DNA from: Opitutaceae bacterium
GTDB lineage: Bacteria > Verrucomicrobiota > Verrucomicrobiia > Opitutales > Opitutaceae
Direction of reading: 5' to 3'
Assembly (NCBI GenBank): GCA_018667915.1
Contig: JABIRI010000055.1
Span: 1 to 57,063 of the forward strand
Length of the DNA: 57,063 nucleotides
In this document: one piece after another, positions 1 to 57,063 of the stretch
Position numbering within the stretch: the stretch's first letter is position 1
How the letters are laid out: each line of letters opens with the position of its first letter
The notes under the pieces: model-generated
What the model was told of the DNA's origin: nothing
What the model saw: the letters and a program-made list of their open reading frames with translations, nothing else
Database searches by the model: none
Position numbers and translations under genes: made by a program

Positions 1-74
1 ATCGTGCAGTCGGCCTTATCGGCCTCCCGCAATATCCGGATCTTCTGCTCGGTCGTGTATCTCTTTCCTTTCAT
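1..74 (-). CDS. IS3-family transposase OrfA, N-terminal fragment
   Basis: Translation from the ATG at 72-74 on the reverse strand gives about 24 residues starting MKGKRYTTEQKIRILREA, the typical start of the helix-turn-helix OrfA of IS3-family elements, which binds the element ends. The reading frame runs off the left window edge. OrfB with its DDE catalytic core would lie further left. The identification rests on this short N-terminal signature only, but that signature is characteristic. Confidence 0.75.
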   Translation of the reverse strand, partial: MKGKRYTTEQKIRILREADKADCT

Positions 75-153
75 GGTCTGGGTCCTTTCTGGATGACCAG
101 ACTAACTCTCTCAATGGCTCAGTTCTCGTAACCCCGACCAGTATGGCGGCCCA
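1..153 (-). mobile_element. End of an IS3-family insertion sequence (partial)
   Basis: The reverse strand carries the first codons of a transposase orfA and about 70-80 bases of leader before it, the arrangement at the left end of IS3-family elements. The outer edge is uncertain. A tip reading TGGTCGGGG would end at about 140 and one reading TGGGCCGCC at about 153; both start with TG, as IS3 ends normally do. The rest of the element lies outside the window, so neither the partner inverted repeat nor a target duplication can be checked. Confidence 0.65.
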
Positions 154-986
154 GTCAATTCGCCCCCCCCAGCCACCCGACCACAGCGGATCACCGTCCC
201 GACCACCCCGCGGAATCTCGGGCCAATCTTCTGGAAATCATTCACCACATCTACCTCTGGTATTACGACCAATCGATCGTGCCCCCCGGCACCGAATCCA
301 CCGAGGCCAAGGTATATTTCCGCACTCTGAATCGAAGTCTCGATGCCGATGATCGTAGCGTATTCGCCGAGCTCTACCTGCCGGATGTTCAATTTTTGGT
401 AGAACTAAAACGCTCTGACTATCACATCCCGGAAATTGACCTTCAGGTGCGGGATTCCGTCTACAAAATCCGGCGAGTGGATCGGGTGGCATCACCGCCC
501 GCACCGCTCACTGATTACCGGATAACCACCCTAACTCGTGATGAACTGAAAAAATGGTTCTCCACCAAATCCCACGGAGCTCCGCCCCTCCATGAATTTT
601 TGAACAACCGCCTGCGGGACTCCCTGCTGTTCCACCAATTTGATGAACATTGGGACAAGGACACGGTGCACATCTTCTATGTCTCACCGCTATCGCCCGT
701 TTCCAATGACATCTGGGTGCTGCACGAGAATACCAATCAATTGCTCCAGTTCTCCGCCGACATGGACGTGAGCAACCCAGAAACGTGGGCAAAGACGCCA
801 ATGCGACCGTGTCTTCACCCGTTGGAGCCCGCGCTGTTCCTAAACCCACACCGAGATCGAGGGGAGCAACCGGAGTTTTCCAAGGACTTCATCGGACGAG
901 CCTTGTTCAATTGTGTCGTGCTAGGTAACCGAATCGAAATCCTCCCCGACGACGTAGAAACCTACCACGAACAGAATTCCCCGTAA
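154..986 (+). pseudogene. Hypothetical exported protein, 5' end removed by IS insertion
   Basis: A GTG at 279 would give a 235-residue protein. However, the same frame is open without a stop back to the IS edge, and the extra part (ANLLEIIHHIYLWYYDQS just before the GTG) looks like ordinary protein sequence. No ATG lies in this extension. The gene therefore probably began to the left and lost its N-terminus, plausibly a signal peptide, because the first residues after the IS read QFAPPSHP like a mature N-terminus. The remainder is polar and rich in charged and aromatic residues; I recognise no family. A zinc-ribbon gene follows 15 bases downstream. Confidence 0.6.
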
Positions 987-1001
987 CCCGGAATAACCGC
1001 C

Positions 1002-1169
1002 ATGGCCCCCTCTCAAGCTAAACCCATCTGCTCCCGCTGTGGGATCGAAACCACCAATCACATGGGCGACGTGGTTATTTGCGACGAGTGCTACATCATC
1101 CGCGGATCTTGTTGCCCGGAATTTGGGCCCGATGACCTAAGCGAAAAGAACGCGAAATTACGCGATTGA
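1002..1169 (+). CDS. Small zinc-ribbon-like protein (55 aa)
   Basis: An ATG at 1002 opens a 55-residue frame ending in TGA at 1167-1169. The product has two CxxC pairs (C10/C13 and C27/C30), then a CC at 37-38, and a charged C-terminus. This fits a single zinc-binding knuckle such as a small zinc-ribbon protein. It starts 15 bases after the upstream truncated gene and is likely co-transcribed with it. Function unknown; a nucleic-acid or protein-binding adaptor is possible, but nothing here decides it. Confidence 0.6.
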   Translation: MAPSQAKPICSRCGIETTNHMGDVVICDECYIIRGSCCPEFGPDDLSEKNAKLRD

Positions 1170-1199
1170 TATCGCGGATAATTCGCACCCTTAACGGTG

Positions 1200-1430
1200 T
1201 TATTCGCTATCCGGAATTGTGGGCGTCACGATGATTCGAGGTGCCTGATAGGCGGGACCATACCAAGGACCTCCGTAGATGCCTTTTTCAAACTCGATCC
1301 CCATGTAGCTCAACTTCTCACTCGGAGGGGCCGCCGTGTATTGGGGACCGGCGCAACCCGCCAAGCCCAATCCTATCACCAAAATAGTCGCACCCGAAAT
1401 TCGGAAAGCATGTTTCTTTATATTATTCAT
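1200..1430 (-). CDS. Small lipoprotein of unknown function (76 aa)
   Basis: The protein has a positively charged start (MNNIKKH), a hydrophobic stretch and a clear lipobox LAGC, so Cys26 should be lipidated and the product membrane anchored. The mature part is about 50 residues, rich in Gly, Pro and Tyr, with no domain I recognise. It lies 12 bases downstream of the VOC-protein gene on the same strand and could be its operon partner. Confidence 0.65.
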   Translation of the reverse strand: MNNIKKHAFRISGATILVIGLGLAGCAGPQYTAAPPSEKLSYMGIEFEKGIYGGPWYGPAYQAPRIIVTPTIPDSE

Positions 1431-1442
1431 CTTCTGCGCTCC

Positions 1443-2306
1443 TTATTTCTCACTCGGTTGAGCTAGGGCAAAAACACCACCAAGCGAATCGACCAATATC
1501 ACCACCCGCATACCATCGTTTAGGGTGCGTGGTTTCACGACGAGTTTTGCTCCTAGTCGAATCCCAATTTTAATTTTACGGTCCAGATCCGTAACCAGGA
1601 AAAACGGCACCCAAGTCGGCGTGACCGAAGTTTCAACATCGATAGGACTGATGCTCGCACGATCCGCCCCACTCGCCACTAATACGTGGCTCGCGCCGCC
1701 TTGCGAGCGGGCATCCAGGCCTGCGACGCTGCGATAAAACCGCGCGGCTTCATCGGGAGACTCGGAAAACAGATTGGCCCAAAACAAACTGCCTTCGATC
1801 GCCTTGCCATCCGCCGGATCCCCGACCGATGAATCCATCAAGCCAAAGATCGCACCTTCCGCATCCATCGCAATCAGCTGAGTCCCGCGAAGGGGAAATG
1901 CGGTCGCTCCCGCCAAAACTCTGCCGCCTTCACTCGCTACCGCATTCTCGGCCGCGTTTAAACTGCGATGGGAAAAGAACGGCACCCAACGCGAGGAGGG
2001 TCGTCCGTCCTTACGATCCGGACCGCGCGCGATTCCCACAACCGGTCCGGTTTCGTTTGAAAGCACGGTGTATTTGCCCGAATCACCCGCCAAGGTCCGC
2101 GAACTCCATCCAAATAATGCGCCGTAAAAACGAGCGGTGGTATTGGGTTCGGTGCTGAGCACATCCGCCCACACAATCTTACCCGTCAAGTATTCCTGAG
2201 TCACCGGCTCAACCAAGGGAGGCACCCGCGGCGGAACCGCATTCACGGTGAGTGTGCTGAACGGCAAAATGCACAGCGCTAAAAATCTGCTGATGGAAAA
2301 TTTCAT
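1443..2306 (-). CDS. Exported VOC-superfamily (glyoxalase-like) protein
   Basis: Starting at the ATG at 2304-2306 gives 287 residues with a Sec-type signal peptide (MKFSISRFLALCILPFSTL, cleavage after VNA). Two glyoxalase/bleomycin-resistance-type halves follow, each beginning with a motif of the kind W-A-D/N-L-F-S-E-x-P-x-x-x-ARFY, typical of paired VOC modules in periplasmic proteins. VOC folds bind a metal or small ligand; the substrate cannot be named. A longer frame reaches 2411, but that extension precedes the signal peptide and is not expected to be translated. The lipoprotein gene follows directly. Confidence 0.7.
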   Translation of the reverse strand: MKFSISRFLALCILPFSTLTVNAVPPRVPPLVEPVTQEYLTGKIVWADVLSTEPNTTARFYGALFGWSSRTLAGDSGKYTVLSNETGPVVGIARGPDRKDGRPSSRWVPFFSHRSLNAAENAVASEGGRVLAGATAFPLRGTQLIAMDAEGAIFGLMDSSVGDPADGKAIEGSLFWANLFSESPDEAARFYRSVAGLDARSQGGASHVLVASGADRASISPIDVETSVTPTWVPFFLVTDLDRKIKIGIRLGAKLVVKPRTLNDGMRVVILVDSLGGVFALAQPSEK

Positions 2307-2467
2307 GGGCTTAACGTCGCGGCGGGGACTTTGGACTCGAGGGTATGCGGCATAAGAGTCCAAACCGCCTTCGCGATTCCCGCGAGGTGGGACAAAAGTG
2401 GCAAGGAGCAAGTTATACGGGGTTCGAGCGGTAAACCTCCTTCAGGACGTCACCGTCGTCGGGGTGC

Positions 2468-2686
2468 CTAAGCAGGTCGTAGTCGAATCCGCATCTCTTC
2501 ACCGCCAAACTCGACCACATCACCCGCTACGATTTTACGACGTTTCCGGGTGTCTACCTCCCCATTGACCTTCACCAGCCCATCCGCGACCACCATCTTG
2601 GCTTCACCACCGCTGGCTACGAGGTTCTCAAATTTGAGAATTTTGAATAACTCTGTCGGTTCCTGAATAATTTCCACATCGCGCAT
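2468..2686 (-). CDS. S4-domain RNA-binding protein, YbcJ-like (72 aa)
   Basis: The 72-residue product starting at 2686 is almost entirely an S4 RNA-binding domain: LFKILKFENLVASGGEAKMV, then the loop containing VNGEVDTRKRRKI and a closing strand. It matches the small YbcJ-type S4 proteins thought to bind structured RNA. A longer frame extends to 2764, but the added residues are unlike the family, so the shorter start is preferred. It stands alone between the VOC gene and the divergent FKBP gene. Confidence 0.8.
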   Translation of the reverse strand: MRDVEIIQEPTELFKILKFENLVASGGEAKMVVADGLVKVNGEVDTRKRRKIVAGDVVEFGGEEMRIRLRPA

Positions 2687-2825
2687 TACGGTCGCAACGC
2701 ACCGTTGAATCGAGCCCAACGCAACCCCGTTTACACCCCTCCTCCTCTGAAGTATCATCTCCAAGATTAACCATTGTCGGACTTGTCACCGAGCTCCCCG
2801 TCCTACTTATTGGACGGTTTACACC

Positions 2826-3632
2826 ATGAAAACCTCCCTGAGCTCACTCTCAACCCTCGTCCTTTCCTCGTCTCTCTTGCTTGGTCTGGTCGCCTGTAAC
2901 AAAGCAGAACCTACCAAAGAAATGTCCGAACCCGCCGCGGCTTCCGAGCCGACTCCCTCCACCAAAAAGGTTTACGATTCCGGCCCCACGCTGGAAACCC
3001 TCGATCAAAAGGTCAGTTATGGCATCGGCCGTAATATCGGCGGTGAACTTAGCCGCGACGCCAACCTGGAAGTCGATATCAACGCGCTGATCGCCGGTCT
3101 TCGCTCCGCTGCCAACGGCGAAGAAGGTGCCTTGAACGACCAAGAACTCCAAGCTGCATTCGCTGAAATCCGCACCCGTGCCGAGGAAGCTGCTCGCGCC
3201 CTCACTGTCGCCGAACAAGCCAAGGCCGTTGAATATCTCGAAGCCAACAAGGCTCGTGATGGAGTTTCCGTGACTGAGACCGGCCTGCAATACGAAGTGC
3301 TCATCGCCGGCGACGGCCCCAAGCCTCAGCCAACCGACCGTGTAAGCGTGCACTACCATGGCACCCTCACCGACGGCACCGTGTTCGACAGCTCGGTGGA
3401 ACGCGGCGATCCCGCCCAATTTGGCGTGACTCAAGTCATTCCTGGTTGGGTCGAGGGCCTGCAACTCATGCCGGTCGGTTCGAAATGGAAGTTCCACATC
3501 CCTCCTGCACTCGCCTACGGCGATCGTGGCCAAGGCTCGATCCCGGGCGGCGCTGCCCTTGTATTCGAAGTCGAGTTGCTTGATATCGTCACCCCTGAAC
3601 CCACCGCTGCACCCGCGGTTGAGGCCCCCTAA
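2826..3632 (+). CDS. FKBP-type peptidyl-prolyl isomerase lipoprotein (Mip/FkpA-like)
   Basis: This 268-residue protein starts with a signal peptide ending in a lipobox LVAC (Cys24). Next come a Ser/Pro-rich linker, an alpha-helical FKBP N-terminal dimerisation domain (about residues 58-150, including VSYGIGRNIG) and a C-terminal FKBP domain (about 155-258) with VHYHGTLTDGTVFDSS, VIPGWVEGLQLM and LAYGDRG. These are the FK506-fold core and active-site aromatic positions. It should catalyse proline cis-trans isomerisation of envelope proteins. The gene is monocistronic and closed by a strong terminator. Confidence 0.92.
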   Translation: MKTSLSSLSTLVLSSSLLLGLVACNKAEPTKEMSEPAAASEPTPSTKKVYDSGPTLETLDQKVSYGIGRNIGGELSRDANLEVDINALIAGLRSAANGEEGALNDQELQAAFAEIRTRAEEAARALTVAEQAKAVEYLEANKARDGVSVTETGLQYEVLIAGDGPKPQPTDRVSVHYHGTLTDGTVFDSSVERGDPAQFGVTQVIPGWVEGLQLMPVGSKWKFHIPPALAYGDRGQGSIPGGAALVFEVELLDIVTPEPTAAPAVEAP

Positions 3633-3654
3633 GGCATAACTTCCTCTCTTTTCA

Positions 3655-3687
3655 AACCGGCATTCCATTCACGGATGCCGGTTTTTT
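3655..3687 (+). terminator. Intrinsic terminator of the FKBP gene
   Basis: Stem arms AACCGGCAT and ATGCCGGTT around an 11-base loop, followed directly by a T-run. It sits about 20 bases after the FKBP stop codon and before the rhodanese gene. Confidence 0.9.
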
Positions 3688-3724
3688 GTGGGCTAATCCC
3701 CAACCACCCCCACAATTCCTGACC

Positions 3725-4162
3725 ATGACACCGGTCACCAAACTGCTGCTCCTCATTATCGGGCTATTCCTGTTCTTTACCGTGCGTTCGATGCGGGCAC
3801 AAACAACCAAACCCGATGAAATACGCATTGCTCCCGCCGAAGCCGCCACTCGGGTAAAAGCCGGAACCGCCATCCTCATTGATGTGCGCGAACCCAAAGA
3901 ATGGACTCCCGGTGTCGCCGCCCCCGCTTACTTGCTCCCTTTAAGTGATCTACGCGGCGCCCGCAAAAAATGGGCCCACGTTCTCGAAGATGCCAAAGGC
4001 AAAGAGCTTCTCCTTTATTGCCGGTCGGGCAACCGCTCCGGTCAAGCCGCCGCCATCTTGGCCAAACAAGGTTTCAAAACCGCCAACGTCGGCGGCTTCA
4101 ACGAATGGCAAGCCGCCAAACTACCCACCCGAAAGCCCGACGAACCGGCGGGGAACGAGTAA
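3725..4162 (+). CDS. Rhodanese-domain protein, membrane-anchored or exported
   Basis: From the ATG at 3725 the 145-residue product has a hydrophobic segment (KLLLLIIGLFLFF) and then one rhodanese domain, with IDVREPKEW and the active-site loop CRSGNRSGQAAA, whose Cys would carry the persulfide. The closing motif GGFNEW is also typical. It probably moves sulfane sulfur in the periplasm. The frame is open back to 3686, but that region overlaps the FKBP terminator, so the later start is chosen. Confidence 0.88.
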   Translation: MTPVTKLLLLIIGLFLFFTVRSMRAQTTKPDEIRIAPAEAATRVKAGTAILIDVREPKEWTPGVAAPAYLLPLSDLRGARKKWAHVLEDAKGKELLLYCRSGNRSGQAAAILAKQGFKTANVGGFNEWQAAKLPTRKPDEPAGNE

Positions 4163-4304
4163 CCCGCGAGCAATCGCTCCACGTGAGTCAGGCTCAATAG
4201 AAACGCAAGTTGCACAGGAGAGAGCAGAGAAAAGCAGAGCCGACCAAACGCTTTTTTAACCACTACCGAGCGAAGCGACATTTGAGCAGCCAGCGCCGAA
4301 ACAA

Positions 4305-4468
4305 TTTCTCAGATTAACTCAGATCCATTCCTCCGCCGCATTTCTGAGAGGAATCCGACAGGTTTACTGAAACCTTGGTAACTAATTTATCCCTATTCTT
4401 GTGACCCTTTGGTGCCTCTTTGTGGCTAAAGTATCTGTGCCTCTCAGAATCGGTATTAATCTGAGAAA
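4305..4468. repeat. Nested inverted repeat, MITE-like, in a 358-base gene-free gap
   Basis: Outer arms TTTCTCAGATTAA (4305-4317) and TTAATCTGAGAAA (4456-4468) are perfect 13-base inverses. A second inner pair, TTCTGAGAGG (4342-4351) and CCTCTCAGAA (4440-4449), is nested at similar distances, so the 164 bases could fold into one long imperfect hairpin. The inner part includes CTCTTTGTGGCTAAAG. Just outside it lies CTGTGGTTAAAAT, a style of junk repeat I associate with PVC-group genomes. The gap 4163-4520 holds no other gene-like feature. The element precedes the SBP gene and lies in its upstream region. Confidence 0.6.
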
Positions 4469-4520
4469 ACTGTGGTTAAAATATAGCGCCCTGCCCCACC
4501 GGTATAACTTTCCCTGCTCT

Positions 4521-6134
4521 ATGCGCTCCTGCCCCTCGCTAATTCGCCTCCTTATCGTCGCCACTTTTCTCGGCCTCGTAACCGCTTGCTCCCGCGTCGC
4601 CCCGATCGACGAGGCCCGCAAAAAGGGCCTGCTACTCATCACGGTCGGCTCGGAGCCTTCTACCCTCGACCCGCACCGCTGCACCGGGTCGCCCGAGAGT
4701 TTTATCATGTTGGCGCTGTGGGAGCCGTTGATCAATTGGGACGAATCCGCTACCGGTTACGTGCCCGCCGCTGCCGCCAGTTGGGACATTTCACCCGACG
4801 GCCGCATCTACACCTTCCATCTGAGGCCCGACGCCAAATGGTCCAACGGCGATCCCGTCACCGCGCTCGATTGGCAACAGTCCCTCATCCGCTGGATTAC
4901 GCCCTCAATCGCCGCTGAGTTGGGTAACTTCGCCGACCCTATTCTCGGCGCTTACGCCTTCCGCACGGGTGAGTCCACCGATGCCACCACTGTCGGCATC
5001 CGAGCGATCGATACCCACATCCTCGAATTCGAGTTAACCGAACCCGACGTTATGTTTCTCGACCGCCTGACCGGTTATCCGTGGTTTCCCCTGCATCGCG
5101 CGAGTATCGAAGCCGCCGGTGGGTTCCACAACCCCATGGCCGATTTTTTAAGACCCGGAGTGCTCGTTTCCAACGGTCCTTTCACCATGACTGAATGGAA
5201 ATATGGTCAGTATGTGGAAGTCGGTCGCAACCCCCACTACCACCGCGAAACCGAGTTATCCGGTATCCGATTCGTGGCCTTTGATAATATGGATACCAGC
5301 GAACGCGCCTTCCGTTCCGGCCAACTTCACATCACTGATGGGGTGCCGGCATCCAAGATGGAGGCCTACCGCGAGTCTCAAAACCCTGCCCTGATTTCTT
5401 ACCCCCGGGTCGGGACCCGCTACCTCAACATCAATACCACCCGGGCGCCCTTCGACGATGTCCGCGTGCGCCGCGCCTTTGCTCTGACGATCAATCGGGA
5501 ACAAATGGTCAACATCGTGCTGCGCACCGGCGACCAGCCCGCCTACAGCTTGGTCGGTCCCATCAAAGGTAAATACGAACCCACTTTGAAACTCGAAGAA
5601 TCGATCGAGGAAGCGCGCCAACTGCTCGCCGACGCGGGCTACCCGAATGGCACCGGATTCCCGCCCGTCGAATACCTCTACAATACCCTCGACCGCAATC
5701 GACAAGTCGCCGAAGCACTCCAGCAAATGTGGAAGAGTGCACTCAACGTCGAGGTGTCACTGCGCAATGAAGAATGGAAGGTGTTTCTCGAAACACGCCG
5801 GCAAATGGAGCACCAAATCTCCCGGGCCGGTTGGCTTCCTTTTTCGCCCGAACCTGCCGAACTCTACGAGCTGAACTCCGGTTGGTCCGACTCTAACGAA
5901 ACCGGTTGGAGCGATCCCGAATTCGACCGCGTCCTGCACACTGCCCGCCGCGAAATGGATCCGACCAAACGCTATGCGCTCTACCATCGACTCGACGAGA
6001 TACTCCTCCGCGATCAACCCGTAATTCCGTTCGGATTCTACGCCCGCACCCGACTCATCCACCCGTCTGTCAAAGGCTGGCCCGCCAATCACGTGGAAGG
6101 CATCGTCTGGACCCGCGTAGGATTCCAATGGTAG
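4521..6134 (+). CDS. Peptide/nickel-type ABC solute-binding lipoprotein (SBP_bac_5)
   Basis: The ATG at 4521 gives 537 residues with a signal peptide and lipobox VTAC (Cys23). The mature protein is a full-length family 5 solute-binding protein. It has the start motif GSEPSTLDPH, the family stretch WEPLINWDESATGYVPAAAASW, and the late motifs VRRAFALTINREQMV and LLADAGYPNGTGFPP. OppA/DppA relatives bind oligopeptides or similar ligands for an ABC importer. No permease or ATPase gene adjoins, so this is an orphan receptor. The open frame extends to 4401, but that part is the repeat element. The stop codon is embedded in a repeat described separately. Confidence 0.9.
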   Translation: MRSCPSLIRLLIVATFLGLVTACSRVAPIDEARKKGLLLITVGSEPSTLDPHRCTGSPESFIMLALWEPLINWDESATGYVPAAAASWDISPDGRIYTFHLRPDAKWSNGDPVTALDWQQSLIRWITPSIAAELGNFADPILGAYAFRTGESTDATTVGIRAIDTHILEFELTEPDVMFLDRLTGYPWFPLHRASIEAAGGFHNPMADFLRPGVLVSNGPFTMTEWKYGQYVEVGRNPHYHRETELSGIRFVAFDNMDTSERAFRSGQLHITDGVPASKMEAYRESQNPALISYPRVGTRYLNINTTRAPFDDVRVRRAFALTINREQMVNIVLRTGDQPAYSLVGPIKGKYEPTLKLEESIEEARQLLADAGYPNGTGFPPVEYLYNTLDRNRQVAEALQQMWKSALNVEVSLRNEEWKVFLETRRQMEHQISRAGWLPFSPEPAELYELNSGWSDSNETGWSDPEFDRVLHTARREMDPTKRYALYHRLDEILLRDQPVIPFGFYARTRLIHPSVKGWPANHVEGIVWTRVGFQW

Positions 6135-6194
6135 GGACGCTGGGCCGTCCGATCCCGTCTCTCCGTCTTAACCGCACGGACCAGCGGTCCGCCC
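6132..6194. repeat. REP-like palindromic unit starting in the SBP stop codon
   Basis: The TAG stop of the solute-binding gene is the start of GTAGGGACGCTGGGCCGTCC. About 30 bases on lies the palindrome CGGACC-AGC-GGTCCG (6177-6191), which is related to the first part in inverse orientation. This is the layout of a paired REP unit between a gene end and the convergent bPH2 gene. It may also act as a transcription barrier. Confidence 0.5.
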
Positions 6195-6222
6195 CCGCCT
6201 CTCTTCCAATCGAATGATCAAG

Positions 6223-7233
6223 TCACTCGCGTAGCACGCCCCGCAGCGCCCGCGTCTCGCCCAATAGTTCCCGCGCTGCGGCCAGGACATCGCCATCGTT
6301 ACTTTGCGTCACGTCATCAGGTGTTTCCACCGCCTGATTTTCATCATCCGGTTCACCCAACCCGGTTTGGCGATACCGTTGTAAACGCGCCAGAATCAGG
6401 TCGCGAATCTCGGATGCGTTTTCCACCGCGTGAAACACGCTACGGTGCATCGAATCGCCCGCCCCTTTCTCGTCTTCACCCGATCCTCCGCCAGCGGAGC
6501 GCACTTCGACATCCGCAATCCTAAGCAATCGCTGCAAAGGACCTTGGTGTACGGACACCTGCTGCAGGTTAGCGAAACTCATGGTGGTTTCTTGGATTTT
6601 AACCACTCCCCAACGCAGCCGTAGACTGCGATCCGTAACCATATACCACCGCTGCGAATAATCGATGCGGACCGCCAGTAGTGACCAAAAGAACTGGAGA
6701 AAAAACAGAAACAAACCAAAGAGTTCGCCGAGCTTGATCCAGAAGAGCGCGTCCCCGGGAATCTTCTGTGGTAATTCCCTCAGCCACCAGGGCGCTATCT
6801 TATGAAAAACGTTGTGAAATACCTGATGAACCACATCCCGAGGCACCACCTCTATTTGCAATCCCGATCCATCCGTGGACTCCTCCTCGGCCACTGTTTC
6901 GTAAATACCCTCCTCCACTTCTATCAATTCGACCTTCGGCGGAGCCATTTCCTCGACCTCCGACTGCGGGCCGATGATTTCGGCGGCCGCATCACGGCTC
7001 GCCGCCTCCCGCTCCATCTCAATCTGAAGTTCTAGCTCATCGATAAAATACAGGGAAAAGAGCAGACCAAAGATCGCGCCGATCTGCGTTCCGACCCAGA
7101 GAAACATCCGAAAATATAAAAAATTCCTTCCCGCTCGAAAGGTCTGCAAGGAACCCGGGCCGCCGGCCGGTGGCACCGGCTCCGGTGGCACGCGCAGCCA
7201 ATACAGCGCACGTTCTTCGAGTCGCTTAAACAT
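6223..7233 (-). CDS. bPH2-domain membrane protein (YdbT-like, second of a pair)
   Basis: A start at 7233 is chosen because AAAGGA lies six bases upstream; an ATG at 7239 has no room for a ribosome site. The 336-residue product has a transmembrane segment near residues 35-60, a long acidic loop rich in Glu, a second hydrophobic region (LFLFFLQFFWSLLAV), then a bPH2 domain with the hallmark YSQRWYMVTDRSLRLRWG and a Gly/Glu-rich insertion. Such pairs act in the membrane, possibly in envelope stress or antibiotic export; the exact role is unknown. It overlaps the upstream bPH2 gene by 8 bases, so the pair is translationally coupled. Confidence 0.8.
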   Translation of the reverse strand: MFKRLEERALYWLRVPPEPVPPAGGPGSLQTFRAGRNFLYFRMFLWVGTQIGAIFGLLFSLYFIDELELQIEMEREAASRDAAAEIIGPQSEVEEMAPPKVELIEVEEGIYETVAEEESTDGSGLQIEVVPRDVVHQVFHNVFHKIAPWWLRELPQKIPGDALFWIKLGELFGLFLFFLQFFWSLLAVRIDYSQRWYMVTDRSLRLRWGVVKIQETTMSFANLQQVSVHQGPLQRLLRIADVEVRSAGGGSGEDEKGAGDSMHRSVFHAVENASEIRDLILARLQRYRQTGLGEPDDENQAVETPDDVTQSNDGDVLAAARELLGETRALRGVLRE

Positions 7234-7765
7234 CGTCATCCTTTCGCGCCGCCAGATCCGCGCGCAGCCCGCGCACCTCGGCCGCAATCTCGCGCAAGGT
7301 TATCGCCAGTTCCGGCGAGCCCACGGCTAAGCTGCCACCCGTCATCGCGTCTGCGGCCGGAACATCATCCTTCACCCCACGCATACGATGATACAGGAAG
7401 TCCCGAACCGCCTCAAATTCCTTGATGCCTTCGAGCGTCATCTCCGCGCTCGAACTTCCACTGGCCGTTTGGACCAACACCTTCGAGAGGCCCAACCAAC
7501 GTTCCACCATGTTAGAGCGAAGGTGAATATCCTGAATGCGGGAATACTGGATGATGATCTCCTTCCGGAAAAGCATCCCCCAACTCATGGAAATCCCCTC
7601 ATCCGTAAACTTGTAACGCATCGTGCGATACCGAATCGCTCCGATCGTGAGCAGAATCGGAAAGATCGGCGGGATCACGAACGACGCGATCAGGTAATAC
7701 TTCATCAAATCCGCGTGCGGGCGGTTGATGACCAGGATGGAATCGTCGTCCGAGGTCGGCGTCAT
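7226..7765 (-). CDS. bPH2-domain membrane protein (YdbS-like, first of a pair)
   Basis: Translation from 7765 gives 179 residues. They comprise a short N-terminus, two hydrophobic segments (YYLIASFVIPPIFPILLTIG) and then a bPH2 domain with YKFTDEGISMSWGMLFRKE and a IQYSRIQDIHLRS stretch, where Y-x-R-I-Q-D-I is a family hallmark. A coiled-coil-like tail (ITLREIAAEVRGLRADL) ends the protein and resembles the tail of the next gene product, suggesting the two interact. Its stop codon overlaps the start of the second bPH2 gene. Confidence 0.82.
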   Translation of the reverse strand: MTPTSDDDSILVINRPHADLMKYYLIASFVIPPIFPILLTIGAIRYRTMRYKFTDEGISMSWGMLFRKEIIIQYSRIQDIHLRSNMVERWLGLSKVLVQTASGSSSAEMTLEGIKEFEAVRDFLYHRMRGVKDDVPAADAMTGGSLAVGSPELAITLREIAAEVRGLRADLAARKDDDV

Positions 7766-7865
7766 ACTCACAACACACGCAATGCAGCCCAAAGTTACAA
7801 ACCACGAATCGCTGAACGGTAATCCACCCGCACAACGAAATGGAGAACTAACTTCCCTGCTGGCC

Positions 7866-8789
7866 TCAGCCCCGGAAATGTTTCGCGAGGTCCGCGGCCC
7901 TGATGAGACAGACGCAGTTCATTTTATCGAACGTCTTCAGCCAACGCATGGGCAAGTTGGGCCATGCCTGTTGCATCGCCCGACGTTGCGCGCCGACTTC
8001 GAGCACCACGAGGCCATCCGGCTGTAGACGACTCATCGCCTGCTGAAGCAGTTTGCGCACGATAATGAGCCCATCCGCGCCACCATCCAATGCCATGCGT
8101 GGCTCATGCTTAAACTCATCCGGCAACTGATCACACACCGCACTTGGTTCGTAGGGCGGGTTACTCAGAATGATGTCATATCGTCGTTCTGGCACCGCAT
8201 CAAACACGTCGCTTTCATGCAGTGTGATCCGGTCCGTAAGACCATGCTCGCACACATTTATCTGTGCCACTTCCAGCGCATCCGGGGACAACTCCACCGC
8301 ATCCACTCGCGCCGATCCAAACTCGTAAGCGAGCAATACGGCCAAGCACCCCGACCCCGTGCAAACATCGACCACGTCTTTCACGGGCGTGCCTTTGGGT
8401 AGATAAGATGAAAGTGTAGGAATCAGCTCCAAAAAATAACTGCGTGGCGTCAGCACGCGTTCGTCGCAGTAGAAACGATGCTCCCCCAACCACGCCTCTT
8501 TGGTGAGATAACTTGCAGGCACGTGCTCCATAATGCGGCGCCGAAAATTTTGGCGGAGCAATTTTTTTTGCTCGGGTGAAAGCAACCGTTCCAACACATC
8601 CGGCTCGCTGTCGAGCGGCAGACCCAGCGTGCGCAAAATCAGATAGAGCGCTTCGTCGTGGGCATTGTCGGAGATCTGTCCCAGCGCAAGATCATGGCTC
8701 TCGTATTCGCCAACCGCCCACTGCAACCACGCTCCGGGCGTGTGGAGTTCGGGCGATCGCTGTGGTTTGTTATATTTTTGGGCGGCCAT
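7866..8789 (-). CDS. prmB: Ribosomal protein L3 glutamine methyltransferase-type SAM enzyme
   Basis: The 307-residue protein has a helical N-terminal domain and a class I methyltransferase fold. The SAM loop is VVDVCTGSGCLAVLLAYEFG (about residues 138-157) and the catalytic NPPY motif at about 211-214 places the substrate glutamine. The N-terminal stretch YLILRTLGLPLD and the motif PRSYFLELI are those of PrmB rather than PrmC. It methylates a Gln of ribosomal protein L3 or an equivalent. It lies alone on the reverse strand, 100 bases upstream of the bPH2 pair. Confidence 0.88.
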   Translation of the reverse strand: MAAQKYNKPQRSPELHTPGAWLQWAVGEYESHDLALGQISDNAHDEALYLILRTLGLPLDSEPDVLERLLSPEQKKLLRQNFRRRIMEHVPASYLTKEAWLGEHRFYCDERVLTPRSYFLELIPTLSSYLPKGTPVKDVVDVCTGSGCLAVLLAYEFGSARVDAVELSPDALEVAQINVCEHGLTDRITLHESDVFDAVPERRYDIILSNPPYEPSAVCDQLPDEFKHEPRMALDGGADGLIIVRKLLQQAMSRLQPDGLVVLEVGAQRRAMQQAWPNLPMRWLKTFDKMNCVCLIRAADLAKHFRG

Positions 8790-8852
8790 TAAAATTTTAT
8801 CAGGCTGACGGTTTCGTGCCTTTCGTGGGTCGGCCAGCCGGCTGATGGCTGG

Positions 8853-9656
8853 TTACTCCCCCGTCTTCGGAGGTAAATGGTCTTCGCAATAACACACCTC
8901 GGCATCGCCCTCCGTGCGGTATCGAAAATCGAGCTCGTGATTTCCATCACTATCGCGCTCACACACCGAACACTTGTGCATCGGCCCGGAAAGTTCTTGG
9001 CGCAGCTTTTCGCGCTTGGCCTGGGCCTTCACCCGATGACGTCCCGTCTTTAAACGTTGAATAATGTCACTACCGAAAAAGATGAAAAAATTCCCTGTTG
9101 CCGCGAGAATCCCCAGCCGCGCGGTCGCGCCTCCAGTCAAGAATATGTAGCCGTAGTAAACCCACGTGAGCAGCGCCAACCATTTGATCTTAACCGGAAG
9201 GATAAAAAACAGCTGGAGGGTGAAATTTGGGTTAATGAAAGCAAACGCGAGGAACACGGTGCCGCCGAGAAACAAATTGGTCGCCAACGCCATGGGGGAC
9301 AGGAAAGCGATCCCCACCGTCAGCAAGTAACCCACCAGTAGAAACAGGTTATAGCGCACCACCCCCAGATACTGCTCCAACGCGCCGCCGTAGAGGTAGA
9401 ACAAGTAGAGCGCGAACGCGACGAATACCGGACCAAAGCTGCCATCAAACGGGGGCGGAATGGCCACAAACGTGAACAACCGCCACACCTCACCCTCCAT
9501 CACCAATGCGGGCCACAGATGGAGTTGCATCAGGTCGATTTGTCCCAACACGGCCGACAACAGCACGAAGACCTGCGCGATCACGAGATAGAGCGTGATG
9601 TTGGAAATCGCGAGCGGCTCGAGCCGACGCTCAAGTTTGTTAATCCATGAAGACAT
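8853..9656 (-). CDS. Rhomboid-fold membrane protein lacking protease residues, with zinc-ribbon tail
   Basis: The 267 residues start with a short cytoplasmic part followed by five to six membrane segments in rhomboid order, including GEVWRLFTFVAIPP, which corresponds to the W-R loop of rhomboids. At the place of the catalytic GxSG there is FLGGTVFLAFAF, with no serine, and the last helix (GNFFIFFG) has no histidine. It is therefore predicted to be an inactive rhomboid or derlin-like protein. After a basic linker come CSVC and CYCEDHL, a likely zinc knuckle. It may recognise or retain membrane proteins; the partner is unknown. Confidence 0.75.
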   Translation of the reverse strand: MSSWINKLERRLEPLAISNITLYLVIAQVFVLLSAVLGQIDLMQLHLWPALVMEGEVWRLFTFVAIPPPFDGSFGPVFVAFALYLFYLYGGALEQYLGVVRYNLFLLVGYLLTVGIAFLSPMALATNLFLGGTVFLAFAFINPNFTLQLFFILPVKIKWLALLTWVYYGYIFLTGGATARLGILAATGNFFIFFGSDIIQRLKTGRHRVKAQAKREKLRQELSGPMHKCSVCERDSDGNHELDFRYRTEGDAEVCYCEDHLPPKTGE

Positions 9657-9697
9657 GCTGAAGCGAATCTAAGCGGGGCAAATGCTGCGGGGAAACA

Positions 9698-10795
9698 TCA
9701 TTCCTCAGTTTCCTCGATCTCTTCATCGGCGAGGTCGGCCTCTGCCGTGCCATCGGCCGTCCCCACGATCTCGTCGATCGTCGCATCTCGATTGATTTCG
9801 ACCATCGTCCCCGCGCTCAGGGGCGAGAGCTCCGGCACGTCCATCGGCTGGAATTCTGGCACGTTCAAAGTCGCCGCCGGTTCGACGTCCGCATTCTTCA
9901 CGAATTGCGCTTCTGCGTCCGTGGGCTCGGGCTTCGGGGGAGGATTGCGCAAGCGGTCCAGGCGCTCGATCAGATGATCGCGCTGCCCCACCAAAACTTC
10001 ATCCCACATGCCGACCAACATCGATTCAGTCTCATCCAACTTGTCCTGAAAAAGGAGCACGTTGGCTTGATGTAATCGCATCATTTGCTGCTCGACGGGC
10101 GACTCCACGCGGGCTTCCAGCGCCTGCCACGCTGCCAGTGCATCGTCCCACGGCGGCGTCTCCAAATCGTAGTAAGATTCCGCATAGCGGTAGGCATAAG
10201 GCAGACTTTCCGAGTCCAACTTCACCGCCTCGGCCAACGCATCCTGCATCGCCTTGTCGATGGCCTCAGCTGTCCACTCCGCACTCTCCAAAAACACGTC
10301 CCGACCACCCGCGAGCAACTGACCAATTTGGTAATGATAAAGCGGTTCATCCGGCACCAAATCAGCCGCCGCGATAAAATACGGCAACGCCTGCAGCGGC
10401 AGCCCTTCCTCCGCCAAGTATTTGCCGAGCTGGTTTTTCACGATGGGCAAATTCGGATCGATCGAATTGGCCTTGAGCAGCAGCGCTTGGGCCCGCTTGC
10501 GCTCGTCGATCAGCGGATTACCCAACAACATCGAGTAGCCGATCAAACCCTCTACCTCCTCCGGATAGTCACGCAAATAACCTTCCCAATCGAAAACCAA
10601 ATTCTGCAACCGGGGCCGCAATTGTTCGACATCCTCCTGCACCTGAGCCGCCGATGCCCGCACCAACAATTCGCGCTGGAGGGTGATTAAGTCCTCCAAA
10701 CGCTCTTGCATGCGGGTCGTTGAAACCGGCTGCGCCCAAAGCGCGCCCGAAAACAGGCCAAGCAGGAGAAAGGATAAAAAATTACGAACCATCAT
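9698..10795 (-). CDS. Exported TPR-repeat protein with acidic tail
   Basis: Starts at 10795 or 10792 (tandem ATGs). A Sec signal peptide (MMVRNFLSFLLLGLFSGALWA) precedes about 340 residues with several tetratricopeptide helices, for example the stretch with QLGKYLAEEGLPLQALPYFIAAADLVP. The C-terminus is strongly acidic (ADEEIEETEE region). TPR proteins are protein-protein scaffolds; no partner is evident. Its upstream region (10796-10982) is purine-rich on the coding strand and ends at a palindrome copy. Confidence 0.75.
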   Translation of the reverse strand: MMVRNFLSFLLLGLFSGALWAQPVSTTRMQERLEDLITLQRELLVRASAAQVQEDVEQLRPRLQNLVFDWEGYLRDYPEEVEGLIGYSMLLGNPLIDERKRAQALLLKANSIDPNLPIVKNQLGKYLAEEGLPLQALPYFIAAADLVPDEPLYHYQIGQLLAGGRDVFLESAEWTAEAIDKAMQDALAEAVKLDSESLPYAYRYAESYYDLETPPWDDALAAWQALEARVESPVEQQMMRLHQANVLLFQDKLDETESMLVGMWDEVLVGQRDHLIERLDRLRNPPPKPEPTDAEAQFVKNADVEPAATLNVPEFQPMDVPELSPLSAGTMVEINRDATIDEIVGTADGTAEADLADEEIEETEE

Positions 10796-10982
10796 GCGAA
10801 TAGAGCCCGACACCCTGCTCACCCAAAAGTGCCACCGCAACCCCTCTTCCCCCCCTTCTCTTTGTCTTTCTCCCGACTCTTTCTCATACCCATCCTCATA
10901 ATCATACTCACCCTCGAAAACACCCCACCTCCCCCAAATTCCCGCCCTCTCCCAACCCAAAATACTAACATCCCTGAAAAAT

Positions 10983-11011
10983 GAGTTTGTCACCATTATG
11001 GTGACAAACTC
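10983..11011. repeat. Palindrome family, copy 1
   Basis: Perfect 14-base arms (GAGTTTGTCACCAT and its inverse) around a central T at 10997. It lies between the TPR gene and the radical SAM gene. The ATG at 10998-11000 inside it opens the longest frame of the radical SAM gene. The preceding 180 bases are C- and T-rich with few G on this strand. Confidence 0.93.
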
Positions 11012-11087
11012 AAATCGCGCTCCTCTGACACCCCTCCTGACACCCACCGATCTACACCCGGTGATCGGGTGGGAAGTGCACAAAGCC

Positions 11088-12236
11088 ATGGAGCCGCTTT
11101 ACTCCGGATTCACTTGTGGGCAGTATTTTAAGGTGTCGTCTTCGCCCGATCCATCCTCGGACCATCTGCCGCGTCATCAGGCGCGTGGGCGCGGCACGCC
11201 GATCAATCCGCCTAACCGTTTTGAGCAGATCCGCATCGAAGTCGATGAAACTGCTCTCGCCGATCTGGACCCTGAGGACGCGATCCGTCCCGGACCCAAA
11301 ACCCAATTTCTCGACGACGACTCCCAGTCAATCCTCTCGCGCAACGACAGCCCCGACGTGCCTTTCACCTTCGGCGTGAACCCGTATCGCGGTTGTGAGC
11401 ACGGATGCGCCTACTGCTACGCCCGCACGTATCACGAATACCTCGGTTGGAGCAGTGGGCTTGATTTCGAAACCAAGATCATGGTGAAGCGACGCGCACC
11501 CGAGTTATTGCGCGTCGAGCTCTCCAAACCGTCCTGGCAACCCGAACCGATAAACTTCAGTGGCGCGACGGATTGCTACCAACCCGCCGAGCGCCAATAC
11601 CAAATCACTCGACGGTGTTTGGAGGTCGCGTTGGAACTGCGCAACCCGGTGAGAATTGTGACCAAGAATTCCCTGATCACGCGTGATCTCGATTTGTTGG
11701 GGGAGTTTGCGTCGTGGAAAGGAGTGGACGCGATGATCACGCTCACATCCCTCGATACCAAACTCGCCGGTCAACTCGAACCACGGGCCGCTCGACCCCA
11801 GGCACGTTTAGACACGATTCGGAAACTCACGGCCGCCGGAATTCCGGTGGGGATCATGATCTCTCCCATCATCCCAGGCCTCACCGACCACGAAATGCCC
11901 GAGATCATGAAAGCAGCGGCTGCAGCCGGAGCGAAGTCGGCCTCGATGATCGTGTTGCGACTTCCGTTTTCCGTGAAGGACCTGTTTGTCGATTGGTTGG
12001 AAACCCATGCGCCGGGCAAAAAGGCCCGCGTGCTCTCCCGCCTCCGTGACATTCGCGGCGGCGAACTCAACGTGACCGAATGGAAATCCCGGATGCGCGG
12101 CGAAGGGCCGCACGCAGAGAACATCCGGAACCTCTTCGTCGCTGCCCGCCGCCGCGCCGGTCTCGCCCCCGACCTACCCGACCTAAACTGCACCGCCTTC
12201 CGCCGCCCCGGCGGCACCCAGCTGGATCTGCTCTGA
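11088..12236 (+). CDS. PA0069/Rv2578c-family radical SAM protein
   Basis: The protein has the family start RGRGTPINPPNRFE and the radical SAM cluster motif CEHGCAYC (C-x3-C-x2-C), followed by YARTYHEYLG. Later come FSGATDCYQPAERQYQITRR and the C-terminal TQLDLL. Relatives resemble spore photoproduct lyase but their reaction is unknown. A frame is open back to an ATG at 10998 inside the palindrome; the extra 30 residues are not family-like, so 11088 (382 residues) is preferred, without a strong ribosome site for either. Palindrome copies flank it on both sides, and the DNA-protection gene of SRAP type follows. Confidence 0.85.
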   Translation: MEPLYSGFTCGQYFKVSSSPDPSSDHLPRHQARGRGTPINPPNRFEQIRIEVDETALADLDPEDAIRPGPKTQFLDDDSQSILSRNDSPDVPFTFGVNPYRGCEHGCAYCYARTYHEYLGWSSGLDFETKIMVKRRAPELLRVELSKPSWQPEPINFSGATDCYQPAERQYQITRRCLEVALELRNPVRIVTKNSLITRDLDLLGEFASWKGVDAMITLTSLDTKLAGQLEPRAARPQARLDTIRKLTAAGIPVGIMISPIIPGLTDHEMPEIMKAAAAAGAKSASMIVLRLPFSVKDLFVDWLETHAPGKKARVLSRLRDIRGGELNVTEWKSRMRGEGPHAENIRNLFVAARRRAGLAPDLPDLNCTAFRRPGGTQLDLL

Positions 12237-12255
12237 ACCATCAAAGCGGAAACAG

Positions 12256-12278
12256 TTTGTCACCATAATGGTGACAAA
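12256..12278. repeat. Palindrome family, copy 2
   Basis: Perfect 11-base arms TTTGTCACCAT and ATGGTGACAAA around a central A at 12267. It lies 19 bases after the radical SAM stop codon. Relative to copy 1 it has the opposite central base, so the two copies bracket the gene in inverse orientation. Confidence 0.93.
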
Positions 12279-12413
12279 AACGATTTTCACCGCGTCAGTA
12301 ATAACCACTCCCAAGTCACTGATTTCTCGAGGATCTCCCATCAATCTCCCGAAGCCGATTGGGCAAAGTCACCTAATAGGTTACTTTGGGATAAATATCC
12401 GGATTCTGATTTC

Positions 12414-12443
12414 TTGATACTTGGCACCTGATACTTGTTACTT
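12414..12443. repeat. TGATACTT iterations upstream of the SRAP gene
   Basis: TTGATACTT at 12414, CTGATACTT at 12428 and a partial TTACTT at 12438, ending 13 bases before the start codon. The same octamer occurs twice in tandem before the next gene (13169-13184). Confidence 0.6.
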
Positions 12444-12456
12444 CGCTTCTACGCTT

Positions 12457-13152
12457 ATGTGTTCCCGTTTCACCCTCAATCTTGGCGATGCGATTAATCT
12501 GAGCAAGCGGCTCGGGATTCCGATCGATGAGGCGATGGCGGCCGGGCCCGATCGCTACAACATCGCGCCGGCTTCGGACGTGGTCACCTTTAGGAACGGA
12601 GAAGCGACGACCATGCGTTGGGGGCTCATCCCGCATTGGTCCAAACCGGGCCAAAGTCCGAGTGCACCGCTGATCAACGCGCGTAGCGAAACCATCAACG
12701 AGAAACCGTCGTTCCGCACCGCATGGAAGAAGGGACAGCGCTGCGCAATTCCGCTCACCGGATTCTACGAATGGGAGAAGCAGGGTCGCGACCGTTTGCC
12801 TTGGTTATTCCAACGCAACGATGGCCAACCCCTCATGTTCGCCGGGCTCTGGGATTCATGGACCGACAATTCCGACGATACGACGATCGTAAGCTGTTCC
12901 GTCATCACCACGACCCCCAACTCGATGCTTGGACGCATCCATGATCGCATGCCGGTGCTACTCGATGAGACCACGGCCGCCATCTGGCTCGACGCTGATC
13001 TCGCCGACCCCACCAAGCTGATCAAAGCTTTCCCGACCGAACGCCTTACGGAGACTGCCCTCGATACTTACGTAAACTCATCCCGCAGCGAAGGCCCCGC
13101 GTGCCTCACTCCGCGCGGCGAAGCCCCGGGCAGCCAGTTCGATCTATTCTAG
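12457..13152 (+). CDS. SRAP-family abasic-site DNA-protein crosslinking protein (YedK/HMCES-like)
   Basis: The start at 12457 is fixed by function: removal of Met exposes Cys2 in MCSRFTL, the residue of this family that crosslinks to abasic sites in single-stranded DNA. The 231-residue product also has YNIAP, the MRWGLIPHW motif, INARSET, the active-site Glu of FYEWEK and the His of IHDRMPV. An upstream ATG at 12421 in the same frame would bury Cys2 and is rejected. The role is protection of replication forks from abasic sites. The TGATACTT repeats and a palindrome copy lie in its upstream region, suggesting regulated expression. Confidence 0.93.
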   Translation: MCSRFTLNLGDAINLSKRLGIPIDEAMAAGPDRYNIAPASDVVTFRNGEATTMRWGLIPHWSKPGQSPSAPLINARSETINEKPSFRTAWKKGQRCAIPLTGFYEWEKQGRDRLPWLFQRNDGQPLMFAGLWDSWTDNSDDTTIVSCSVITTTPNSMLGRIHDRMPVLLDETTAAIWLDADLADPTKLIKAFPTERLTETALDTYVNSSRSEGPACLTPRGEAPGSQFDLF

Positions 13153-13168
13153 GTTCCGCCCTCCCCCA

Positions 13169-13184
13169 TTGATACTTGATACTT
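13169..13184. repeat. Tandem TGATACTT pair upstream of the OsmC gene
   Basis: Two adjoining copies (TTGATACTTGATACTT) 12 bases before the OsmC start codon, matching the motif upstream of the SRAP gene. Confidence 0.6.
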
Positions 13185-13196
13185 CCGCTAGGCCCT

Positions 13197-13667
13197 ATGT
13201 CACAACACACCGCTCAACTTCACTGGACAATCAACGACGGCGACTTCGCCACCAATCGCTACTCGAGGGCCCATACCTGGACCTTCGACGGTGGGCTCAC
13301 TGTGCCCGCTTCGCCCTCCCCGACCGTCGTGCCCGCGCCTTGGTCAGACCAGTCGGCGGTCGACCCCGAAGAAGCCTTCGTGGCCAGCATATCCAGTTGC
13401 CACCTGCTTTGGTTCCTTCACCTCGCCCGGGTGAAAGGTTACCTGATCGAATCCTACGAAGACGACGCGATCGGCACGTTAGCCAAGAACGATGCAGGCA
13501 AGCCGGCCATCACCAAGGTCGAGCTACGACCTTTGATCAGTTTTACCGGAGAAAAACAGCCTGACGGTGCTGCCCTCGATGCGCTACATCACGCCGCTCA
13601 CGACGCCTGTTTCATCGCCAACTCCGTGCGCAGCGAGATTGTGTGCACCCCGCGCTTCGCCGCCTAG
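13197..13667 (+). CDS. OsmC-family peroxiredoxin-like protein
   Basis: The ATG at 13197 gives 156 residues of the OsmC/Ohr fold: an N-terminal beta part with DPEEAFVASISSCHLLWFLHLA containing the first redox Cys, a central helix, and the second Cys in HDACFIANSV. Such proteins reduce organic hydroperoxides with thiol cofactors. The EAF-SSCH motif suggests the general OsmC branch rather than Ohr. Its stop codon overlaps the stop of the convergent membrane protein gene by 4 bases. Confidence 0.88.
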   Translation: MSQHTAQLHWTINDGDFATNRYSRAHTWTFDGGLTVPASPSPTVVPAPWSDQSAVDPEEAFVASISSCHLLWFLHLARVKGYLIESYEDDAIGTLAKNDAGKPAITKVELRPLISFTGEKQPDGAALDALHHAAHDACFIANSVRSEIVCTPRFAA

Positions 13668-14647
13668 ATCGTAAACCAGCTCACCATATTCGGAGCAATA
13701 AACAGCAGCAGGAATACGGTGCCTGCAGCAACCCAAACACGACCGCCTCGCGCCGCGAAGTGGAATGCGATCACGGTCATCCAAGAGATTGCAATCAAAG
13801 GGACCAGTGCGCCGACGCCCGGCGTATTTTGCAGGATGTTGCCCACGATCAAAATCGATACGGCCGCCCACAAGGCGTAGCGACGGTGGTCCGCATCCAA
13901 CCAACGACCGACGACCAAAGGCGTCACAATATTCAACACGATACTGACACCGTGACTCGGTATCACGCCTCCACCATTAAAAATCGCAAAGGCACTGCCC
14001 ATGACCGCCAACATCACAACCCAGTTGATCAATAACCCGCGCCCGCGATAGCCGTCTTCCATGTCCATCGACGGTTCCAACGGCGTCAAAAACGGCACCA
14101 CCACCGAAGTCGCCGCCAGCAGCATCGCGATCACGATCGCAGCACCTTTGACCGGATCGCCAAACCAACCCGCCATGATAAAGGCGAGTTCAGCCAGGAG
14201 CGAGGAAAGGGCGAGACCACCGCCTACTACTATACCTAAACGGCGGGTGCCTACCGAGGCGCGCATGCCGGTCGCCAAGGTCGTCGCAACCCAGCCCGCC
14301 GCCGCACCCATCGCGAACGCAGCGGCCAATAGCCCGCTCCAACTTGTCGCCACCACCGCCAGAACCACGGCCAGACTGCAGGCCCTAAAACTCCAACCCA
14401 AATTTGTCTGCCACACCTCAAGGCGAAAACGCATCGCAGCGCCCAATGCTCCCAGCCCCCCCCCCAACACCACCAAGGTGGATAGACCCCGATAACGCCA
14501 AAGCTCATCCGACTCGGCAATCGCCACCCCGAGTTGGTTAAGCACGGGCCCGCCAAACGTGCGTAGAAACGTGAATGCGACCGCCACTGCGAGCACCCCA
14601 GCGACCAAGGCCACACGGGGAGTTTGGAACTCGGTTTCGTCGGTCAC
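13664..14647 (-). CDS. Multi-pass membrane protein of unknown function
   Basis: The 327 residues contain roughly nine to ten hydrophobic helices with short loops, the only longer loop (PLEPSMDMEDGYRGRG) lying in the middle. Composition and spacing resemble transporters, but no signature of a known family is visible. The middle loop with flanking helices vaguely recalls half of an MFS protein. It converges with the OsmC gene and diverges from holA with a 144-base shared promoter region. Confidence 0.6.
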   Translation of the reverse strand: MTDETEFQTPRVALVAGVLAVAVAFTFLRTFGGPVLNQLGVAIAESDELWRYRGLSTLVVLGGGLGALGAAMRFRLEVWQTNLGWSFRACSLAVVLAVVATSWSGLLAAAFAMGAAAGWVATTLATGMRASVGTRRLGIVVGGGLALSSLLAELAFIMAGWFGDPVKGAAIVIAMLLAATSVVVPFLTPLEPSMDMEDGYRGRGLLINWVVMLAVMGSAFAIFNGGGVIPSHGVSIVLNIVTPLVVGRWLDADHRRYALWAAVSILIVGNILQNTPGVGALVPLIAISWMTVIAFHFAARGGRVWVAAGTVFLLLFIAPNMVSWFTI

Positions 14648-14791
14648 AGCATACCTCCCAGGAAAGGCTTCAGCGAGGGTTGGCGAGGAATCAGCATACT
14701 CTGTGTGTTTCGATACGCTCCGCGCTTGGCAATCGCCATCATTTTGGCTCGATCTGTTTTTCGCGCTTCACCCCTAATCGATCCCCCGACA

Positions 14792-15895
14792 ATGTCATCC
14801 TACATGTCCGACGCCAAACCCTTTACGTTCATCTGCGGACCCGACGACTTTCTTGTCGGACGGCTCGGTCGTGAGCGCTATGATGAGTTGGCCAAGGAAA
14901 TCGACGACGAGTTTTCCCGCGAAACAATCGGTGGATTCTCCAACAATGTCGGCGAAGTCGAAACTGCAATGAACCGCTTTCGCGAGGCGTTGCAGACCAT
15001 CTCCATGTTTGGCGGCCGCCGACTGGTCTGGTTCAAGGACGTCAATTTTCTGGCCGACTCCGTCACGGGGCGCTCCGAGAGCACACTGAAACAGGTAGAG
15101 GAGTTTCAGCGCCTGCTGCAAGCCAACGACCCCGCCAACGTGGCCGTGCTGGTGACCGCTTCCCCCATCGATCGGCGACGCAGTTTTCCGAAGTGGGCCG
15201 AGAAAAACGGTGATTTCGAACTCATCGGCGGCGACGGCGATGCCTCGGCTCTGGCAGGGGTATTGACGGCCGAAGCGAAAAAACTCGAAACCGCGATCGA
15301 CCCCGGTGCCGTGCAACTTCTCCTCACCCGCATCGGCGCCAACACCCGTTTGCTGATTGAGGAGGTGCGCAAACTTTCGTCCTACGTTGACGAAGGCCAA
15401 CCCATCACCGAAGCCGCTGTCATGGAGCTCACGCCGAATGTCGCGGAGGGCGATTTCTTCGAAGCCGCCGAAGCGTTTTTCAGTGGTGACATCAAATGGA
15501 CCCTCACCGCGCTTCACCGCCACTTCTTCACCGGCGGCGACGCCCGCCCCATCATCAGCGCGTTGCAGAATCGCAACCGCATCCTGCTGCAGGTTCGCGC
15601 TTTGATCGACGCCGGCGATGCCCGTTTGGGGAGTCGCGGACTGGACGGGCTCAAGGCGGCCGCCGCCAAACATGCCGACAAATTTGTCGGGGCCACCGAC
15701 AAGAGTGCCTACAATCTTTTCACGCAAAACGCGTGGTATGTAGGCAAACTTGCCGGCGGCGGGAAACTTCCGACCACGCGCCGTCTGATCGACAACCAAC
15801 AGGAGTTGATCAAAGCCTTTGCCGAGATCATCAAGCGTCCACACGAACAAGAAGATGTGCTGCGCGAAATGGCCGTGCGTTGTTTGGCAGCGTGA
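14792..15895 (+). CDS. holA: DNA polymerase III delta subunit
   Basis: From 14792 (alternative ATG at 14804) the product is 367 residues with the delta-subunit layout: FTFICGPDDFLVGR at the start, the ISMFGGRRLVWFKDVNF motif in the first AAA-like domain, ANVAVLVTASPIDRR, NTRLLIEEVRKLSSYV in the small helical domain, and a C-terminal collar domain with ISALQNRNRILLQVRALI. Delta opens the sliding clamp in the loader complex. The open frame extends to 14624, but those residues are not family-like. Confidence 0.9.
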   Translation: MSSYMSDAKPFTFICGPDDFLVGRLGRERYDELAKEIDDEFSRETIGGFSNNVGEVETAMNRFREALQTISMFGGRRLVWFKDVNFLADSVTGRSESTLKQVEEFQRLLQANDPANVAVLVTASPIDRRRSFPKWAEKNGDFELIGGDGDASALAGVLTAEAKKLETAIDPGAVQLLLTRIGANTRLLIEEVRKLSSYVDEGQPITEAAVMELTPNVAEGDFFEAAEAFFSGDIKWTLTALHRHFFTGGDARPIISALQNRNRILLQVRALIDAGDARLGSRGLDGLKAAAAKHADKFVGATDKSAYNLFTQNAWYVGKLAGGGKLPTTRRLIDNQQELIKAFAEIIKRPHEQEDVLREMAVRCLAA

Positions 15896-15924
15896 TTTTC
15901 GACTCTGCCTATAATTCTTCTACT

Positions 15925-17187
15925 ATGCCACGCCCATTTCTAATCACGTTCGCCTTCTTTCTGCTCGGACTGAGCGTATCACAGGCGGCCAATTCCGGCC
16001 TGAAAGTCGGCGTGGCTCGCACCGACATCACCCCGCTCTCCGGAACCGAAACCATGATCGGCATGGGCGGTCGTGTAGCGGAGGAATATGCCATCAACGA
16101 TCCGCTAATGGCCAAGGTTGTTATTCTGGAATCATCAGACGAACAGGTGGCGTTGGTGGCGCTCGATCTGATTTGGGCCGAGACCAAATTCATGGCCGCC
16201 ATTCGCGACGGGATTCGAGACGAGACAGGGGTTGAGAACGTGATCTGTGCACTGACGCATTCACATGGATCCGGGCGCCCCACCGAAGATTTTTACGATC
16301 GAACATTGCCGCTCATCATCGCCGCGGCCAAGCAAGCGCACCAAAATCTCGAGCCGGTCAACGGTGCCTACGGCCGACGCGAACTACAGGAAGGCTACAA
16401 CCGGCGCGCGGTGCAGTCCGACGGAACCGTGAAGATGCTCTGGAACAACCGTGACCGTCTCCCCACATCCCCCACCGACGATGAGGTGGGCGTGCTCACT
16501 TTCACCTCCACCGCGGATGACCGCGTGATTGCCACCCTAGTCAACTACAGTGTGCATCCGGTCATTAGCATGAACTTCGATCAGCTGATCGTCTCGGCCG
16601 ACTACCCCGGCGTGATGGCGCGAAAGGTCGAGGCCGCGCTGGGAGGCATCTGCGTTTTCTTTCTCGGCGCCGCCGGAGACGTTAATCCATTCGACGCGGA
16701 CATGTTCCGCTACGCCACCGCGCCGGAGGCGTTTGCCCAGGTTGAGTTAATCGGACACGTCCTCGCCCAAAAGGTTGTCGAGGCCAGTCGCAGCACACAG
16801 TTCTCCATCGGAAAAGCTGCTTTGAGTTTTGAGAAAAATGTCATAAACCTCGCGGACCGATCGGCCGGTCCTGGGGCAACTCCTACCCGTCAAGTGGAAG
16901 TGAATACCCTCGTCATTGGATCCAATTTTGCCCTCGCCACCATTCCCGGCGAACCGTTCGTGGAACTGGGTTTGGAATTGAAATCACACAGCCCGTTGGC
17001 AGCCACTTGGGTCGTCGCAAACGCCAACGACTACGTGGGCTATCTCCCTACGATAAAAGCGACCACCGAAGGGGGTTACGGCGCGACTAGCGGAACCCAG
17101 TTGGAAGTCGGCGCCGGCGAAAAACTCATTCACGCCGCCGTCGTGAGCCTGCACCATCAAGCAGGCTTCGTGAAGCCGCTTGAGTAG
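15925..17187 (+). CDS. Exported neutral/alkaline ceramidase-like hydrolase
   Basis: Start at 15925, with a signal peptide MPRPFLITFAFFLLGLSVSQA; the frame continues upstream inside holA in another reading phase, which is not used. The 420-residue protein matches the N-terminal ceramidase domain: VGVARTDITPLSG, then ALTHSHGSGRP (the metal and active-site HSH region), VNYSVHPV and FLGAAGDVNP. The family hydrolyses N-acyl amide bonds of sphingolipids, but many bacterial relatives have unknown substrates. It lies 29 bases after holA and may share its transcript. Confidence 0.8.
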   Translation: MPRPFLITFAFFLLGLSVSQAANSGLKVGVARTDITPLSGTETMIGMGGRVAEEYAINDPLMAKVVILESSDEQVALVALDLIWAETKFMAAIRDGIRDETGVENVICALTHSHGSGRPTEDFYDRTLPLIIAAAKQAHQNLEPVNGAYGRRELQEGYNRRAVQSDGTVKMLWNNRDRLPTSPTDDEVGVLTFTSTADDRVIATLVNYSVHPVISMNFDQLIVSADYPGVMARKVEAALGGICVFFLGAAGDVNPFDADMFRYATAPEAFAQVELIGHVLAQKVVEASRSTQFSIGKAALSFEKNVINLADRSAGPGATPTRQVEVNTLVIGSNFALATIPGEPFVELGLELKSHSPLAATWVVANANDYVGYLPTIKATTEGGYGATSGTQLEVGAGEKLIHAAVVSLHHQAGFVKPLE

Positions 17188-17193
17188 CAAATC

Positions 17194-18198
17194 CTACTTA
17201 TAGTCGCCCTGCAGAAACCGATAAAACGGAGCCGAGACCCAAATGGAATCGGCCTGCATTTTCCACGTCATATCCTCAAAATGGTGACGCACGATTTCGG
17301 TGCGCTCCGGCAGCATTAATAACGACGCTTCGGCTTGCTCCGCAAACAAGGTGACGCGGTGGATTTCGTGGTAACCTTGAACCGGAGTTTCACCGTAATA
17401 AAAGGGCTGCCACCAAGCTCGCATGAGATTCCCCGTTTCGGCCTCGGTATCCTTCTTGGCGTATTGGGTCACTAATTCATCAAAACGGATCCGATCACTC
17501 GCTCGCTCGAACTCAAAGTGCACCAGCATTTCCGGCCCTTGGGCTACATATAATTCCGGGCTAAGCTCGTTGATCCACTCGGGGCGCTCACCCCACCCTT
17601 CGCGAAATACAAATGCCGCAATCTTGGGGGCGATGTAGACCCTTCCTTTCAGCCCTTCACTCGCGACCAGACCCACCAATTGTTTCACGTGCGGCAAGCT
17701 GCTGTGGGAATAGATCACCGTCCGTTGCGGATCCGTCACTGCACTTACATGCGGGCGCCGCAAACCGTAGCCCGTGAGAACACCCTTCGCGATCGCTTGG
17801 TCTAAAGACTCAGTGAGCTCCGTGGCCTGACGCAGCGTGCCCTGGCCACCGAATTGAGCCAGTCGCATGAGCGGGGAAACATCGTCCAAGGGAACCCGAA
17901 ACTCGTCCTTCGTTCCGCCAACCTCAGACACAGCTCGATCCAGACTCTGCGCCAGACTTGTGGCGTTTTGCACCGACGATTTTTCGATCAATCCCACCGC
18001 CAACATAACCGCCACCGCCGCTCGATCGTTGTGCTCCAGCCAGTCCGCACTGGGAGGAAGAAGTCGGTCGATCTTCTGGTCAGTAAATGTATTGGCCAAC
18101 TCGACGAGTTGAAACTCACTCATGGTTGCTTCGATGGTCGCCGCACTGCCTCCCACCGCCACAAACCCCAATAATAACCCGATGACACCACGTCTCAT
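17194..18198 (-). CDS. Exported protein of unknown function (334 aa)
   Basis: The start at 18198 opens with a signal peptide MRRGVIGLLLGFVAVGGSAA. The mature part is mostly mixed alpha/beta, with VIYSHSSLPHVKQLV and a late Trp/Tyr-rich section (RAWWQPFYYGETPVQGYHEIHRV). No catalytic motif or known family is evident. The frame is open to 18246, but the signal peptide decides the start. It converges with the ceramidase-like gene. Confidence 0.55.
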   Translation of the reverse strand: MRRGVIGLLLGFVAVGGSAATIEATMSEFQLVELANTFTDQKIDRLLPPSADWLEHNDRAAVAVMLAVGLIEKSSVQNATSLAQSLDRAVSEVGGTKDEFRVPLDDVSPLMRLAQFGGQGTLRQATELTESLDQAIAKGVLTGYGLRRPHVSAVTDPQRTVIYSHSSLPHVKQLVGLVASEGLKGRVYIAPKIAAFVFREGWGERPEWINELSPELYVAQGPEMLVHFEFERASDRIRFDELVTQYAKKDTEAETGNLMRAWWQPFYYGETPVQGYHEIHRVTLFAEQAEASLLMLPERTEIVRHHFEDMTWKMQADSIWVSAPFYRFLQGDYK

Positions 18199-18350
18199 GT
18201 AGGCATCAGGCTTTCCCCACCGCCTGAGCGCAAGACCCACCTTCAAATTTCAAAAACCCATTCGCTCTCAGACTTTAACTTCATTTTATCCGATGACATT
18301 CGCCTCTGAGGTTTGACGACCGCCTCCAATCCAAACTAACTGAACTACCC

Positions 18351-18818
18351 ATGAAAAATTCCTTGCTCTCCCGTTGCCTCGCCGCCGTCGCCGTATCGCT
18401 CGGTCTCGCGCTTTCTGCTCAGACCCTGTCCGCGCACTGCCAAGTGCCTTGTGGAATCTATGACGATTCCGCGCGGGTCGCCGCCATGCTCGAGGATGCG
18501 GACACCGTCATTAAAGCAGGCAAGATGCTCGGCGAATTGGCCGAAGGTTCTGATGCCCAAACCGCCAATCAAATCGTGCGCTGGGTGACCAACAAAGAAT
18601 CTCACGCCCAAAGGGTGATCTCCACGATCTCCGATTACTTTTTAACCCAAAGGGTAAAATCCTCGCAAGACGACTACGGGCAACGCCTCAAAGATCACCA
18701 CGCCGTGATCGTTGCCGCCATGAAGGCCAAACAAAACGCCGACCCCGCGGCCGGCATGGCCCTCAAAAAAGCCATCGCCAAGCTCGCGATCTACTACCCT
18801 CACGAGCACAAGCACTGA
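18351..18818 (+). CDS. sodN: Nickel superoxide dismutase with its own Sec signal peptide
   Basis: The 155-residue protein carries the nickel hook HCQVPCGIY at residues 29-37, the signature of NiSOD, whose His1, Cys2 and Cys6 bind nickel after N-terminal processing. The rest fits the four-helix NiSOD fold (about 127 mature residues). What precedes the hook is a clear signal peptide with cleavage after LSA, which would leave His at position 1. So processing is probably done by signal peptidase during export, and no sodX-type peptidase gene adjoins. The enzyme should remove superoxide in the periplasm or outside the cell. Confidence 0.9.
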   Translation: MKNSLLSRCLAAVAVSLGLALSAQTLSAHCQVPCGIYDDSARVAAMLEDADTVIKAGKMLGELAEGSDAQTANQIVRWVTNKESHAQRVISTISDYFLTQRVKSSQDDYGQRLKDHHAVIVAAMKAKQNADPAAGMALKKAIAKLAIYYPHEHKH

Positions 18819-18835
18819 GGTTTAGCCACGTGACT

Positions 18836-20107
18836 TCACCCGTCAGGCAACAGCCGGACTTGATGGATCGTCGGATCGAACGGTTTTTTTAGATACCGTT
18901 CGGCCAACCGTTCCGTGCCCCACCGATTCAGCAGGTTTTCCACCTCGCGATAAATTGCCCGGGCGCCCCGACGGTCTCCCCGCACATCCTTCATGTTGCC
19001 CAGGTGCAGTGTTGCCCACGTGACAAACGGGTCGGTCGGGTGGCCGTGTTCGATTGCCTTTTTGTAAGCAGTTTCAGCCTTCTCCCAGTTCATCCAACGA
19101 AACTCCGCCAGGCCAGCGGCGAAGTGAACTTGAGCAGCACGTTCGGCGGGATAGTCCCCCGCGGACAACAGCTCTGCCTGGCGCTGTGCCTCCTCCGCCA
19201 AGGCTTCCGTTTGATTGGAATCATAGAGCGCGATCAAACGCAGGCTGCCGAAGAACGGGCTGTGTGGATGCTCCGCAATCAATTCATCTGCTAGCTTCAT
19301 GGCGGCGAGTGGATCGAGTTCGTTGCGCAACTGCACGAGCGCGAGCGCCGCTCGGGTGCCGACCGGCGTATAGGTGCCTTTGTCAATGGACTCCAGAATG
19401 AGTCGCATGCCATCCGCGGGATCAGCGGACTGTCCGGTGAATGCTAGCCAGCGCACGATGCCGGGAAGCTTCGCGACGAAGTAATCGTAAATGCCAATAC
19501 CCGCCAAGGCGTCGTAAATCTCGGGATTTATCTCAATCGCACGCTTGAGGTTGGACTTCGCATCCTTGCCCACCGTGTAGGACTTCCACCAACGGCGATT
19601 CTTGATATGCCACCGGCCTAACAATCCCAACGTCGCGCCTTTAATCATATGTCCCTCGCCCGTTGGGTCCCCTTTGGCGATGAGCGTCTCCGCTCGGCCC
19701 AAGCTGTGTTCGGCCGCCGCCAACATGGGGGCACAAAGGTCTTCGTCTTCCTCCCAAACTGCCGCCGTCACTTTCCACCACTCAATCAAGAGTTGCCCAA
19801 AGGGAATCATGGGGTGCTGATCCTCCCATTTCCTGAGCGATTCGAGCTCCGCTGCTCCCGCCGCAAAATCCATCCGGTAATTCGCCTCCAACGCGGCCAA
19901 CAATCGGTCGTTTACCTGCTCGGGCAACTGCAGGGGATTGCCCGCGATCAACGGCACACTCCCGATCAGGAGAAAAAGCCAAGTTATTCTGCGTAGGAAT
20001 GTATTCAAAATAGAGTTACGGGAAAGCCGCAATCTAAGACCATGGAATCCGCGACAGGTTGCCGTCAACTTCGCGGCAAAGTTCTGAAATAGAGGAAATA
20101 GGCGCAT
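18836..20107 (-). CDS. TPR-containing exported protein
   Basis: The product holds TPR-like helices (for example LAEFRWMNWEKAETAYKKAI and LHLGNMKDVRGDRRGARAIY) after a hydrophobic signal segment RRITWLFLLIGSVPLIAG. The start is uncertain. An ATG at 20107 leaves 33 residues before the signal segment and only 48 bases to the divergent glycosyltransferase gene. A TTG at 20008 would place the signal peptide at the N-terminus and leave a more usual promoter space. Function unknown beyond protein scaffolding. Confidence 0.7.
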   Translation of the reverse strand: MRLFPLFQNFAAKLTATCRGFHGLRLRLSRNSILNTFLRRITWLFLLIGSVPLIAGNPLQLPEQVNDRLLAALEANYRMDFAAGAAELESLRKWEDQHPMIPFGQLLIEWWKVTAAVWEEDEDLCAPMLAAAEHSLGRAETLIAKGDPTGEGHMIKGATLGLLGRWHIKNRRWWKSYTVGKDAKSNLKRAIEINPEIYDALAGIGIYDYFVAKLPGIVRWLAFTGQSADPADGMRLILESIDKGTYTPVGTRAALALVQLRNELDPLAAMKLADELIAEHPHSPFFGSLRLIALYDSNQTEALAEEAQRQAELLSAGDYPAERAAQVHFAAGLAEFRWMNWEKAETAYKKAIEHGHPTDPFVTWATLHLGNMKDVRGDRRGARAIYREVENLLNRWGTERLAERYLKKPFDPTIHQVRLLPDG

Positions 20108-20155
20108 TCTCCTTGGGTTTTGGGAGGTCGATGGTTTCCATCGCGGCGTTCCCTT

Positions 20156-21406
20156 ATGCGAGTCGCCCTGTTCACCGATAGTTTTCTGCCCTACATTTGC
20201 GGGGCAACATTCGCGGCCCTGAATCAGGTCAATGCCTTGGCCAAAGCGGGACACCAAATCCGCATCTACTGTCCAGGGGCCTCCGGCTCAATCCCCTCCG
20301 GCGCCGATTCCCCAGAATTACACGAATCGGTCTCTCTGCAAAAAGTCCCCCTTTCGCTTCCGTGGGGCGGTCAGCCTGATCTCAACGTGGTTTTCCCCGC
20401 GCTTTGGCCGACCATGAAGGACCTGCGGAAGTTCCAACCGGATATCATTCACGTGCACACCGAATGGGGCACGGGCTGGGCGGGGATATACGCCGCGTGG
20501 CGCTTGAAAATTCCCGCCGTCGGCACCTTCCACACTTTTTGGGACGATCCGCGTTACGTGCACCATTTCCCTTGGCCCAATTGGAAAATCATCCAACGCG
20601 CCATGGGAGCCTACTCGGCTTTCTTTTATCGCCGCTGCACCGCCACGATCGCCCCGTCGACATCCGTGCAACGGCACCTCCGCGAACGTAACCTCGACGC
20701 GGTCGTAGTCTCCAACGGCATGCCCACACCCGCTCTAAGCTCAGCCGACGAAATCAAAAAGCTTCGCGCCGAGTTTGGGATCAATGACAGCCCAACCTTC
20801 CTCTACCTCGGCCGCGTCTCTTTCGAGAAATCACTGCCGGTTTGCCTCACTGCTTTCAAAGCTGTGCTCGCGACCTTCCCCGAGGCTCAATTTGTCGTAA
20901 TCGGGGACGGTCCGGAAATGCCCGCCATCAAAGCAGAAGTCCTCATCCTCGCCATCGAGAACTCGGTCGTTTTCACCGGAGCAGTTCCCCACGAGGAGCT
21001 CATTCGCCGCAACCTGCCTCGCCTCGGCGACATTTTTGTCACCGCCAGCGAAACCGAAAATCAGCCCGTCAGTATTTTGGAAGGTATGTCATTTGGACTG
21101 CCGGCCATCGGTCCCCGCTCGAGAGGCATCCCCGAACTCATCGAACCAGAAAAAAACGGCCTGCTCTTCGACCCCGGAGATGTGTCCGAGCTGACCCGAC
21201 ACATGTTGCGCGCCGCCACCGACAGACCGTTGCTCGAACAGATGTCCCGCGGAGCGTTCCAGACCAGCTCCCTTCATTCCATCGCCTACACCGGCGAACG
21301 CCTCCACCAGCTCTACAAAAACTGCATCGCCGACCCGACCACGGCTACGGCAAATCTGGATAACCCAACTCCCGACGTAGCTTCAGCGTCGGCTCGGAGT
21401 TCTTGA
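20156..21406 (+). CDS. GT4-family glycosyltransferase
   Basis: The 416-residue protein from 20156 begins MRVALFTDSFLPYICG, a classic GT-B opening. It also has DIIHVHTEWGTGWAG, GTFHTFWDDP, FLYLGRVSFEKSL at the start of the second Rossmann domain, and the donor-binding FVTASETENQPVSILEGMSFG with the E-x7-E pattern of GT4. It likely transfers a hexose to a lipid or polysaccharide. Its last 62 bases overlap the end of a convergent sulfotransferase gene, hinting that both may act on a cell-surface glycan or lipid. Confidence 0.88.
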   Translation: MRVALFTDSFLPYICGATFAALNQVNALAKAGHQIRIYCPGASGSIPSGADSPELHESVSLQKVPLSLPWGGQPDLNVVFPALWPTMKDLRKFQPDIIHVHTEWGTGWAGIYAAWRLKIPAVGTFHTFWDDPRYVHHFPWPNWKIIQRAMGAYSAFFYRRCTATIAPSTSVQRHLRERNLDAVVVSNGMPTPALSSADEIKKLRAEFGINDSPTFLYLGRVSFEKSLPVCLTAFKAVLATFPEAQFVVIGDGPEMPAIKAEVLILAIENSVVFTGAVPHEELIRRNLPRLGDIFVTASETENQPVSILEGMSFGLPAIGPRSRGIPELIEPEKNGLLFDPGDVSELTRHMLRAATDRPLLEQMSRGAFQTSSLHSIAYTGERLHQLYKNCIADPTTATANLDNPTPDVASASARSS

Positions 21407-22082
21407 TCGCGGCGAAGAGCTTGCGATCGGTGTAATTGATCGGGCGTTGTGGCTGCACCTTGAGTGACTTGATCACTGCTCCTCCGTCGTCCTTGCCCCA
21501 GCGCCAGCTGTAGCCTTCGGGTGGACTGTAGGTTTCAACACCTTCCGATTGCGCAGATCCCAGAAACGTAAACATCGCCGCCGTTTGGCCGATCGGATCG
21601 GCCAGCACATCTTCGTAACGCACTAGTAATGTCGGCACCTCTTTTTGCCGGCTGAGATCGAGCAGACGTTGATTTACTCCCCGCCAATACCGCTCGACCA
21701 AAAACCGATTACCCCAACCCGATCGCTGTAAGAACGGCACATGCCGAAACGCCATCTTGCGCGCCGAAAGCCCGAACGCATACGTATCCCGAACCAACGC
21801 GACGGCTCTCAGATTGGGATGATCCGGCAGTCGCGGGTAGCGTCCGATATCATTGAACCAGCCCGGACGTTTGAGCAGCAGTATCCGTTCATCGCTGAGC
21901 CCCTCGAGTTCGGCGCGCATGGCCGGATCGGCATAGCGTTGAAAGTCCGTCTCCGGCAAATCGCTGATATCCGGAGCTTGGGCCAACAATGCCTTCAGCA
22001 GCGTCGAACCCGACCGCATGGTGGAAAGTAGGACCGCAATAGTCTTCCCGACGGGAGCAGAGGAGGCGGAGGCGAGACTCAT
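21345..22082 (-). CDS. PAPS-dependent sulfotransferase family protein
   Basis: Start at 22082 (245 residues). The 5'-phosphosulfate loop is seen as LLSTMRSGSTLLKALL near the N-terminus, and RAVALVRDTYAFGLSA corresponds to the 3'-phosphate binding region of sulfotransferases. A C-terminal YRQWG-type stretch is replaced by the section containing WRWGKDDG. It should transfer sulfate from PAPS to a hydroxyl of a carbohydrate or lipid; the acceptor is unknown. The 3' end overlaps the glycosyltransferase gene by 62 bases in antisense. Confidence 0.82.
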   Translation of the reverse strand: MSLASASSAPVGKTIAVLLSTMRSGSTLLKALLAQAPDISDLPETDFQRYADPAMRAELEGLSDERILLLKRPGWFNDIGRYPRLPDHPNLRAVALVRDTYAFGLSARKMAFRHVPFLQRSGWGNRFLVERYWRGVNQRLLDLSRQKEVPTLLVRYEDVLADPIGQTAAMFTFLGSAQSEGVETYSPPEGYSWRWGKDDGGAVIKSLKVQPQRPINYTDRKLFAAIKNSEPTLKLRRELGYPDLP

Positions 22083-22183
22083 TCCTGACAGCCTGCCCAA
22101 TCCGATTCGCCCGTGGCAACCCCGACGCGCACATTTTCCGTTGGCAGTTACCCAATTCGCCCAACACGCTCTGGCTTCCTTCC

Positions 22184-23623
22184 ATGCCTAAAGCCGTCGC
22201 CGAATCACCACCCATCACCAACGTCTTAGCCGAGCGCTACGCCTCGCCTGCGATCAAATCGATCTGGTCCCCGACCGGACGCGTCGGCATTGAACGCGAC
22301 TACTGGATCGCGGTCATGAAGGCCCAACGCGATCTCGGCGTCGCCATCCCCACCGCCGCGATCAAGGCCTACGAAAAGGTGAAGGAGCAAATCGACCTCG
22401 GCTCGATCGACGCCCGCGAACGCGTCACGTTGCACGATGTGAAGGCTCGCATTGAGGAATTCAACGGCCTCGCCGGCCGCGAATCGATTCACCTCGGTCT
22501 CACCTCCCGCGACCTCACCGAGAATGTCGAGCAACTCCAAATCCTGCGCTCACTCGGCGTCGTGCGTCAAAAATCCGCCGCCGCCCTCCTCGGTTTCGCC
22601 AAGCGCGCCAAACAATACCGTAAGCTCCTCCTGACCGGTCGCACCCACAATGTGCCCGCTCAGCCGACCACCCTCGGCAAACGCATCGCGATGTTTGGCG
22701 AGGAGATGCTCGCCGCCTTCACCCGTCTCGACGAACTCGCCGCCCGCTACCCGGGACGTGGCCTCAAAGGCGCCGTCGGCACCCAGCTCGACCAATTCAC
22801 CCTACTCGGCGGTGACGCCAAGAAGGTCTCCCGTCTCGAACAACGCGTGCTCAAGCACCTCGGCTTCAAGAAAGCTTTTGGCGCGGTCGGCCAAGTTTAC
22901 CCCCGCTCCCTTGACTTCGAGGTCGTCTCCGCGCTCCACCAAGTCGGCGCCGCTGCCGCCAGTTTCGCCACTACCCTGCGCCTCATGGCTGGCCAAGGCC
23001 TGCTCACCGAAGGTTTCCAAAAGGGTCAGGTCGGTTCATCGGCCATGCCCCACAAGATGAATGCCCGGAATTGTGAGCGCATCTGCGGTTTCTCCACCAT
23101 CCTTTCCGGCTACGTCACCATGACGGCAGCACTCGCCGGCGACCAATGGAATGAAGGCGACGTTTCCTGCTCGGTCGTGCGCCGCGTCGCCCTGCCCGAC
23201 GCCTTTTACGCCATCGATGGCCTGCTCGAAACCCTCCTCAACGTGCTCAATCAACTTACGGTATTTCCGAAAGTCATCGCTGCCGAGAGCGCCCGCAACC
23301 TGCCCTTTTTGGCCACCACCACGATCATGATGGCCGCCGTGAAGGCCGGTGCCGGACGCGAAACTGCCCACGCCGCAATCAAAGAACACGCCCTCGCCAG
23401 CGCCGCCGCCATCCGTGAAGGCCAGGAGCCCGGTATGGTGGACCGCCTCGCCAACGACAGCCGTCTCGGCCTCTCCGCTGTCGCAATCCACGCCATTTTG
23501 CGCGAAACTGACAGCTTCGTCGGAGCCGCCCCCGCTCAAGTAGATACCTTTGCCTCCACCGCTCGAGCCACCGCTCGCCGAGTAAAAGGAGCCTCCGGAC
23601 TCACCCCCGGCAAACTCCTCTAG
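22184..23623 (+). CDS. purB: Adenylosuccinate lyase
   Basis: The 479 residues show the fumarase/ASL superfamily in full: LTSRDLTENVEQLQI near 105-120, TGRTHNVPAQPTTLGKR with the general acid His, and the signature SSAMPHKMNARNCERI containing the flexible catalytic serine loop. The enzyme makes AMP from adenylosuccinate and also acts on SAICAR in purine synthesis. Length fits the longer ASL branch. It stands apart from other pur genes. No clear terminator follows; the 327-base gap to pfp holds a palindrome copy and a structured leader. Confidence 0.94.
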   Translation: MPKAVAESPPITNVLAERYASPAIKSIWSPTGRVGIERDYWIAVMKAQRDLGVAIPTAAIKAYEKVKEQIDLGSIDARERVTLHDVKARIEEFNGLAGRESIHLGLTSRDLTENVEQLQILRSLGVVRQKSAAALLGFAKRAKQYRKLLLTGRTHNVPAQPTTLGKRIAMFGEEMLAAFTRLDELAARYPGRGLKGAVGTQLDQFTLLGGDAKKVSRLEQRVLKHLGFKKAFGAVGQVYPRSLDFEVVSALHQVGAAAASFATTLRLMAGQGLLTEGFQKGQVGSSAMPHKMNARNCERICGFSTILSGYVTMTAALAGDQWNEGDVSCSVVRRVALPDAFYAIDGLLETLLNVLNQLTVFPKVIAAESARNLPFLATTTIMMAAVKAGAGRETAHAAIKEHALASAAAIREGQEPGMVDRLANDSRLGLSAVAIHAILRETDSFVGAAPAQVDTFASTARATARRVKGASGLTPGKLL

Positions 23624-23710
23624 CTCCAACGGTCAAGCCGGTCCAACGCCCCCTCACCCTCGACCCAGGCCCTTTGAACCACCGTTCATCGGCAGGTCAT
23701 TCCCCCCATG

Positions 23711-23735
23711 TTTGTCACCATAATGGTGACAAACT
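23711..23735. repeat. Palindrome family, copy 3
   Basis: Perfect 12-base arms (GTTTGTCACCAT and its inverse) around a central A at 23723, in the purB-pfp intergenic space, 88 bases after purB and 215 bases before pfp. The left flank is again C-rich. Confidence 0.93.
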
Positions 23736-23950
23736 ATGTTTTTGGCAGTGCCTTGTGGGGAGCAAATCGTGATCGGGCTCATGCAGGTGGAAGCCCCTGT
23801 GTAGTAGGGAGCCGGAGCACGTCGGAAGGGTGTTTTCCGCCTCTTGGGCAAAGGCAGCCCAACTTTCGGTTTGCCACCGACTCCCACGAACCGCCACTTT
23901 CTTCCTTCACGTTCAAAACTCACTTTCCCGATCTTTAAGAACCACACACC
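23736..23950 (+). promoter_or_regulatory. Possible structured leader of pfp
   Basis: Three small hairpins follow each other: GGGCT with AGCCC (about 23776-23797), CGGAA with TTCCG (around 23823-23839) and GGGC with GCCC (about 23847-23861). This is more potential structure than in most gaps here. No known riboswitch class is recognisable and no convincing protein frame occupies it, so it may be simply the promoter and 5' leader of pfp. Confidence 0.3.
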
Positions 23951-25213
23951 ATGTCAGAAGAACTTTCAGGTAACGTTTTGGTAGGCCAGTCCGGTGGCCC
24001 CACCGCCGTAATTAATGCTAGCATCGAGGGAGTTGTCTCCGAGGCTCTGAACCACGGTTGTATCGAGGAGATCTACGGCACGCTCAATGGTGTGCTCGGT
24101 ATTTTGAACGAAGATCTCGTCGATCTCGCTTCCGAGTCCCAGCAGACTATCCGTGGCCTCCGCCACACGCCTGGCGCTGCCCTCGGCACCTGCCGCTACA
24201 AGCTCAAGAAGCAGGCCGACTTCGAACGTGTGCTCGAGGTCTTCAAAGCACAGAACATTCGCTACTTCTTCTACGCCGGCGGCAACGATTCCCAGGATAC
24301 CGCGGACAAGATCTCCAAACTCGCCCAGGAACAGGGCTACGAGCTGCGCGTTATCGGCATCCCCAAGACAATCGACAACGACCTTCCTGTCACCGACCAC
24401 TGCCCCGGCTACGGTTCCGTGATCAAGAACGTTGCCACGACCGTGCGCCAGATGGCCTGCGATCACGAGGCCATGGGCCAAGGTGATCTCGTTTCCATCC
24501 TCGAGGTCATGGGCCGCAACGCCGGCTGGATCGCCGCCGGCGCCTCCCTCGCCAAACGTCGCGACCACCCGCACGATCCTCCCCACATCATTCTCCTCCC
24601 CGAGGTCGCCTTCTCTCCGGAGAAATTCATCGCCGACGTGCAACGCACCCTCAAGCGCGAGAAGTTCTGCCACATCGTAGTTGGCGAAGGTCTCGTCGAT
24701 GCCGATGGCAACTACGTCGCCGCTGCCGAAGCTACCGATGCATTCGGTCACGCCCAACTCGGTGGTGCCGCTGAATACCTGCAAAGCCTCGTCGAAGCCA
24801 ATCTCCCCGGCGTGAAAGCTCGCACCGCCAAGCTCGGCATCGCTCAACGCTCCGCCGTCACCAACGGCTCCGCCGCAGACGCCGATGAAGCGTTCCTCGC
24901 GGGTCAAGCCGCCGTCAAAGCTGCGATTGCTGGCGAAACCGACAAGATGGTAACTCTTCTTCGTGGTGAAGGCGATGCCTACAGCTGCGAGACCGGCCTC
25001 GCGCCTCTCGCCGACATCGCCAATGGCGTGAAGAAGCTTCCCGCCGACTGGATCAACGAAGATGGCATTTCCATGAACTTCCAGTTCGTGCGTTACGCGA
25101 CCCCGCTCATCCAAGGCGAAACCGAAGTCCCGCACGACAATGGCCTGCCCCTTTTCTCGAAGTTGGATAAGGTCCGCGTCGATCGCCAACTCGACGGCTA
25201 CGACTTCGCGTAA
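23951..25213 (+). CDS. pfp: Pyrophosphate-dependent phosphofructokinase
   Basis: The 420-residue protein opens with LVGQSGGPTAVINAS and has GGNDSQDTADKIS where ATP enzymes have GGDGS, plus PKTIDNDLPVTDHCPGYGS. Asp-to-Asn or Gly changes at the phosphoryl site and the Lys of PKTIDND mark the PPi type. It interconverts fructose 6-phosphate and fructose 1,6-bisphosphate using pyrophosphate, serving both glycolysis and gluconeogenesis. The gene stands alone with its own strong terminator and a palindrome copy upstream. Confidence 0.92.
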   Translation: MSEELSGNVLVGQSGGPTAVINASIEGVVSEALNHGCIEEIYGTLNGVLGILNEDLVDLASESQQTIRGLRHTPGAALGTCRYKLKKQADFERVLEVFKAQNIRYFFYAGGNDSQDTADKISKLAQEQGYELRVIGIPKTIDNDLPVTDHCPGYGSVIKNVATTVRQMACDHEAMGQGDLVSILEVMGRNAGWIAAGASLAKRRDHPHDPPHIILLPEVAFSPEKFIADVQRTLKREKFCHIVVGEGLVDADGNYVAAAEATDAFGHAQLGGAAEYLQSLVEANLPGVKARTAKLGIAQRSAVTNGSAADADEAFLAGQAAVKAAIAGETDKMVTLLRGEGDAYSCETGLAPLADIANGVKKLPADWINEDGISMNFQFVRYATPLIQGETEVPHDNGLPLFSKLDKVRVDRQLDGYDFA

Positions 25214-25242
25214 GACGCCACGGTCTCTACCATTTCAATTTC

Positions 25243-25275
25243 AACCGGCCTACTCTCACGAGAGGCCGGTTTTTT
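25243..25275 (+). terminator. Intrinsic terminator of pfp
   Basis: Arms AACCGGCCT and AGGCCGGTT with an 11-base spacer containing CTCACGAG, followed by a T-run. It lies between pfp and the convergent TPR gene. Confidence 0.9.
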
Positions 25276-25280
25276 GTAGC

Positions 25281-27236
25281 CTACACGCCCGGCTCAACCG
25301 AAGGAATCGTCTCCTCCGGCTCCGGAACCAGCGTAAGCTCCTTCAATATCGCGCGGGCACGGTGGTAGAATCTTTCCTCCGCCAAGATAACTTCGAGCAA
25401 CCGAATGGCGGAGTCGATCGAACCCGCCTCGACTGCTAACTCCGCTTGATCCGTAAACCACGCCGCCATCTCACCATCGCGACGCAACACCCGCGGGGCG
25501 ACATTGCGTAGTCTTTCAAAATCGCTTCGAGCCGCCGCCGCATGCGCTTCCGACCGATCGAGCGCTTCCTCGATCTCGCTCAGCCAAGCCGGCTGTTGCA
25601 GCCGAATCCGCAGCGACTCGGACTCCAATTGATCCCACGCTTGCGCCTCCACCATCCGACGGAACTTCAACCGCAGTGTGGGGACGTCATCTACCGTGTA
25701 ATTAAATTCGTTCGCTGCCATCGCATCGTTGATCTGCGTATCTTCGATACGATACGCCAAATGTTCCTGGGCCTGCACATTCCACCGCTGCAATCCCGCA
25801 CTATGCGGATGGTGACGCAGCCCAGCATCGACGACTTGCTTCACCAAATCCCAGCGCTCCGTTTCAGCGAATCCATCCGCAGTCGTTCTGAAAAACAAGA
25901 GCCGCAGCGGGCCTTGGTTCAGAAATGCGTCAAGTTGCTCGGCTGCACCGTCGCGATTTATTGCTTCTGATACGGCCCGCACCCAGCCCGTAAGTCCGCC
26001 GCTCGACGGATTATCAGTCCCGAGTAAATCCGAAAAATCTGTGGCCAGCTCTCCCCATTTACCCGCTTGAATCAGCACTGCTGCTAGCGGCATACGCAGG
26101 TTTGGGTTCAGCGCGCGCCATTCCGTAATACGATTCATCGTATAGCGCATAACTTCCACATTCTCGGTAATCGCTACCGTCCGAATTAATGATTCGATTG
26201 CCCCTGGCTGGGCGGCGAAACGGCCGAGAAAATCACCTATCCATCGATGGGCCTCCTCGTTCATTCGCCCGATCACCAAGGCCTCGATGCAAAAAATCCA
26301 TCGTCTTCGGTTTCTTGAATCTGATGCACGAATTTCTTCCAACAACTCAACGGTTGTCTGCTCGTCGCGCTGATTGGCGTAGATCACCGCCTTCAACATC
26401 AAACTCTCCGGCGGTAACCCCGCCAACGCGGGCGCCACAGATTCTGCCACCCGCAACGCTTCCTCGTATTCACCGGCTCCTACCAGAACCTGCACCCGAC
26501 GTTTTGGCGGGATTAAATCGGGGTTATCGATCGTCCGTAGCACCTCCAACGCCGCTTCAGGTTCTCGATTGGCCATCAGCGCACCGGCTTGTTGCTCAAC
26601 GAGCCACACGTCTTCGGATGAATCAGATTCGACAAATTCGCGGAGCTTCCCCGCAACTTCCGCCACTAACGGGAAATCATCCGCGAGTGACGCCTGACTA
26701 AAAAGAAGCTCAGCCACGGTTCGCGAATACCCCAACTCCAACTGCGGAGTCAGCGTCATTCGCACCCCCCCATAATGGTTAGCGCCCGCATACAGATTCG
26801 CCAACGATAGCCGCGCCTCAATATTGTCGGGTTTGAGACCGAGCCCTCGACGTAAGTAGAAGAGACCTCGGCTGGCATTTCCGGCCTCAATCTCCGCTAT
26901 TCCCGCCAGAGCAAAACCCTCCCCACGCAGATCATTGAGCTGCGACCAGCGCCAAGGCAGCACCACGTCCTGAAAGCCCACCATATTATGGGGGCGGCGA
27001 TCGAGCCATAGACTCAAGGCAACCGCAGATCCCAGATAACCGACCACCATTAACGCGACCAACGACCAAGCCAGCGGTCGGAATTTCAGATACAACCGCA
27101 CCCGCTTGCCCTGCCCCGTTTCCTGCGAAACTAACGCAATCCACCTTCCTTTTCGAGCCAGCTCGTCACCAACATCGATCGAGATACGTTGTTGGGCACC
27201 GGGCTTTAGTCGGATGGAGCGGATAGAGAACTGCAA
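25281..27236 (-). CDS. Membrane-anchored TPR-repeat protein (651 aa)
   Basis: A cytoplasmic N-terminus of about 50 residues with a basic stretch precedes one transmembrane helix (FRPLAWSLVALMVVGYLGSA), so most of the protein faces the periplasm. The long C-terminal part is a helical repeat solenoid, with clear TPR units near GNASRGLFYLRRGLGLKPDN and GSIDSAIRLLEVILAEE. No enzymatic motif is visible. Comparable large TPR proteins act as envelope scaffolds or in exopolysaccharide assembly; nothing here decides which. Confidence 0.65.
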   Translation of the reverse strand: MQFSIRSIRLKPGAQQRISIDVGDELARKGRWIALVSQETGQGKRVRLYLKFRPLAWSLVALMVVGYLGSAVALSLWLDRRPHNMVGFQDVVLPWRWSQLNDLRGEGFALAGIAEIEAGNASRGLFYLRRGLGLKPDNIEARLSLANLYAGANHYGGVRMTLTPQLELGYSRTVAELLFSQASLADDFPLVAEVAGKLREFVESDSSEDVWLVEQQAGALMANREPEAALEVLRTIDNPDLIPPKRRVQVLVGAGEYEEALRVAESVAPALAGLPPESLMLKAVIYANQRDEQTTVELLEEIRASDSRNRRRWIFCIEALVIGRMNEEAHRWIGDFLGRFAAQPGAIESLIRTVAITENVEVMRYTMNRITEWRALNPNLRMPLAAVLIQAGKWGELATDFSDLLGTDNPSSGGLTGWVRAVSEAINRDGAAEQLDAFLNQGPLRLLFFRTTADGFAETERWDLVKQVVDAGLRHHPHSAGLQRWNVQAQEHLAYRIEDTQINDAMAANEFNYTVDDVPTLRLKFRRMVEAQAWDQLESESLRIRLQQPAWLSEIEEALDRSEAHAAAARSDFERLRNVAPRVLRRDGEMAAWFTDQAELAVEAGSIDSAIRLLEVILAEERFYHRARAILKELTLVPEPEETIPSVEPGV

Positions 27237-27466
27237 TGTTCACTCAGCTCATACTCCCTAGGAAGAGGGTCAAGCCCGACCCCCTCATCGTGACCTACGT
27301 ATCCCCCACAATTTCCGCCTACGTAGTATCCGCCCCCACGGACCGATTGACCCCCGCACACACACCACCTTGAGTTTTAGCCAATAACGCAAACTTGTAT
27401 CATTCCTCGAAAATCGACCTCCCGGTTTTCTACAGTTCGCTCCAACCACAATCCCCCCTCCAACTT

Positions 27467-27967
27467 ATGGATATCAACATCGATGAAATCCTCACCACGG
27501 TCACGGAACTCGTCACCGTCTATGGTATAAAAATTCTAGCAGCGCTCGCGATATTTATCATCGGTCGCTTCATTGCCGGTCTGATCGCCAAAGGCGTCGA
27601 GCGTGCCATGACCAAAAGCAAGGTCGAGGAGTCGCTCGTCGGCTTCAGTAAGAACCTCGCCTACGCCGCGCTGCTGACCTTTGTCATCATCGCCGCCCTC
27701 GGCCAACTCGGGATCCAAACCACTTCGTTCGTCGCCATCGTTGGTGCCGCCGGTTTGGCCATCGGCTTGGCCCTGCAAGGCTCCCTCTCCAACTTCGCTT
27801 CCGGCGTGCTGATTCTCATCTTCAAGCCCTACAAGATCGGTGACTACGTCTGTGCCGGCGGCGGCGAAGGTGTGGTCAAGGATATCGGCATCTTCACCAC
27901 CACGGTTCTCACCCTCGACAACCGCACTCAGATCATCCCTAACTCCGCCGCGATGGGGGGGGCATGA
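27467..27967 (+). CDS. MscS-family channel, N-terminal part (gene split at a G8 tract)
   Basis: From 27467 the 166-residue product carries three membrane helices and the start of the MscS beta domain. The pore helix shows the Gly/Ala-rich GAAGLAIGLALQGSLSNFASG and the next part FKPYKIGDYV, GVVKDIGIFTTTVLTLDNR and IIPNS. It stops at a TGA right after ATG followed by eight G bases, where family members continue. The downstream frame supplies exactly the missing C-terminal domain, and the stop and start overlap as ATGA. This is a frameshift, a sequence error or a phase-variable site. Confidence 0.8.
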   Translation: MDINIDEILTTVTELVTVYGIKILAALAIFIIGRFIAGLIAKGVERAMTKSKVEESLVGFSKNLAYAALLTFVIIAALGQLGIQTTSFVAIVGAAGLAIGLALQGSLSNFASGVLILIFKPYKIGDYVCAGGGEGVVKDIGIFTTTVLTLDNRTQIIPNSAAMGGA

Positions 27968-28290
27968 TCGAAAACTATTCCAAAGAAGGCACCCGCCGCC
28001 TCGATCTCGTGGCCGGCGTCAGTTACGGGGACGACATCAAGAAGGTGAAGGAAATCCTCCATGGCATCCTCGCCGCCGAGCCTCGTATTCTCGCCGAACC
28101 CAAACCTACCATCGGACTCATGGAAATGGGCGACAGCAGCGTGAACTTCGCCTTCCGCCCTTGGGTAAAAGTCGAAGACTACTGGGATCTTTATTTTGAT
28201 CTTCAGGAGCAAATCAAAGTCCGCTTCGACGAAGAGAACGTCACCATCCCGTTCCCGCAACGCGACGTCCACCTGTTCGAAAACAAGTAA
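27964..28290 (+). CDS. MscS-family channel, C-terminal part (out of frame with the N-terminal part)
   Basis: The 108 residues begin MIENYSKEGTRRLDLVAGVS, which aligns with the MscS segment directly after IIPNS-x-MGG, and continue through the alpha/beta vestibule domain to FPQRDVHLFENK, the normal end of the family. One extra G or two fewer in the G8 tract would join the two parts into a protein of about 275 residues. If the present sequence is right, translation of this part could still be coupled by the ATGA overlap, but the product would lack membrane helices. Confidence 0.75.
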   Translation: MIENYSKEGTRRLDLVAGVSYGDDIKKVKEILHGILAAEPRILAEPKPTIGLMEMGDSSVNFAFRPWVKVEDYWDLYFDLQEQIKVRFDEENVTIPFPQRDVHLFENK

Positions 28291-28313
28291 GCGGGCTTCC
28301 AGCACCATTTCGC

Positions 28314-28346
28314 AAAACGCGCGCCCATTTCGGCGCGCGTTTTTTT
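28314..28346. terminator. Terminator shared by the mscS and cstA convergent ends
   Basis: Arms AACGCGCGCC and GGCGCGCGTT around a loop of about six bases, with a T-run on the + strand and an A-flank (GCAAAACG) on the other side. It serves the mscS gene and overlaps the 3' end of the convergent carbon starvation gene. Confidence 0.88.
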
Positions 28347-30186
28347 ATGCCTCGATCGGCTGCACCGCGTCGGCCTCAATCACGCCTTTTACTTTCGGGA
28401 AAAGCTGGATTGCCTCGACCACCATCCAGGCTTCGAGCGCCATCGTGATTAACGCGATTCCGACCAGCAGCCAGTTCTCCTGCGCCAGCCAACTGCTGGG
28501 GCCGATGAAAGCCTGCAACGTCATCGCCCAGGCCGGCAGAATCAGCAGGAGAACCATCGGTCCAACCAAGAACCAGATTGGCACGGCCCGTCTCCACAAA
28601 TAGAACATCACCACCAGGAAGGAGAGCCCACCAAGCAGTTGATTTGTCGCGCCGAATATCGGCCAAAGAATCATGCCACCTTTACCCGCGTTAGCGAGTG
28701 ACCACTCCAATCCCGTGGGCGGCACCGCCGCTAAGACCAGGGCCGTAACCACGGCAAAAATCGTCGCACCATGTTTGCCGCGCATCCACGCCAGTGGATC
28801 GAAACCGCCGTCGGTTTTGGGCGCCACCGTATTCGCGAGCTCTTGCACAATGTAGCGTTGCAACCGGCAAGCGGTGTCCAAAGTCGTGCCGGCAAACGAA
28901 GCCACAAACACGCCCATCAACGCAATCGCTACCCCGCTGGGTAATCCGAGCGCGGTTAGGAAATTAGCCGAACCCGTAACGAAAGCTCCAATCTTAGAAC
29001 CCAAACTCGAACTCGCGCTCCAATCCGCATAAAGGTGCGCCCACGCTTCGTTGCCACTGAGCAACACGCCCCCGTCCCCCGCGATACCCAACCCGACTCC
29101 GGCGCCACAGGCGAGAATCACGAGCGTAGCCAAAAACCCTTCCGTCAGCATCGCACCATAACCCACAAAACGGGCGTCGGGCTCGGACTTGAGTTGTTTA
29201 CTGCTCGTGCCCGAAGAGACCAAACAGTGGAAGCCGCTGATCGCACCACAAGCAATCGTGATGAACAAAAATGGAAACATCGCCGGAGCCCCCACCGGGT
29301 TCGGATTGAGCGCGGGCGCCGCCATGGCGAGTGTCGGCCGCACGTCATCGGCGCCGACGGGAGCGCCGCCAAAGAAGGATGCCGCCAGCACTCCCAATAC
29401 CAAAAGCCCCAACACCGAAATCAACTGGAGTGCGTTGATGTAATCGCGCGGTTGCAGCAACGACCAAACCGGCAAAACCGAGGCGACATACGAATACGTC
29501 AGCAGCACCAGCACCCATGTGATGGAAGACCAACCCGCCATTGCCGTGTTCAGCGTATGCAGGAATCCAACATCACCGTAGATCACGGTCAGATACATGA
29601 CTGCCAATGCGACGATCGATGGCACCGTGATGCTCTTCCCTTGCCGGTTAAGCCACGCGCCAATCATCACCGCGATCGGGATCTGAATCACACACGGCAC
29701 GATCGCGCTCGGAAACATCCGAAAGACCGAGGCGATCACCAGCCCGAAAATCGCCAACACAATGGTCAGCGCCAAAAACAAGATACACAGAAACAGCAGG
29801 CGCACGCGGCGATTGAGCACGCGACCCGATATGTCGCCCACCGTCTGCCCCTTGTTGCGCAGCGAAACCACCAACGCGCCAAAGTCATGCACCGCTCCGA
29901 TGAAGATCGACCCAAAGACCACCCACAACAACGCGGGCACCCAACCCCACATGATGGCAATGGCCGGACCCACGATCGGACCGGTGCCAGCGATCGACGC
30001 GAAGTGGTGCCCGAACACCACGCCCTTGGATGTCTCTACGTAGTCGTTGCCATCCGCCATCGAGCGCGAGGGGCAGACCGCATTGGCCGAGAGCTTGAAG
30101 ATTTTTCCGCCCAGCCAACGTCCATACGTGTGGTAAGCGATAATGAAGCCGACGCCGGCAAGAAGAGCGATAAGGAGGGGATGCAT
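28345..30186 (-). CDS. cstA: CstA-family peptide/pyruvate transporter
   Basis: The 613-residue protein matches CstA from its start (FIIAYHTYGRWLGGKIF) through the hallmark VCPSRSMADGNDYVETSKGVVFGHHFASIAG and GPAIAIMWGWVPALLWVVFGSIFIGAVHDF, to about 15-16 membrane helices. CstA proteins import peptides or pyruvate under nutrient limitation. The length is that of the shorter CstA branch. The gene is single and ends at a shared terminator; a divergent exported-protein gene starts about 100 bases away. Confidence 0.9.
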   Translation of the reverse strand: MHPLLIALLAGVGFIIAYHTYGRWLGGKIFKLSANAVCPSRSMADGNDYVETSKGVVFGHHFASIAGTGPIVGPAIAIMWGWVPALLWVVFGSIFIGAVHDFGALVVSLRNKGQTVGDISGRVLNRRVRLLFLCILFLALTIVLAIFGLVIASVFRMFPSAIVPCVIQIPIAVMIGAWLNRQGKSITVPSIVALAVMYLTVIYGDVGFLHTLNTAMAGWSSITWVLVLLTYSYVASVLPVWSLLQPRDYINALQLISVLGLLVLGVLAASFFGGAPVGADDVRPTLAMAAPALNPNPVGAPAMFPFLFITIACGAISGFHCLVSSGTSSKQLKSEPDARFVGYGAMLTEGFLATLVILACGAGVGLGIAGDGGVLLSGNEAWAHLYADWSASSSLGSKIGAFVTGSANFLTALGLPSGVAIALMGVFVASFAGTTLDTACRLQRYIVQELANTVAPKTDGGFDPLAWMRGKHGATIFAVVTALVLAAVPPTGLEWSLANAGKGGMILWPIFGATNQLLGGLSFLVVMFYLWRRAVPIWFLVGPMVLLLILPAWAMTLQAFIGPSSWLAQENWLLVGIALITMALEAWMVVEAIQLFPKVKGVIEADAVQPIEA

Positions 30187-30288
30187 AGGGGCGATCTGAG
30201 TTAGGGTCGGAAAAGCATGGGCAAATCGCCCCGAATAGGTCTAGCCTCGAAGGGAACCAATTACGCCCGTATCAGGTCAACAGTTGCT

Positions 30289-30987
30289 ATGAAAACGTCA
30301 CGGTCAGTCGGTCGATGCACCGCCATTTTCCTTCTGCTCAGTGCGGCACTCTTAGGACAGGCCCAAGATATGGTGCCCCTCAACCTCCGATTCGAAAGAG
30401 TGAATCTCTCCAACGGCCGGGTGCTTAAAGATGCCGCCCTCACCAGTATCAATCGCGGTTCCGATTTGGTCTATGTCTTGGAGAACCGAAAGCTCAAACC
30501 CTACCCGCGCGCCCTTTTCCCCGGATTTGTGACCGCCCGCATCGCAGACCAATTAGAAGAATACCCGGCTCCAAAATCTTCGAGTGAACGCAAGCCATCG
30601 ACCTACGCGCGCGTGTCTCCTTCCTCTCAATCCAAGTCGGACCCCATCGGATCTCCCGAGCGCAACGCCGCCGATCGCGCCGCAATTGAAGCGGCCGTCG
30701 CCGCCAAAGCCGAGTCCGCCGCCCTGCGCCACTTCCGCTACGGACAACGCACCGGTTCCGGTTATACCACGACCACTCAAAGCGAAGTCGAACTCGGGGG
30801 CCCCCAACCGATCCCGGGCTGGCCCGGCCGCTACCGCGTCGAAGGGACGGCCTACTACAGCTACTACGAAAGCGTGGGCACGACCTTCAACAATCGCCGC
30901 CGCGGCGTCGAAGTCATCGTCGAAGCCCAAAGCCCCTCTCGCGTGAAAGTCCTCGAGGTGAACACCGACTGGACACCTAACAGGTAG
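30289..30987 (+). CDS. Exported protein of unknown function (232 aa)
   Basis: Start at 30289 is set by the signal peptide (MKTSRSVGRCTAIFLLLSAALLGQAQ). A short beta-rich part (LRFERVNLSNGRVLKDAALTSIN) is followed by a Ser/Lys-rich linker, an Ala/Glu helix and a C-terminal Tyr-rich domain with RYRVEGTAYYSYYES and VIVEAQSPSRVKVLEV. I do not recognise the family. Its TAG stop is the start of a GTAGGGAC repeat seen also at two other genes. Confidence 0.55.
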   Translation: MKTSRSVGRCTAIFLLLSAALLGQAQDMVPLNLRFERVNLSNGRVLKDAALTSINRGSDLVYVLENRKLKPYPRALFPGFVTARIADQLEEYPAPKSSSERKPSTYARVSPSSQSKSDPIGSPERNAADRAAIEAAVAAKAESAALRHFRYGQRTGSGYTTTTQSEVELGGPQPIPGWPGRYRVEGTAYYSYYESVGTTFNNRRRGVEVIVEAQSPSRVKVLEVNTDWTPNR

Positions 30988-31045
30988 GGACTTTGCCCTA
31001 AATTTTAGCTTGTTGCAGTTCGGTGGCATTTTGTAACATGTCCGC

Positions 31046-31882
31046 ATGCCCCGCCTCCTTTCCTCGTTAATCGCCGGAGTGTTGCTCGCCTCGGTCGCCC
31101 CAGCCCAGAGCACATTTTTCCTCATCGATAAGGCTGTCGACTATTCGCAAACCGATACGAGCACGACCGCGTTCAATGCTTCGATCGGACATTCGTTCAT
31201 CGCTCAAGTGGCCGACCAATCCGGCACCTACAATGCCGGCAACCCTGCCTCGGCTCCGTCCGTCGATGACAACACCACCACGTGGAATCTCGCCTACAAT
31301 AGCGGACGCAGCGCGTGGTATTACGAATCCTCGGGCCACGCAGATCAAGCCACCCTCGATGCGACCTACGCCGACACGAACTACGATTTTAATTTTAACG
31401 GCAGCTCCGCCACGGTCGCGGTTTCCAACGATCTCTACAGCAACGTTCCGGTCGCCTCGATGAACACCGGATCCTGGTCCAGCGGCACGTTCATGGTGAA
31501 TGCCAGTAGTGCGCTGACCATCAGCAGCAATACGTTCACGACCAACTATCTCGACAACATGAGCCGTATCGAGATTCGCATCGATGGGAACGGCAACAGC
31601 TTCTCCCAAAGCGCTAACAACTCCAATTCCGGGAATTCGCTTTCGCTGAACCTCAACGCCTTCGACTTAACCTCGGGGCTGACTTATCGCGTAGAGATCG
31701 GTTTTACCCGTTTTGATGGCACCGCGACCATGCTCACCGGCACCGACACGATTGGTTCATATACGACCATCACGACGTTCGATCTCTCCGCCGTGCCCGA
31801 GCCCAGCAGTTGGAGTCTGATTGTGGGAGTGCTTGCAATGGGCTTCGCCGGCGCACGTCGTCGAAGCCATTCAGTCGCGTAA
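31046..31882 (+). CDS. PEP-CTERM sorting-domain protein
   Basis: The 278 residues start with a signal peptide (MPRLLSSLIAGVLLASVAPAQ) and end with VPEPSSWSLIVGVLAMGFAG followed by ARRR: the Val-Pro-Glu-Pro motif, a membrane helix and basic residues that define PEP-CTERM. It should be handled by an exosortase system, which is not in the window. The mature body is Ser/Thr/Asn-rich, low in Lys and free of Cys, typical of surface or matrix proteins of this class; no catalytic domain is apparent. Confidence 0.85.
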   Translation: MPRLLSSLIAGVLLASVAPAQSTFFLIDKAVDYSQTDTSTTAFNASIGHSFIAQVADQSGTYNAGNPASAPSVDDNTTTWNLAYNSGRSAWYYESSGHADQATLDATYADTNYDFNFNGSSATVAVSNDLYSNVPVASMNTGSWSSGTFMVNASSALTISSNTFTTNYLDNMSRIEIRIDGNGNSFSQSANNSNSGNSLSLNLNAFDLTSGLTYRVEIGFTRFDGTATMLTGTDTIGSYTTITTFDLSAVPEPSSWSLIVGVLAMGFAGARRRSHSVA

Positions 31883-31883
31883 T

Positions 31884-32543
31884 CTATCGCGCCAGATAAG
31901 GCGCGACGATCCTTCGCCACATTACGTAACCCGCTACGTTCATGTGGAGGTCATCTTCCACGTAGATATCACGTGAGGGCTTTCCATCTTCGCCCATCAT
32001 CGGCGTCCACACATCGATAAATTCGTAACCCATGCGCTCACAGTATTCGGCCACAATCACATTCATGTGCTCGTAGGCTTCGCGCAAATGCCACCGTTTC
32101 GGATTCGGAGCCGCCGAAATGTATGCGATCTTCGCATTCGGTAATTCCCGTTCAATCATCCCGCATAGCGTCGCAAAATCCCCGAGCACCTGCTCCGGCG
32201 ACTCCCCGGCGTTCACGTCGTTCGTCCCCGAGTATAATACGATCTGCGACGGTTTCCCGGGCAGCACCACCCGATCAAAATAAGCAATTAAATCCGAAAG
32301 CTGTGACCCGCCAAATCCGCGGTTGGTAAGTTTCACCGTCGGAAAATCCTCCGCCAATGTGGCCCACCGTTTGATACTCGAACTTCCCGTAAACACCACC
32401 CCGCCCGGCTGGAACGGACGCTCCATCTCCCGCGCTTCGATCCGGGAAATCTCATTCTCCCACTTGGGATTTATCGCCTCTTGCGCCAGAACTGAACCGG
32501 TGAAGAGAAGAGCAGCGGACAGAGAAACAACACGGAGTAACAT
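31884..32543 (-). CDS. Exported SGNH/GDSL-family hydrolase
   Basis: A signal peptide (MLLRVVSLSAALLFTGSVLA) leads into about 200 residues with the four SGNH blocks: nucleophile Ser in VVFTGSSSIKRW, the Gly in RGFGGSQLSD, Asn in LYSGTNDV, and the Asp/His pair in VEDDLHMN. This family hydrolyses esters of carbohydrates or lipids and includes acetyl-xylan esterases, so a link to plant polysaccharide use is possible but unproven. It converges with the PEP-CTERM gene with one base between the stops. Confidence 0.85.
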   Translation of the reverse strand: MLLRVVSLSAALLFTGSVLAQEAINPKWENEISRIEAREMERPFQPGGVVFTGSSSIKRWATLAEDFPTVKLTNRGFGGSQLSDLIAYFDRVVLPGKPSQIVLYSGTNDVNAGESPEQVLGDFATLCGMIERELPNAKIAYISAAPNPKRWHLREAYEHMNVIVAEYCERMGYEFIDVWTPMMGEDGKPSRDIYVEDDLHMNVAGYVMWRRIVAPYLAR

Positions 32544-32635
32544 TCAAGGATACTGCCCACTCCCGCCGTCCGCCGTCAACTGGTCGTAAACCGGGGAAGC
32601 TTGCTTAACTCAGCAAATTCGATATCTTAAACAGC

Positions 32636-33055
32636 ATGAAACTGCGCCTGATGTTAACAGCACTGATTCTCAGCTGCGCCTCACCCTTCCTTCTCGCCAG
32701 CGACGATTCCGGTGCCCCGCCCGCTTCCGGTAAAACGGCGTCCCGCATGACGGCTGGACCCTTCGAAGTCCTGGAGATCGACATGGATTTCCTCCAAGGG
32801 GTCACCTACATGGATGATCGCATCTACCTGAAACGGCAGGTCAATCGCCGGGCTGAAGCCATCACCTTACGGGCCTCCATGCTGCAGGGCGAAGCCTACC
32901 GCAAATGGTTCAATGGCGAATATGATCTTGTTTCTCCCGCCAATGCCGGCCACCAACCCAACGGTTGGACCGATTGGGTAGAAACCACGGCCAACTACGT
33001 GGAATACTGGGTCGGCGATAAGAAGATCCTTCACTTGAAACGGACTCGCTCTTGA
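32636..33055 (+). CDS. Small exported protein of unknown function (139 aa)
   Basis: The N-terminus (MKLRLMLTALILSCASPFLLAS) is a signal peptide. The rest is a compact, beta-looking domain with VNRRAEAITLRASML and a C-terminal NYVEYWVGDKKILHL. No family recognised. Its TGA stop overlaps the TTG start of the glucosaminidase gene (TTGA), so the two are one transcription unit and the product may assist or accompany that enzyme. Confidence 0.6.
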   Translation: MKLRLMLTALILSCASPFLLASDDSGAPPASGKTASRMTAGPFEVLEIDMDFLQGVTYMDDRIYLKRQVNRRAEAITLRASMLQGEAYRKWFNGEYDLVSPANAGHQPNGWTDWVETTANYVEYWVGDKKILHLKRTRS

Positions 33056-33837
33056 GCAACCGCGCTCAACCCACTCTCTGGAAACGTCTCCTCAGTCAAC
33101 CCCGCCTGTTCGGAGTTGTTCTCGCCATCGGCGTGCTGATTCTGTGGTCGGTTTCCCGCTCGTTTACTTCGGACCGTCTGCCCGATTTCTCCCAATACGA
33201 ACGCACCGACGAGAAAAAGGAAGCGTTCTTCAGCTACCTCGCTCCCCATGTCGACGAAGCTAACGCGGCTATCCTGAAAGATCGGGAAAAACTGCTGGAA
33301 ATCCGCACCGACGTCGATCCTAGCGAAGAACCGGGTCATTTCGATGCGAAGTGGGTGCATGAAAAACTCGCGCAATACGAATTCGACCCCGTCGAAAAGA
33401 TCTCCGACGAAACCCTGCGACAACTCGCACAGCGCATGGACATCGTCCCGCCCTCCATGGTGCTGGCCCAAGCCGCCGTGGAGTCCGCCTGGGGCACCTC
33501 CCGTTTTGCGCGAGAAGGCAACAACCTCTTTGGCATGCGCACCTATGAGCCCGGCACCGGCATGGTGCCTAAACGGCGCGCCGCAGGAGCGACCTGGGAA
33601 GTAGCCGCCTACGATACGGTTACTGGCGGTCTCGCCGCCTATATTCATAATCTCAATACGCACGGTCCTTACATCCGGCTTCGCGCCAGTCGGGCCAGCT
33701 TACGTAAACAAAATAAACCCATCCGCGGGGGTGCCTTGGTCGATGGCCTCCGCAGTTATTCTGAACAGGGCTACGAATACGTCGCCAAAATCCGCGGCAT
33801 GATCAGCAGTAATAACCTAGAACAATACGACGGGTAG
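33052..33837 (+). CDS. Bax-like membrane-anchored glucosaminidase-domain protein
   Basis: Translation starts at a TTG overlapping the previous stop. The 261-residue product has a single N-terminal membrane helix (FGVVLAIGVLILWSV), then a lysozyme-like glucosaminidase domain with VPPSMVLAQAAVESAWGTSR, where the Glu is catalytic, NNLFGMRTY and a long YIHNLNTHGPYIRLRASRA stretch. This matches Bax-type proteins that cut the glycan strands of peptidoglycan. The stop TAG again begins a GTAGG repeat. Confidence 0.82.
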   Translation: MSNRAQPTLWKRLLSQPRLFGVVLAIGVLILWSVSRSFTSDRLPDFSQYERTDEKKEAFFSYLAPHVDEANAAILKDREKLLEIRTDVDPSEEPGHFDAKWVHEKLAQYEFDPVEKISDETLRQLAQRMDIVPPSMVLAQAAVESAWGTSRFAREGNNLFGMRTYEPGTGMVPKRRAAGATWEVAAYDTVTGGLAAYIHNLNTHGPYIRLRASRASLRKQNKPIRGGALVDGLRSYSEQGYEYVAKIRGMISSNNLEQYDG

Positions 33838-33885
33838 GATCTCTGCCGAGCACGACACTGTCGGGCGTAAAGTCCGGCCTAGGCA

Positions 33886-33917
33886 GTGGGGGAGGAACAC
33901 CCGCCCCCCTCCCCCAC
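33886..33917. repeat. Perfect 10-bp hairpin between the bax-like and hsp20 gene ends
   Basis: GTGGGGGAGG (33886-33895) pairs with CCTCCCCCAC (33908-33917) across a 12-base loop. No T-run follows on either strand, so if it stops transcription it does so as a barrier for the two convergent units rather than as a classical terminator. Confidence 0.6.
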
Positions 33918-34035
33918 GAAAACGCACCGGCCTTCGAAAAGCACCGGCGCGGTTACAGTTGGTTTATTTTACCCGGGACAGTTTAGGCTATGAAAGCCGG
34001 GGTCGCTGCTCCCGGAAAAACCGTGTCGCTGTCGT

Positions 34036-34440
34036 TTAAGCGACTTCGATCCGACGAGGCTTGATTGCCTCGGTCTTTGGCAAGCTCAGCCGCAGCACAC
34101 CTTCGCTTAACTCGGCGTGGGCCTTCTCGGTATTCACCCCGTTGTCGTGATCGAGCTCGAGCAGATAGGTCGAGTCGGACGTTTCACGATAGAGCACCGT
34201 CCAGTCTTTCGGCCGGTCCCATGTGCGTTTGCCCACAATTCGGATCGAGTCCGCCTCGGCCGTAATCTCCAAGTCCTTCTTGGCGATCCCGGGCAGGTTG
34301 ACCGTCAGGCCAAGTGCATCGTCGGTTTCCTTAATTTCGTAGGTGGGTTGCGCTGTCGGACCCAAGTCTTCATCGCGATGTCCTTGGCTGACCACGGGGG
34401 CGCGGCAGAAGCTGGGAATAAGAGAATGCATCTGATTCAT
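34036..34440 (-). CDS. Hsp20/alpha-crystallin small heat-shock protein (second of tandem pair)
   Basis: Start at 34440 is supported by AAAGGAAAA upstream. The 134 residues contain an alpha-crystallin domain with TYEIKETDDALGLTVNLPGI at the start, and LSEGVLRLSLPK at the end, the A-x-x-x-GVL-x-L-x-LPK hallmark. It binds unfolding proteins as an oligomeric holdase. It lies 53 bases downstream of a second Hsp20 gene and the two probably form one heat-inducible operon. The C-terminal IXI anchor is imperfect (RRIEVA). Confidence 0.9.
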   Translation of the reverse strand: MNQMHSLIPSFCRAPVVSQGHRDEDLGPTAQPTYEIKETDDALGLTVNLPGIAKKDLEITAEADSIRIVGKRTWDRPKDWTVLYRETSDSTYLLELDHDNGVNTEKAHAELSEGVLRLSLPKTEAIKPRRIEVA

Positions 34441-34493
34441 GGTTATTTTTCCTTTCAATAGATTTTTAGTTAAGAGCGATCACTCCGGGTCGG

Positions 34494-34940
34494 TTATTTG
34501 ACCGCCACCGCGATCTTGCGGGGTTTGGCCTCTTCCTTTTTCGGGAGCGTCACGGTAAGGATACCGGCAACGTAGGCGGCGGTGACTCCGTCAGTTGTCA
34601 CGTCTTCGGGTAGGCACACGGAACGGTTGAATTTCGTCGCACGCATGGCCTTTTCGTCGTCGCCCTCACGGGACGCCTCGATCGTCAGGTAGCCATCGAC
34701 GACTTCAACGTTGATGGCCTTGCGGTCAAAGCCTGGAAGCTCGGCACGCACGAATACGTTGTTGGTGTCTTGGTAGACATCGACCGGGAAGCGTCCTCCC
34801 GTGGTGGCGTTGGCAGTGCCGGAAAGGGCCGCGTCAAAAAGACGGTCGATTTCGGATTCCAGACCATTCCAAGCACCGCGACCGAATGCGGCGACGGGCA
34901 ATGAACGGCGGGTCGGGTAGTTGTAACGAATGTATCTCAT
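34494..34940 (-). CDS. Hsp20/alpha-crystallin small heat-shock protein (first of tandem pair)
   Basis: The 148-residue protein has an N-terminal arm with ESEIDRLFDAAL, the crystallin core FPVDVYQDTNNVFVRAELPG, FNRSVCLPEDV and VAGILTVTLPKKEEAKPRKI, the last with the C-terminal IXV-type anchor. It differs clearly from its downstream neighbour, so the pair is not a recent duplication. It starts the operon, and its upstream region is the most AT-rich piece of this neighbourhood. Confidence 0.92.
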   Translation of the reverse strand: MRYIRYNYPTRRSLPVAAFGRGAWNGLESEIDRLFDAALSGTANATTGGRFPVDVYQDTNNVFVRAELPGFDRKAINVEVVDGYLTIEASREGDDEKAMRATKFNRSVCLPEDVTTDGVTAAYVAGILTVTLPKKEEAKPRKIAVAVK

Positions 34941-35182
34941 GATGTTTTTGATTTAATTTTTGCACCCGATATTTGGCGGGCTTACTGGAATGTTTGCACA
35001 AACAATGCCTACCACATCGAATACGTATCTCACTGTTATTCAGATTTATAACTAAATCCGTATTTCCCCGACTGTGCCCTTTTGGCATCTATATTGTGTC
35101 ACACTTGAGTAATTCCGTCCCGGTAATCGTCGCATAACGTGCTTTCGCCCACGGACCGTCCGTTTACAGCTAACAAATAGAC
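34941..35182. promoter_or_regulatory. AT-rich divergent region between hsp20 operon and patB
   Basis: 242 bases without a gene. It includes the inverted repeat GATTTA-TAAC-TAAATC (35043-35058), which could be an operator or just AT-rich promoter DNA. A CIRCE element (TTAGCACTC-N9-GAGTGCTAA) is absent by eye, so the small heat-shock genes are probably not under HrcA. Confidence 0.35.
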
Positions 35183-36346
35183 ATGGCATTCGACTTCACC
35201 ACGCCTCCCGACCGTAAGAACACGGACTCGCAAAAATGGCAAAAATACGCCGCCCAAGACACTCTGCCCATGTGGGTGGCGGACATGGATTTTAAATCAT
35301 CTCCCGCAATTTTGGACACGCTGCACGAACGCGTGGATCATGGCATCTTCGGCTACGGTCGACCGGTCCCTTCCACCCTGGACGCCATTGTCACCCACCA
35401 TCGCGAGCACTATGGCTGGGAGATCGATCCCGCGTGGATCATGTGGCTGCCCGGCATGGTCTGCGGGCTCAACCTCTGCTCGCTCGCCTTCTCGGAACCG
35501 GACGATACCTACCTCACCCTGACTCCGGTCTACCCGCCATTTCTAACCGCCGGTCGCAACTTCGATCGCCGGGCTGTGCGGGTGCCTTGGAATCATGAGG
35601 ACAACCAATGGTCACTCGACTGGGTCACGCTCGAAGCAGCCGTCACGCCACAGACCAAAATGTTCTACTTGTGCAACCCGCATAATCCCATTGGACGCGT
35701 CTGGCGGCGCGACGAATTGGAGCGCCTCGGAGCCTTCTGTGAGAAACACGACTTGTTGCTCATCTCCGACGAGATTCACTGCGATCTGATTCTGGACGGA
35801 AATCTTCCCCACATCCCGAGTTCGATGATCAGCTCCGCCCTCGCGGAGCGCACCATCACACTCATGGCGCCAAGTAAGACCTACAACATTCCAGGACTCG
35901 GCTGCACCCTCGCAATCATCTCCAACGACAAACTCCGCCGCCGCCTTGAACACAACAGCCGCGGCCTTCTGCCCGAAGTCACCGTCTTGGGTCTCTCCGG
36001 GTGCGAAGCCGCCTACGGCCGCTCTGAGGACTGGCGTCAAGGTTTGCTCCAGATCCTTCGCACCAACGCGGACCTCATTTCCCAAACACTTGCTGACCTT
36101 CCTGGCGTGTCCGGCACGGGCCCACAGGAGGCGACCTACCTCTACTGGATCGATGTCTCCGCATTAAACCTCACCGACCCCGTTGCTCACTTCGAGTCAC
36201 ACGGCATCGGCCTGAGCGACGGCAATTTTTTCGGCGCAACTCACAATGGTTTTGTGCGCCTCAACTTCGGTTGTCCAACCGCCACGCTCGAAGAAGGGCT
36301 GCGCCGCTTCGCCAACGGGGTGAAAGCCGCGCAGGTAACTTCATGA
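35183..36346 (+). CDS. PatB/MalY-type PLP-dependent C-S lyase
   Basis: The 387-residue fold-type I enzyme opens with FDFTTPPDRKNTDSQKW, has MWVADMDFKSSPAI near 30, the NPHNPIGRVW loop, ISDEIHCDL with the PLP-ring Asp, and the Schiff-base lysine in APSKTYNIPGLG. Enzymes of this branch are cystathionine beta-lyases or related C-S lyases with an aminotransferase fold. The next gene, a GNAT acetyltransferase, starts inside the stop codon (ATGA), so both are one operon. Confidence 0.88.
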   Translation: MAFDFTTPPDRKNTDSQKWQKYAAQDTLPMWVADMDFKSSPAILDTLHERVDHGIFGYGRPVPSTLDAIVTHHREHYGWEIDPAWIMWLPGMVCGLNLCSLAFSEPDDTYLTLTPVYPPFLTAGRNFDRRAVRVPWNHEDNQWSLDWVTLEAAVTPQTKMFYLCNPHNPIGRVWRRDELERLGAFCEKHDLLLISDEIHCDLILDGNLPHIPSSMISSALAERTITLMAPSKTYNIPGLGCTLAIISNDKLRRRLEHNSRGLLPEVTVLGLSGCEAAYGRSEDWRQGLLQILRTNADLISQTLADLPGVSGTGPQEATYLYWIDVSALNLTDPVAHFESHGIGLSDGNFFGATHNGFVRLNFGCPTATLEEGLRRFANGVKAAQVTS

Positions 36347-36945
36347 ATGAAACCGCGTTTAGAGTTCGACCCGTAACCCTGAGTAATCAGTGGGTGTCCC
36401 TCGAACCCCTCCGTCCGGCCCATGCCCCAGACCTCTTTCACGCGGGTCACAGCCATCCGGACCTGGAGTTCCAACCCTCCCCGCCATTCACCAAAACGAT
36501 GGACGGAGCAACCTGGGTTACCAGCGCACTCGACGACCAACTGGCCGGCAATCGCGTGCCCTTCGCCATCATCAATAAACCCGCCAAAGTTGCGGTCGGT
36601 TCGACCAGCCTGTTCGATTTTCGTCCCGCCGAACGGGCCCTCGAAATTGGCTACACTTGGGTTACTCCCACGGCTCACCGCACACCCATCAACACCGCCG
36701 CGAAACTGCTGTTGCTCACGCACTGTTTTGAAACTCTGGGCTGCAAACGCGTGCAACTCAAAACCGACGCCCGCAACACGATCTCCCAACGTGCCATCGA
36801 ACGCCTCGGTGCCACCCGCGAAGGCGTGCTCCGTCGCCACATGAAACTCCACGACGGCTTTATCCGCGATACCGTCTACTACAGTATCCTGCCCGAGGAG
36901 TGGCCTGAGATAAAAAAGCGTCTGGCCATCCGTCTCGAAGCTTAA
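36343..36945 (+). CDS. GNAT acetyltransferase, RimJ/RimL-like
   Basis: Start at 36343 overlaps the patB stop. The 200-residue protein shows the GNAT pattern of the RimJ/RimL type: VSLEPLRPAHAPDLF, EIGYTWVTPTAHRTPINTAAKLLL and then LKTDARNTISQRAIERLGATREGVLRRH, the acetyl-CoA and fold-closing region. Substrate likely a protein N-terminus or small amine. A longer frame beginning at 36271 would lie inside patB and is not used. Confidence 0.88.
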   Translation: MNETAFRVRPVTLSNQWVSLEPLRPAHAPDLFHAGHSHPDLEFQPSPPFTKTMDGATWVTSALDDQLAGNRVPFAIINKPAKVAVGSTSLFDFRPAERALEIGYTWVTPTAHRTPINTAAKLLLLTHCFETLGCKRVQLKTDARNTISQRAIERLGATREGVLRRHMKLHDGFIRDTVYYSILPEEWPEIKKRLAIRLEA

Positions 36946-36948
36946 TCG

Positions 36949-37359
36949 CTACGGCAAAATCCGATCGGCCCACGCCGCATCACTCAGCCCCTTCGGCCGC
37001 GGATTGCCAAAAATTCGTCGCCTACTCTTCGCGATAACACGGTAGCCGCCGTCCCGAAAACCTCGGGGAAATATTCCGAGGAATCGCCCCACCTTCCTCC
37101 ATCCGCCGGAAATCTCACTAAACACGGCCACCACGCCATCCGTGCGCAATAAAACGTCGTTGCGAGAGACTTCCGGGAAGAACACCAGACTATCGAAATC
37201 CTCCGTCGGAAGTTCCGCCCGCTGCAGCAATGTTTGACCCGCCTTTCCCTGCAAGGCCGCCACCTTGATCCGACCACTCCGATCCCTCCGCAGCACAAAT
37301 CCCATCAACGCCTGGCAAAGCCCACACTCTCCATCAAAGAGCAGCACAGGGCCATTCAT
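36949..37359 (-). CDS. DCC-family thiol-disulfide-like protein
   Basis: From 37359 the 136-residue protein carries the DCC family hallmark FDGECGLCQALMGFVLRRD at its N-terminus, and KVAALQGKAGQTLL and SLVFFPEVSRNDVLLRTDGV further on. These small thioredoxin-like proteins have a CxxC pair and unknown substrates. It converges with the GNAT gene (three bases between stops). Its 5' flank (37360-37484) is strikingly G-rich on the coding strand and leads to a palindrome copy. Confidence 0.85.
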   Translation of the reverse strand: MNGPVLLFDGECGLCQALMGFVLRRDRSGRIKVAALQGKAGQTLLQRAELPTEDFDSLVFFPEVSRNDVLLRTDGVVAVFSEISGGWRKVGRFLGIFPRGFRDGGYRVIAKSRRRIFGNPRPKGLSDAAWADRILP

Positions 37360-37486
37360 CTCAGCCTCATTGTTCACCGGCCAAGACAAGTCACCCCACT
37401 CCCACAACGCAACACACCTCACCTTCCCCCCTCCTCGCATCACTCATTTTACCCGCATCATGCCCCACACAACCTCCTCGCCATTT

Positions 37487-37505
37487 TGTCACCATTATGG
37501 TGACA
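37487..37505. repeat. Palindrome family, copy 4
   Basis: Perfect 9-base arms TGTCACCAT and ATGGTGACA around a central T at 37496; the outer bases differ from the other copies. It ends seven bases before the HTH start codon. GGTGA within its right arm (37499-37503) sits nine bases before the start codon and could serve as ribosome-binding site, so the palindrome may control translation or transcription of that gene. Confidence 0.92.
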
Positions 37506-37512
37506 TTCAGCC

Positions 37513-37878
37513 ATGAGCACCCTTCCCGTTCCCTCTCACCCCAATTTGGTCGCTACCTTAATTGATGAACTAGCTCAAGCCGCCATGGTTGGCACCAAGG
37601 AGTTACAAGCCAGGTATCGCCGTTCCCGACGCCCCGCCCATGTCCCTTGTCGGCAACCGGGCAAAACCACACCCATGTGGAATAATTTGGTGGAAAATCT
37701 GCGCATCGAACTAGCTCAGCGCGGCACCCAGGCGCGTTTAGCCAGATACATGGGGCTCCCGCGGCAGCGCATTCATGATTTCCTCAAAAGCAACAGCCGG
37801 ATGCCGGACGCCGAAACCACCCTTCGTCTCTTCCACTGGCTACTGGAGCGCCGCTCCGGCCGCGACCCCAGCCTGTAA
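37513..37878 (+). CDS. Small helix-turn-helix protein bracketed by palindromes (121 aa)
   Basis: The N-terminal half is helical (LVATLIDELAQAAM) with a basic linker YRRSRRPAHVPC. The C-terminal half, about residues 55-110, looks like a lambda-repressor/XRE-type helix-turn-helix: NLRIELAQRGTQARLARYMG, then LPRQRIHDFLKSNSRM, and a closing helix TTLRLFHWLLERR. It should bind DNA. Palindrome copy 4 ends 7 bases before its start and copy 5 begins at the last base of its stop codon, so it is the natural candidate to bind the palindrome and regulate itself. No close named family is recognised; binding is inference. Confidence 0.75.
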   Translation: MSTLPVPSHPNLVATLIDELAQAAMVGTKELQARYRRSRRPAHVPCRQPGKTTPMWNNLVENLRIELAQRGTQARLARYMGLPRQRIHDFLKSNSRMPDAETTLRLFHWLLERRSGRDPSL

Positions 37879-37904
37879 GTTTGTCACCATTATGGTGACA
37901 AACT
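37878..37904. repeat. Palindrome family, copy 5
   Basis: Perfect 13-base arms (AGTTTGTCACCAT and its inverse) around a central T at 37891, beginning in the HTH stop codon. A second small hairpin AACTC-TTTT-GAGTT (37901-37914) overlaps its right end. The copy is in the same orientation as copy 4 and also lies upstream of dusB. Confidence 0.93.
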
Positions 37905-37968
37905 CTTTTGAGTTGCTCAGCGGGGCTTGAGTCCAAGGGGTTCCCGCTTTGGTTTCGTCAATTCGCTT

Positions 37969-39078
37969 ATGCGCATCGGTCCCTACGAACTCTCATCTTC
38001 TCTTTTTCTCTCACCACTGGCGGGCTATACCAACTTGCCCATGCGGTTGACGGTGCGGGAAATTGGCGGACTGGGCTGGGCGACCACTGACCTCGTCAAC
38101 GCGCGCTCTTTGCTCGAACGAAACCGCACCGCGTTAAAACTCGTCGCGACTTCCGCAGAGGATAGCCCGCTCGCGATTCAGCTTTTTGGCGCCGTGCCGG
38201 AAGAGATGCGTGATGCCGCCATCATGTGCGAAGAGATGGGGGTGCAGTCCGTGGACATCAACATGGGTTGTCCCGTGCGCAAGGTTGTCAACGTCGGCGG
38301 TGGTTCGGCCATGATGACCGAACTCGATAAAACCGCGGCACTCGTGCGCGGCATGATCGATGCCGTAAAAATCCCCATCACCGCAAAAATGCGACTTGGC
38401 TGGGACGAGGATAATCTGACTGCGCCCAATCTAGCCAAGACCCTGGAAGACGCGGGTTGCGCCGCGATTTTTGTGCATGGTCGCACCCGCGCACAGGGCT
38501 TCTCCGGTCGCGTAAATCTGGATGGCATCCGCACCGTTGTTGAAGCGGTGAAAACGATTCCCGTCGTCGGCAACGGAGACGTCACAACACCGGAAGCGGC
38601 GAAGCACATGATGGATGTAACCGGCTGCACGGGCGTGAGTGTGGGACGCGGCGCCTTCTACGATCCGTGGATTTTCAAACGCACGGCGCACTTGCTCGAA
38701 ACGGGCGAACTTCTGCCAGAACCGGACTTCACCGAACGTATCCGCGTGCTGCGGCTGCACTTTGAACGCTACATTGAGTTTTATGGCGAAGAGCGCGGTG
38801 CGAAGTTCTTCCGTAAGGTCGCCCCGTGGTATGCCAAACGTTTCGGTCCGTCGAAACCGTTCAAGCGCGACATCATCAAAATCAAGTCCCGCGCCGATTT
38901 CGAGAAAGCCCTCGCTGAATACATCACTTGGCGCGAGAAATTCTGCGACGACGAGGGTGCCTTGCTAGCCAAGTATGCACCCGGCCCGATGGTCGCTTCC
39001 TTTCTGCGGGACGAGGATGATCCGGTGTTCCAACGTGAAGGGATTCCCGTGCCCCGGGGACCGGTGGACAATTGGTAG
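37969..39078 (+). CDS. dusB: tRNA-dihydrouridine synthase
   Basis: Start at 37969 (369 residues). Dus family features: LSPLAGYTNLPMRLTVREIG, the tRNA-binding DINMGCPVRKVVNVGGGSAM with the catalytic Cys, KMRLGWDE, VHGRTRAQGFSG and the FMN-site VGNGDVTTPEAAKHMM. It reduces uridine to dihydrouridine in tRNA with NADPH and FMN. Overall order is DusB-like. The gene converges with the response regulator gene, with a hairpin element between them. Confidence 0.9.
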   Translation: MRIGPYELSSSLFLSPLAGYTNLPMRLTVREIGGLGWATTDLVNARSLLERNRTALKLVATSAEDSPLAIQLFGAVPEEMRDAAIMCEEMGVQSVDINMGCPVRKVVNVGGGSAMMTELDKTAALVRGMIDAVKIPITAKMRLGWDEDNLTAPNLAKTLEDAGCAAIFVHGRTRAQGFSGRVNLDGIRTVVEAVKTIPVVGNGDVTTPEAAKHMMDVTGCTGVSVGRGAFYDPWIFKRTAHLLETGELLPEPDFTERIRVLRLHFERYIEFYGEERGAKFFRKVAPWYAKRFGPSKPFKRDIIKIKSRADFEKALAEYITWREKFCDDEGALLAKYAPGPMVASFLRDEDDPVFQREGIPVPRGPVDNW

Positions 39079-39085
39079 CCTGCAA

Positions 39086-39177
39086 AGCGACTCCTCTTTC
39101 TCTTTATCTCAGCACGCCGGGCGGCTTCGCCGTCAGAGAAGGATAAAGATAAGGAGTAAAGAGACAAAAGCGACTCC
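39086..39177. repeat. Hairpin element A between dusB and the response regulator gene
   Basis: Left arm CTCTTTCTCTTTATCT (39094-39109) and right arm AGATAAGGAGTAAAGAG (about 39147-39163) are imperfect inverses around a GC-rich tip with GGCGGCTTCGCCGTC. The whole is framed by direct copies of AAAGCGACTCC (39084-39094 and 39167-39177). A close relative lies at 43171-43280. It separates two convergent genes and may terminate both. Confidence 0.7.
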
Positions 39178-39178
39178 A

Positions 39179-39883
39179 CTACTCGTTCTCCAGCCGGTAG
39201 CCCACGCCATGCACGGTGAGAATATGCACGGGCTTATCGGGCTGGGGTTCGATTTTTTTACGCAATTGCGCGATGTGTTGGTCGAGCGTTCGGGTCGTGC
39301 CATAGTAGTCCACGCCCCACGCGCCATTGAGCAGGTCATCCCGGGAAACCACCTCCCCAGAATGCAGGGCCAGAATTTCCAGCACCCGCATCTCTCGGCG
39401 CGTCAGCGGCTGTCCATTTTCTCCGGCGATCAATCGATAATTTCGTCGATCGACGGTGGTGTTTCCAATTTTTAGTTGATCCGGCAGTTTCATCGTTTCC
39501 GGTTCCGCTTCGGCTGGCCGGGAGCGACGCAGAAGTGCTTCTACGCGGGCCAACAATTCATGCACGCCAAACGGTTTGGTCACATAGTCGTCCGCGCCCA
39601 ATTTGAGACCCACGACCTTGTCGACTTCTTCACCCTTCGCGGTGAGGAACAAAACTGGACTATCGATCCCAGCGGACCGCAATTCACGACACACATCGAA
39701 CCCGCTCAACTTGGGCATCATGACGTCCAGCATCACGAGATCGAACGTCTCTTGTTTCAGCAATCCCATCGCCTGCGCGCCGTTTGCCACCGCTGTGACC
39801 TCATAGCCTTCGCTTTCCAGCGTGGCGACCAAACCGCGACGAATATCGCCGTCGTCTTCGGCCAGTAAAATGTGAGCACTCAT
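39179..39883 (-). CDS. OmpR/PhoB-family response regulator
   Basis: The 234-residue protein has a receiver domain with the acidic pair D10/D11, phospho-acceptor D53 in MLDVMMP, the switch Thr in LFLTAKG and Lys in YVTKPFG. A winged-helix DNA-binding domain with LTRREMRVLEILALHSGEVV and TLDQHIAQLRKKIE follows. Phosphorylation by the kinase encoded just upstream would activate target promoters. Its start overlaps the kinase stop by 4 bases (ATGA), so they are made together. Confidence 0.93.
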   Translation of the reverse strand: MSAHILLAEDDGDIRRGLVATLESEGYEVTAVANGAQAMGLLKQETFDLVMLDVMMPKLSGFDVCRELRSAGIDSPVLFLTAKGEEVDKVVGLKLGADDYVTKPFGVHELLARVEALLRRSRPAEAEPETMKLPDQLKIGNTTVDRRNYRLIAGENGQPLTRREMRVLEILALHSGEVVSRDDLLNGAWGVDYYGTTRTLDQHIAQLRKKIEPQPDKPVHILTVHGVGYRLENE

Positions 39884-41622
39884 GGTAATGATAATATAAA
39901 TTCCGATCCACCGCCACTTCGGGCCGCGTAGTGTAAATCTCCTCCCATCCGACGGGCTAAGTCTCGCGAAATACTTAGACCCAACCCGGCGCCTTTTTGC
40001 TCCGAGGTCAGAGCCTCATCGAGACGAGAGAACTTAGCAAAAATACGGTCATGGTCACCCGGATCGATCCCTGTTCCGCGATCACCCACAACCACCGCCA
40101 CGGCTCCACTATCCGCCTTGCTGATACCCAATGATAGCTCGCCGCCCTCCGCCGCATACTTGCAGACGTTATCGATAAGATTGAGCACGATATGGTGAAA
40201 AACGTCTCGATCCGCTCGGCCCACCACAGGTTGCTCCAAATCGTGCTCCACAATCTTCAGGCCGAGGGCCTCACACCGCATCCGCTGCGTCTCGGCAATC
40301 GTGCTGAGCTCCGCCGCGACATCAAACTCCTCCGCCTTGATCTCTCGCCCGCCCTGCTCCAACCGTCCGAATTCGAGCGCGTTACTTACCAACCGCGTCA
40401 GGCGACCGGTCTCTTGTCCGATCACCTCAAAATACTCCGCCCGTTTTTCTTCCCCCTTGACGCGATCCTGCGCCAAGAGCTCGGCATACATCCGGATCGT
40501 CGTAAGCGGAGTTTTGAACTCATGCGAGACATGCGAAACAAAGGAAACCCGTTGCGCCGCTTCCTTCTCGCTGCGGCGGGCTTCACGCATGAGTAGACTG
40601 CCACCCGCAATGATCGCGACCACCAAAAGGGCGACCAATATCATGCTGAGAATAAACCCCACTGGACTGGACGATAGCTGCCAATTCTCGGCCAACAGAA
40701 AACCCGCCACCTGCCAACCCGGGAGCAACGCGCTGGATAACGGTATTTCGACCAACAAGGTATCGGGAGCTGAACGCGTCCATCTATATTCTGTATCGGC
40801 TTCCTCCGTAGCGATGAGCACGAAATTTTCACCCTGGGCCAGATCCTGCGGCAAGGTGGCCTGAATCCGGTCAATCAACCCAACCGTCTCCAAAACCAGC
40901 CCCACATAGAGACCGCGCCCCGTCGACATCCAAGCGATGACCGTGACCGATCGGCCTTCGCCATCGGTGGTCCAGGTGACTACCCTTGACTCCAATTGTT
41001 CTCGAACTTCGCCACCTCGACGCTGGCGCTGCTCCTCAGCTGAACGGGCTGCAACCGCGTCCGATCTGACACTCTTTCGGGCGGCTTCCTGCTGAAGCAT
41101 ACTCCGGGCATTCGTTTGCTCCACAAACGCACGATTCGCCACCACTTCAAAGTCACCCTGCGGAACGTCATATTGCAGTCGCGTATCCTCCAATTCCACC
41201 ACCCGAGCGCGAGGCTCAGTATTCCAGGGACGATTAGAAAGCCACGCCGAGATCGAATCATCGTTCCCTCCCCACTCAAGATCGCCATGCACATCCGCCC
41301 CGAAAACGTCGCTAACCAAAGCGTTCGATTCTCTCAGTTCTTCCAGATAGTTTTGTTCAAACCCCAGCGGGGTTTCGCGCAATGACACTGCGAGCGAGTT
41401 TTGCACATCTGCCAGCAGGGCTTCGATTCCCTCCATCGTCAGTCGCGCCCGCTCGCGCACGGCTTCTTGCCGAGACTCAGCCGTTTTCATCGCCTGATCC
41501 GCAATTCGGATTCGCTCCCTTTGCATCATCCAAGCCGCTCCCGCTCCCACCGCCAAGGCGGGCAGGATCAGGAGCAACCAATAGAGCAATACTCGGCGGC
41601 GCGCGACGGACATCACAGTCAT
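39880..41622 (-). CDS. Sensor histidine kinase with large periplasmic domain
   Basis: 580 residues: first membrane helix LLYWLLLILPALAVGAGAAW, about 290 residues outside, second helix ILSMILVALLVVAIIAGGSLL, then HisKA with the phospho-His in FVSHVSHEFKTPLTTIRMY, and an HATPase_c domain with NLIDNVCKYA, GDRGTGIDPGDHDRIF and GAGLGLSIS. The sensor region has a helical start (EAVRERARLTMEGIEALL) and no known sensor fold that I can name. An N-terminal ATG at 41613 is an alternative start. Placed between a VWA-protein gene and its regulator, it probably senses an envelope signal. Confidence 0.9.
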   Translation of the reverse strand: MTVMSVARRRVLLYWLLLILPALAVGAGAAWMMQRERIRIADQAMKTAESRQEAVRERARLTMEGIEALLADVQNSLAVSLRETPLGFEQNYLEELRESNALVSDVFGADVHGDLEWGGNDDSISAWLSNRPWNTEPRARVVELEDTRLQYDVPQGDFEVVANRAFVEQTNARSMLQQEAARKSVRSDAVAARSAEEQRQRRGGEVREQLESRVVTWTTDGEGRSVTVIAWMSTGRGLYVGLVLETVGLIDRIQATLPQDLAQGENFVLIATEEADTEYRWTRSAPDTLLVEIPLSSALLPGWQVAGFLLAENWQLSSSPVGFILSMILVALLVVAIIAGGSLLMREARRSEKEAAQRVSFVSHVSHEFKTPLTTIRMYAELLAQDRVKGEEKRAEYFEVIGQETGRLTRLVSNALEFGRLEQGGREIKAEEFDVAAELSTIAETQRMRCEALGLKIVEHDLEQPVVGRADRDVFHHIVLNLIDNVCKYAAEGGELSLGISKADSGAVAVVVGDRGTGIDPGDHDRIFAKFSRLDEALTSEQKGAGLGLSISRDLARRMGGDLHYAARSGGGSEFILSLP

Positions 41623-41684
41623 ACAATCAGCTCCGGCAGCATATACAATTACGAGTTCGACGATGGGAACGAACCGTCTACGCC

Positions 41685-43052
41685 TCAGGGGCGTTTTTGC
41701 TGGCGCGAGATTTGCGGACTGTCCGCACGATAGGATTTACGTGCGGCATTATCCATGCCGTTACGGCGAAACTCCTCGGCTTCCGCTTCGACACTCGCAG
41801 CCAATTTAGCGACGGCGGCATTGGCGTAACTTGCGCTCATCTGCCGTTGCGATGCCGCCAGTGATTCGAGCTCGCGCTGAGCTTCCTCGGTTCGTCCTTG
41901 GTCGTTTAGGCGAATGACCTCTTCTTTTACCTCAGCCAAGCGGTTGAGGGAGTAATCTGTCTGCACCTGATGATTCGCCTCGGCCCGCACGACCTTCAAG
42001 TCACCGGTGAAGGCCACATTCACGTTCTTGTCCAACTGCACCCGGGCTGCACCCGCTTCGGTCCGATAGCTCAATTCGGCCCGGGCCAACTCTCGCGACT
42101 CCGCGGCGCGCCCCGGATCCACCCGAACTTCGACCAACGCAAACTGCTCTCGGCCACCATAAAGTTGATTCATCCGCACCTCAGCACGTTGGTCTTCGAT
42201 CGCGCCATCGCGACCAATCACCCGCAGCGGTCTGACTCCAGCCGGAAAGATCACTTCTACCACCAACTCGCGGGCCACCACGTTCATCGCATCGCCAAAC
42301 TCTTCGGAGAAGACGCGCGGAAGATCCCGGCTGTTCTCCACGAAGTAGGTATTGCCATCACTACGCCGAGCGAGCCCAGCCATCAAATCTTCGTTATAAT
42401 CGAGCCCGAGTCCCAACGTGCTGACGGCGATACCCTCGGCTCTCAACTCGGAGCCTAAACCCGCCAACTCCTCCACCGAACTGGGACCAACGTTGGCCAG
42501 TCCGTCCGAGAGTAAAATGACACGATGCACAAAGTCTCCGCGCAAGCGCTTGCGCAATTCCGCGGCGCCCAATTGCACACCGCCCCAGAGATTCGTATTG
42601 CCCGAAGTTTCGATGCGATTGATCGCCTGATGCAAACCGCGGCCATCGCCCACCCGACTCGCCGGCCAATAGGTCACGGCCTCGGAACCATAGACGATTA
42701 GCGAAACCACATCGTCCGACATCAATTGATCGACCGCTTGATGCGCGGCATTGCGTGCCTGACGGATTTTGTCCCCCGACATGGATCCCGAACGATCGAT
42801 CACCAACGCAAGATTGAGCGGCGTGCGATAGGCACTGGATTGGCGCACGCCATTGAGCCCAATTTTGAGAATAACGGTCTCTTCCGAATCGGACGGTAGC
42901 ATCGGGCGATCTAATTCGAGATTGAGCTTAACGCTACGTTCCTCGGGTAAAGGAGCAACCGACCGGGTCGAGTGATCCGCCACGCGAGTGCCGAAAAGAG
43001 AAACGGCACTCAAGATGGCACCGGAAAGGATGAGGAAGTATTTTCTATTCAT
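41685..43052 (-). CDS. Exported VWA-domain protein, first gene of the kinase operon
   Basis: An N-terminal hydrophobic stretch (MNRKYFLILSGAILSAVSLFG) exports or anchors the 455-residue protein. A von Willebrand A domain follows with an intact metal site: DRSGSMSGDK, the Thr of ETSGNTNLWGG and the Asp of LLSDGLANVGP. After it come a beta-rich section and a helical tail with QRELESLAASQRQM. Similar YfbK-type proteins are known. It lies 62 bases upstream of the kinase gene and likely in one operon, which suggests it is a target or a ligand-presenting partner of the kinase. Confidence 0.85.
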   Translation of the reverse strand: MNRKYFLILSGAILSAVSLFGTRVADHSTRSVAPLPEERSVKLNLELDRPMLPSDSEETVILKIGLNGVRQSSAYRTPLNLALVIDRSGSMSGDKIRQARNAAHQAVDQLMSDDVVSLIVYGSEAVTYWPASRVGDGRGLHQAINRIETSGNTNLWGGVQLGAAELRKRLRGDFVHRVILLSDGLANVGPSSVEELAGLGSELRAEGIAVSTLGLGLDYNEDLMAGLARRSDGNTYFVENSRDLPRVFSEEFGDAMNVVARELVVEVIFPAGVRPLRVIGRDGAIEDQRAEVRMNQLYGGREQFALVEVRVDPGRAAESRELARAELSYRTEAGAARVQLDKNVNVAFTGDLKVVRAEANHQVQTDYSLNRLAEVKEEVIRLNDQGRTEEAQRELESLAASQRQMSASYANAAVAKLAASVEAEAEEFRRNGMDNAARKSYRADSPQISRQQKRP

Positions 43053-43170
43053 ATTATAAGGAAGGTTAAGTCCCCATAAAAACAGAAATAGCCACGGAGG
43101 GTGTCAGCGGACGGTCAAATCGATGTCATATTAATGTCATGGCTCGATTCGTGAGGGAAATCCACTCCCC

Positions 43171-43280
43171 CATCTTTCTCTTTCTTCTTTCCTCTTTATC
43201 TTTATCTAACCCACCGCGCGGCGGCTTCGCCGTCTGAGAAGGAGAAAGATAAAGAGAGTAAAGAGAAAGAAACAGAGGCG
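43171..43280. repeat. Hairpin element B between clpB and the VWA gene
   Basis: CT-rich left arm (with TCTTTATCTTTATCT), tip GCGGCGGCTTCGCCGTCTGAGAA (about 43214-43236) and a GA-rich right arm (AAGATAAAGAGAGTAAAGAG). It is clearly related to element A at 39086-39177, both in tip and in the right arm, and ends with GGCGACTAC similar to the GCGACTCC frame of A. It lies at the 3' end of clpB and upstream of the VWA operon. Confidence 0.7.
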
Positions 43281-43281
43281 A

Positions 43282-45867
<2,586 letters not shown>

Positions 45868-45906
45868 ACGAATCACCCCTGCACACGCCGCGCCAAGCCT
45901 CTAGCC

Positions 45907-45987
45907 CGGTGCGTCGCCACAGAGGTGAGTCAACGTTGGGACAAACGGCGTCGCAGTGTGACGCTCCGGCTCAGTCCCGACGCACCG
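45907..45987. repeat. Long-range inverted repeat upstream of clpB
   Basis: CGGTGCGTCG (45907-45916) and CGACGCACCG (45978-45987) are perfect 10-base inverses with an inner hairpin GCGTC/GACGC (around 45950-45965). The unit fills the gap between clpB and the metzincin gene and would be the terminator of the latter and part of the clpB 5' leader. Confidence 0.5.
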
Positions 45988-46001
45988 CGTGTTAGCCGTC
46001 C

Positions 46002-48491
46002 TCAGCGGACTACCTCGAAGACCTCGACGATACCGACACCCGGAACTGCCGGTTGGTTGGGCAGCTCTTCAAAGGGCATCACGAATACGGTGTAAATGCC
46101 AGGCGGAAGCTCGAGCACGACCCCGGGTTCAGTAGGTTCCATATCGGTCTCACCCACGGCTTGGGCAGCGTCGAAGACCGCCTGCTCGGAGAGTTGGTCG
46201 ACCTGTCCCCGGCGGAGAATCGGTATGCCGTCGCGACTGGTGCCATCAATATCGGTGCTCGGGGGATCCCAGTCATCGTTATAGTAAACGAGGTCGGCGT
46301 TTGCGTCATAGATTTCGATCACCGGATCGGACATCAGCGAGTCCGCCGGCAAGCCGTAGTTAGCGAGCGAAGGACCGCGCACGCGAATGAACATAGTCTT
46401 GCGTTGATCAGCGGCTCCCGGATCGGCGTTGACGACAAACCCCGCCACCATCGGACGAGCGACATCTGCGTAACCGCGCGTAGAGAGATTCAATAAACGG
46501 GTATCGTTGGAGTCACCCACCTCATACACTTCGACCAAGCCGTAACCTTCCGCTCCATTCGCACCGACCACGCTGGCCGTGTAGTTGCCCTGCGAAAGCT
46601 CCAAAACCGTGCCCGCGTCCAAGCTCCCGCTCGGATAAGCAAAAGCACCGGCGCTAGCCGCTGCGGTGGCAACGGCTGCGCCGTTACTCGCAGGGAGCTC
46701 CCAGTCGTCGTTGGCTGCTGCGAGCCCCACTCCGATATGATCCACGCGGAGTTCCGGGTCGGCCAATGCATCCGGCACGTTGAACGGCGCGGCGCCGATC
46801 GTCGGACCGGCCGCTCGCACGAGAATTTGACGCGTGTCTTCGCCGTTGACCACGAATCCACCGATCAACGTGCGGTCGCCGGAGCCGACCCACGCACGCG
46901 TGGAAACATTGACCATCCGTCCAGCCGACGAAAGCGCAGGCGAAAGACGAAAGTTCGCTACCTGAAAGGCCGTCTCTTGAATCGAGCGCGCGTTGTGCGC
47001 TTCACCTGACTCACCCGCCGCCACACCCAACGCAACTGGCGAGGAAAAAAAAGTCGTGCGACCATTGAAGCTGAAAGAGGAAATCGAGTTGTTCGGACTG
47101 GAGAAATACCGAACGCGAGCGCCCGGCGAATAAGCCATGATAGTGCGCACCTGACTGGTGCCTCCTCCGGTGGTCGGGCCATTCACTCGGTAACCAAAAC
47201 TGTAATCAAAAACGCCACCGTTGCCGCCGGCGTTATCTCGATCATGTGCACAGCCAAAACTGTGACCCAATTCATGACTCAAAATCACTCCGTCCGTGAG
47301 TCCCGGGACCCCCACCACCGAAAACCCGAAGAACCGGGCCGTCGGCGAATCCAACCCCCGCATCAAATACGCGATCCCCGTGCTACTCGGGTCCGATCGG
47401 CGCACAATCAACGTCACCAAATCCGCCCCCAACGCATCGCGCCGCGCATGAACCTCGTCCATCACCCCATCCTGCGTTGCGGTTATATTAGTCAGCGCAT
47501 CCCCCTGCCATCCCGATTGACTGTTGGTGCTATTATCGCCGGGCAAATCCACCTCCATCGTGCCCACCAGTTGCAGCCGCGCCGTAATACCGCTATTGAA
47601 AAAGTCGTCCTGCACCCGCGCAAAGCCCAGATCGATTTGAGTCACCACACTGTCCGTCGATCCCAACGAACTGCGCACCGCTGAAGTATAGGCAATCAAG
47701 AGATCGACCACGGCTTGACCACTGGCTAAGGGTTCGGCGTTGGCCGTGCGCGGCGGTCCAACGTCGGATGATACCGCATTCGCGGCAAGAGCTTCAGCAA
47801 CCAAATGCGTTCCCGGATCAGCAGCACCGCAAGATTGGTCTACCAACGCATCAGCCGCGTAAAGCTGCATGATCGGTGCATCCGCGGAACCCAACGAACG
47901 CAATTTAATCTCCGCGGTTCCTACGCCATCGAGCGATGCGGCGAAATGTTGGTGGGATGCCGTCAGAATAAAACTGCTGCCCGGAATATCCGGCACCCGT
48001 CCGCGCGCCACCCAACGATCCGGTCCGCGCGATTCCGTTGTGGTGATTTCTATGGCGACTTCGCGTCCGTCCGGAAGAGGTAGGACGAATTGTTCACCTG
48101 CACTCCACACAACCGACGACTTACCCTGCACCAGCGCCCGGTTGATTTTAACGTAGTGAATCTTGGTTGTCGGAGCCGGAACCTGTTGCTCCCAAGCAGC
48201 CGCATCGTGCGGCGGAGCCGAGAAGGTCCAGAGCTGATTCGAAACGGTCCTCGGGACCTGCGGCTCATCACTGACTACACCTGCGATCGGCCCGGGAGAA
48301 GTCTCGGGCGTTTCAGCTACCTCAAGCATCGATGGAACTGAAATGACCTCCGTTGAGGAGATCAGATCGCAACCGATTCCCGGTAGACACACCGAACTGC
48401 GCGGACCCGATTGCCAAATCAGCACCCCCAACCCTGCCGCAAAAAAAACGAGGCGATACCAATTCCGGCGTGGTGAAGATTTCCGAGGCAT
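46002..48491 (-). CDS. Exported reprolysin-like (M12B-type) metalloprotease with duplicated C-terminal modules
   Basis: 829 residues. A membrane-anchoring or signal stretch (RLVFFAAGLGVLIW) near residue 15 is followed by a pro-domain, then the metzincin site HELGHSFGCAHD (about 406-417) with the Met-turn IMAYSP (about 451). Two C-terminal modules begin with VNVSTRAWVGSGD (about 525) and LNLSTRGYADVARP (about 666). Each runs on through GGFVV/AGFVV, LVRA/IRVR, GP and NDDW, the repeated bacterial module common in Opitutaceae exported proteins. The protein likely degrades extracellular proteins. Confidence 0.85.
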   Translation of the reverse strand: MPRKSSPRRNWYRLVFFAAGLGVLIWQSGPRSSVCLPGIGCDLISSTEVISVPSMLEVAETPETSPGPIAGVVSDEPQVPRTVSNQLWTFSAPPHDAAAWEQQVPAPTTKIHYVKINRALVQGKSSVVWSAGEQFVLPLPDGREVAIEITTTESRGPDRWVARGRVPDIPGSSFILTASHQHFAASLDGVGTAEIKLRSLGSADAPIMQLYAADALVDQSCGAADPGTHLVAEALAANAVSSDVGPPRTANAEPLASGQAVVDLLIAYTSAVRSSLGSTDSVVTQIDLGFARVQDDFFNSGITARLQLVGTMEVDLPGDNSTNSQSGWQGDALTNITATQDGVMDEVHARRDALGADLVTLIVRRSDPSSTGIAYLMRGLDSPTARFFGFSVVGVPGLTDGVILSHELGHSFGCAHDRDNAGGNGGVFDYSFGYRVNGPTTGGGTSQVRTIMAYSPGARVRYFSSPNNSISSFSFNGRTTFFSSPVALGVAAGESGEAHNARSIQETAFQVANFRLSPALSSAGRMVNVSTRAWVGSGDRTLIGGFVVNGEDTRQILVRAAGPTIGAAPFNVPDALADPELRVDHIGVGLAAANDDWELPASNGAAVATAAASAGAFAYPSGSLDAGTVLELSQGNYTASVVGANGAEGYGLVEVYEVGDSNDTRLLNLSTRGYADVARPMVAGFVVNADPGAADQRKTMFIRVRGPSLANYGLPADSLMSDPVIEIYDANADLVYYNDDWDPPSTDIDGTSRDGIPILRRGQVDQLSEQAVFDAAQAVGETDMEPTEPGVVLELPPGIYTVFVMPFEELPNQPAVPGVGIVEVFEVVR

Positions 48492-48596
48492 AAATGTAGA
48501 CCGAATACGGCCGGCTCAGGATGGGACCCGAAGCATGGGGCCCGGTTCCGAGGGAGTAAGATCGCCGGGGGCTTCACTTCCCGGGCAAAGCATTCG

Positions 48597-48663
48597 TAGC
48601 CCAATTGGGTTGGGCTAGCGTGCCCGCCCGTCCCTCCCTCGCCTGTTGGGCTTTGGCGGGCAC
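48597..48663. repeat. Two adjoining hairpins downstream of tRNA-Val
   Basis: TAGCCCAA (48597-48604) pairs with TTGGGCTA (48610-48617), and GTGCCCGCC (48620-48628) pairs with GGCGGGCAC (48655-48663). Together with the ACCGATTC palindrome right at the tRNA end they form a run of three inverted repeats in a 190-base gap without gene. They could be processing or termination structures of the tRNA transcript or a relic of an integrated element. Confidence 0.5.
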
Positions 48664-48682
48664 CGATTCAATTCGAATCGGT
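48662..48682 (-). terminator. Hairpin directly after tRNA-Val
   Basis: ACCGATTC (48662-48669) and GAATCGGT (48675-48682) with a five-base loop immediately after the encoded CCA end of the tRNA. No T-run follows on the reverse strand, so the call as a terminator is tentative; it may act with the further hairpins. Confidence 0.45.
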
Positions 48683-48759
48683 GGTGGACGCAACAGGACT
48701 CGAACCTGTGACCTCTTCCGTGTGAAGGAAGCGCTCTAACCAACTGAGACTATGCGTCC
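48682..48759 (-). tRNA. tRNA-Val (anticodon CAC)
   Basis: Reverse strand: acceptor stem GGACGCA with TGCGTCC, D-arm with CAGTTGGTTAGAG, anticodon stem CTTCC/GGAAG with loop TTCACAC giving anticodon CAC (reads GUG, valine), T-arm with ACAGGTTCGAGTCCTGT, discriminator A at 48685 and an encoded CCA at 48682-48684. All parts are canonical. Confidence 0.95.
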
Positions 48760-48877
48760 GGTGCCAAACCGCCCAAGGCGGATGAACCTCTCTCGAGAGG
48801 CCGGCAACTTGCACAAGCCCTCCACGCAAATCAAGACGGTTTTCAGGCAAGCACCTAAACAACCCTGCCGCAGTCAC

Positions 48878-51010
48878 TCAATAGTCCCCCGGGTGACCGG
48901 GGAAGTAGCGGCGGTCTACGTCGATGTAGTGCTGCAAATCATGGGCCGGAGCCTCGACCCGTTCGGGTAACGGTCTTTTCGAGAATTGCTGGAAATACAA
49001 CAGGCACGCATCGCGCCATTCGCGCGCGTCTTTGGTTTGCCGCTTTAATCGCTGACGGGTGGCTTCCCATCGCTCGTCATCGATCGTTCGCTTCAACCCT
49101 ACCCAACGGGCGAGCATCGTATAGGCTTCGTCGACGCCTTGCTGATAACGCAAGGCGAGTTCATCCCACAGCGGGCGGCCCGACTTCATTTCGTGTTCCC
49201 ACGGCACGTGGTGAAACCAGAGTAACAACTCCTCTGGCACGGCTTCCAAGTCGCCCCATTGGGCCTGCAATTCTGGCGCGTATTGTTCGATCGCATTCGA
49301 ACCGCTTGCGACGCGATCCGCGCCGATGCCCCGCACGTTGGCTTGATGGTAATACGGCGCCGTCCAATCGGGCCGGCCGCCCTCTACCCAGGGGCCCGGT
49401 CCGTAGTGGTGACCCCGTTCCATGATATGGTGCAGACCGAGTGGCATTGAATAATTTACCACCGTCTCACGGGAGCCCATGAGGATATCAACGATCTCCG
49501 CCTGCGCGGCCGCTTCTTGTTCCGAGGGCTCCTTGGAGCCAAAAGTCAGCTTAACCCACTCCTCCGCAACTTCCTCGGAACTCAGGGAGTGATCCCAAGC
49601 GAGTCGCCCAAACGCATACCAATTTGACTGCGCCAGTGGATGCCCCGTCCAGTTGCGATCGGTGCCTGTATTGGCCACGCCCGCAATCGCGGACAACTCG
49701 TGACCCTTGAGAGAGCCGTCAGTGACCTTTGCGATGGTGGAGCCTTCGCCTTGAGCGAACGTGTCCTGATCAAGCGCCTCTTCAAATAGAGGCGCCAGAT
49801 AGGCCAATTGGTGCGACGCGCCGAGATACTCCTGCGTGATCTGCAGCTCCATCATCAGACGCGTCTGCGGCATCGCCCCAAACAACGGACTGAACGGCTC
49901 GCGTGGCATAAAATCGAGAGGGCCATTTTTGATCTGCACCAAGACGTTGTCGGCAAACTTTCCATCGAGTGGCACGAACTGGTTGTAGGCCTGCTTCACC
50001 CGATCCGTTTCGTTCTCAAAATCATAGACAAACGCGCGCCACATCACGATGCCATCGCGGCCATTCTTCGACAAAGGCGCTGCCAGCATATTGGCCCCTT
50101 GCGCGTGATCCCGGCCGTATTCGTGCGGGCCGGGCTGGCCCTCCGAATTTGCCTTCACCACAAACCCGCCGAAGTCCGGCACGTGTTCATAAATTTCATC
50201 CACCTTGGCGTCCCACCACGCCAGCACCTCGGGGTCGAGGGGGTCTGCCGTGTCGAGTCCTCCGATTTCAATCGGCGCGCTAAACCGTGCGGTGAGATAA
50301 ACCCGCACTCCCCAAGGCCGAAACTCCTCCGCCAACGCCGCTACTTTTTCGAGGTAGTCCGGAGTCAGCACCAACGCGTTGGCATTCACGCTGGTGATCA
50401 CCGATCCGTTGATACCCAGCGACGCCAACGCCCGACCATAGTCCTGGTAGCGTGGGCTCCGGATATCCGGCAGATACGGCCACTCCCACAGCGAAAATCC
50501 CGCGTAACCGCGCTCCACAAATCCATTTAAATCGTCCCAATGATTGAGCACGCGTCGCGCAATCTTCGGCGTCGAGGAGTAGTCCAAGTCCGCCATCGAT
50601 TCGCGCAGTTGCAGGCGGCGGAGCAGATCGAAAGCACCATACAAAACCCCTGCATCGGAATTCGCAGATATCCTCACTCCAATCCGGCCATCGACCGTCA
50701 CATTTTTGATCGCGTAACCTTCATTGCCAAGATCCGCCGAGGCCTCTCCCGCCGTGATATATATGCGGGGAGTGTGATCGATCATCCCTGCCATCGCGCG
50801 GGTGAGCTCTTCCTCCGCTGCCGCCAATACCTCGGAACTCACACCGGTCGGCGTTTGCAAAACGACGGTCTGTAGGTGGTCGCTAAAGGATTCGCGCACC
50901 GTCTTCCACAGGAAGCGGCCATAGCGCTGCCAGAGGCGGTAGCCATCTTCGGCTACCACCGTGCCTGCCGCGAGCGTTCCGAGAAGTAATACCAGCAGCA
51001 GACGTTTCAT
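48878..51010 (-). CDS. GH67 alpha-glucuronidase, exported
   Basis: From 51010 the 710-residue product has a signal peptide (MKRLLLVLLLGTLAAGTVVA). It shows the GH67 layout: an N-terminal beta domain with DGRIGVRISANSDAGVLYG, the catalytic barrel with RRVLNHWDDLNGFVERGYAG, GGFVVKANSEGQPGPHEYGR, IVMWRAFVYD, and VQIKNGPLDFMPREP, then the helical C-terminus with DRNWTGHPLAQSNWYAFGRL. GH67 removes 4-O-methyl-glucuronic acid from the end of xylo-oligosaccharides. It is the last gene of the xylA-transporter-GH67 unit, 14 bases after the transporter. Confidence 0.93.
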   Translation of the reverse strand: MKRLLLVLLLGTLAAGTVVAEDGYRLWQRYGRFLWKTVRESFSDHLQTVVLQTPTGVSSEVLAAAEEELTRAMAGMIDHTPRIYITAGEASADLGNEGYAIKNVTVDGRIGVRISANSDAGVLYGAFDLLRRLQLRESMADLDYSSTPKIARRVLNHWDDLNGFVERGYAGFSLWEWPYLPDIRSPRYQDYGRALASLGINGSVITSVNANALVLTPDYLEKVAALAEEFRPWGVRVYLTARFSAPIEIGGLDTADPLDPEVLAWWDAKVDEIYEHVPDFGGFVVKANSEGQPGPHEYGRDHAQGANMLAAPLSKNGRDGIVMWRAFVYDFENETDRVKQAYNQFVPLDGKFADNVLVQIKNGPLDFMPREPFSPLFGAMPQTRLMMELQITQEYLGASHQLAYLAPLFEEALDQDTFAQGEGSTIAKVTDGSLKGHELSAIAGVANTGTDRNWTGHPLAQSNWYAFGRLAWDHSLSSEEVAEEWVKLTFGSKEPSEQEAAAQAEIVDILMGSRETVVNYSMPLGLHHIMERGHHYGPGPWVEGGRPDWTAPYYHQANVRGIGADRVASGSNAIEQYAPELQAQWGDLEAVPEELLLWFHHVPWEHEMKSGRPLWDELALRYQQGVDEAYTMLARWVGLKRTIDDERWEATRQRLKRQTKDAREWRDACLLYFQQFSKRPLPERVEAPAHDLQHYIDVDRRYFPGHPGDY

Positions 51011-51023
51011 ATGCGTGAGCAAA

Positions 51024-52520
51024 TTAACCTGCAGCCGAGCGTCGAGCAGCGAGTGCGTCACTCATCTCGGTGGCGACGTTCTTAGTGATCGGATAGAACA
51101 ACATGAAGATTACCCCGATGAAGAAACAGCCGCCCGAGTGCAGACTCACCATCGTGCGCACGCCATCAAGCACCGCCGGATCATTGGCGGTTTCCGACGT
51201 GTAACCATACATCGAAAGTAGACCACCCGCGATTGCGCCGCCGAAGCCGAGTCCCGCCTTCAGCGCGAAAACGACGCCCGAGAAAACAAACCCCGTCGAT
51301 CGCCGATGATTCTTCCATTCACTGTAATCAGCGGTGTCCGCGATCATCGCCCAAAGTAGCGGAATCGTAGGACCGTATGAGAAACTCGTGAGAATAGTTA
51401 GCGCCACCACTAGGCTCACGTCTTCCGGCGCGACGATGTAATGCAGCGACTGGAACAATGCTGCCAATGCCAACCCAATCGTGAACACCGCCTTCTTGCC
51501 GAACCTATCGGCCAACGGTTTCGCAATCAGAACGCCGATGATCGTAAATAACGTGCCGATCATGCTCAACACGCTGAATCCCACGACCGATGGGCTGGCT
51601 CCCGGTTTCACCACCATACCAAAGAGATCGAGTGCCTTGAATCCAATCGATGGATTCAGTAGATCAGCCGCCGTGGCGGTGAGTCCCAACCCTTCCACAA
51701 AAGTCAACAGCGCATCAGAACTCAGGTAGCGCGTGACGAAGACGTAGTTCGCATTGCCGCGAAGAGCCAATGTGATGAAGACAAACAACGTCATGCCAAA
51801 CATCGCCAACCATGGGCGATTTCTGAGCACTTCTTTGAAGTCTTTTTTGATGTCCGCCTTTTGTCCCGCAGGTGGCTGCACGCGCTCTTTGACAGAGAAA
51901 AAGGTGACCACAAAACACACCACCGAAATCAGCGCATAAATCCCCACCGTCACCGACCAACCTTTCGGGTCATTAACGCTGCCGTTACCGAACTTGGTGA
52001 CGAGTGGTAGGGTGAATCCTTGCACGATAAACGTAGCGGCCATGGCCGCTACAAAGCGATACGATGAAAGTGCCGTGCGCTCGCTGCTGTTACTCGTCAT
52101 CACGCCGTTGAGCGAAGCATACGGCACATTGTTCACCGTATAGACCATCATCAGCACGGTGTAAGTGATGATCACATACCACAATTTGGACGAATCCTCC
52201 AGTCCGGTAGGCACCGAAAACGCCGCCCAAAACATCAACGCAAAGGGGATCGCCGACCACAACAACCACGGCCGAAACTTGCCCCAGCGGTGCGTCGTGC
52301 GATCCGCTATCACCCCCATGATCGGATCGGTGATTGCATCACTCAATCGCACCCAAAGTAGCATCGCTCCCATCGCCGCCGCGCTGATCCCAATCGAGTC
52401 CACATAGAACGCCGTCGGGAAAAAGATAAACATCTGGAACACGAAGTTCGCGGAAGCATCGCCGAAACTGTAGCCCGCCTTTTCGCGGAAAGAGAGTTTT
52501 ACGTTGGTGGGATCACTCAT
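51024..52520 (-). CDS. GPH-family sugar:cation symporter
   Basis: Start at 52520 (498 residues). The product begins FREKAGYSFGDASANFVFQM, a hallmark of glycoside-pentoside-hexuronide transporters, then has about 12 helices and the loop with RLSDAITDPIMGVIADRT and RWGKFRPWLLW. The family imports xylosides, xylo-oligosaccharides or glucuronides with a cation. Between xylA and GH67 it is the likely importer for glucuronoxylan fragments. A frame extending to 52571 is not family-like. A stem-loop at 52580-52606 precedes its start. Confidence 0.9.
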   Translation of the reverse strand: MSDPTNVKLSFREKAGYSFGDASANFVFQMFIFFPTAFYVDSIGISAAAMGAMLLWVRLSDAITDPIMGVIADRTTHRWGKFRPWLLWSAIPFALMFWAAFSVPTGLEDSSKLWYVIITYTVLMMVYTVNNVPYASLNGVMTSNSSERTALSSYRFVAAMAATFIVQGFTLPLVTKFGNGSVNDPKGWSVTVGIYALISVVCFVVTFFSVKERVQPPAGQKADIKKDFKEVLRNRPWLAMFGMTLFVFITLALRGNANYVFVTRYLSSDALLTFVEGLGLTATAADLLNPSIGFKALDLFGMVVKPGASPSVVGFSVLSMIGTLFTIIGVLIAKPLADRFGKKAVFTIGLALAALFQSLHYIVAPEDVSLVVALTILTSFSYGPTIPLLWAMIADTADYSEWKNHRRSTGFVFSGVVFALKAGLGFGGAIAGGLLSMYGYTSETANDPAVLDGVRTMVSLHSGGCFFIGVIFMLFYPITKNVATEMSDALAARRSAAG

Positions 52521-52579
52521 GGGGTAGGTGCAGAAACTGAAATGTGAGGCGGGCGGTATGCCCGACAACAAGGGATATG

Positions 52580-52606
52580 AAAAGGGGCGCCCGATGTGGA
52601 CGCCCC
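52580..52606 (-). terminator. Internal terminator or attenuator between xylA and the transporter gene
   Basis: On the reverse strand GGGGCG and CGCCCC form a stem around an 11-base loop, followed by TTTT. It lies between the xylA stop and the transporter start and may cut most transcripts after xylA, giving more xylose isomerase than transporter. Confidence 0.65.
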
Positions 52607-52624
52607 CGGAAGTCTAACAAGAGC

Positions 52625-53944
52625 TCAACCGTGGAGGTAGGTATTGAGCAGGTTCTCGAGATACTCTTGGTGGCCGGACTTAAGCTTCGGCTCACCGAGC
52701 TTGAAGGCGACCTTCTCGAGGTCCTTGAAGCCGAGTTTCTTCTTCTCCACGTCTTTACCGAAGCCCGTGTCGAAGCTGCTGTAGCGGTTCTTCACGTGAT
52801 CGGTGAACTTGCCGTCGGCGAGGACCTTACGGGCGAGTTTGAAAGCGAGCGCATACGCGTCCATGCCCCCGATGTGCGCGTAGAACAGATCTTTGGGATC
52901 GGTCGAGGGACGGCGGAGCTTCGCGTCGAAGTTGAAACCACCGCTGCCGAGACCACCGGCGCGCAGGATCGAGATCATGGCGAGCGTGAGTTCTTTCACG
53001 TCGGTGTTGAATTGGTCGGTGTCCCAACCGAGCAACATGTCGCCGGAGTTCGCATCGATCGAGCCGAGCATCTTGTGCGCGGCGGCGACTTCAATCTCGT
53101 GATTGAAGGTGTGGCCGGCGAGTGTCGCGTGGTTGGTCTCGATGTTGAACTTGAAGTGCTTGTCGAGTTTGTAGGTGCGCAGGAAGGCCACCCCCGAAGC
53201 AACATCGAAGTCGTATTGGTGCTTGGTGGGTTCCTTCGGCTTGGGTTCGATCAGGAACTGACCGGTGAACCCAATCTCTTTGGCGTAATCCACCGCCATG
53301 TGGAGGAAGCGGGCGAGGTGATCCTGCTCCCGCTTCATGTCGGTATTGAGCAGGGTTTCGTAACCTTCGCGACCACCCCAGAAAACGTAGTTCTCACCGC
53401 CGAGCTCGACGGTAGCTTCCATGGCCTTTTTCACCTGCGCCGCGGCGTAAGCAAATACGTGGGCGTCGGGATTGGTGGCGCCACCGCACATGTAACGGGG
53501 GTTGGAGAACAAGTTAGCCGTGCCCCAGAGGAGCTTGATGCCGGACGCTTTTTGGTGGGCCTTGGCGTGTTTGACGATCGCATCGAGATTCTTGTGCGAC
53601 TGCTTGAGGGACTTGCCCTCGGGCGCGATGTCGCGATCGTGCCAGCACCAGAACGGCGCGTCGATTTTTTGGAAAAACTCGAAGGCCGCATCCATGCGGG
53701 TTTTGGCCACGGAGAGCTCACTCTTACCCTTTTCCCAAGGACGAACTATCGTGCCGGGGCCAAACGGATCGGCACCCGTGCCGCGAAATGAGTGCCAGTA
53801 GGCGATACCGAAGCGCATGTGCTCCTTCATCGTCTTACCGTCGATCACTTCGGCTGAGTTGTAGTGGCGGAATGCGAGCGGATTGTCCGTGCCGGGACCT
53901 TCGTAGGGAATCGCGGGAATGCCCGCAAAATGACGTGACTTCAT
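52625..53944 (-). CDS. xylA: Xylose isomerase (class II)
   Basis: The 439-residue length is that of class II XylA. Signatures: [17 protein letters not shown] at the N-terminus, [13 protein letters not shown] with the catalytic His, [34 protein letters not shown] with metal-binding Glu and later IEANH-type [14 protein letters not shown]. It converts xylose to xylulose. The gene is divergent from the LacI-type regulator; no xylulokinase lies in the window. Confidence 0.97.
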
Positions 53945-54040
53945 GGTGGGAGAGAGGGTGTTTTTTATAGGGTCCTCGAAAGCGGAGGATCATAAACCGG
54001 CGCGTAAGATGGACTCTCAACGCACCGACTATACTAACAA

Positions 54041-54066
54041 TTGACTTAAATTGACTTTCGAGAGTC
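54041..54066. promoter_or_regulatory. Likely operator/promoter region of the xylA-lacI divergent gap
   Basis: Two direct copies of ATTGACTT (about 54040 and 54050) are followed by the near-palindrome GACTTTCGAGAGTC (54053-54066; one mismatched pair). The CG-centred dyad is of the size bound by LacI-family dimers. It lies between xylA (start 53944) and the regulator gene (start 54123). On the + strand TTGACT could act as a -35 element. Confidence 0.5.
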
Positions 54067-54122
54067 GTGAAGAGTGGCTTGAGCTCCCCCTTTTCGTCAA
54101 TCCCCTGACTCTACCTCGCCCT

Positions 54123-55298
54123 ATGCCCGGAAACCGCCGCGTCACCCTCGCCGATATCGCCAAGCGAGCCGAAGTCCATGTGACCACGGTTTCGCTCGCG
54201 CTGCGCAACCATCCCCGCCTGCCCGAACGGACCCGCACTCGGATCCAGCAACTGGCCAAGGAAATGGGCTACCATCCAGACCCCGTGCTGCAGGCTCTCG
54301 TCGCCTATCGCGGCAAGGTCATGGAGCGACGCAATCCGCCCACCCTCGCATATGTCACCAACTGGGACACAAAACTGGGCTGGCAGAAAACCACGGCCCA
54401 TCCGGAATTCTACGAAGGCGCCAAAGCCAAAGCGGAAGAACTCGGCTTCAAGCTGGATCATTTTTGGATGGGTGAGCCCGGTCTCTCGCACACCCGCATG
54501 AGCAAGATTCTGCAGGCTCGCGGGATCACCGGGGTAATCATCGCGTCACACCGTCGCGCCTCCGACGTTTCCCTGCACTTCGATTGGTCGGCTTTCAGCG
54601 CGGTAAAAATCGAATACTTCCCCCACGAGCCCGAGCTCCATCAGGTCAACAACGACCATTGCAGTATCATGCGACTCGCCATGCAACGGGCCGAAGATCA
54701 CGGCTACAAACGAATCGGAGCCGCCATGCATCGCGGGTGGGATCACGCGGTGGATCACCATTGGGAAGCGGGGCTACTCATCTCCCACGCGTTCCATCCC
54801 CCGGAAGAACGCATCCCCATCCATATGTTTCCCGAAGCCGAACGAGTCGACGAATGGATGACCGAGACGACCGGTGATGTGGTCGCGGATACCGCCCAAT
54901 TCAAAGCGTGGTATAAAACCCACCGGCCCGAGGTAATCATCAGCAAACGATCGTTCATCCAGCCCTGCCTCGATGAAATGGGGCTCAAAATCCCCGAAGA
55001 TGTGGCCTTCATTGACCTTTTTTTGGAGGAGGAGGAGCTAGACGGATCGGTCGCCGGGGTGCGGCAAAACCATCATGCTGTCGGCGAACTCGCCCTCGAA
55101 ATCCTCGCCGGCCAATTGCACTACCACAAATACGGTATTCCGGCAATTCCGACTCGCACCCAAGTGGAAGGCACCTGGTTTGACGGGGCAACCTGCCCCC
55201 CGTTCGAACCCGCCAAAACCAAACCCACCACCCGGAAAAAGAGCACCGCCGCCAAACCCCGCAAACCGTCGGCCAAGAACCGCCGTAAGGCCGGATAA
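54123..55298 (+). CDS. LacI-family transcriptional regulator with basic tail
   Basis: Start at 54123 gives 391 residues beginning with VTLADIAKRAEVHVTTVSLALRNHPRLP, the LacI helix-turn-helix and hinge helix, followed by a two-lobed ligand domain (VIIASHRRASD, VNNDHCSIMRLAMQRAEDHGYKRIGAAMH, FIDLFLEEEELDGSVAGV). After the core comes a C-terminal tail of about 30 residues rich in Lys, Arg, Pro, Thr and Ala, unusual for LacI proteins. It is divergent from xylA and most likely represses the xylan genes until a xylose-type ligand binds. An upstream ATG at 54051 lies in the operator region and is rejected. Confidence 0.9.
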   Translation: MPGNRRVTLADIAKRAEVHVTTVSLALRNHPRLPERTRTRIQQLAKEMGYHPDPVLQALVAYRGKVMERRNPPTLAYVTNWDTKLGWQKTTAHPEFYEGAKAKAEELGFKLDHFWMGEPGLSHTRMSKILQARGITGVIIASHRRASDVSLHFDWSAFSAVKIEYFPHEPELHQVNNDHCSIMRLAMQRAEDHGYKRIGAAMHRGWDHAVDHHWEAGLLISHAFHPPEERIPIHMFPEAERVDEWMTETTGDVVADTAQFKAWYKTHRPEVIISKRSFIQPCLDEMGLKIPEDVAFIDLFLEEEELDGSVAGVRQNHHAVGELALEILAGQLHYHKYGIPAIPTRTQVEGTWFDGATCPPFEPAKTKPTTRKKSTAAKPRKPSAKNRRKAG

Positions 55299-55436
55299 TT
55301 CTGGGATTGCCAGTCGGCCCGAAAAAAAATCCACTCCCGAAGCAAAAAAAAATACGTTCGCCCCTTGATCCTTCCGATCTGGTGTCCGTATCCCCTTCGA
55401 ACCCATTCGATTTTTGTCCCACCTCCCTTCACTCCG

Positions 55437-55616
55437 ATGACCACCACCTTAAAGGCATATTCAGCAACCGCGTTTGCGGCCGACCTGTGCCCTATGTCCA
55501 TGGTCAAATCTGTGGTGGGCCGTGTTGGTCTTATTCGAAGCGACTGGCGAGTAATGCTCGGTCGCAACGATGCAATCAAGCACGGCCGTTCTAACCCGGG
55601 AAGTGGTGTATACTAA
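55437..55616 (+). CDS. Possible small protein (59 aa) in the lacI-sigma gap
   Basis: In an otherwise empty 453-base gap a frame from ATG 55437 to TAA 55616 encodes 59 residues with a plausible protein-like sequence (FAADLCPMSMVKSVVGRVGL, then IRSDWRVMLGRNDAIKHG) and is followed 30 bases later by a strong terminator. Codon use is less GC3-biased than in neighbours and no ribosome site is obvious, so it may also be an untranslated RNA. Family not recognised. Confidence 0.35.
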   Translation: MTTTLKAYSATAFAADLCPMSMVKSVVGRVGLIRSDWRVMLGRNDAIKHGRSNPGSGVY

Positions 55617-55645
55617 GTAAACGATTTTTAATTTCGAATACGCCG

Positions 55646-55677
55646 CCCACTTCCCAACCGGAAGTGGGATTTTTTTT
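55646..55677 (+). terminator. Intrinsic terminator upstream of the sigma factor gene
   Basis: Perfect stem CCCACTTCC / GGAAGTGGG with a five-base loop (CAACC), then A and eight T. It ends the small upstream unit. It lies 75 bases before the sigma factor start, so it could also act as an attenuator of that gene. Further small hairpins follow (GGTCC-CGCTA-GGACC at about 55711-55725). Confidence 0.9.
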
Positions 55678-55751
55678 GCCCGCGAAACCCACCTCCGGAC
55701 GAGGTCCCGCTAGGACCGAGTAAAACCTAACCCTCCGGCGGGCGTTTCGCC

Positions 55752-56462
55752 ATGATAGCACCAAATACCCTCTGCCCACCCAGCCCCGCGCCCGATCCGG
55801 TCGAATTGCTCGATCTGGTTGATCGTGCTCTGGCCGGCATCGCGCCCCGACTGCCCGCTCATGTCGATCGTGATGATTTGGCCTCAGCCGGCCGCGAGGC
55901 TCTCGTCCACGCGACGCTCCGTTTCGACGGTCCCACCACCGAAGCCCGCGCCTTCTGCTTTGTGCGGGTGCGTGGGGCCATGCTTGATGAACTCAGACGT
56001 CTTGATCCTCTCGCCCGCCGTCGGCGGGAGCGGGTCCGCGCCGTCTCGCGCATCGAGCACGAGCTCACCCACACGCTCGGTCGCAGTCCCTTAACCGTCG
56101 AGATCGCCGAAGCCCTCGACTTCTCTACCGCCGAAGTGCGTGCCGCTCAGGCCGACCTCGCCGCTGAAGAAGCCGGGACTCCGGTCCTCGACGAGAATCT
56201 CGCCGATCCCGAATCCCCCTGCCCGGCTGACTACGCCGAACGCGGAGACTTGCTCAGCAAGCTCTATGCCGCGCTGCGTCGTTTGCCGGACCGGCAGGCC
56301 CACGCGGTTCGACGTTACCACATCGAGGACGCCACCCTCGACGTGATCGGTTCCGAACTCGGAGTTTCCCGGGAACGGGCTCGTCAACTGCGCACCGCCG
56401 GTGAAAACCGGCTCCGTGACGACCTCGAGGTGCTCTCCCTGTGGGACGCCCTCATCGCCTAA
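55752..56462 (+). CDS. Sigma-70 family factor, FliA/WhiG-like
   Basis: The 236 residues show region 2 (VDRDDLASAGREALVHATLRF, VRVRGAMLDELRRLDP), region 3 (RIEHELTHTLGRSPLTVEIAEAL) and region 4 with LGVSRERARQLRTAGENRLRDD. Region 2 motifs VRVRGAMLDELR are those of the FliA/WhiG branch, which runs flagellar or developmental regulons. No flagellar or chemotaxis gene is in the window, so its regulon is open. A small gene follows 33 bases on. Confidence 0.85.
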   Translation: MIAPNTLCPPSPAPDPVELLDLVDRALAGIAPRLPAHVDRDDLASAGREALVHATLRFDGPTTEARAFCFVRVRGAMLDELRRLDPLARRRRERVRAVSRIEHELTHTLGRSPLTVEIAEALDFSTAEVRAAQADLAAEEAGTPVLDENLADPESPCPADYAERGDLLSKLYAALRRLPDRQAHAVRRYHIEDATLDVIGSELGVSRERARQLRTAGENRLRDDLEVLSLWDALIA

Positions 56463-56495
56463 ATCCCTCACAAAAATTGAAGAATATAAAACACC

Positions 56496-56630
56496 ATGAA
56501 CTTAATCCGAAACCTTTGGCGCCGCCTCGACCGTTGGGTCGCGCGGGCGCTCGAACCTGAGTTCGAAGCGACGCCAACGACCGCAGAGGTCAGGCCCAGC
56601 AATCCCCCCCATCACCCGCGGGTCAGCTAG
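56496..56630 (+). CDS. Small protein of unknown function after the sigma factor (44 aa)
   Basis: An ATG at 56496 opens 44 codons ending in TAG. The product starts with an amphipathic, Arg/Trp-rich helix (LIRNLWRRLDRWVARAL) and ends in a Pro/His-rich tail. It lies 33 bases after the sigma gene and just before a terminator, so it is probably co-transcribed. Regulators of sigma factors are sometimes this small, but function is not shown. Confidence 0.5.
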   Translation: MNLIRNLWRRLDRWVARALEPEFEATPTTAEVRPSNPPHHPRVS

Positions 56631-56653
56631 GCTACATATCAGGAGAAAACGAT

Positions 56654-56685
56654 CGGTCGGCATCCCCAAGGTGCCGGCCGATTTT
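56654..56685 (+). terminator. Terminator after the sigma factor unit
   Basis: Arms CGGTCGGCA and TGCCGGCCG (one G-T pair) around a nine-base loop, followed by ATTTT. It ends the sigma factor/small protein unit before the convergent TRIC gene. Confidence 0.8.
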
Positions 56686-56699
56686 CGTTCAACCTAATT

Positions 56700-57063
56700 T
56701 CATTTTGAGGACGGCGCACCGGAGGGCGGAGCCATCGGCGCAGTCTTCCAGTTGAAGAGAATCGTCAGGACTCGGAAAATAAACGTAGCTCCGATCACCA
56801 CCCACGCCGATGTCATCGGCGCCAATCCTAGCTGCACCGTAAACACCACAAACAACGTCGCGGCTGCCAATGCAACCAACACGTAGAACTGACCAGGTCG
56901 AAACACCAACGGCTCCTCATTCGTGATCACATCACGTAGCAATCCGCCACCCGCCGCATTGATCACTCCCACGAGAATCGCCGCCGGCACGGCCAGCCCG
57001 GCACCGAGAGATTTCTGCACGCCAAACACGGTGAAGGCCCCCAATGCCAATGCATCCACTCCG
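56700..57063 (-). CDS. TRIC-family (UPF0126/YadS-type) membrane protein, 5' end cut by window
   Basis: The visible C-terminal 120 residues hold the second half of the TRIC repeat: FTVFGVQKSLGAGLAVPAAI, VINAAGGGLLRDVITNEEPLV, which is the GGG-RD hallmark of the family, and two further helices, then a Pro/Ser tail. TRIC proteins are trimeric cation channels. The frame continues past the right window edge, so the ATG at 57059 is probably internal. Confidence 0.85.
   Translation of the reverse strand, partial: GVDALALGAFTVFGVQKSLGAGLAVPAAILVGVINAAGGGLLRDVITNEEPLVFRPGQFYVLVALAAATLFVVFTVQLGLAPMTSAWVVIGATFIFRVLTILFNWKTAPMAPPSGAPSSK

Follow-up and report, generated by a model that had tools for sequence, protein, structure and literature searches.

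The window analysed here, that is, the whole stretch of 57,063 nucleotides from an Opitutaceae bacterium, carries on its + strand, at positions 37513–37878, an open reading frame for a 121-residue protein with a predicted lambda-repressor-like helix-turn-helix (HTH) domain. This gene is framed by two palindromes, neither of which is assigned a strand. The upstream one, TGTCACCATTATGGTGACA, spans 19 nt (37487–37505) and ends 7 nt before the ATG at 37513, while the downstream one, AGTTTGTCACCATTATGGTGACAAACT, is a perfect palindrome of 27 nt (37878–37904) whose first base is the last base of the HTH stop codon. The centre base read on the + strand is identical in both. The spacing and orientation claimed for the palindrome at each end of the gene in an earlier note on this DNA are confirmed exactly. 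A dusB-like dihydrouridine synthase gene follows on the same strand (37969–39078, +). The earlier note had also proposed that the palindrome may supply the ribosome site of the HTH gene. The motif GGTGA does lie before the ATG (37499–37503, nine bases 5' of it), but several relatives read GGTTAC in the core, and the palindrome therefore has no general role as a ribosome site.

The window protein matches no Pfam or NCBIfam family above the curated cut-off. Its HTH matches in Pfam are to YdaS (PF15943; 18.2 bits against a threshold of 30) and HTH_3 (15.2 against 23), and in NCBIfam a HigA-type match (E 0.031; 14.1 bits, cut-off 47.7) was the only one obtained. At E values up to 0.01, YdaS was matched by 44 and HTH_3 by 27 of the 72 family members scanned; the likeness to YdaS is a weak profile match within the HTH. 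The AlphaFold2 model of the window protein (mean pLDDT 83.5, pTM 0.57) displays a long N-terminal helix (residues 10–38) followed by helices 54–66, 72–80, 84–93 and 100–114, of which 84–93 would be the likely recognition helix if the fold is lambda-repressor-like. VIA-align placed residues ~46–118 on C proteins and on lambda repressor at Z 5–7, and scores of residues ~50–117 with the POU, C-protein and lambda-repressor folds reached Z 8, values that may reflect only a common arrangement of helices. A Foldseek search of the PDB with the model returned no chain at E 0.001, and a PDB profile search gave nothing below E 0.1. Neither Pfam/NCBIfam-type profiles nor the model and the fold comparison revealed a catalytic domain in the 121 residues, the matches being of HTH type only, and no transposase or recombinase domain was found in the gene product by profile searches.

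Conservation of the framed gene

Within the family, 101 of the 200 genomes sampled have a relative of the HTH gene, as do 8/8 of the genus. At class level the profile matched in 21 of 286 sampled genomes, 15 of them from the same family, and the six matches outside it were weaker and covered the HTH part only. We collected 74 homologous loci from records of Opitutaceae, Opitutus, Opitutia/Opitutae, related genera and Verrucomicrobia, together with one record of Akkermansia muciniphila, and counted a gene as framed when the same 17-nt palindrome stood on both sides within 260 nt, with at least 7 of 8 pairs in each copy and at most 2 mismatches between copies. Framing on both sides was found for 55 of the 74 homologues and for none of 959 placements drawn at random within these loci. 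The centre of the upstream palindrome is at most 40 nt away from the estimated start in 37 of the 55 framed loci, and that of the downstream palindrome is at most 60 nt from the stop in 50. Of the 19 homologues left unframed, 11 show a palindrome of this class on one side, and for 8 of the 74 none of the class is seen on either. Apart from these 8, the objection named in the earlier note itself, homologues in genomes that lack the palindrome, is largely answered by variant palindromes. A further thirteen loci of the same genus (L094–L106), which are weaker homologues, mostly paralogues, and were scanned apart from the 74-locus set, showed palindromes on both sides in 8 cases, on one side in 4 (L094, L097, L103, L104) and on neither in 1 (L101). 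Paralogues of one genome carry different half-sites, for example GTCACCTA, GTAACCTA, GTAACGTA, GTCACTTA, GTCATCTA and GTTCGTA. Judged from these comparisons of sequence, the family has conserved the palindrome framing, which is not a recent insertion.

The same data bear on the alternative raised by the earlier note, namely that the 418-base block is a transposable cassette which moves as a unit and has the palindromes as its ends. Such a cassette would account for palindromes at both ends of the block, for paralogues in one genome that bear palindromes of their own, and for the fact that dusB is not found within 700 nt downstream in 45 of the 74 homologues, all with room on the contig. However, in 28 of the 74 loci the HTH gene is followed by dusB (the remaining locus being at a contig end), a DCC1-like gene lies upstream in 6/6 of the dusB-linked loci of the same genus, and a BLAST search of the block against its own genome showed that the palindrome alone matches elsewhere, the HTH gene being single copy. 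Since this synteny is coupled with the lack of any transposase domain in the profile searches, the cassette reading is not supported, and we regard it as very improbable.

Locus L070 (genome G159) has the appearance of a decaying locus: its HTH gene has an open frame but no palindrome was detected next to it, and the match to dusB 3' of it is broken up into three overlapping fragments. A phage origin of the gene was rejected, with 0 relatives confirmed in viral contigs, as was membership of a known defence family: of four proteins scanned with PADLOC, three, including the window protein, remained unmatched, and a paralogue gave a match at E 0.015.

Covariation of protein and palindrome

Core types among the relatives of the window protein include GTAACC, found in G064 (a genome in one contig that belongs to the genus of the window genome), and the GTCAACTA type. 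The distance between half-sites is predicted by protein identity (Mantel rho −0.63, p 0.001), and the 11 half-site types require 14 label changes on the protein tree as against a shuffled mean of 30.3, a number as low being reached in 0/200 shuffles. At single positions, half-site base 5 agrees with residues 86 and 89, both within helix 84–93 of the model, in 56/56 loci: where the base is A, residue 86 is A, Q, S or T and residue 89 is Ala (9/9), and where it is C or T, residue 86 is Arg (47/47). The base-A loci form a single clade on the protein tree, so that this correlation amounts to one evolutionary event. The three top residue–base associations (residue 73 with base 3, 96 with base 6 and 44 with base 3) are not confined to helix 84–93 and hence indicate that relatedness inflates the residue–base correlations. 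With 55/74 homologues framed and the palindrome type tracking the protein type, the HTH protein is very probably the reader of the palindrome family, and the proposal of the earlier note to this effect is well supported at the level of sequence. A literature search covering titles and abstract openings, and few subscription papers, yielded no published description of such an HTH–palindrome pairing.

Distribution of the palindrome copies

The genome to which the window belongs (4.28 Mb in 361 contigs) contains 44 exact copies of TGTCACCATNATGGTGACA, and 55 matches, these 44 included, when up to 3 mismatches are allowed; the reversed control gave 0. Within the window, the 21-nt palindrome pattern was matched 5 times at up to 3 mismatches as compared with a shuffle mean of 0.00, so that its recurrence is not due to chance. 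Besides the two copies that frame the HTH gene, three dispersed ones, none with an assigned strand, lie at 10988–11006, between divergent genes and 5' of a radical SAM gene; at 12258–12276, with the radical SAM gene on one side and an SRAP-domain gene on the other; and at 23713–23731, 5' of a phosphofructokinase-family gene.

Of the 52 sites in the window genome with at most 2 mismatches, 50 are intergenic, one is within a predicted ORF and one is at a contig edge. By crude gene calls, the intergenic sites are flanked by tandem genes in 25 cases, by convergent genes in 14 and by divergent genes in 11. Sites within predicted ORFs are more frequent in relatives, amounting to 5/43 in G064, 3/16 in G090 and 4/13 in G111, counts in which some of the underlying gene calls are low-scoring. 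Copies also form arrays, spaced 66–68 nt and 78 nt apart in the window genome and exactly 90 and 124 nt apart in G064, and the number of copies at one locus differs between species. The G064 arrays lie between convergent genes at L145 and L147 and comprise five copies at 90 nt, one of them with a mismatch, and three copies at 124 nt.

If the protein were a conventional autoregulated repressor in control of some 50 promoters, this would be in keeping with the XRE/lambda-repressor type of fold, with a palindrome near its own start codon and with the conservation of site positions described below. Operators of promoters, however, should avoid convergent regions, and the palindrome sites do not: 9 of 36 intergenic regions with sites in the window genome are convergent as compared with 17 of 109 without, which is not the depletion that operators would show. 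In this comparison of intergenic regions by gene orientation, no bias of the dispersed sites towards promoter-bearing regions was detected, and the genes conserved beside the sites have no common theme. The same two observations bear on the possible control of dusB, pfp and the radical SAM gene that the earlier note suggested. We consider a promoter regulon unlikely. An uneven spread over the G064 chromosome was likewise not detected (KS p 0.79, 32 hand-collapsed positions), and clustering of the palindromes in one part of that chromosome was rejected on this basis.

A different core is seen in genome G135, where 24 matches were obtained at up to 2 mismatches and all ten listed carry TGTCACCAATCTGGTGACA in one orientation or the other; the innermost triplet of this core is not self-complementary.

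Conservation of site positions

Many positions of the sites are retained among genomes whose palindromes differ. In three genomes of the same genus, site regions that share an immediate neighbour gene with a site region of the window genome number 9/16 in G090, 6/10 in G111 and 11/33 in G064, the expected numbers being about 0.6, 0.4 and 1.3. These counts include the HTH locus itself (2, 1 and 2 regions, respectively) and, in G064, two regions that match a single region of the window genome (cysteinyl-tRNA synthetase/HemB). G064 shares these positions despite its different core, since all 43 of the sites found there have TGTAACC/GGTTACA arms, 42 of them exactly. The conserved neighbours encode cysteinyl-tRNA synthetase/HemB, RecQ, an S1-domain protein, MnmE, NDK, a ketoacyl synthase and transporters, a mixture of functions. 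Inspected by eye, the intergenic regions with conserved sites are otherwise little alike except near gene starts, for example in the S1-domain gene leader and where the cysteinyl-tRNA synthetase region ends, and the intergenic DNA of the same-genus genomes compared is too diverged for empty-site footprints to be recognized.

The arms extend beyond the conserved core. At the recQ locus the palindrome is present in 4/4 genomes with outer arms that are all different and yet pair for at least 3 nt past the core. Arms of at least 13 nt occur at 22 of 49 sites of the window genome as against 4.1 by shuffling, an expectation derived from column make-up, and at 18 of 43 sites of G064 as against 5.9, arms of at least 15 nt in the latter numbering 11 as against 1.6. 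In G090 (16 sites) and G111 (12 sites) the excess amounts to a weak trend. One site of the window genome, with an arm of 29 nt, lies at the beginning of a contig and may be an artefact of assembly. Outer-arm pairing is unexplained by the binding of a dimer to duplex DNA; selection for a hairpin or template-switch correction may be its source.

Arms that pair while varying would be expected if the functional form were an RNA or a single-stranded hairpin, such as a terminator or an mRNA end. Template-switch repair or correction at palindromes, however, could create pairing arms without selection, and other properties of the sites fit a hairpin poorly. A T-rich tract follows the stem at just 8/49 sites of the window genome, 3/16 of G090, 1/12 of G111 and 0/43 of G064, counts on which an intrinsic terminator was rejected. 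The innermost triplet is symmetric in most cores of the 74-locus scan, a symmetry that the loop of a hairpin does not need. The centre base displays no clear bias with respect to the direction of transcription (13 A and 11 T in the window genome, 10 A and 6 T in G064), as would fit recognition of double-stranded DNA. A hairpin as the functional form therefore seems improbable to us. A known RNA family was also tried and rejected, the sole match in the window at the Rfam gathering level being a tRNA at 48685–48759 (− strand).

Comparison with known systems

Opitutus terrae is a member of Opitutaceae. In PMC3733652, on repetitive extragenic palindromes (REPs), GTAG repeats are reported in this species, and REPtrons are described as RAYT genes framed by REP palindromes, with repeats interspersed between genes regardless of orientation; the REP–RAYT layout is also treated in PMC3116915. 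REP/REPIN and RAYT systems have in common with the arrangement studied here the short, intergenic, family-specific palindromes, the linked gene framed by the repeat, the several families per genome and the extragenic occurrence in many copies (44 exact; 50 of 52 sites intergenic). They differ in that the palindromes described here have a conserved inner core with variable outer arms, and in that the framed 121-residue protein has HTH-type matches only and no HUH/Y1 domain. The layout thus looks like that of REP–RAYT but without the transposase.

These likenesses would suit a population of REP-like mobile palindromes that the HTH protein helps to spread or to maintain, its gene being framed as the RAYT transposase genes are in REPtrons. 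The clusters at regular spacing in both the window genome and G064, together with the variation between species in copy number at one locus, point in the same direction. Against it, no catalytic domain was found in the HTH protein, and GTAG/CGTC tags, searched as four words up to 8 nt from the stem, gave 2 hits over 49 sites of the window genome and 6 over 43 of G064, no more than at random places. The palindrome was near none of the 29 listed Y1 transposase loci of the window genome, G064 and G090 (~1.5 kb on either side). Moreover, degenerate copies are few, 44 of the 55 matches at up to 3 mismatches being exact, and many positions are common to species with different cores. We hold such a mobile population to be rather unlikely, and its stricter form, a REP mobilized by RAYT, was rejected for lack of the tag, of a Y1 domain and of RAYT adjacency. 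The window genome does contain five Y1-transposase (RAYT-like) genes (L253, L258, L261, L263, L267) with open frames of 310–337 residues, none of which adjoins the palindromes.

XRE/lambda-repressor-like autoregulators such as C.Esp1396I, CylR2 and Cro share with the window protein the predicted fold, over residues 53–117, and a palindromic site near their own start, whereas the sites described here flank both sides of the gene and include about 50 dispersed ones without promoter bias. MatP with its matS sites and Noc bind sites chromosome-wide, each with tens of nearly invariant palindromes per chromosome that are not bound to promoters. The present sites would be comparable to theirs, except that the copies in G064 do not depart from an even spread and that several palindrome families occur in one genome.

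Proposed role of the protein and its sites

The framing and its conservation, the covariation, the dispersal and the kept positions lead us to propose, with a probability of roughly 0.7 for the explanation as a whole, that the HTH protein is a dedicated reader of the palindrome, acting at both borders of its own gene and at about 50 dispersed block or boundary sites. The protein would bind double-stranded DNA as a dimer, with one recognition helix in each half-site, and would occupy both borders of its gene, most likely lowering its own expression. Autoregulation, which the earlier note had suggested, is plausible in view of the upstream palindrome that lies so close to the estimated start in most framed loci. 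The protein would further occupy some 50 chromosomal sites, nearly all intergenic, where the bound complex would probably serve as a block or boundary, in transcription or in chromosome organization, and not as the operator of a dedicated set of promoters. We infer that a boundary or block fits the dispersed sites best and a promoter regulon less well.

More tentatively, and with considerable doubt on our part, the palindromes might form a self-maintaining population, kept by a non-catalytic protein, in which dozens of sites would change together with the specificity of the protein. With positions kept, cores rewritten and arms re-made as new perfect inverted repeats, active copying or correction at the sites would then be implied.

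If this last reading is true, small HTH proteins, each framed by its palindrome, would co-evolve with chromosome-wide sets of nearly identical sites. The system also raises the question of how a single small protein and about 50 scattered sites come to change in concert. The many natural protein–site pairs in which residues and half-site bases have changed together would make a specificity code readable and testable. A REP–RAYT-like layout without a transposase would show that palindromes can frame a gene and be dispersed independently of transposition.

Further palindrome families

A second palindrome, TGTTCGTANTACGAACA, was found at up to 1 mismatch in 8 copies in the window genome (G000), 16 in G020, 18 in G064, 24 in G090, 12 in G128, 10 in G145, 1 in G111 and 0 in G159. 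The copies in the window genome lie on contigs C43, C89, C114, C218, C248 and C302. A paralogue of the HTH gene stands beside this palindrome in G064, G090 and G128, with a copy upstream in all three; TGTTCGTANTACGAACA is also present downstream of the paralogue in L105 and L106, and in G064 the downstream copy has one mismatch. A search with the paralogue of G000 and G020 gave only proteins that were already known, no cognate HTH gene for TGTTCGTANTACGAACA was detected in either, and the prediction of a TGTTCG-type HTH gene in the window genome failed in that search. The pairing between protein and palindrome is therefore not strictly one to one.

A further palindrome, GTNACCTANTAGGTNAC, has 20 occurrences in G064, all GTCACC, and frames one paralogue (L095). 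The window genome contains three matches to it, one of which is the mixed palindrome GTCACCTAATAGGTTAC at positions 12368–12384 of the window, ~90 nt 3' of the dispersed copy at 12258.
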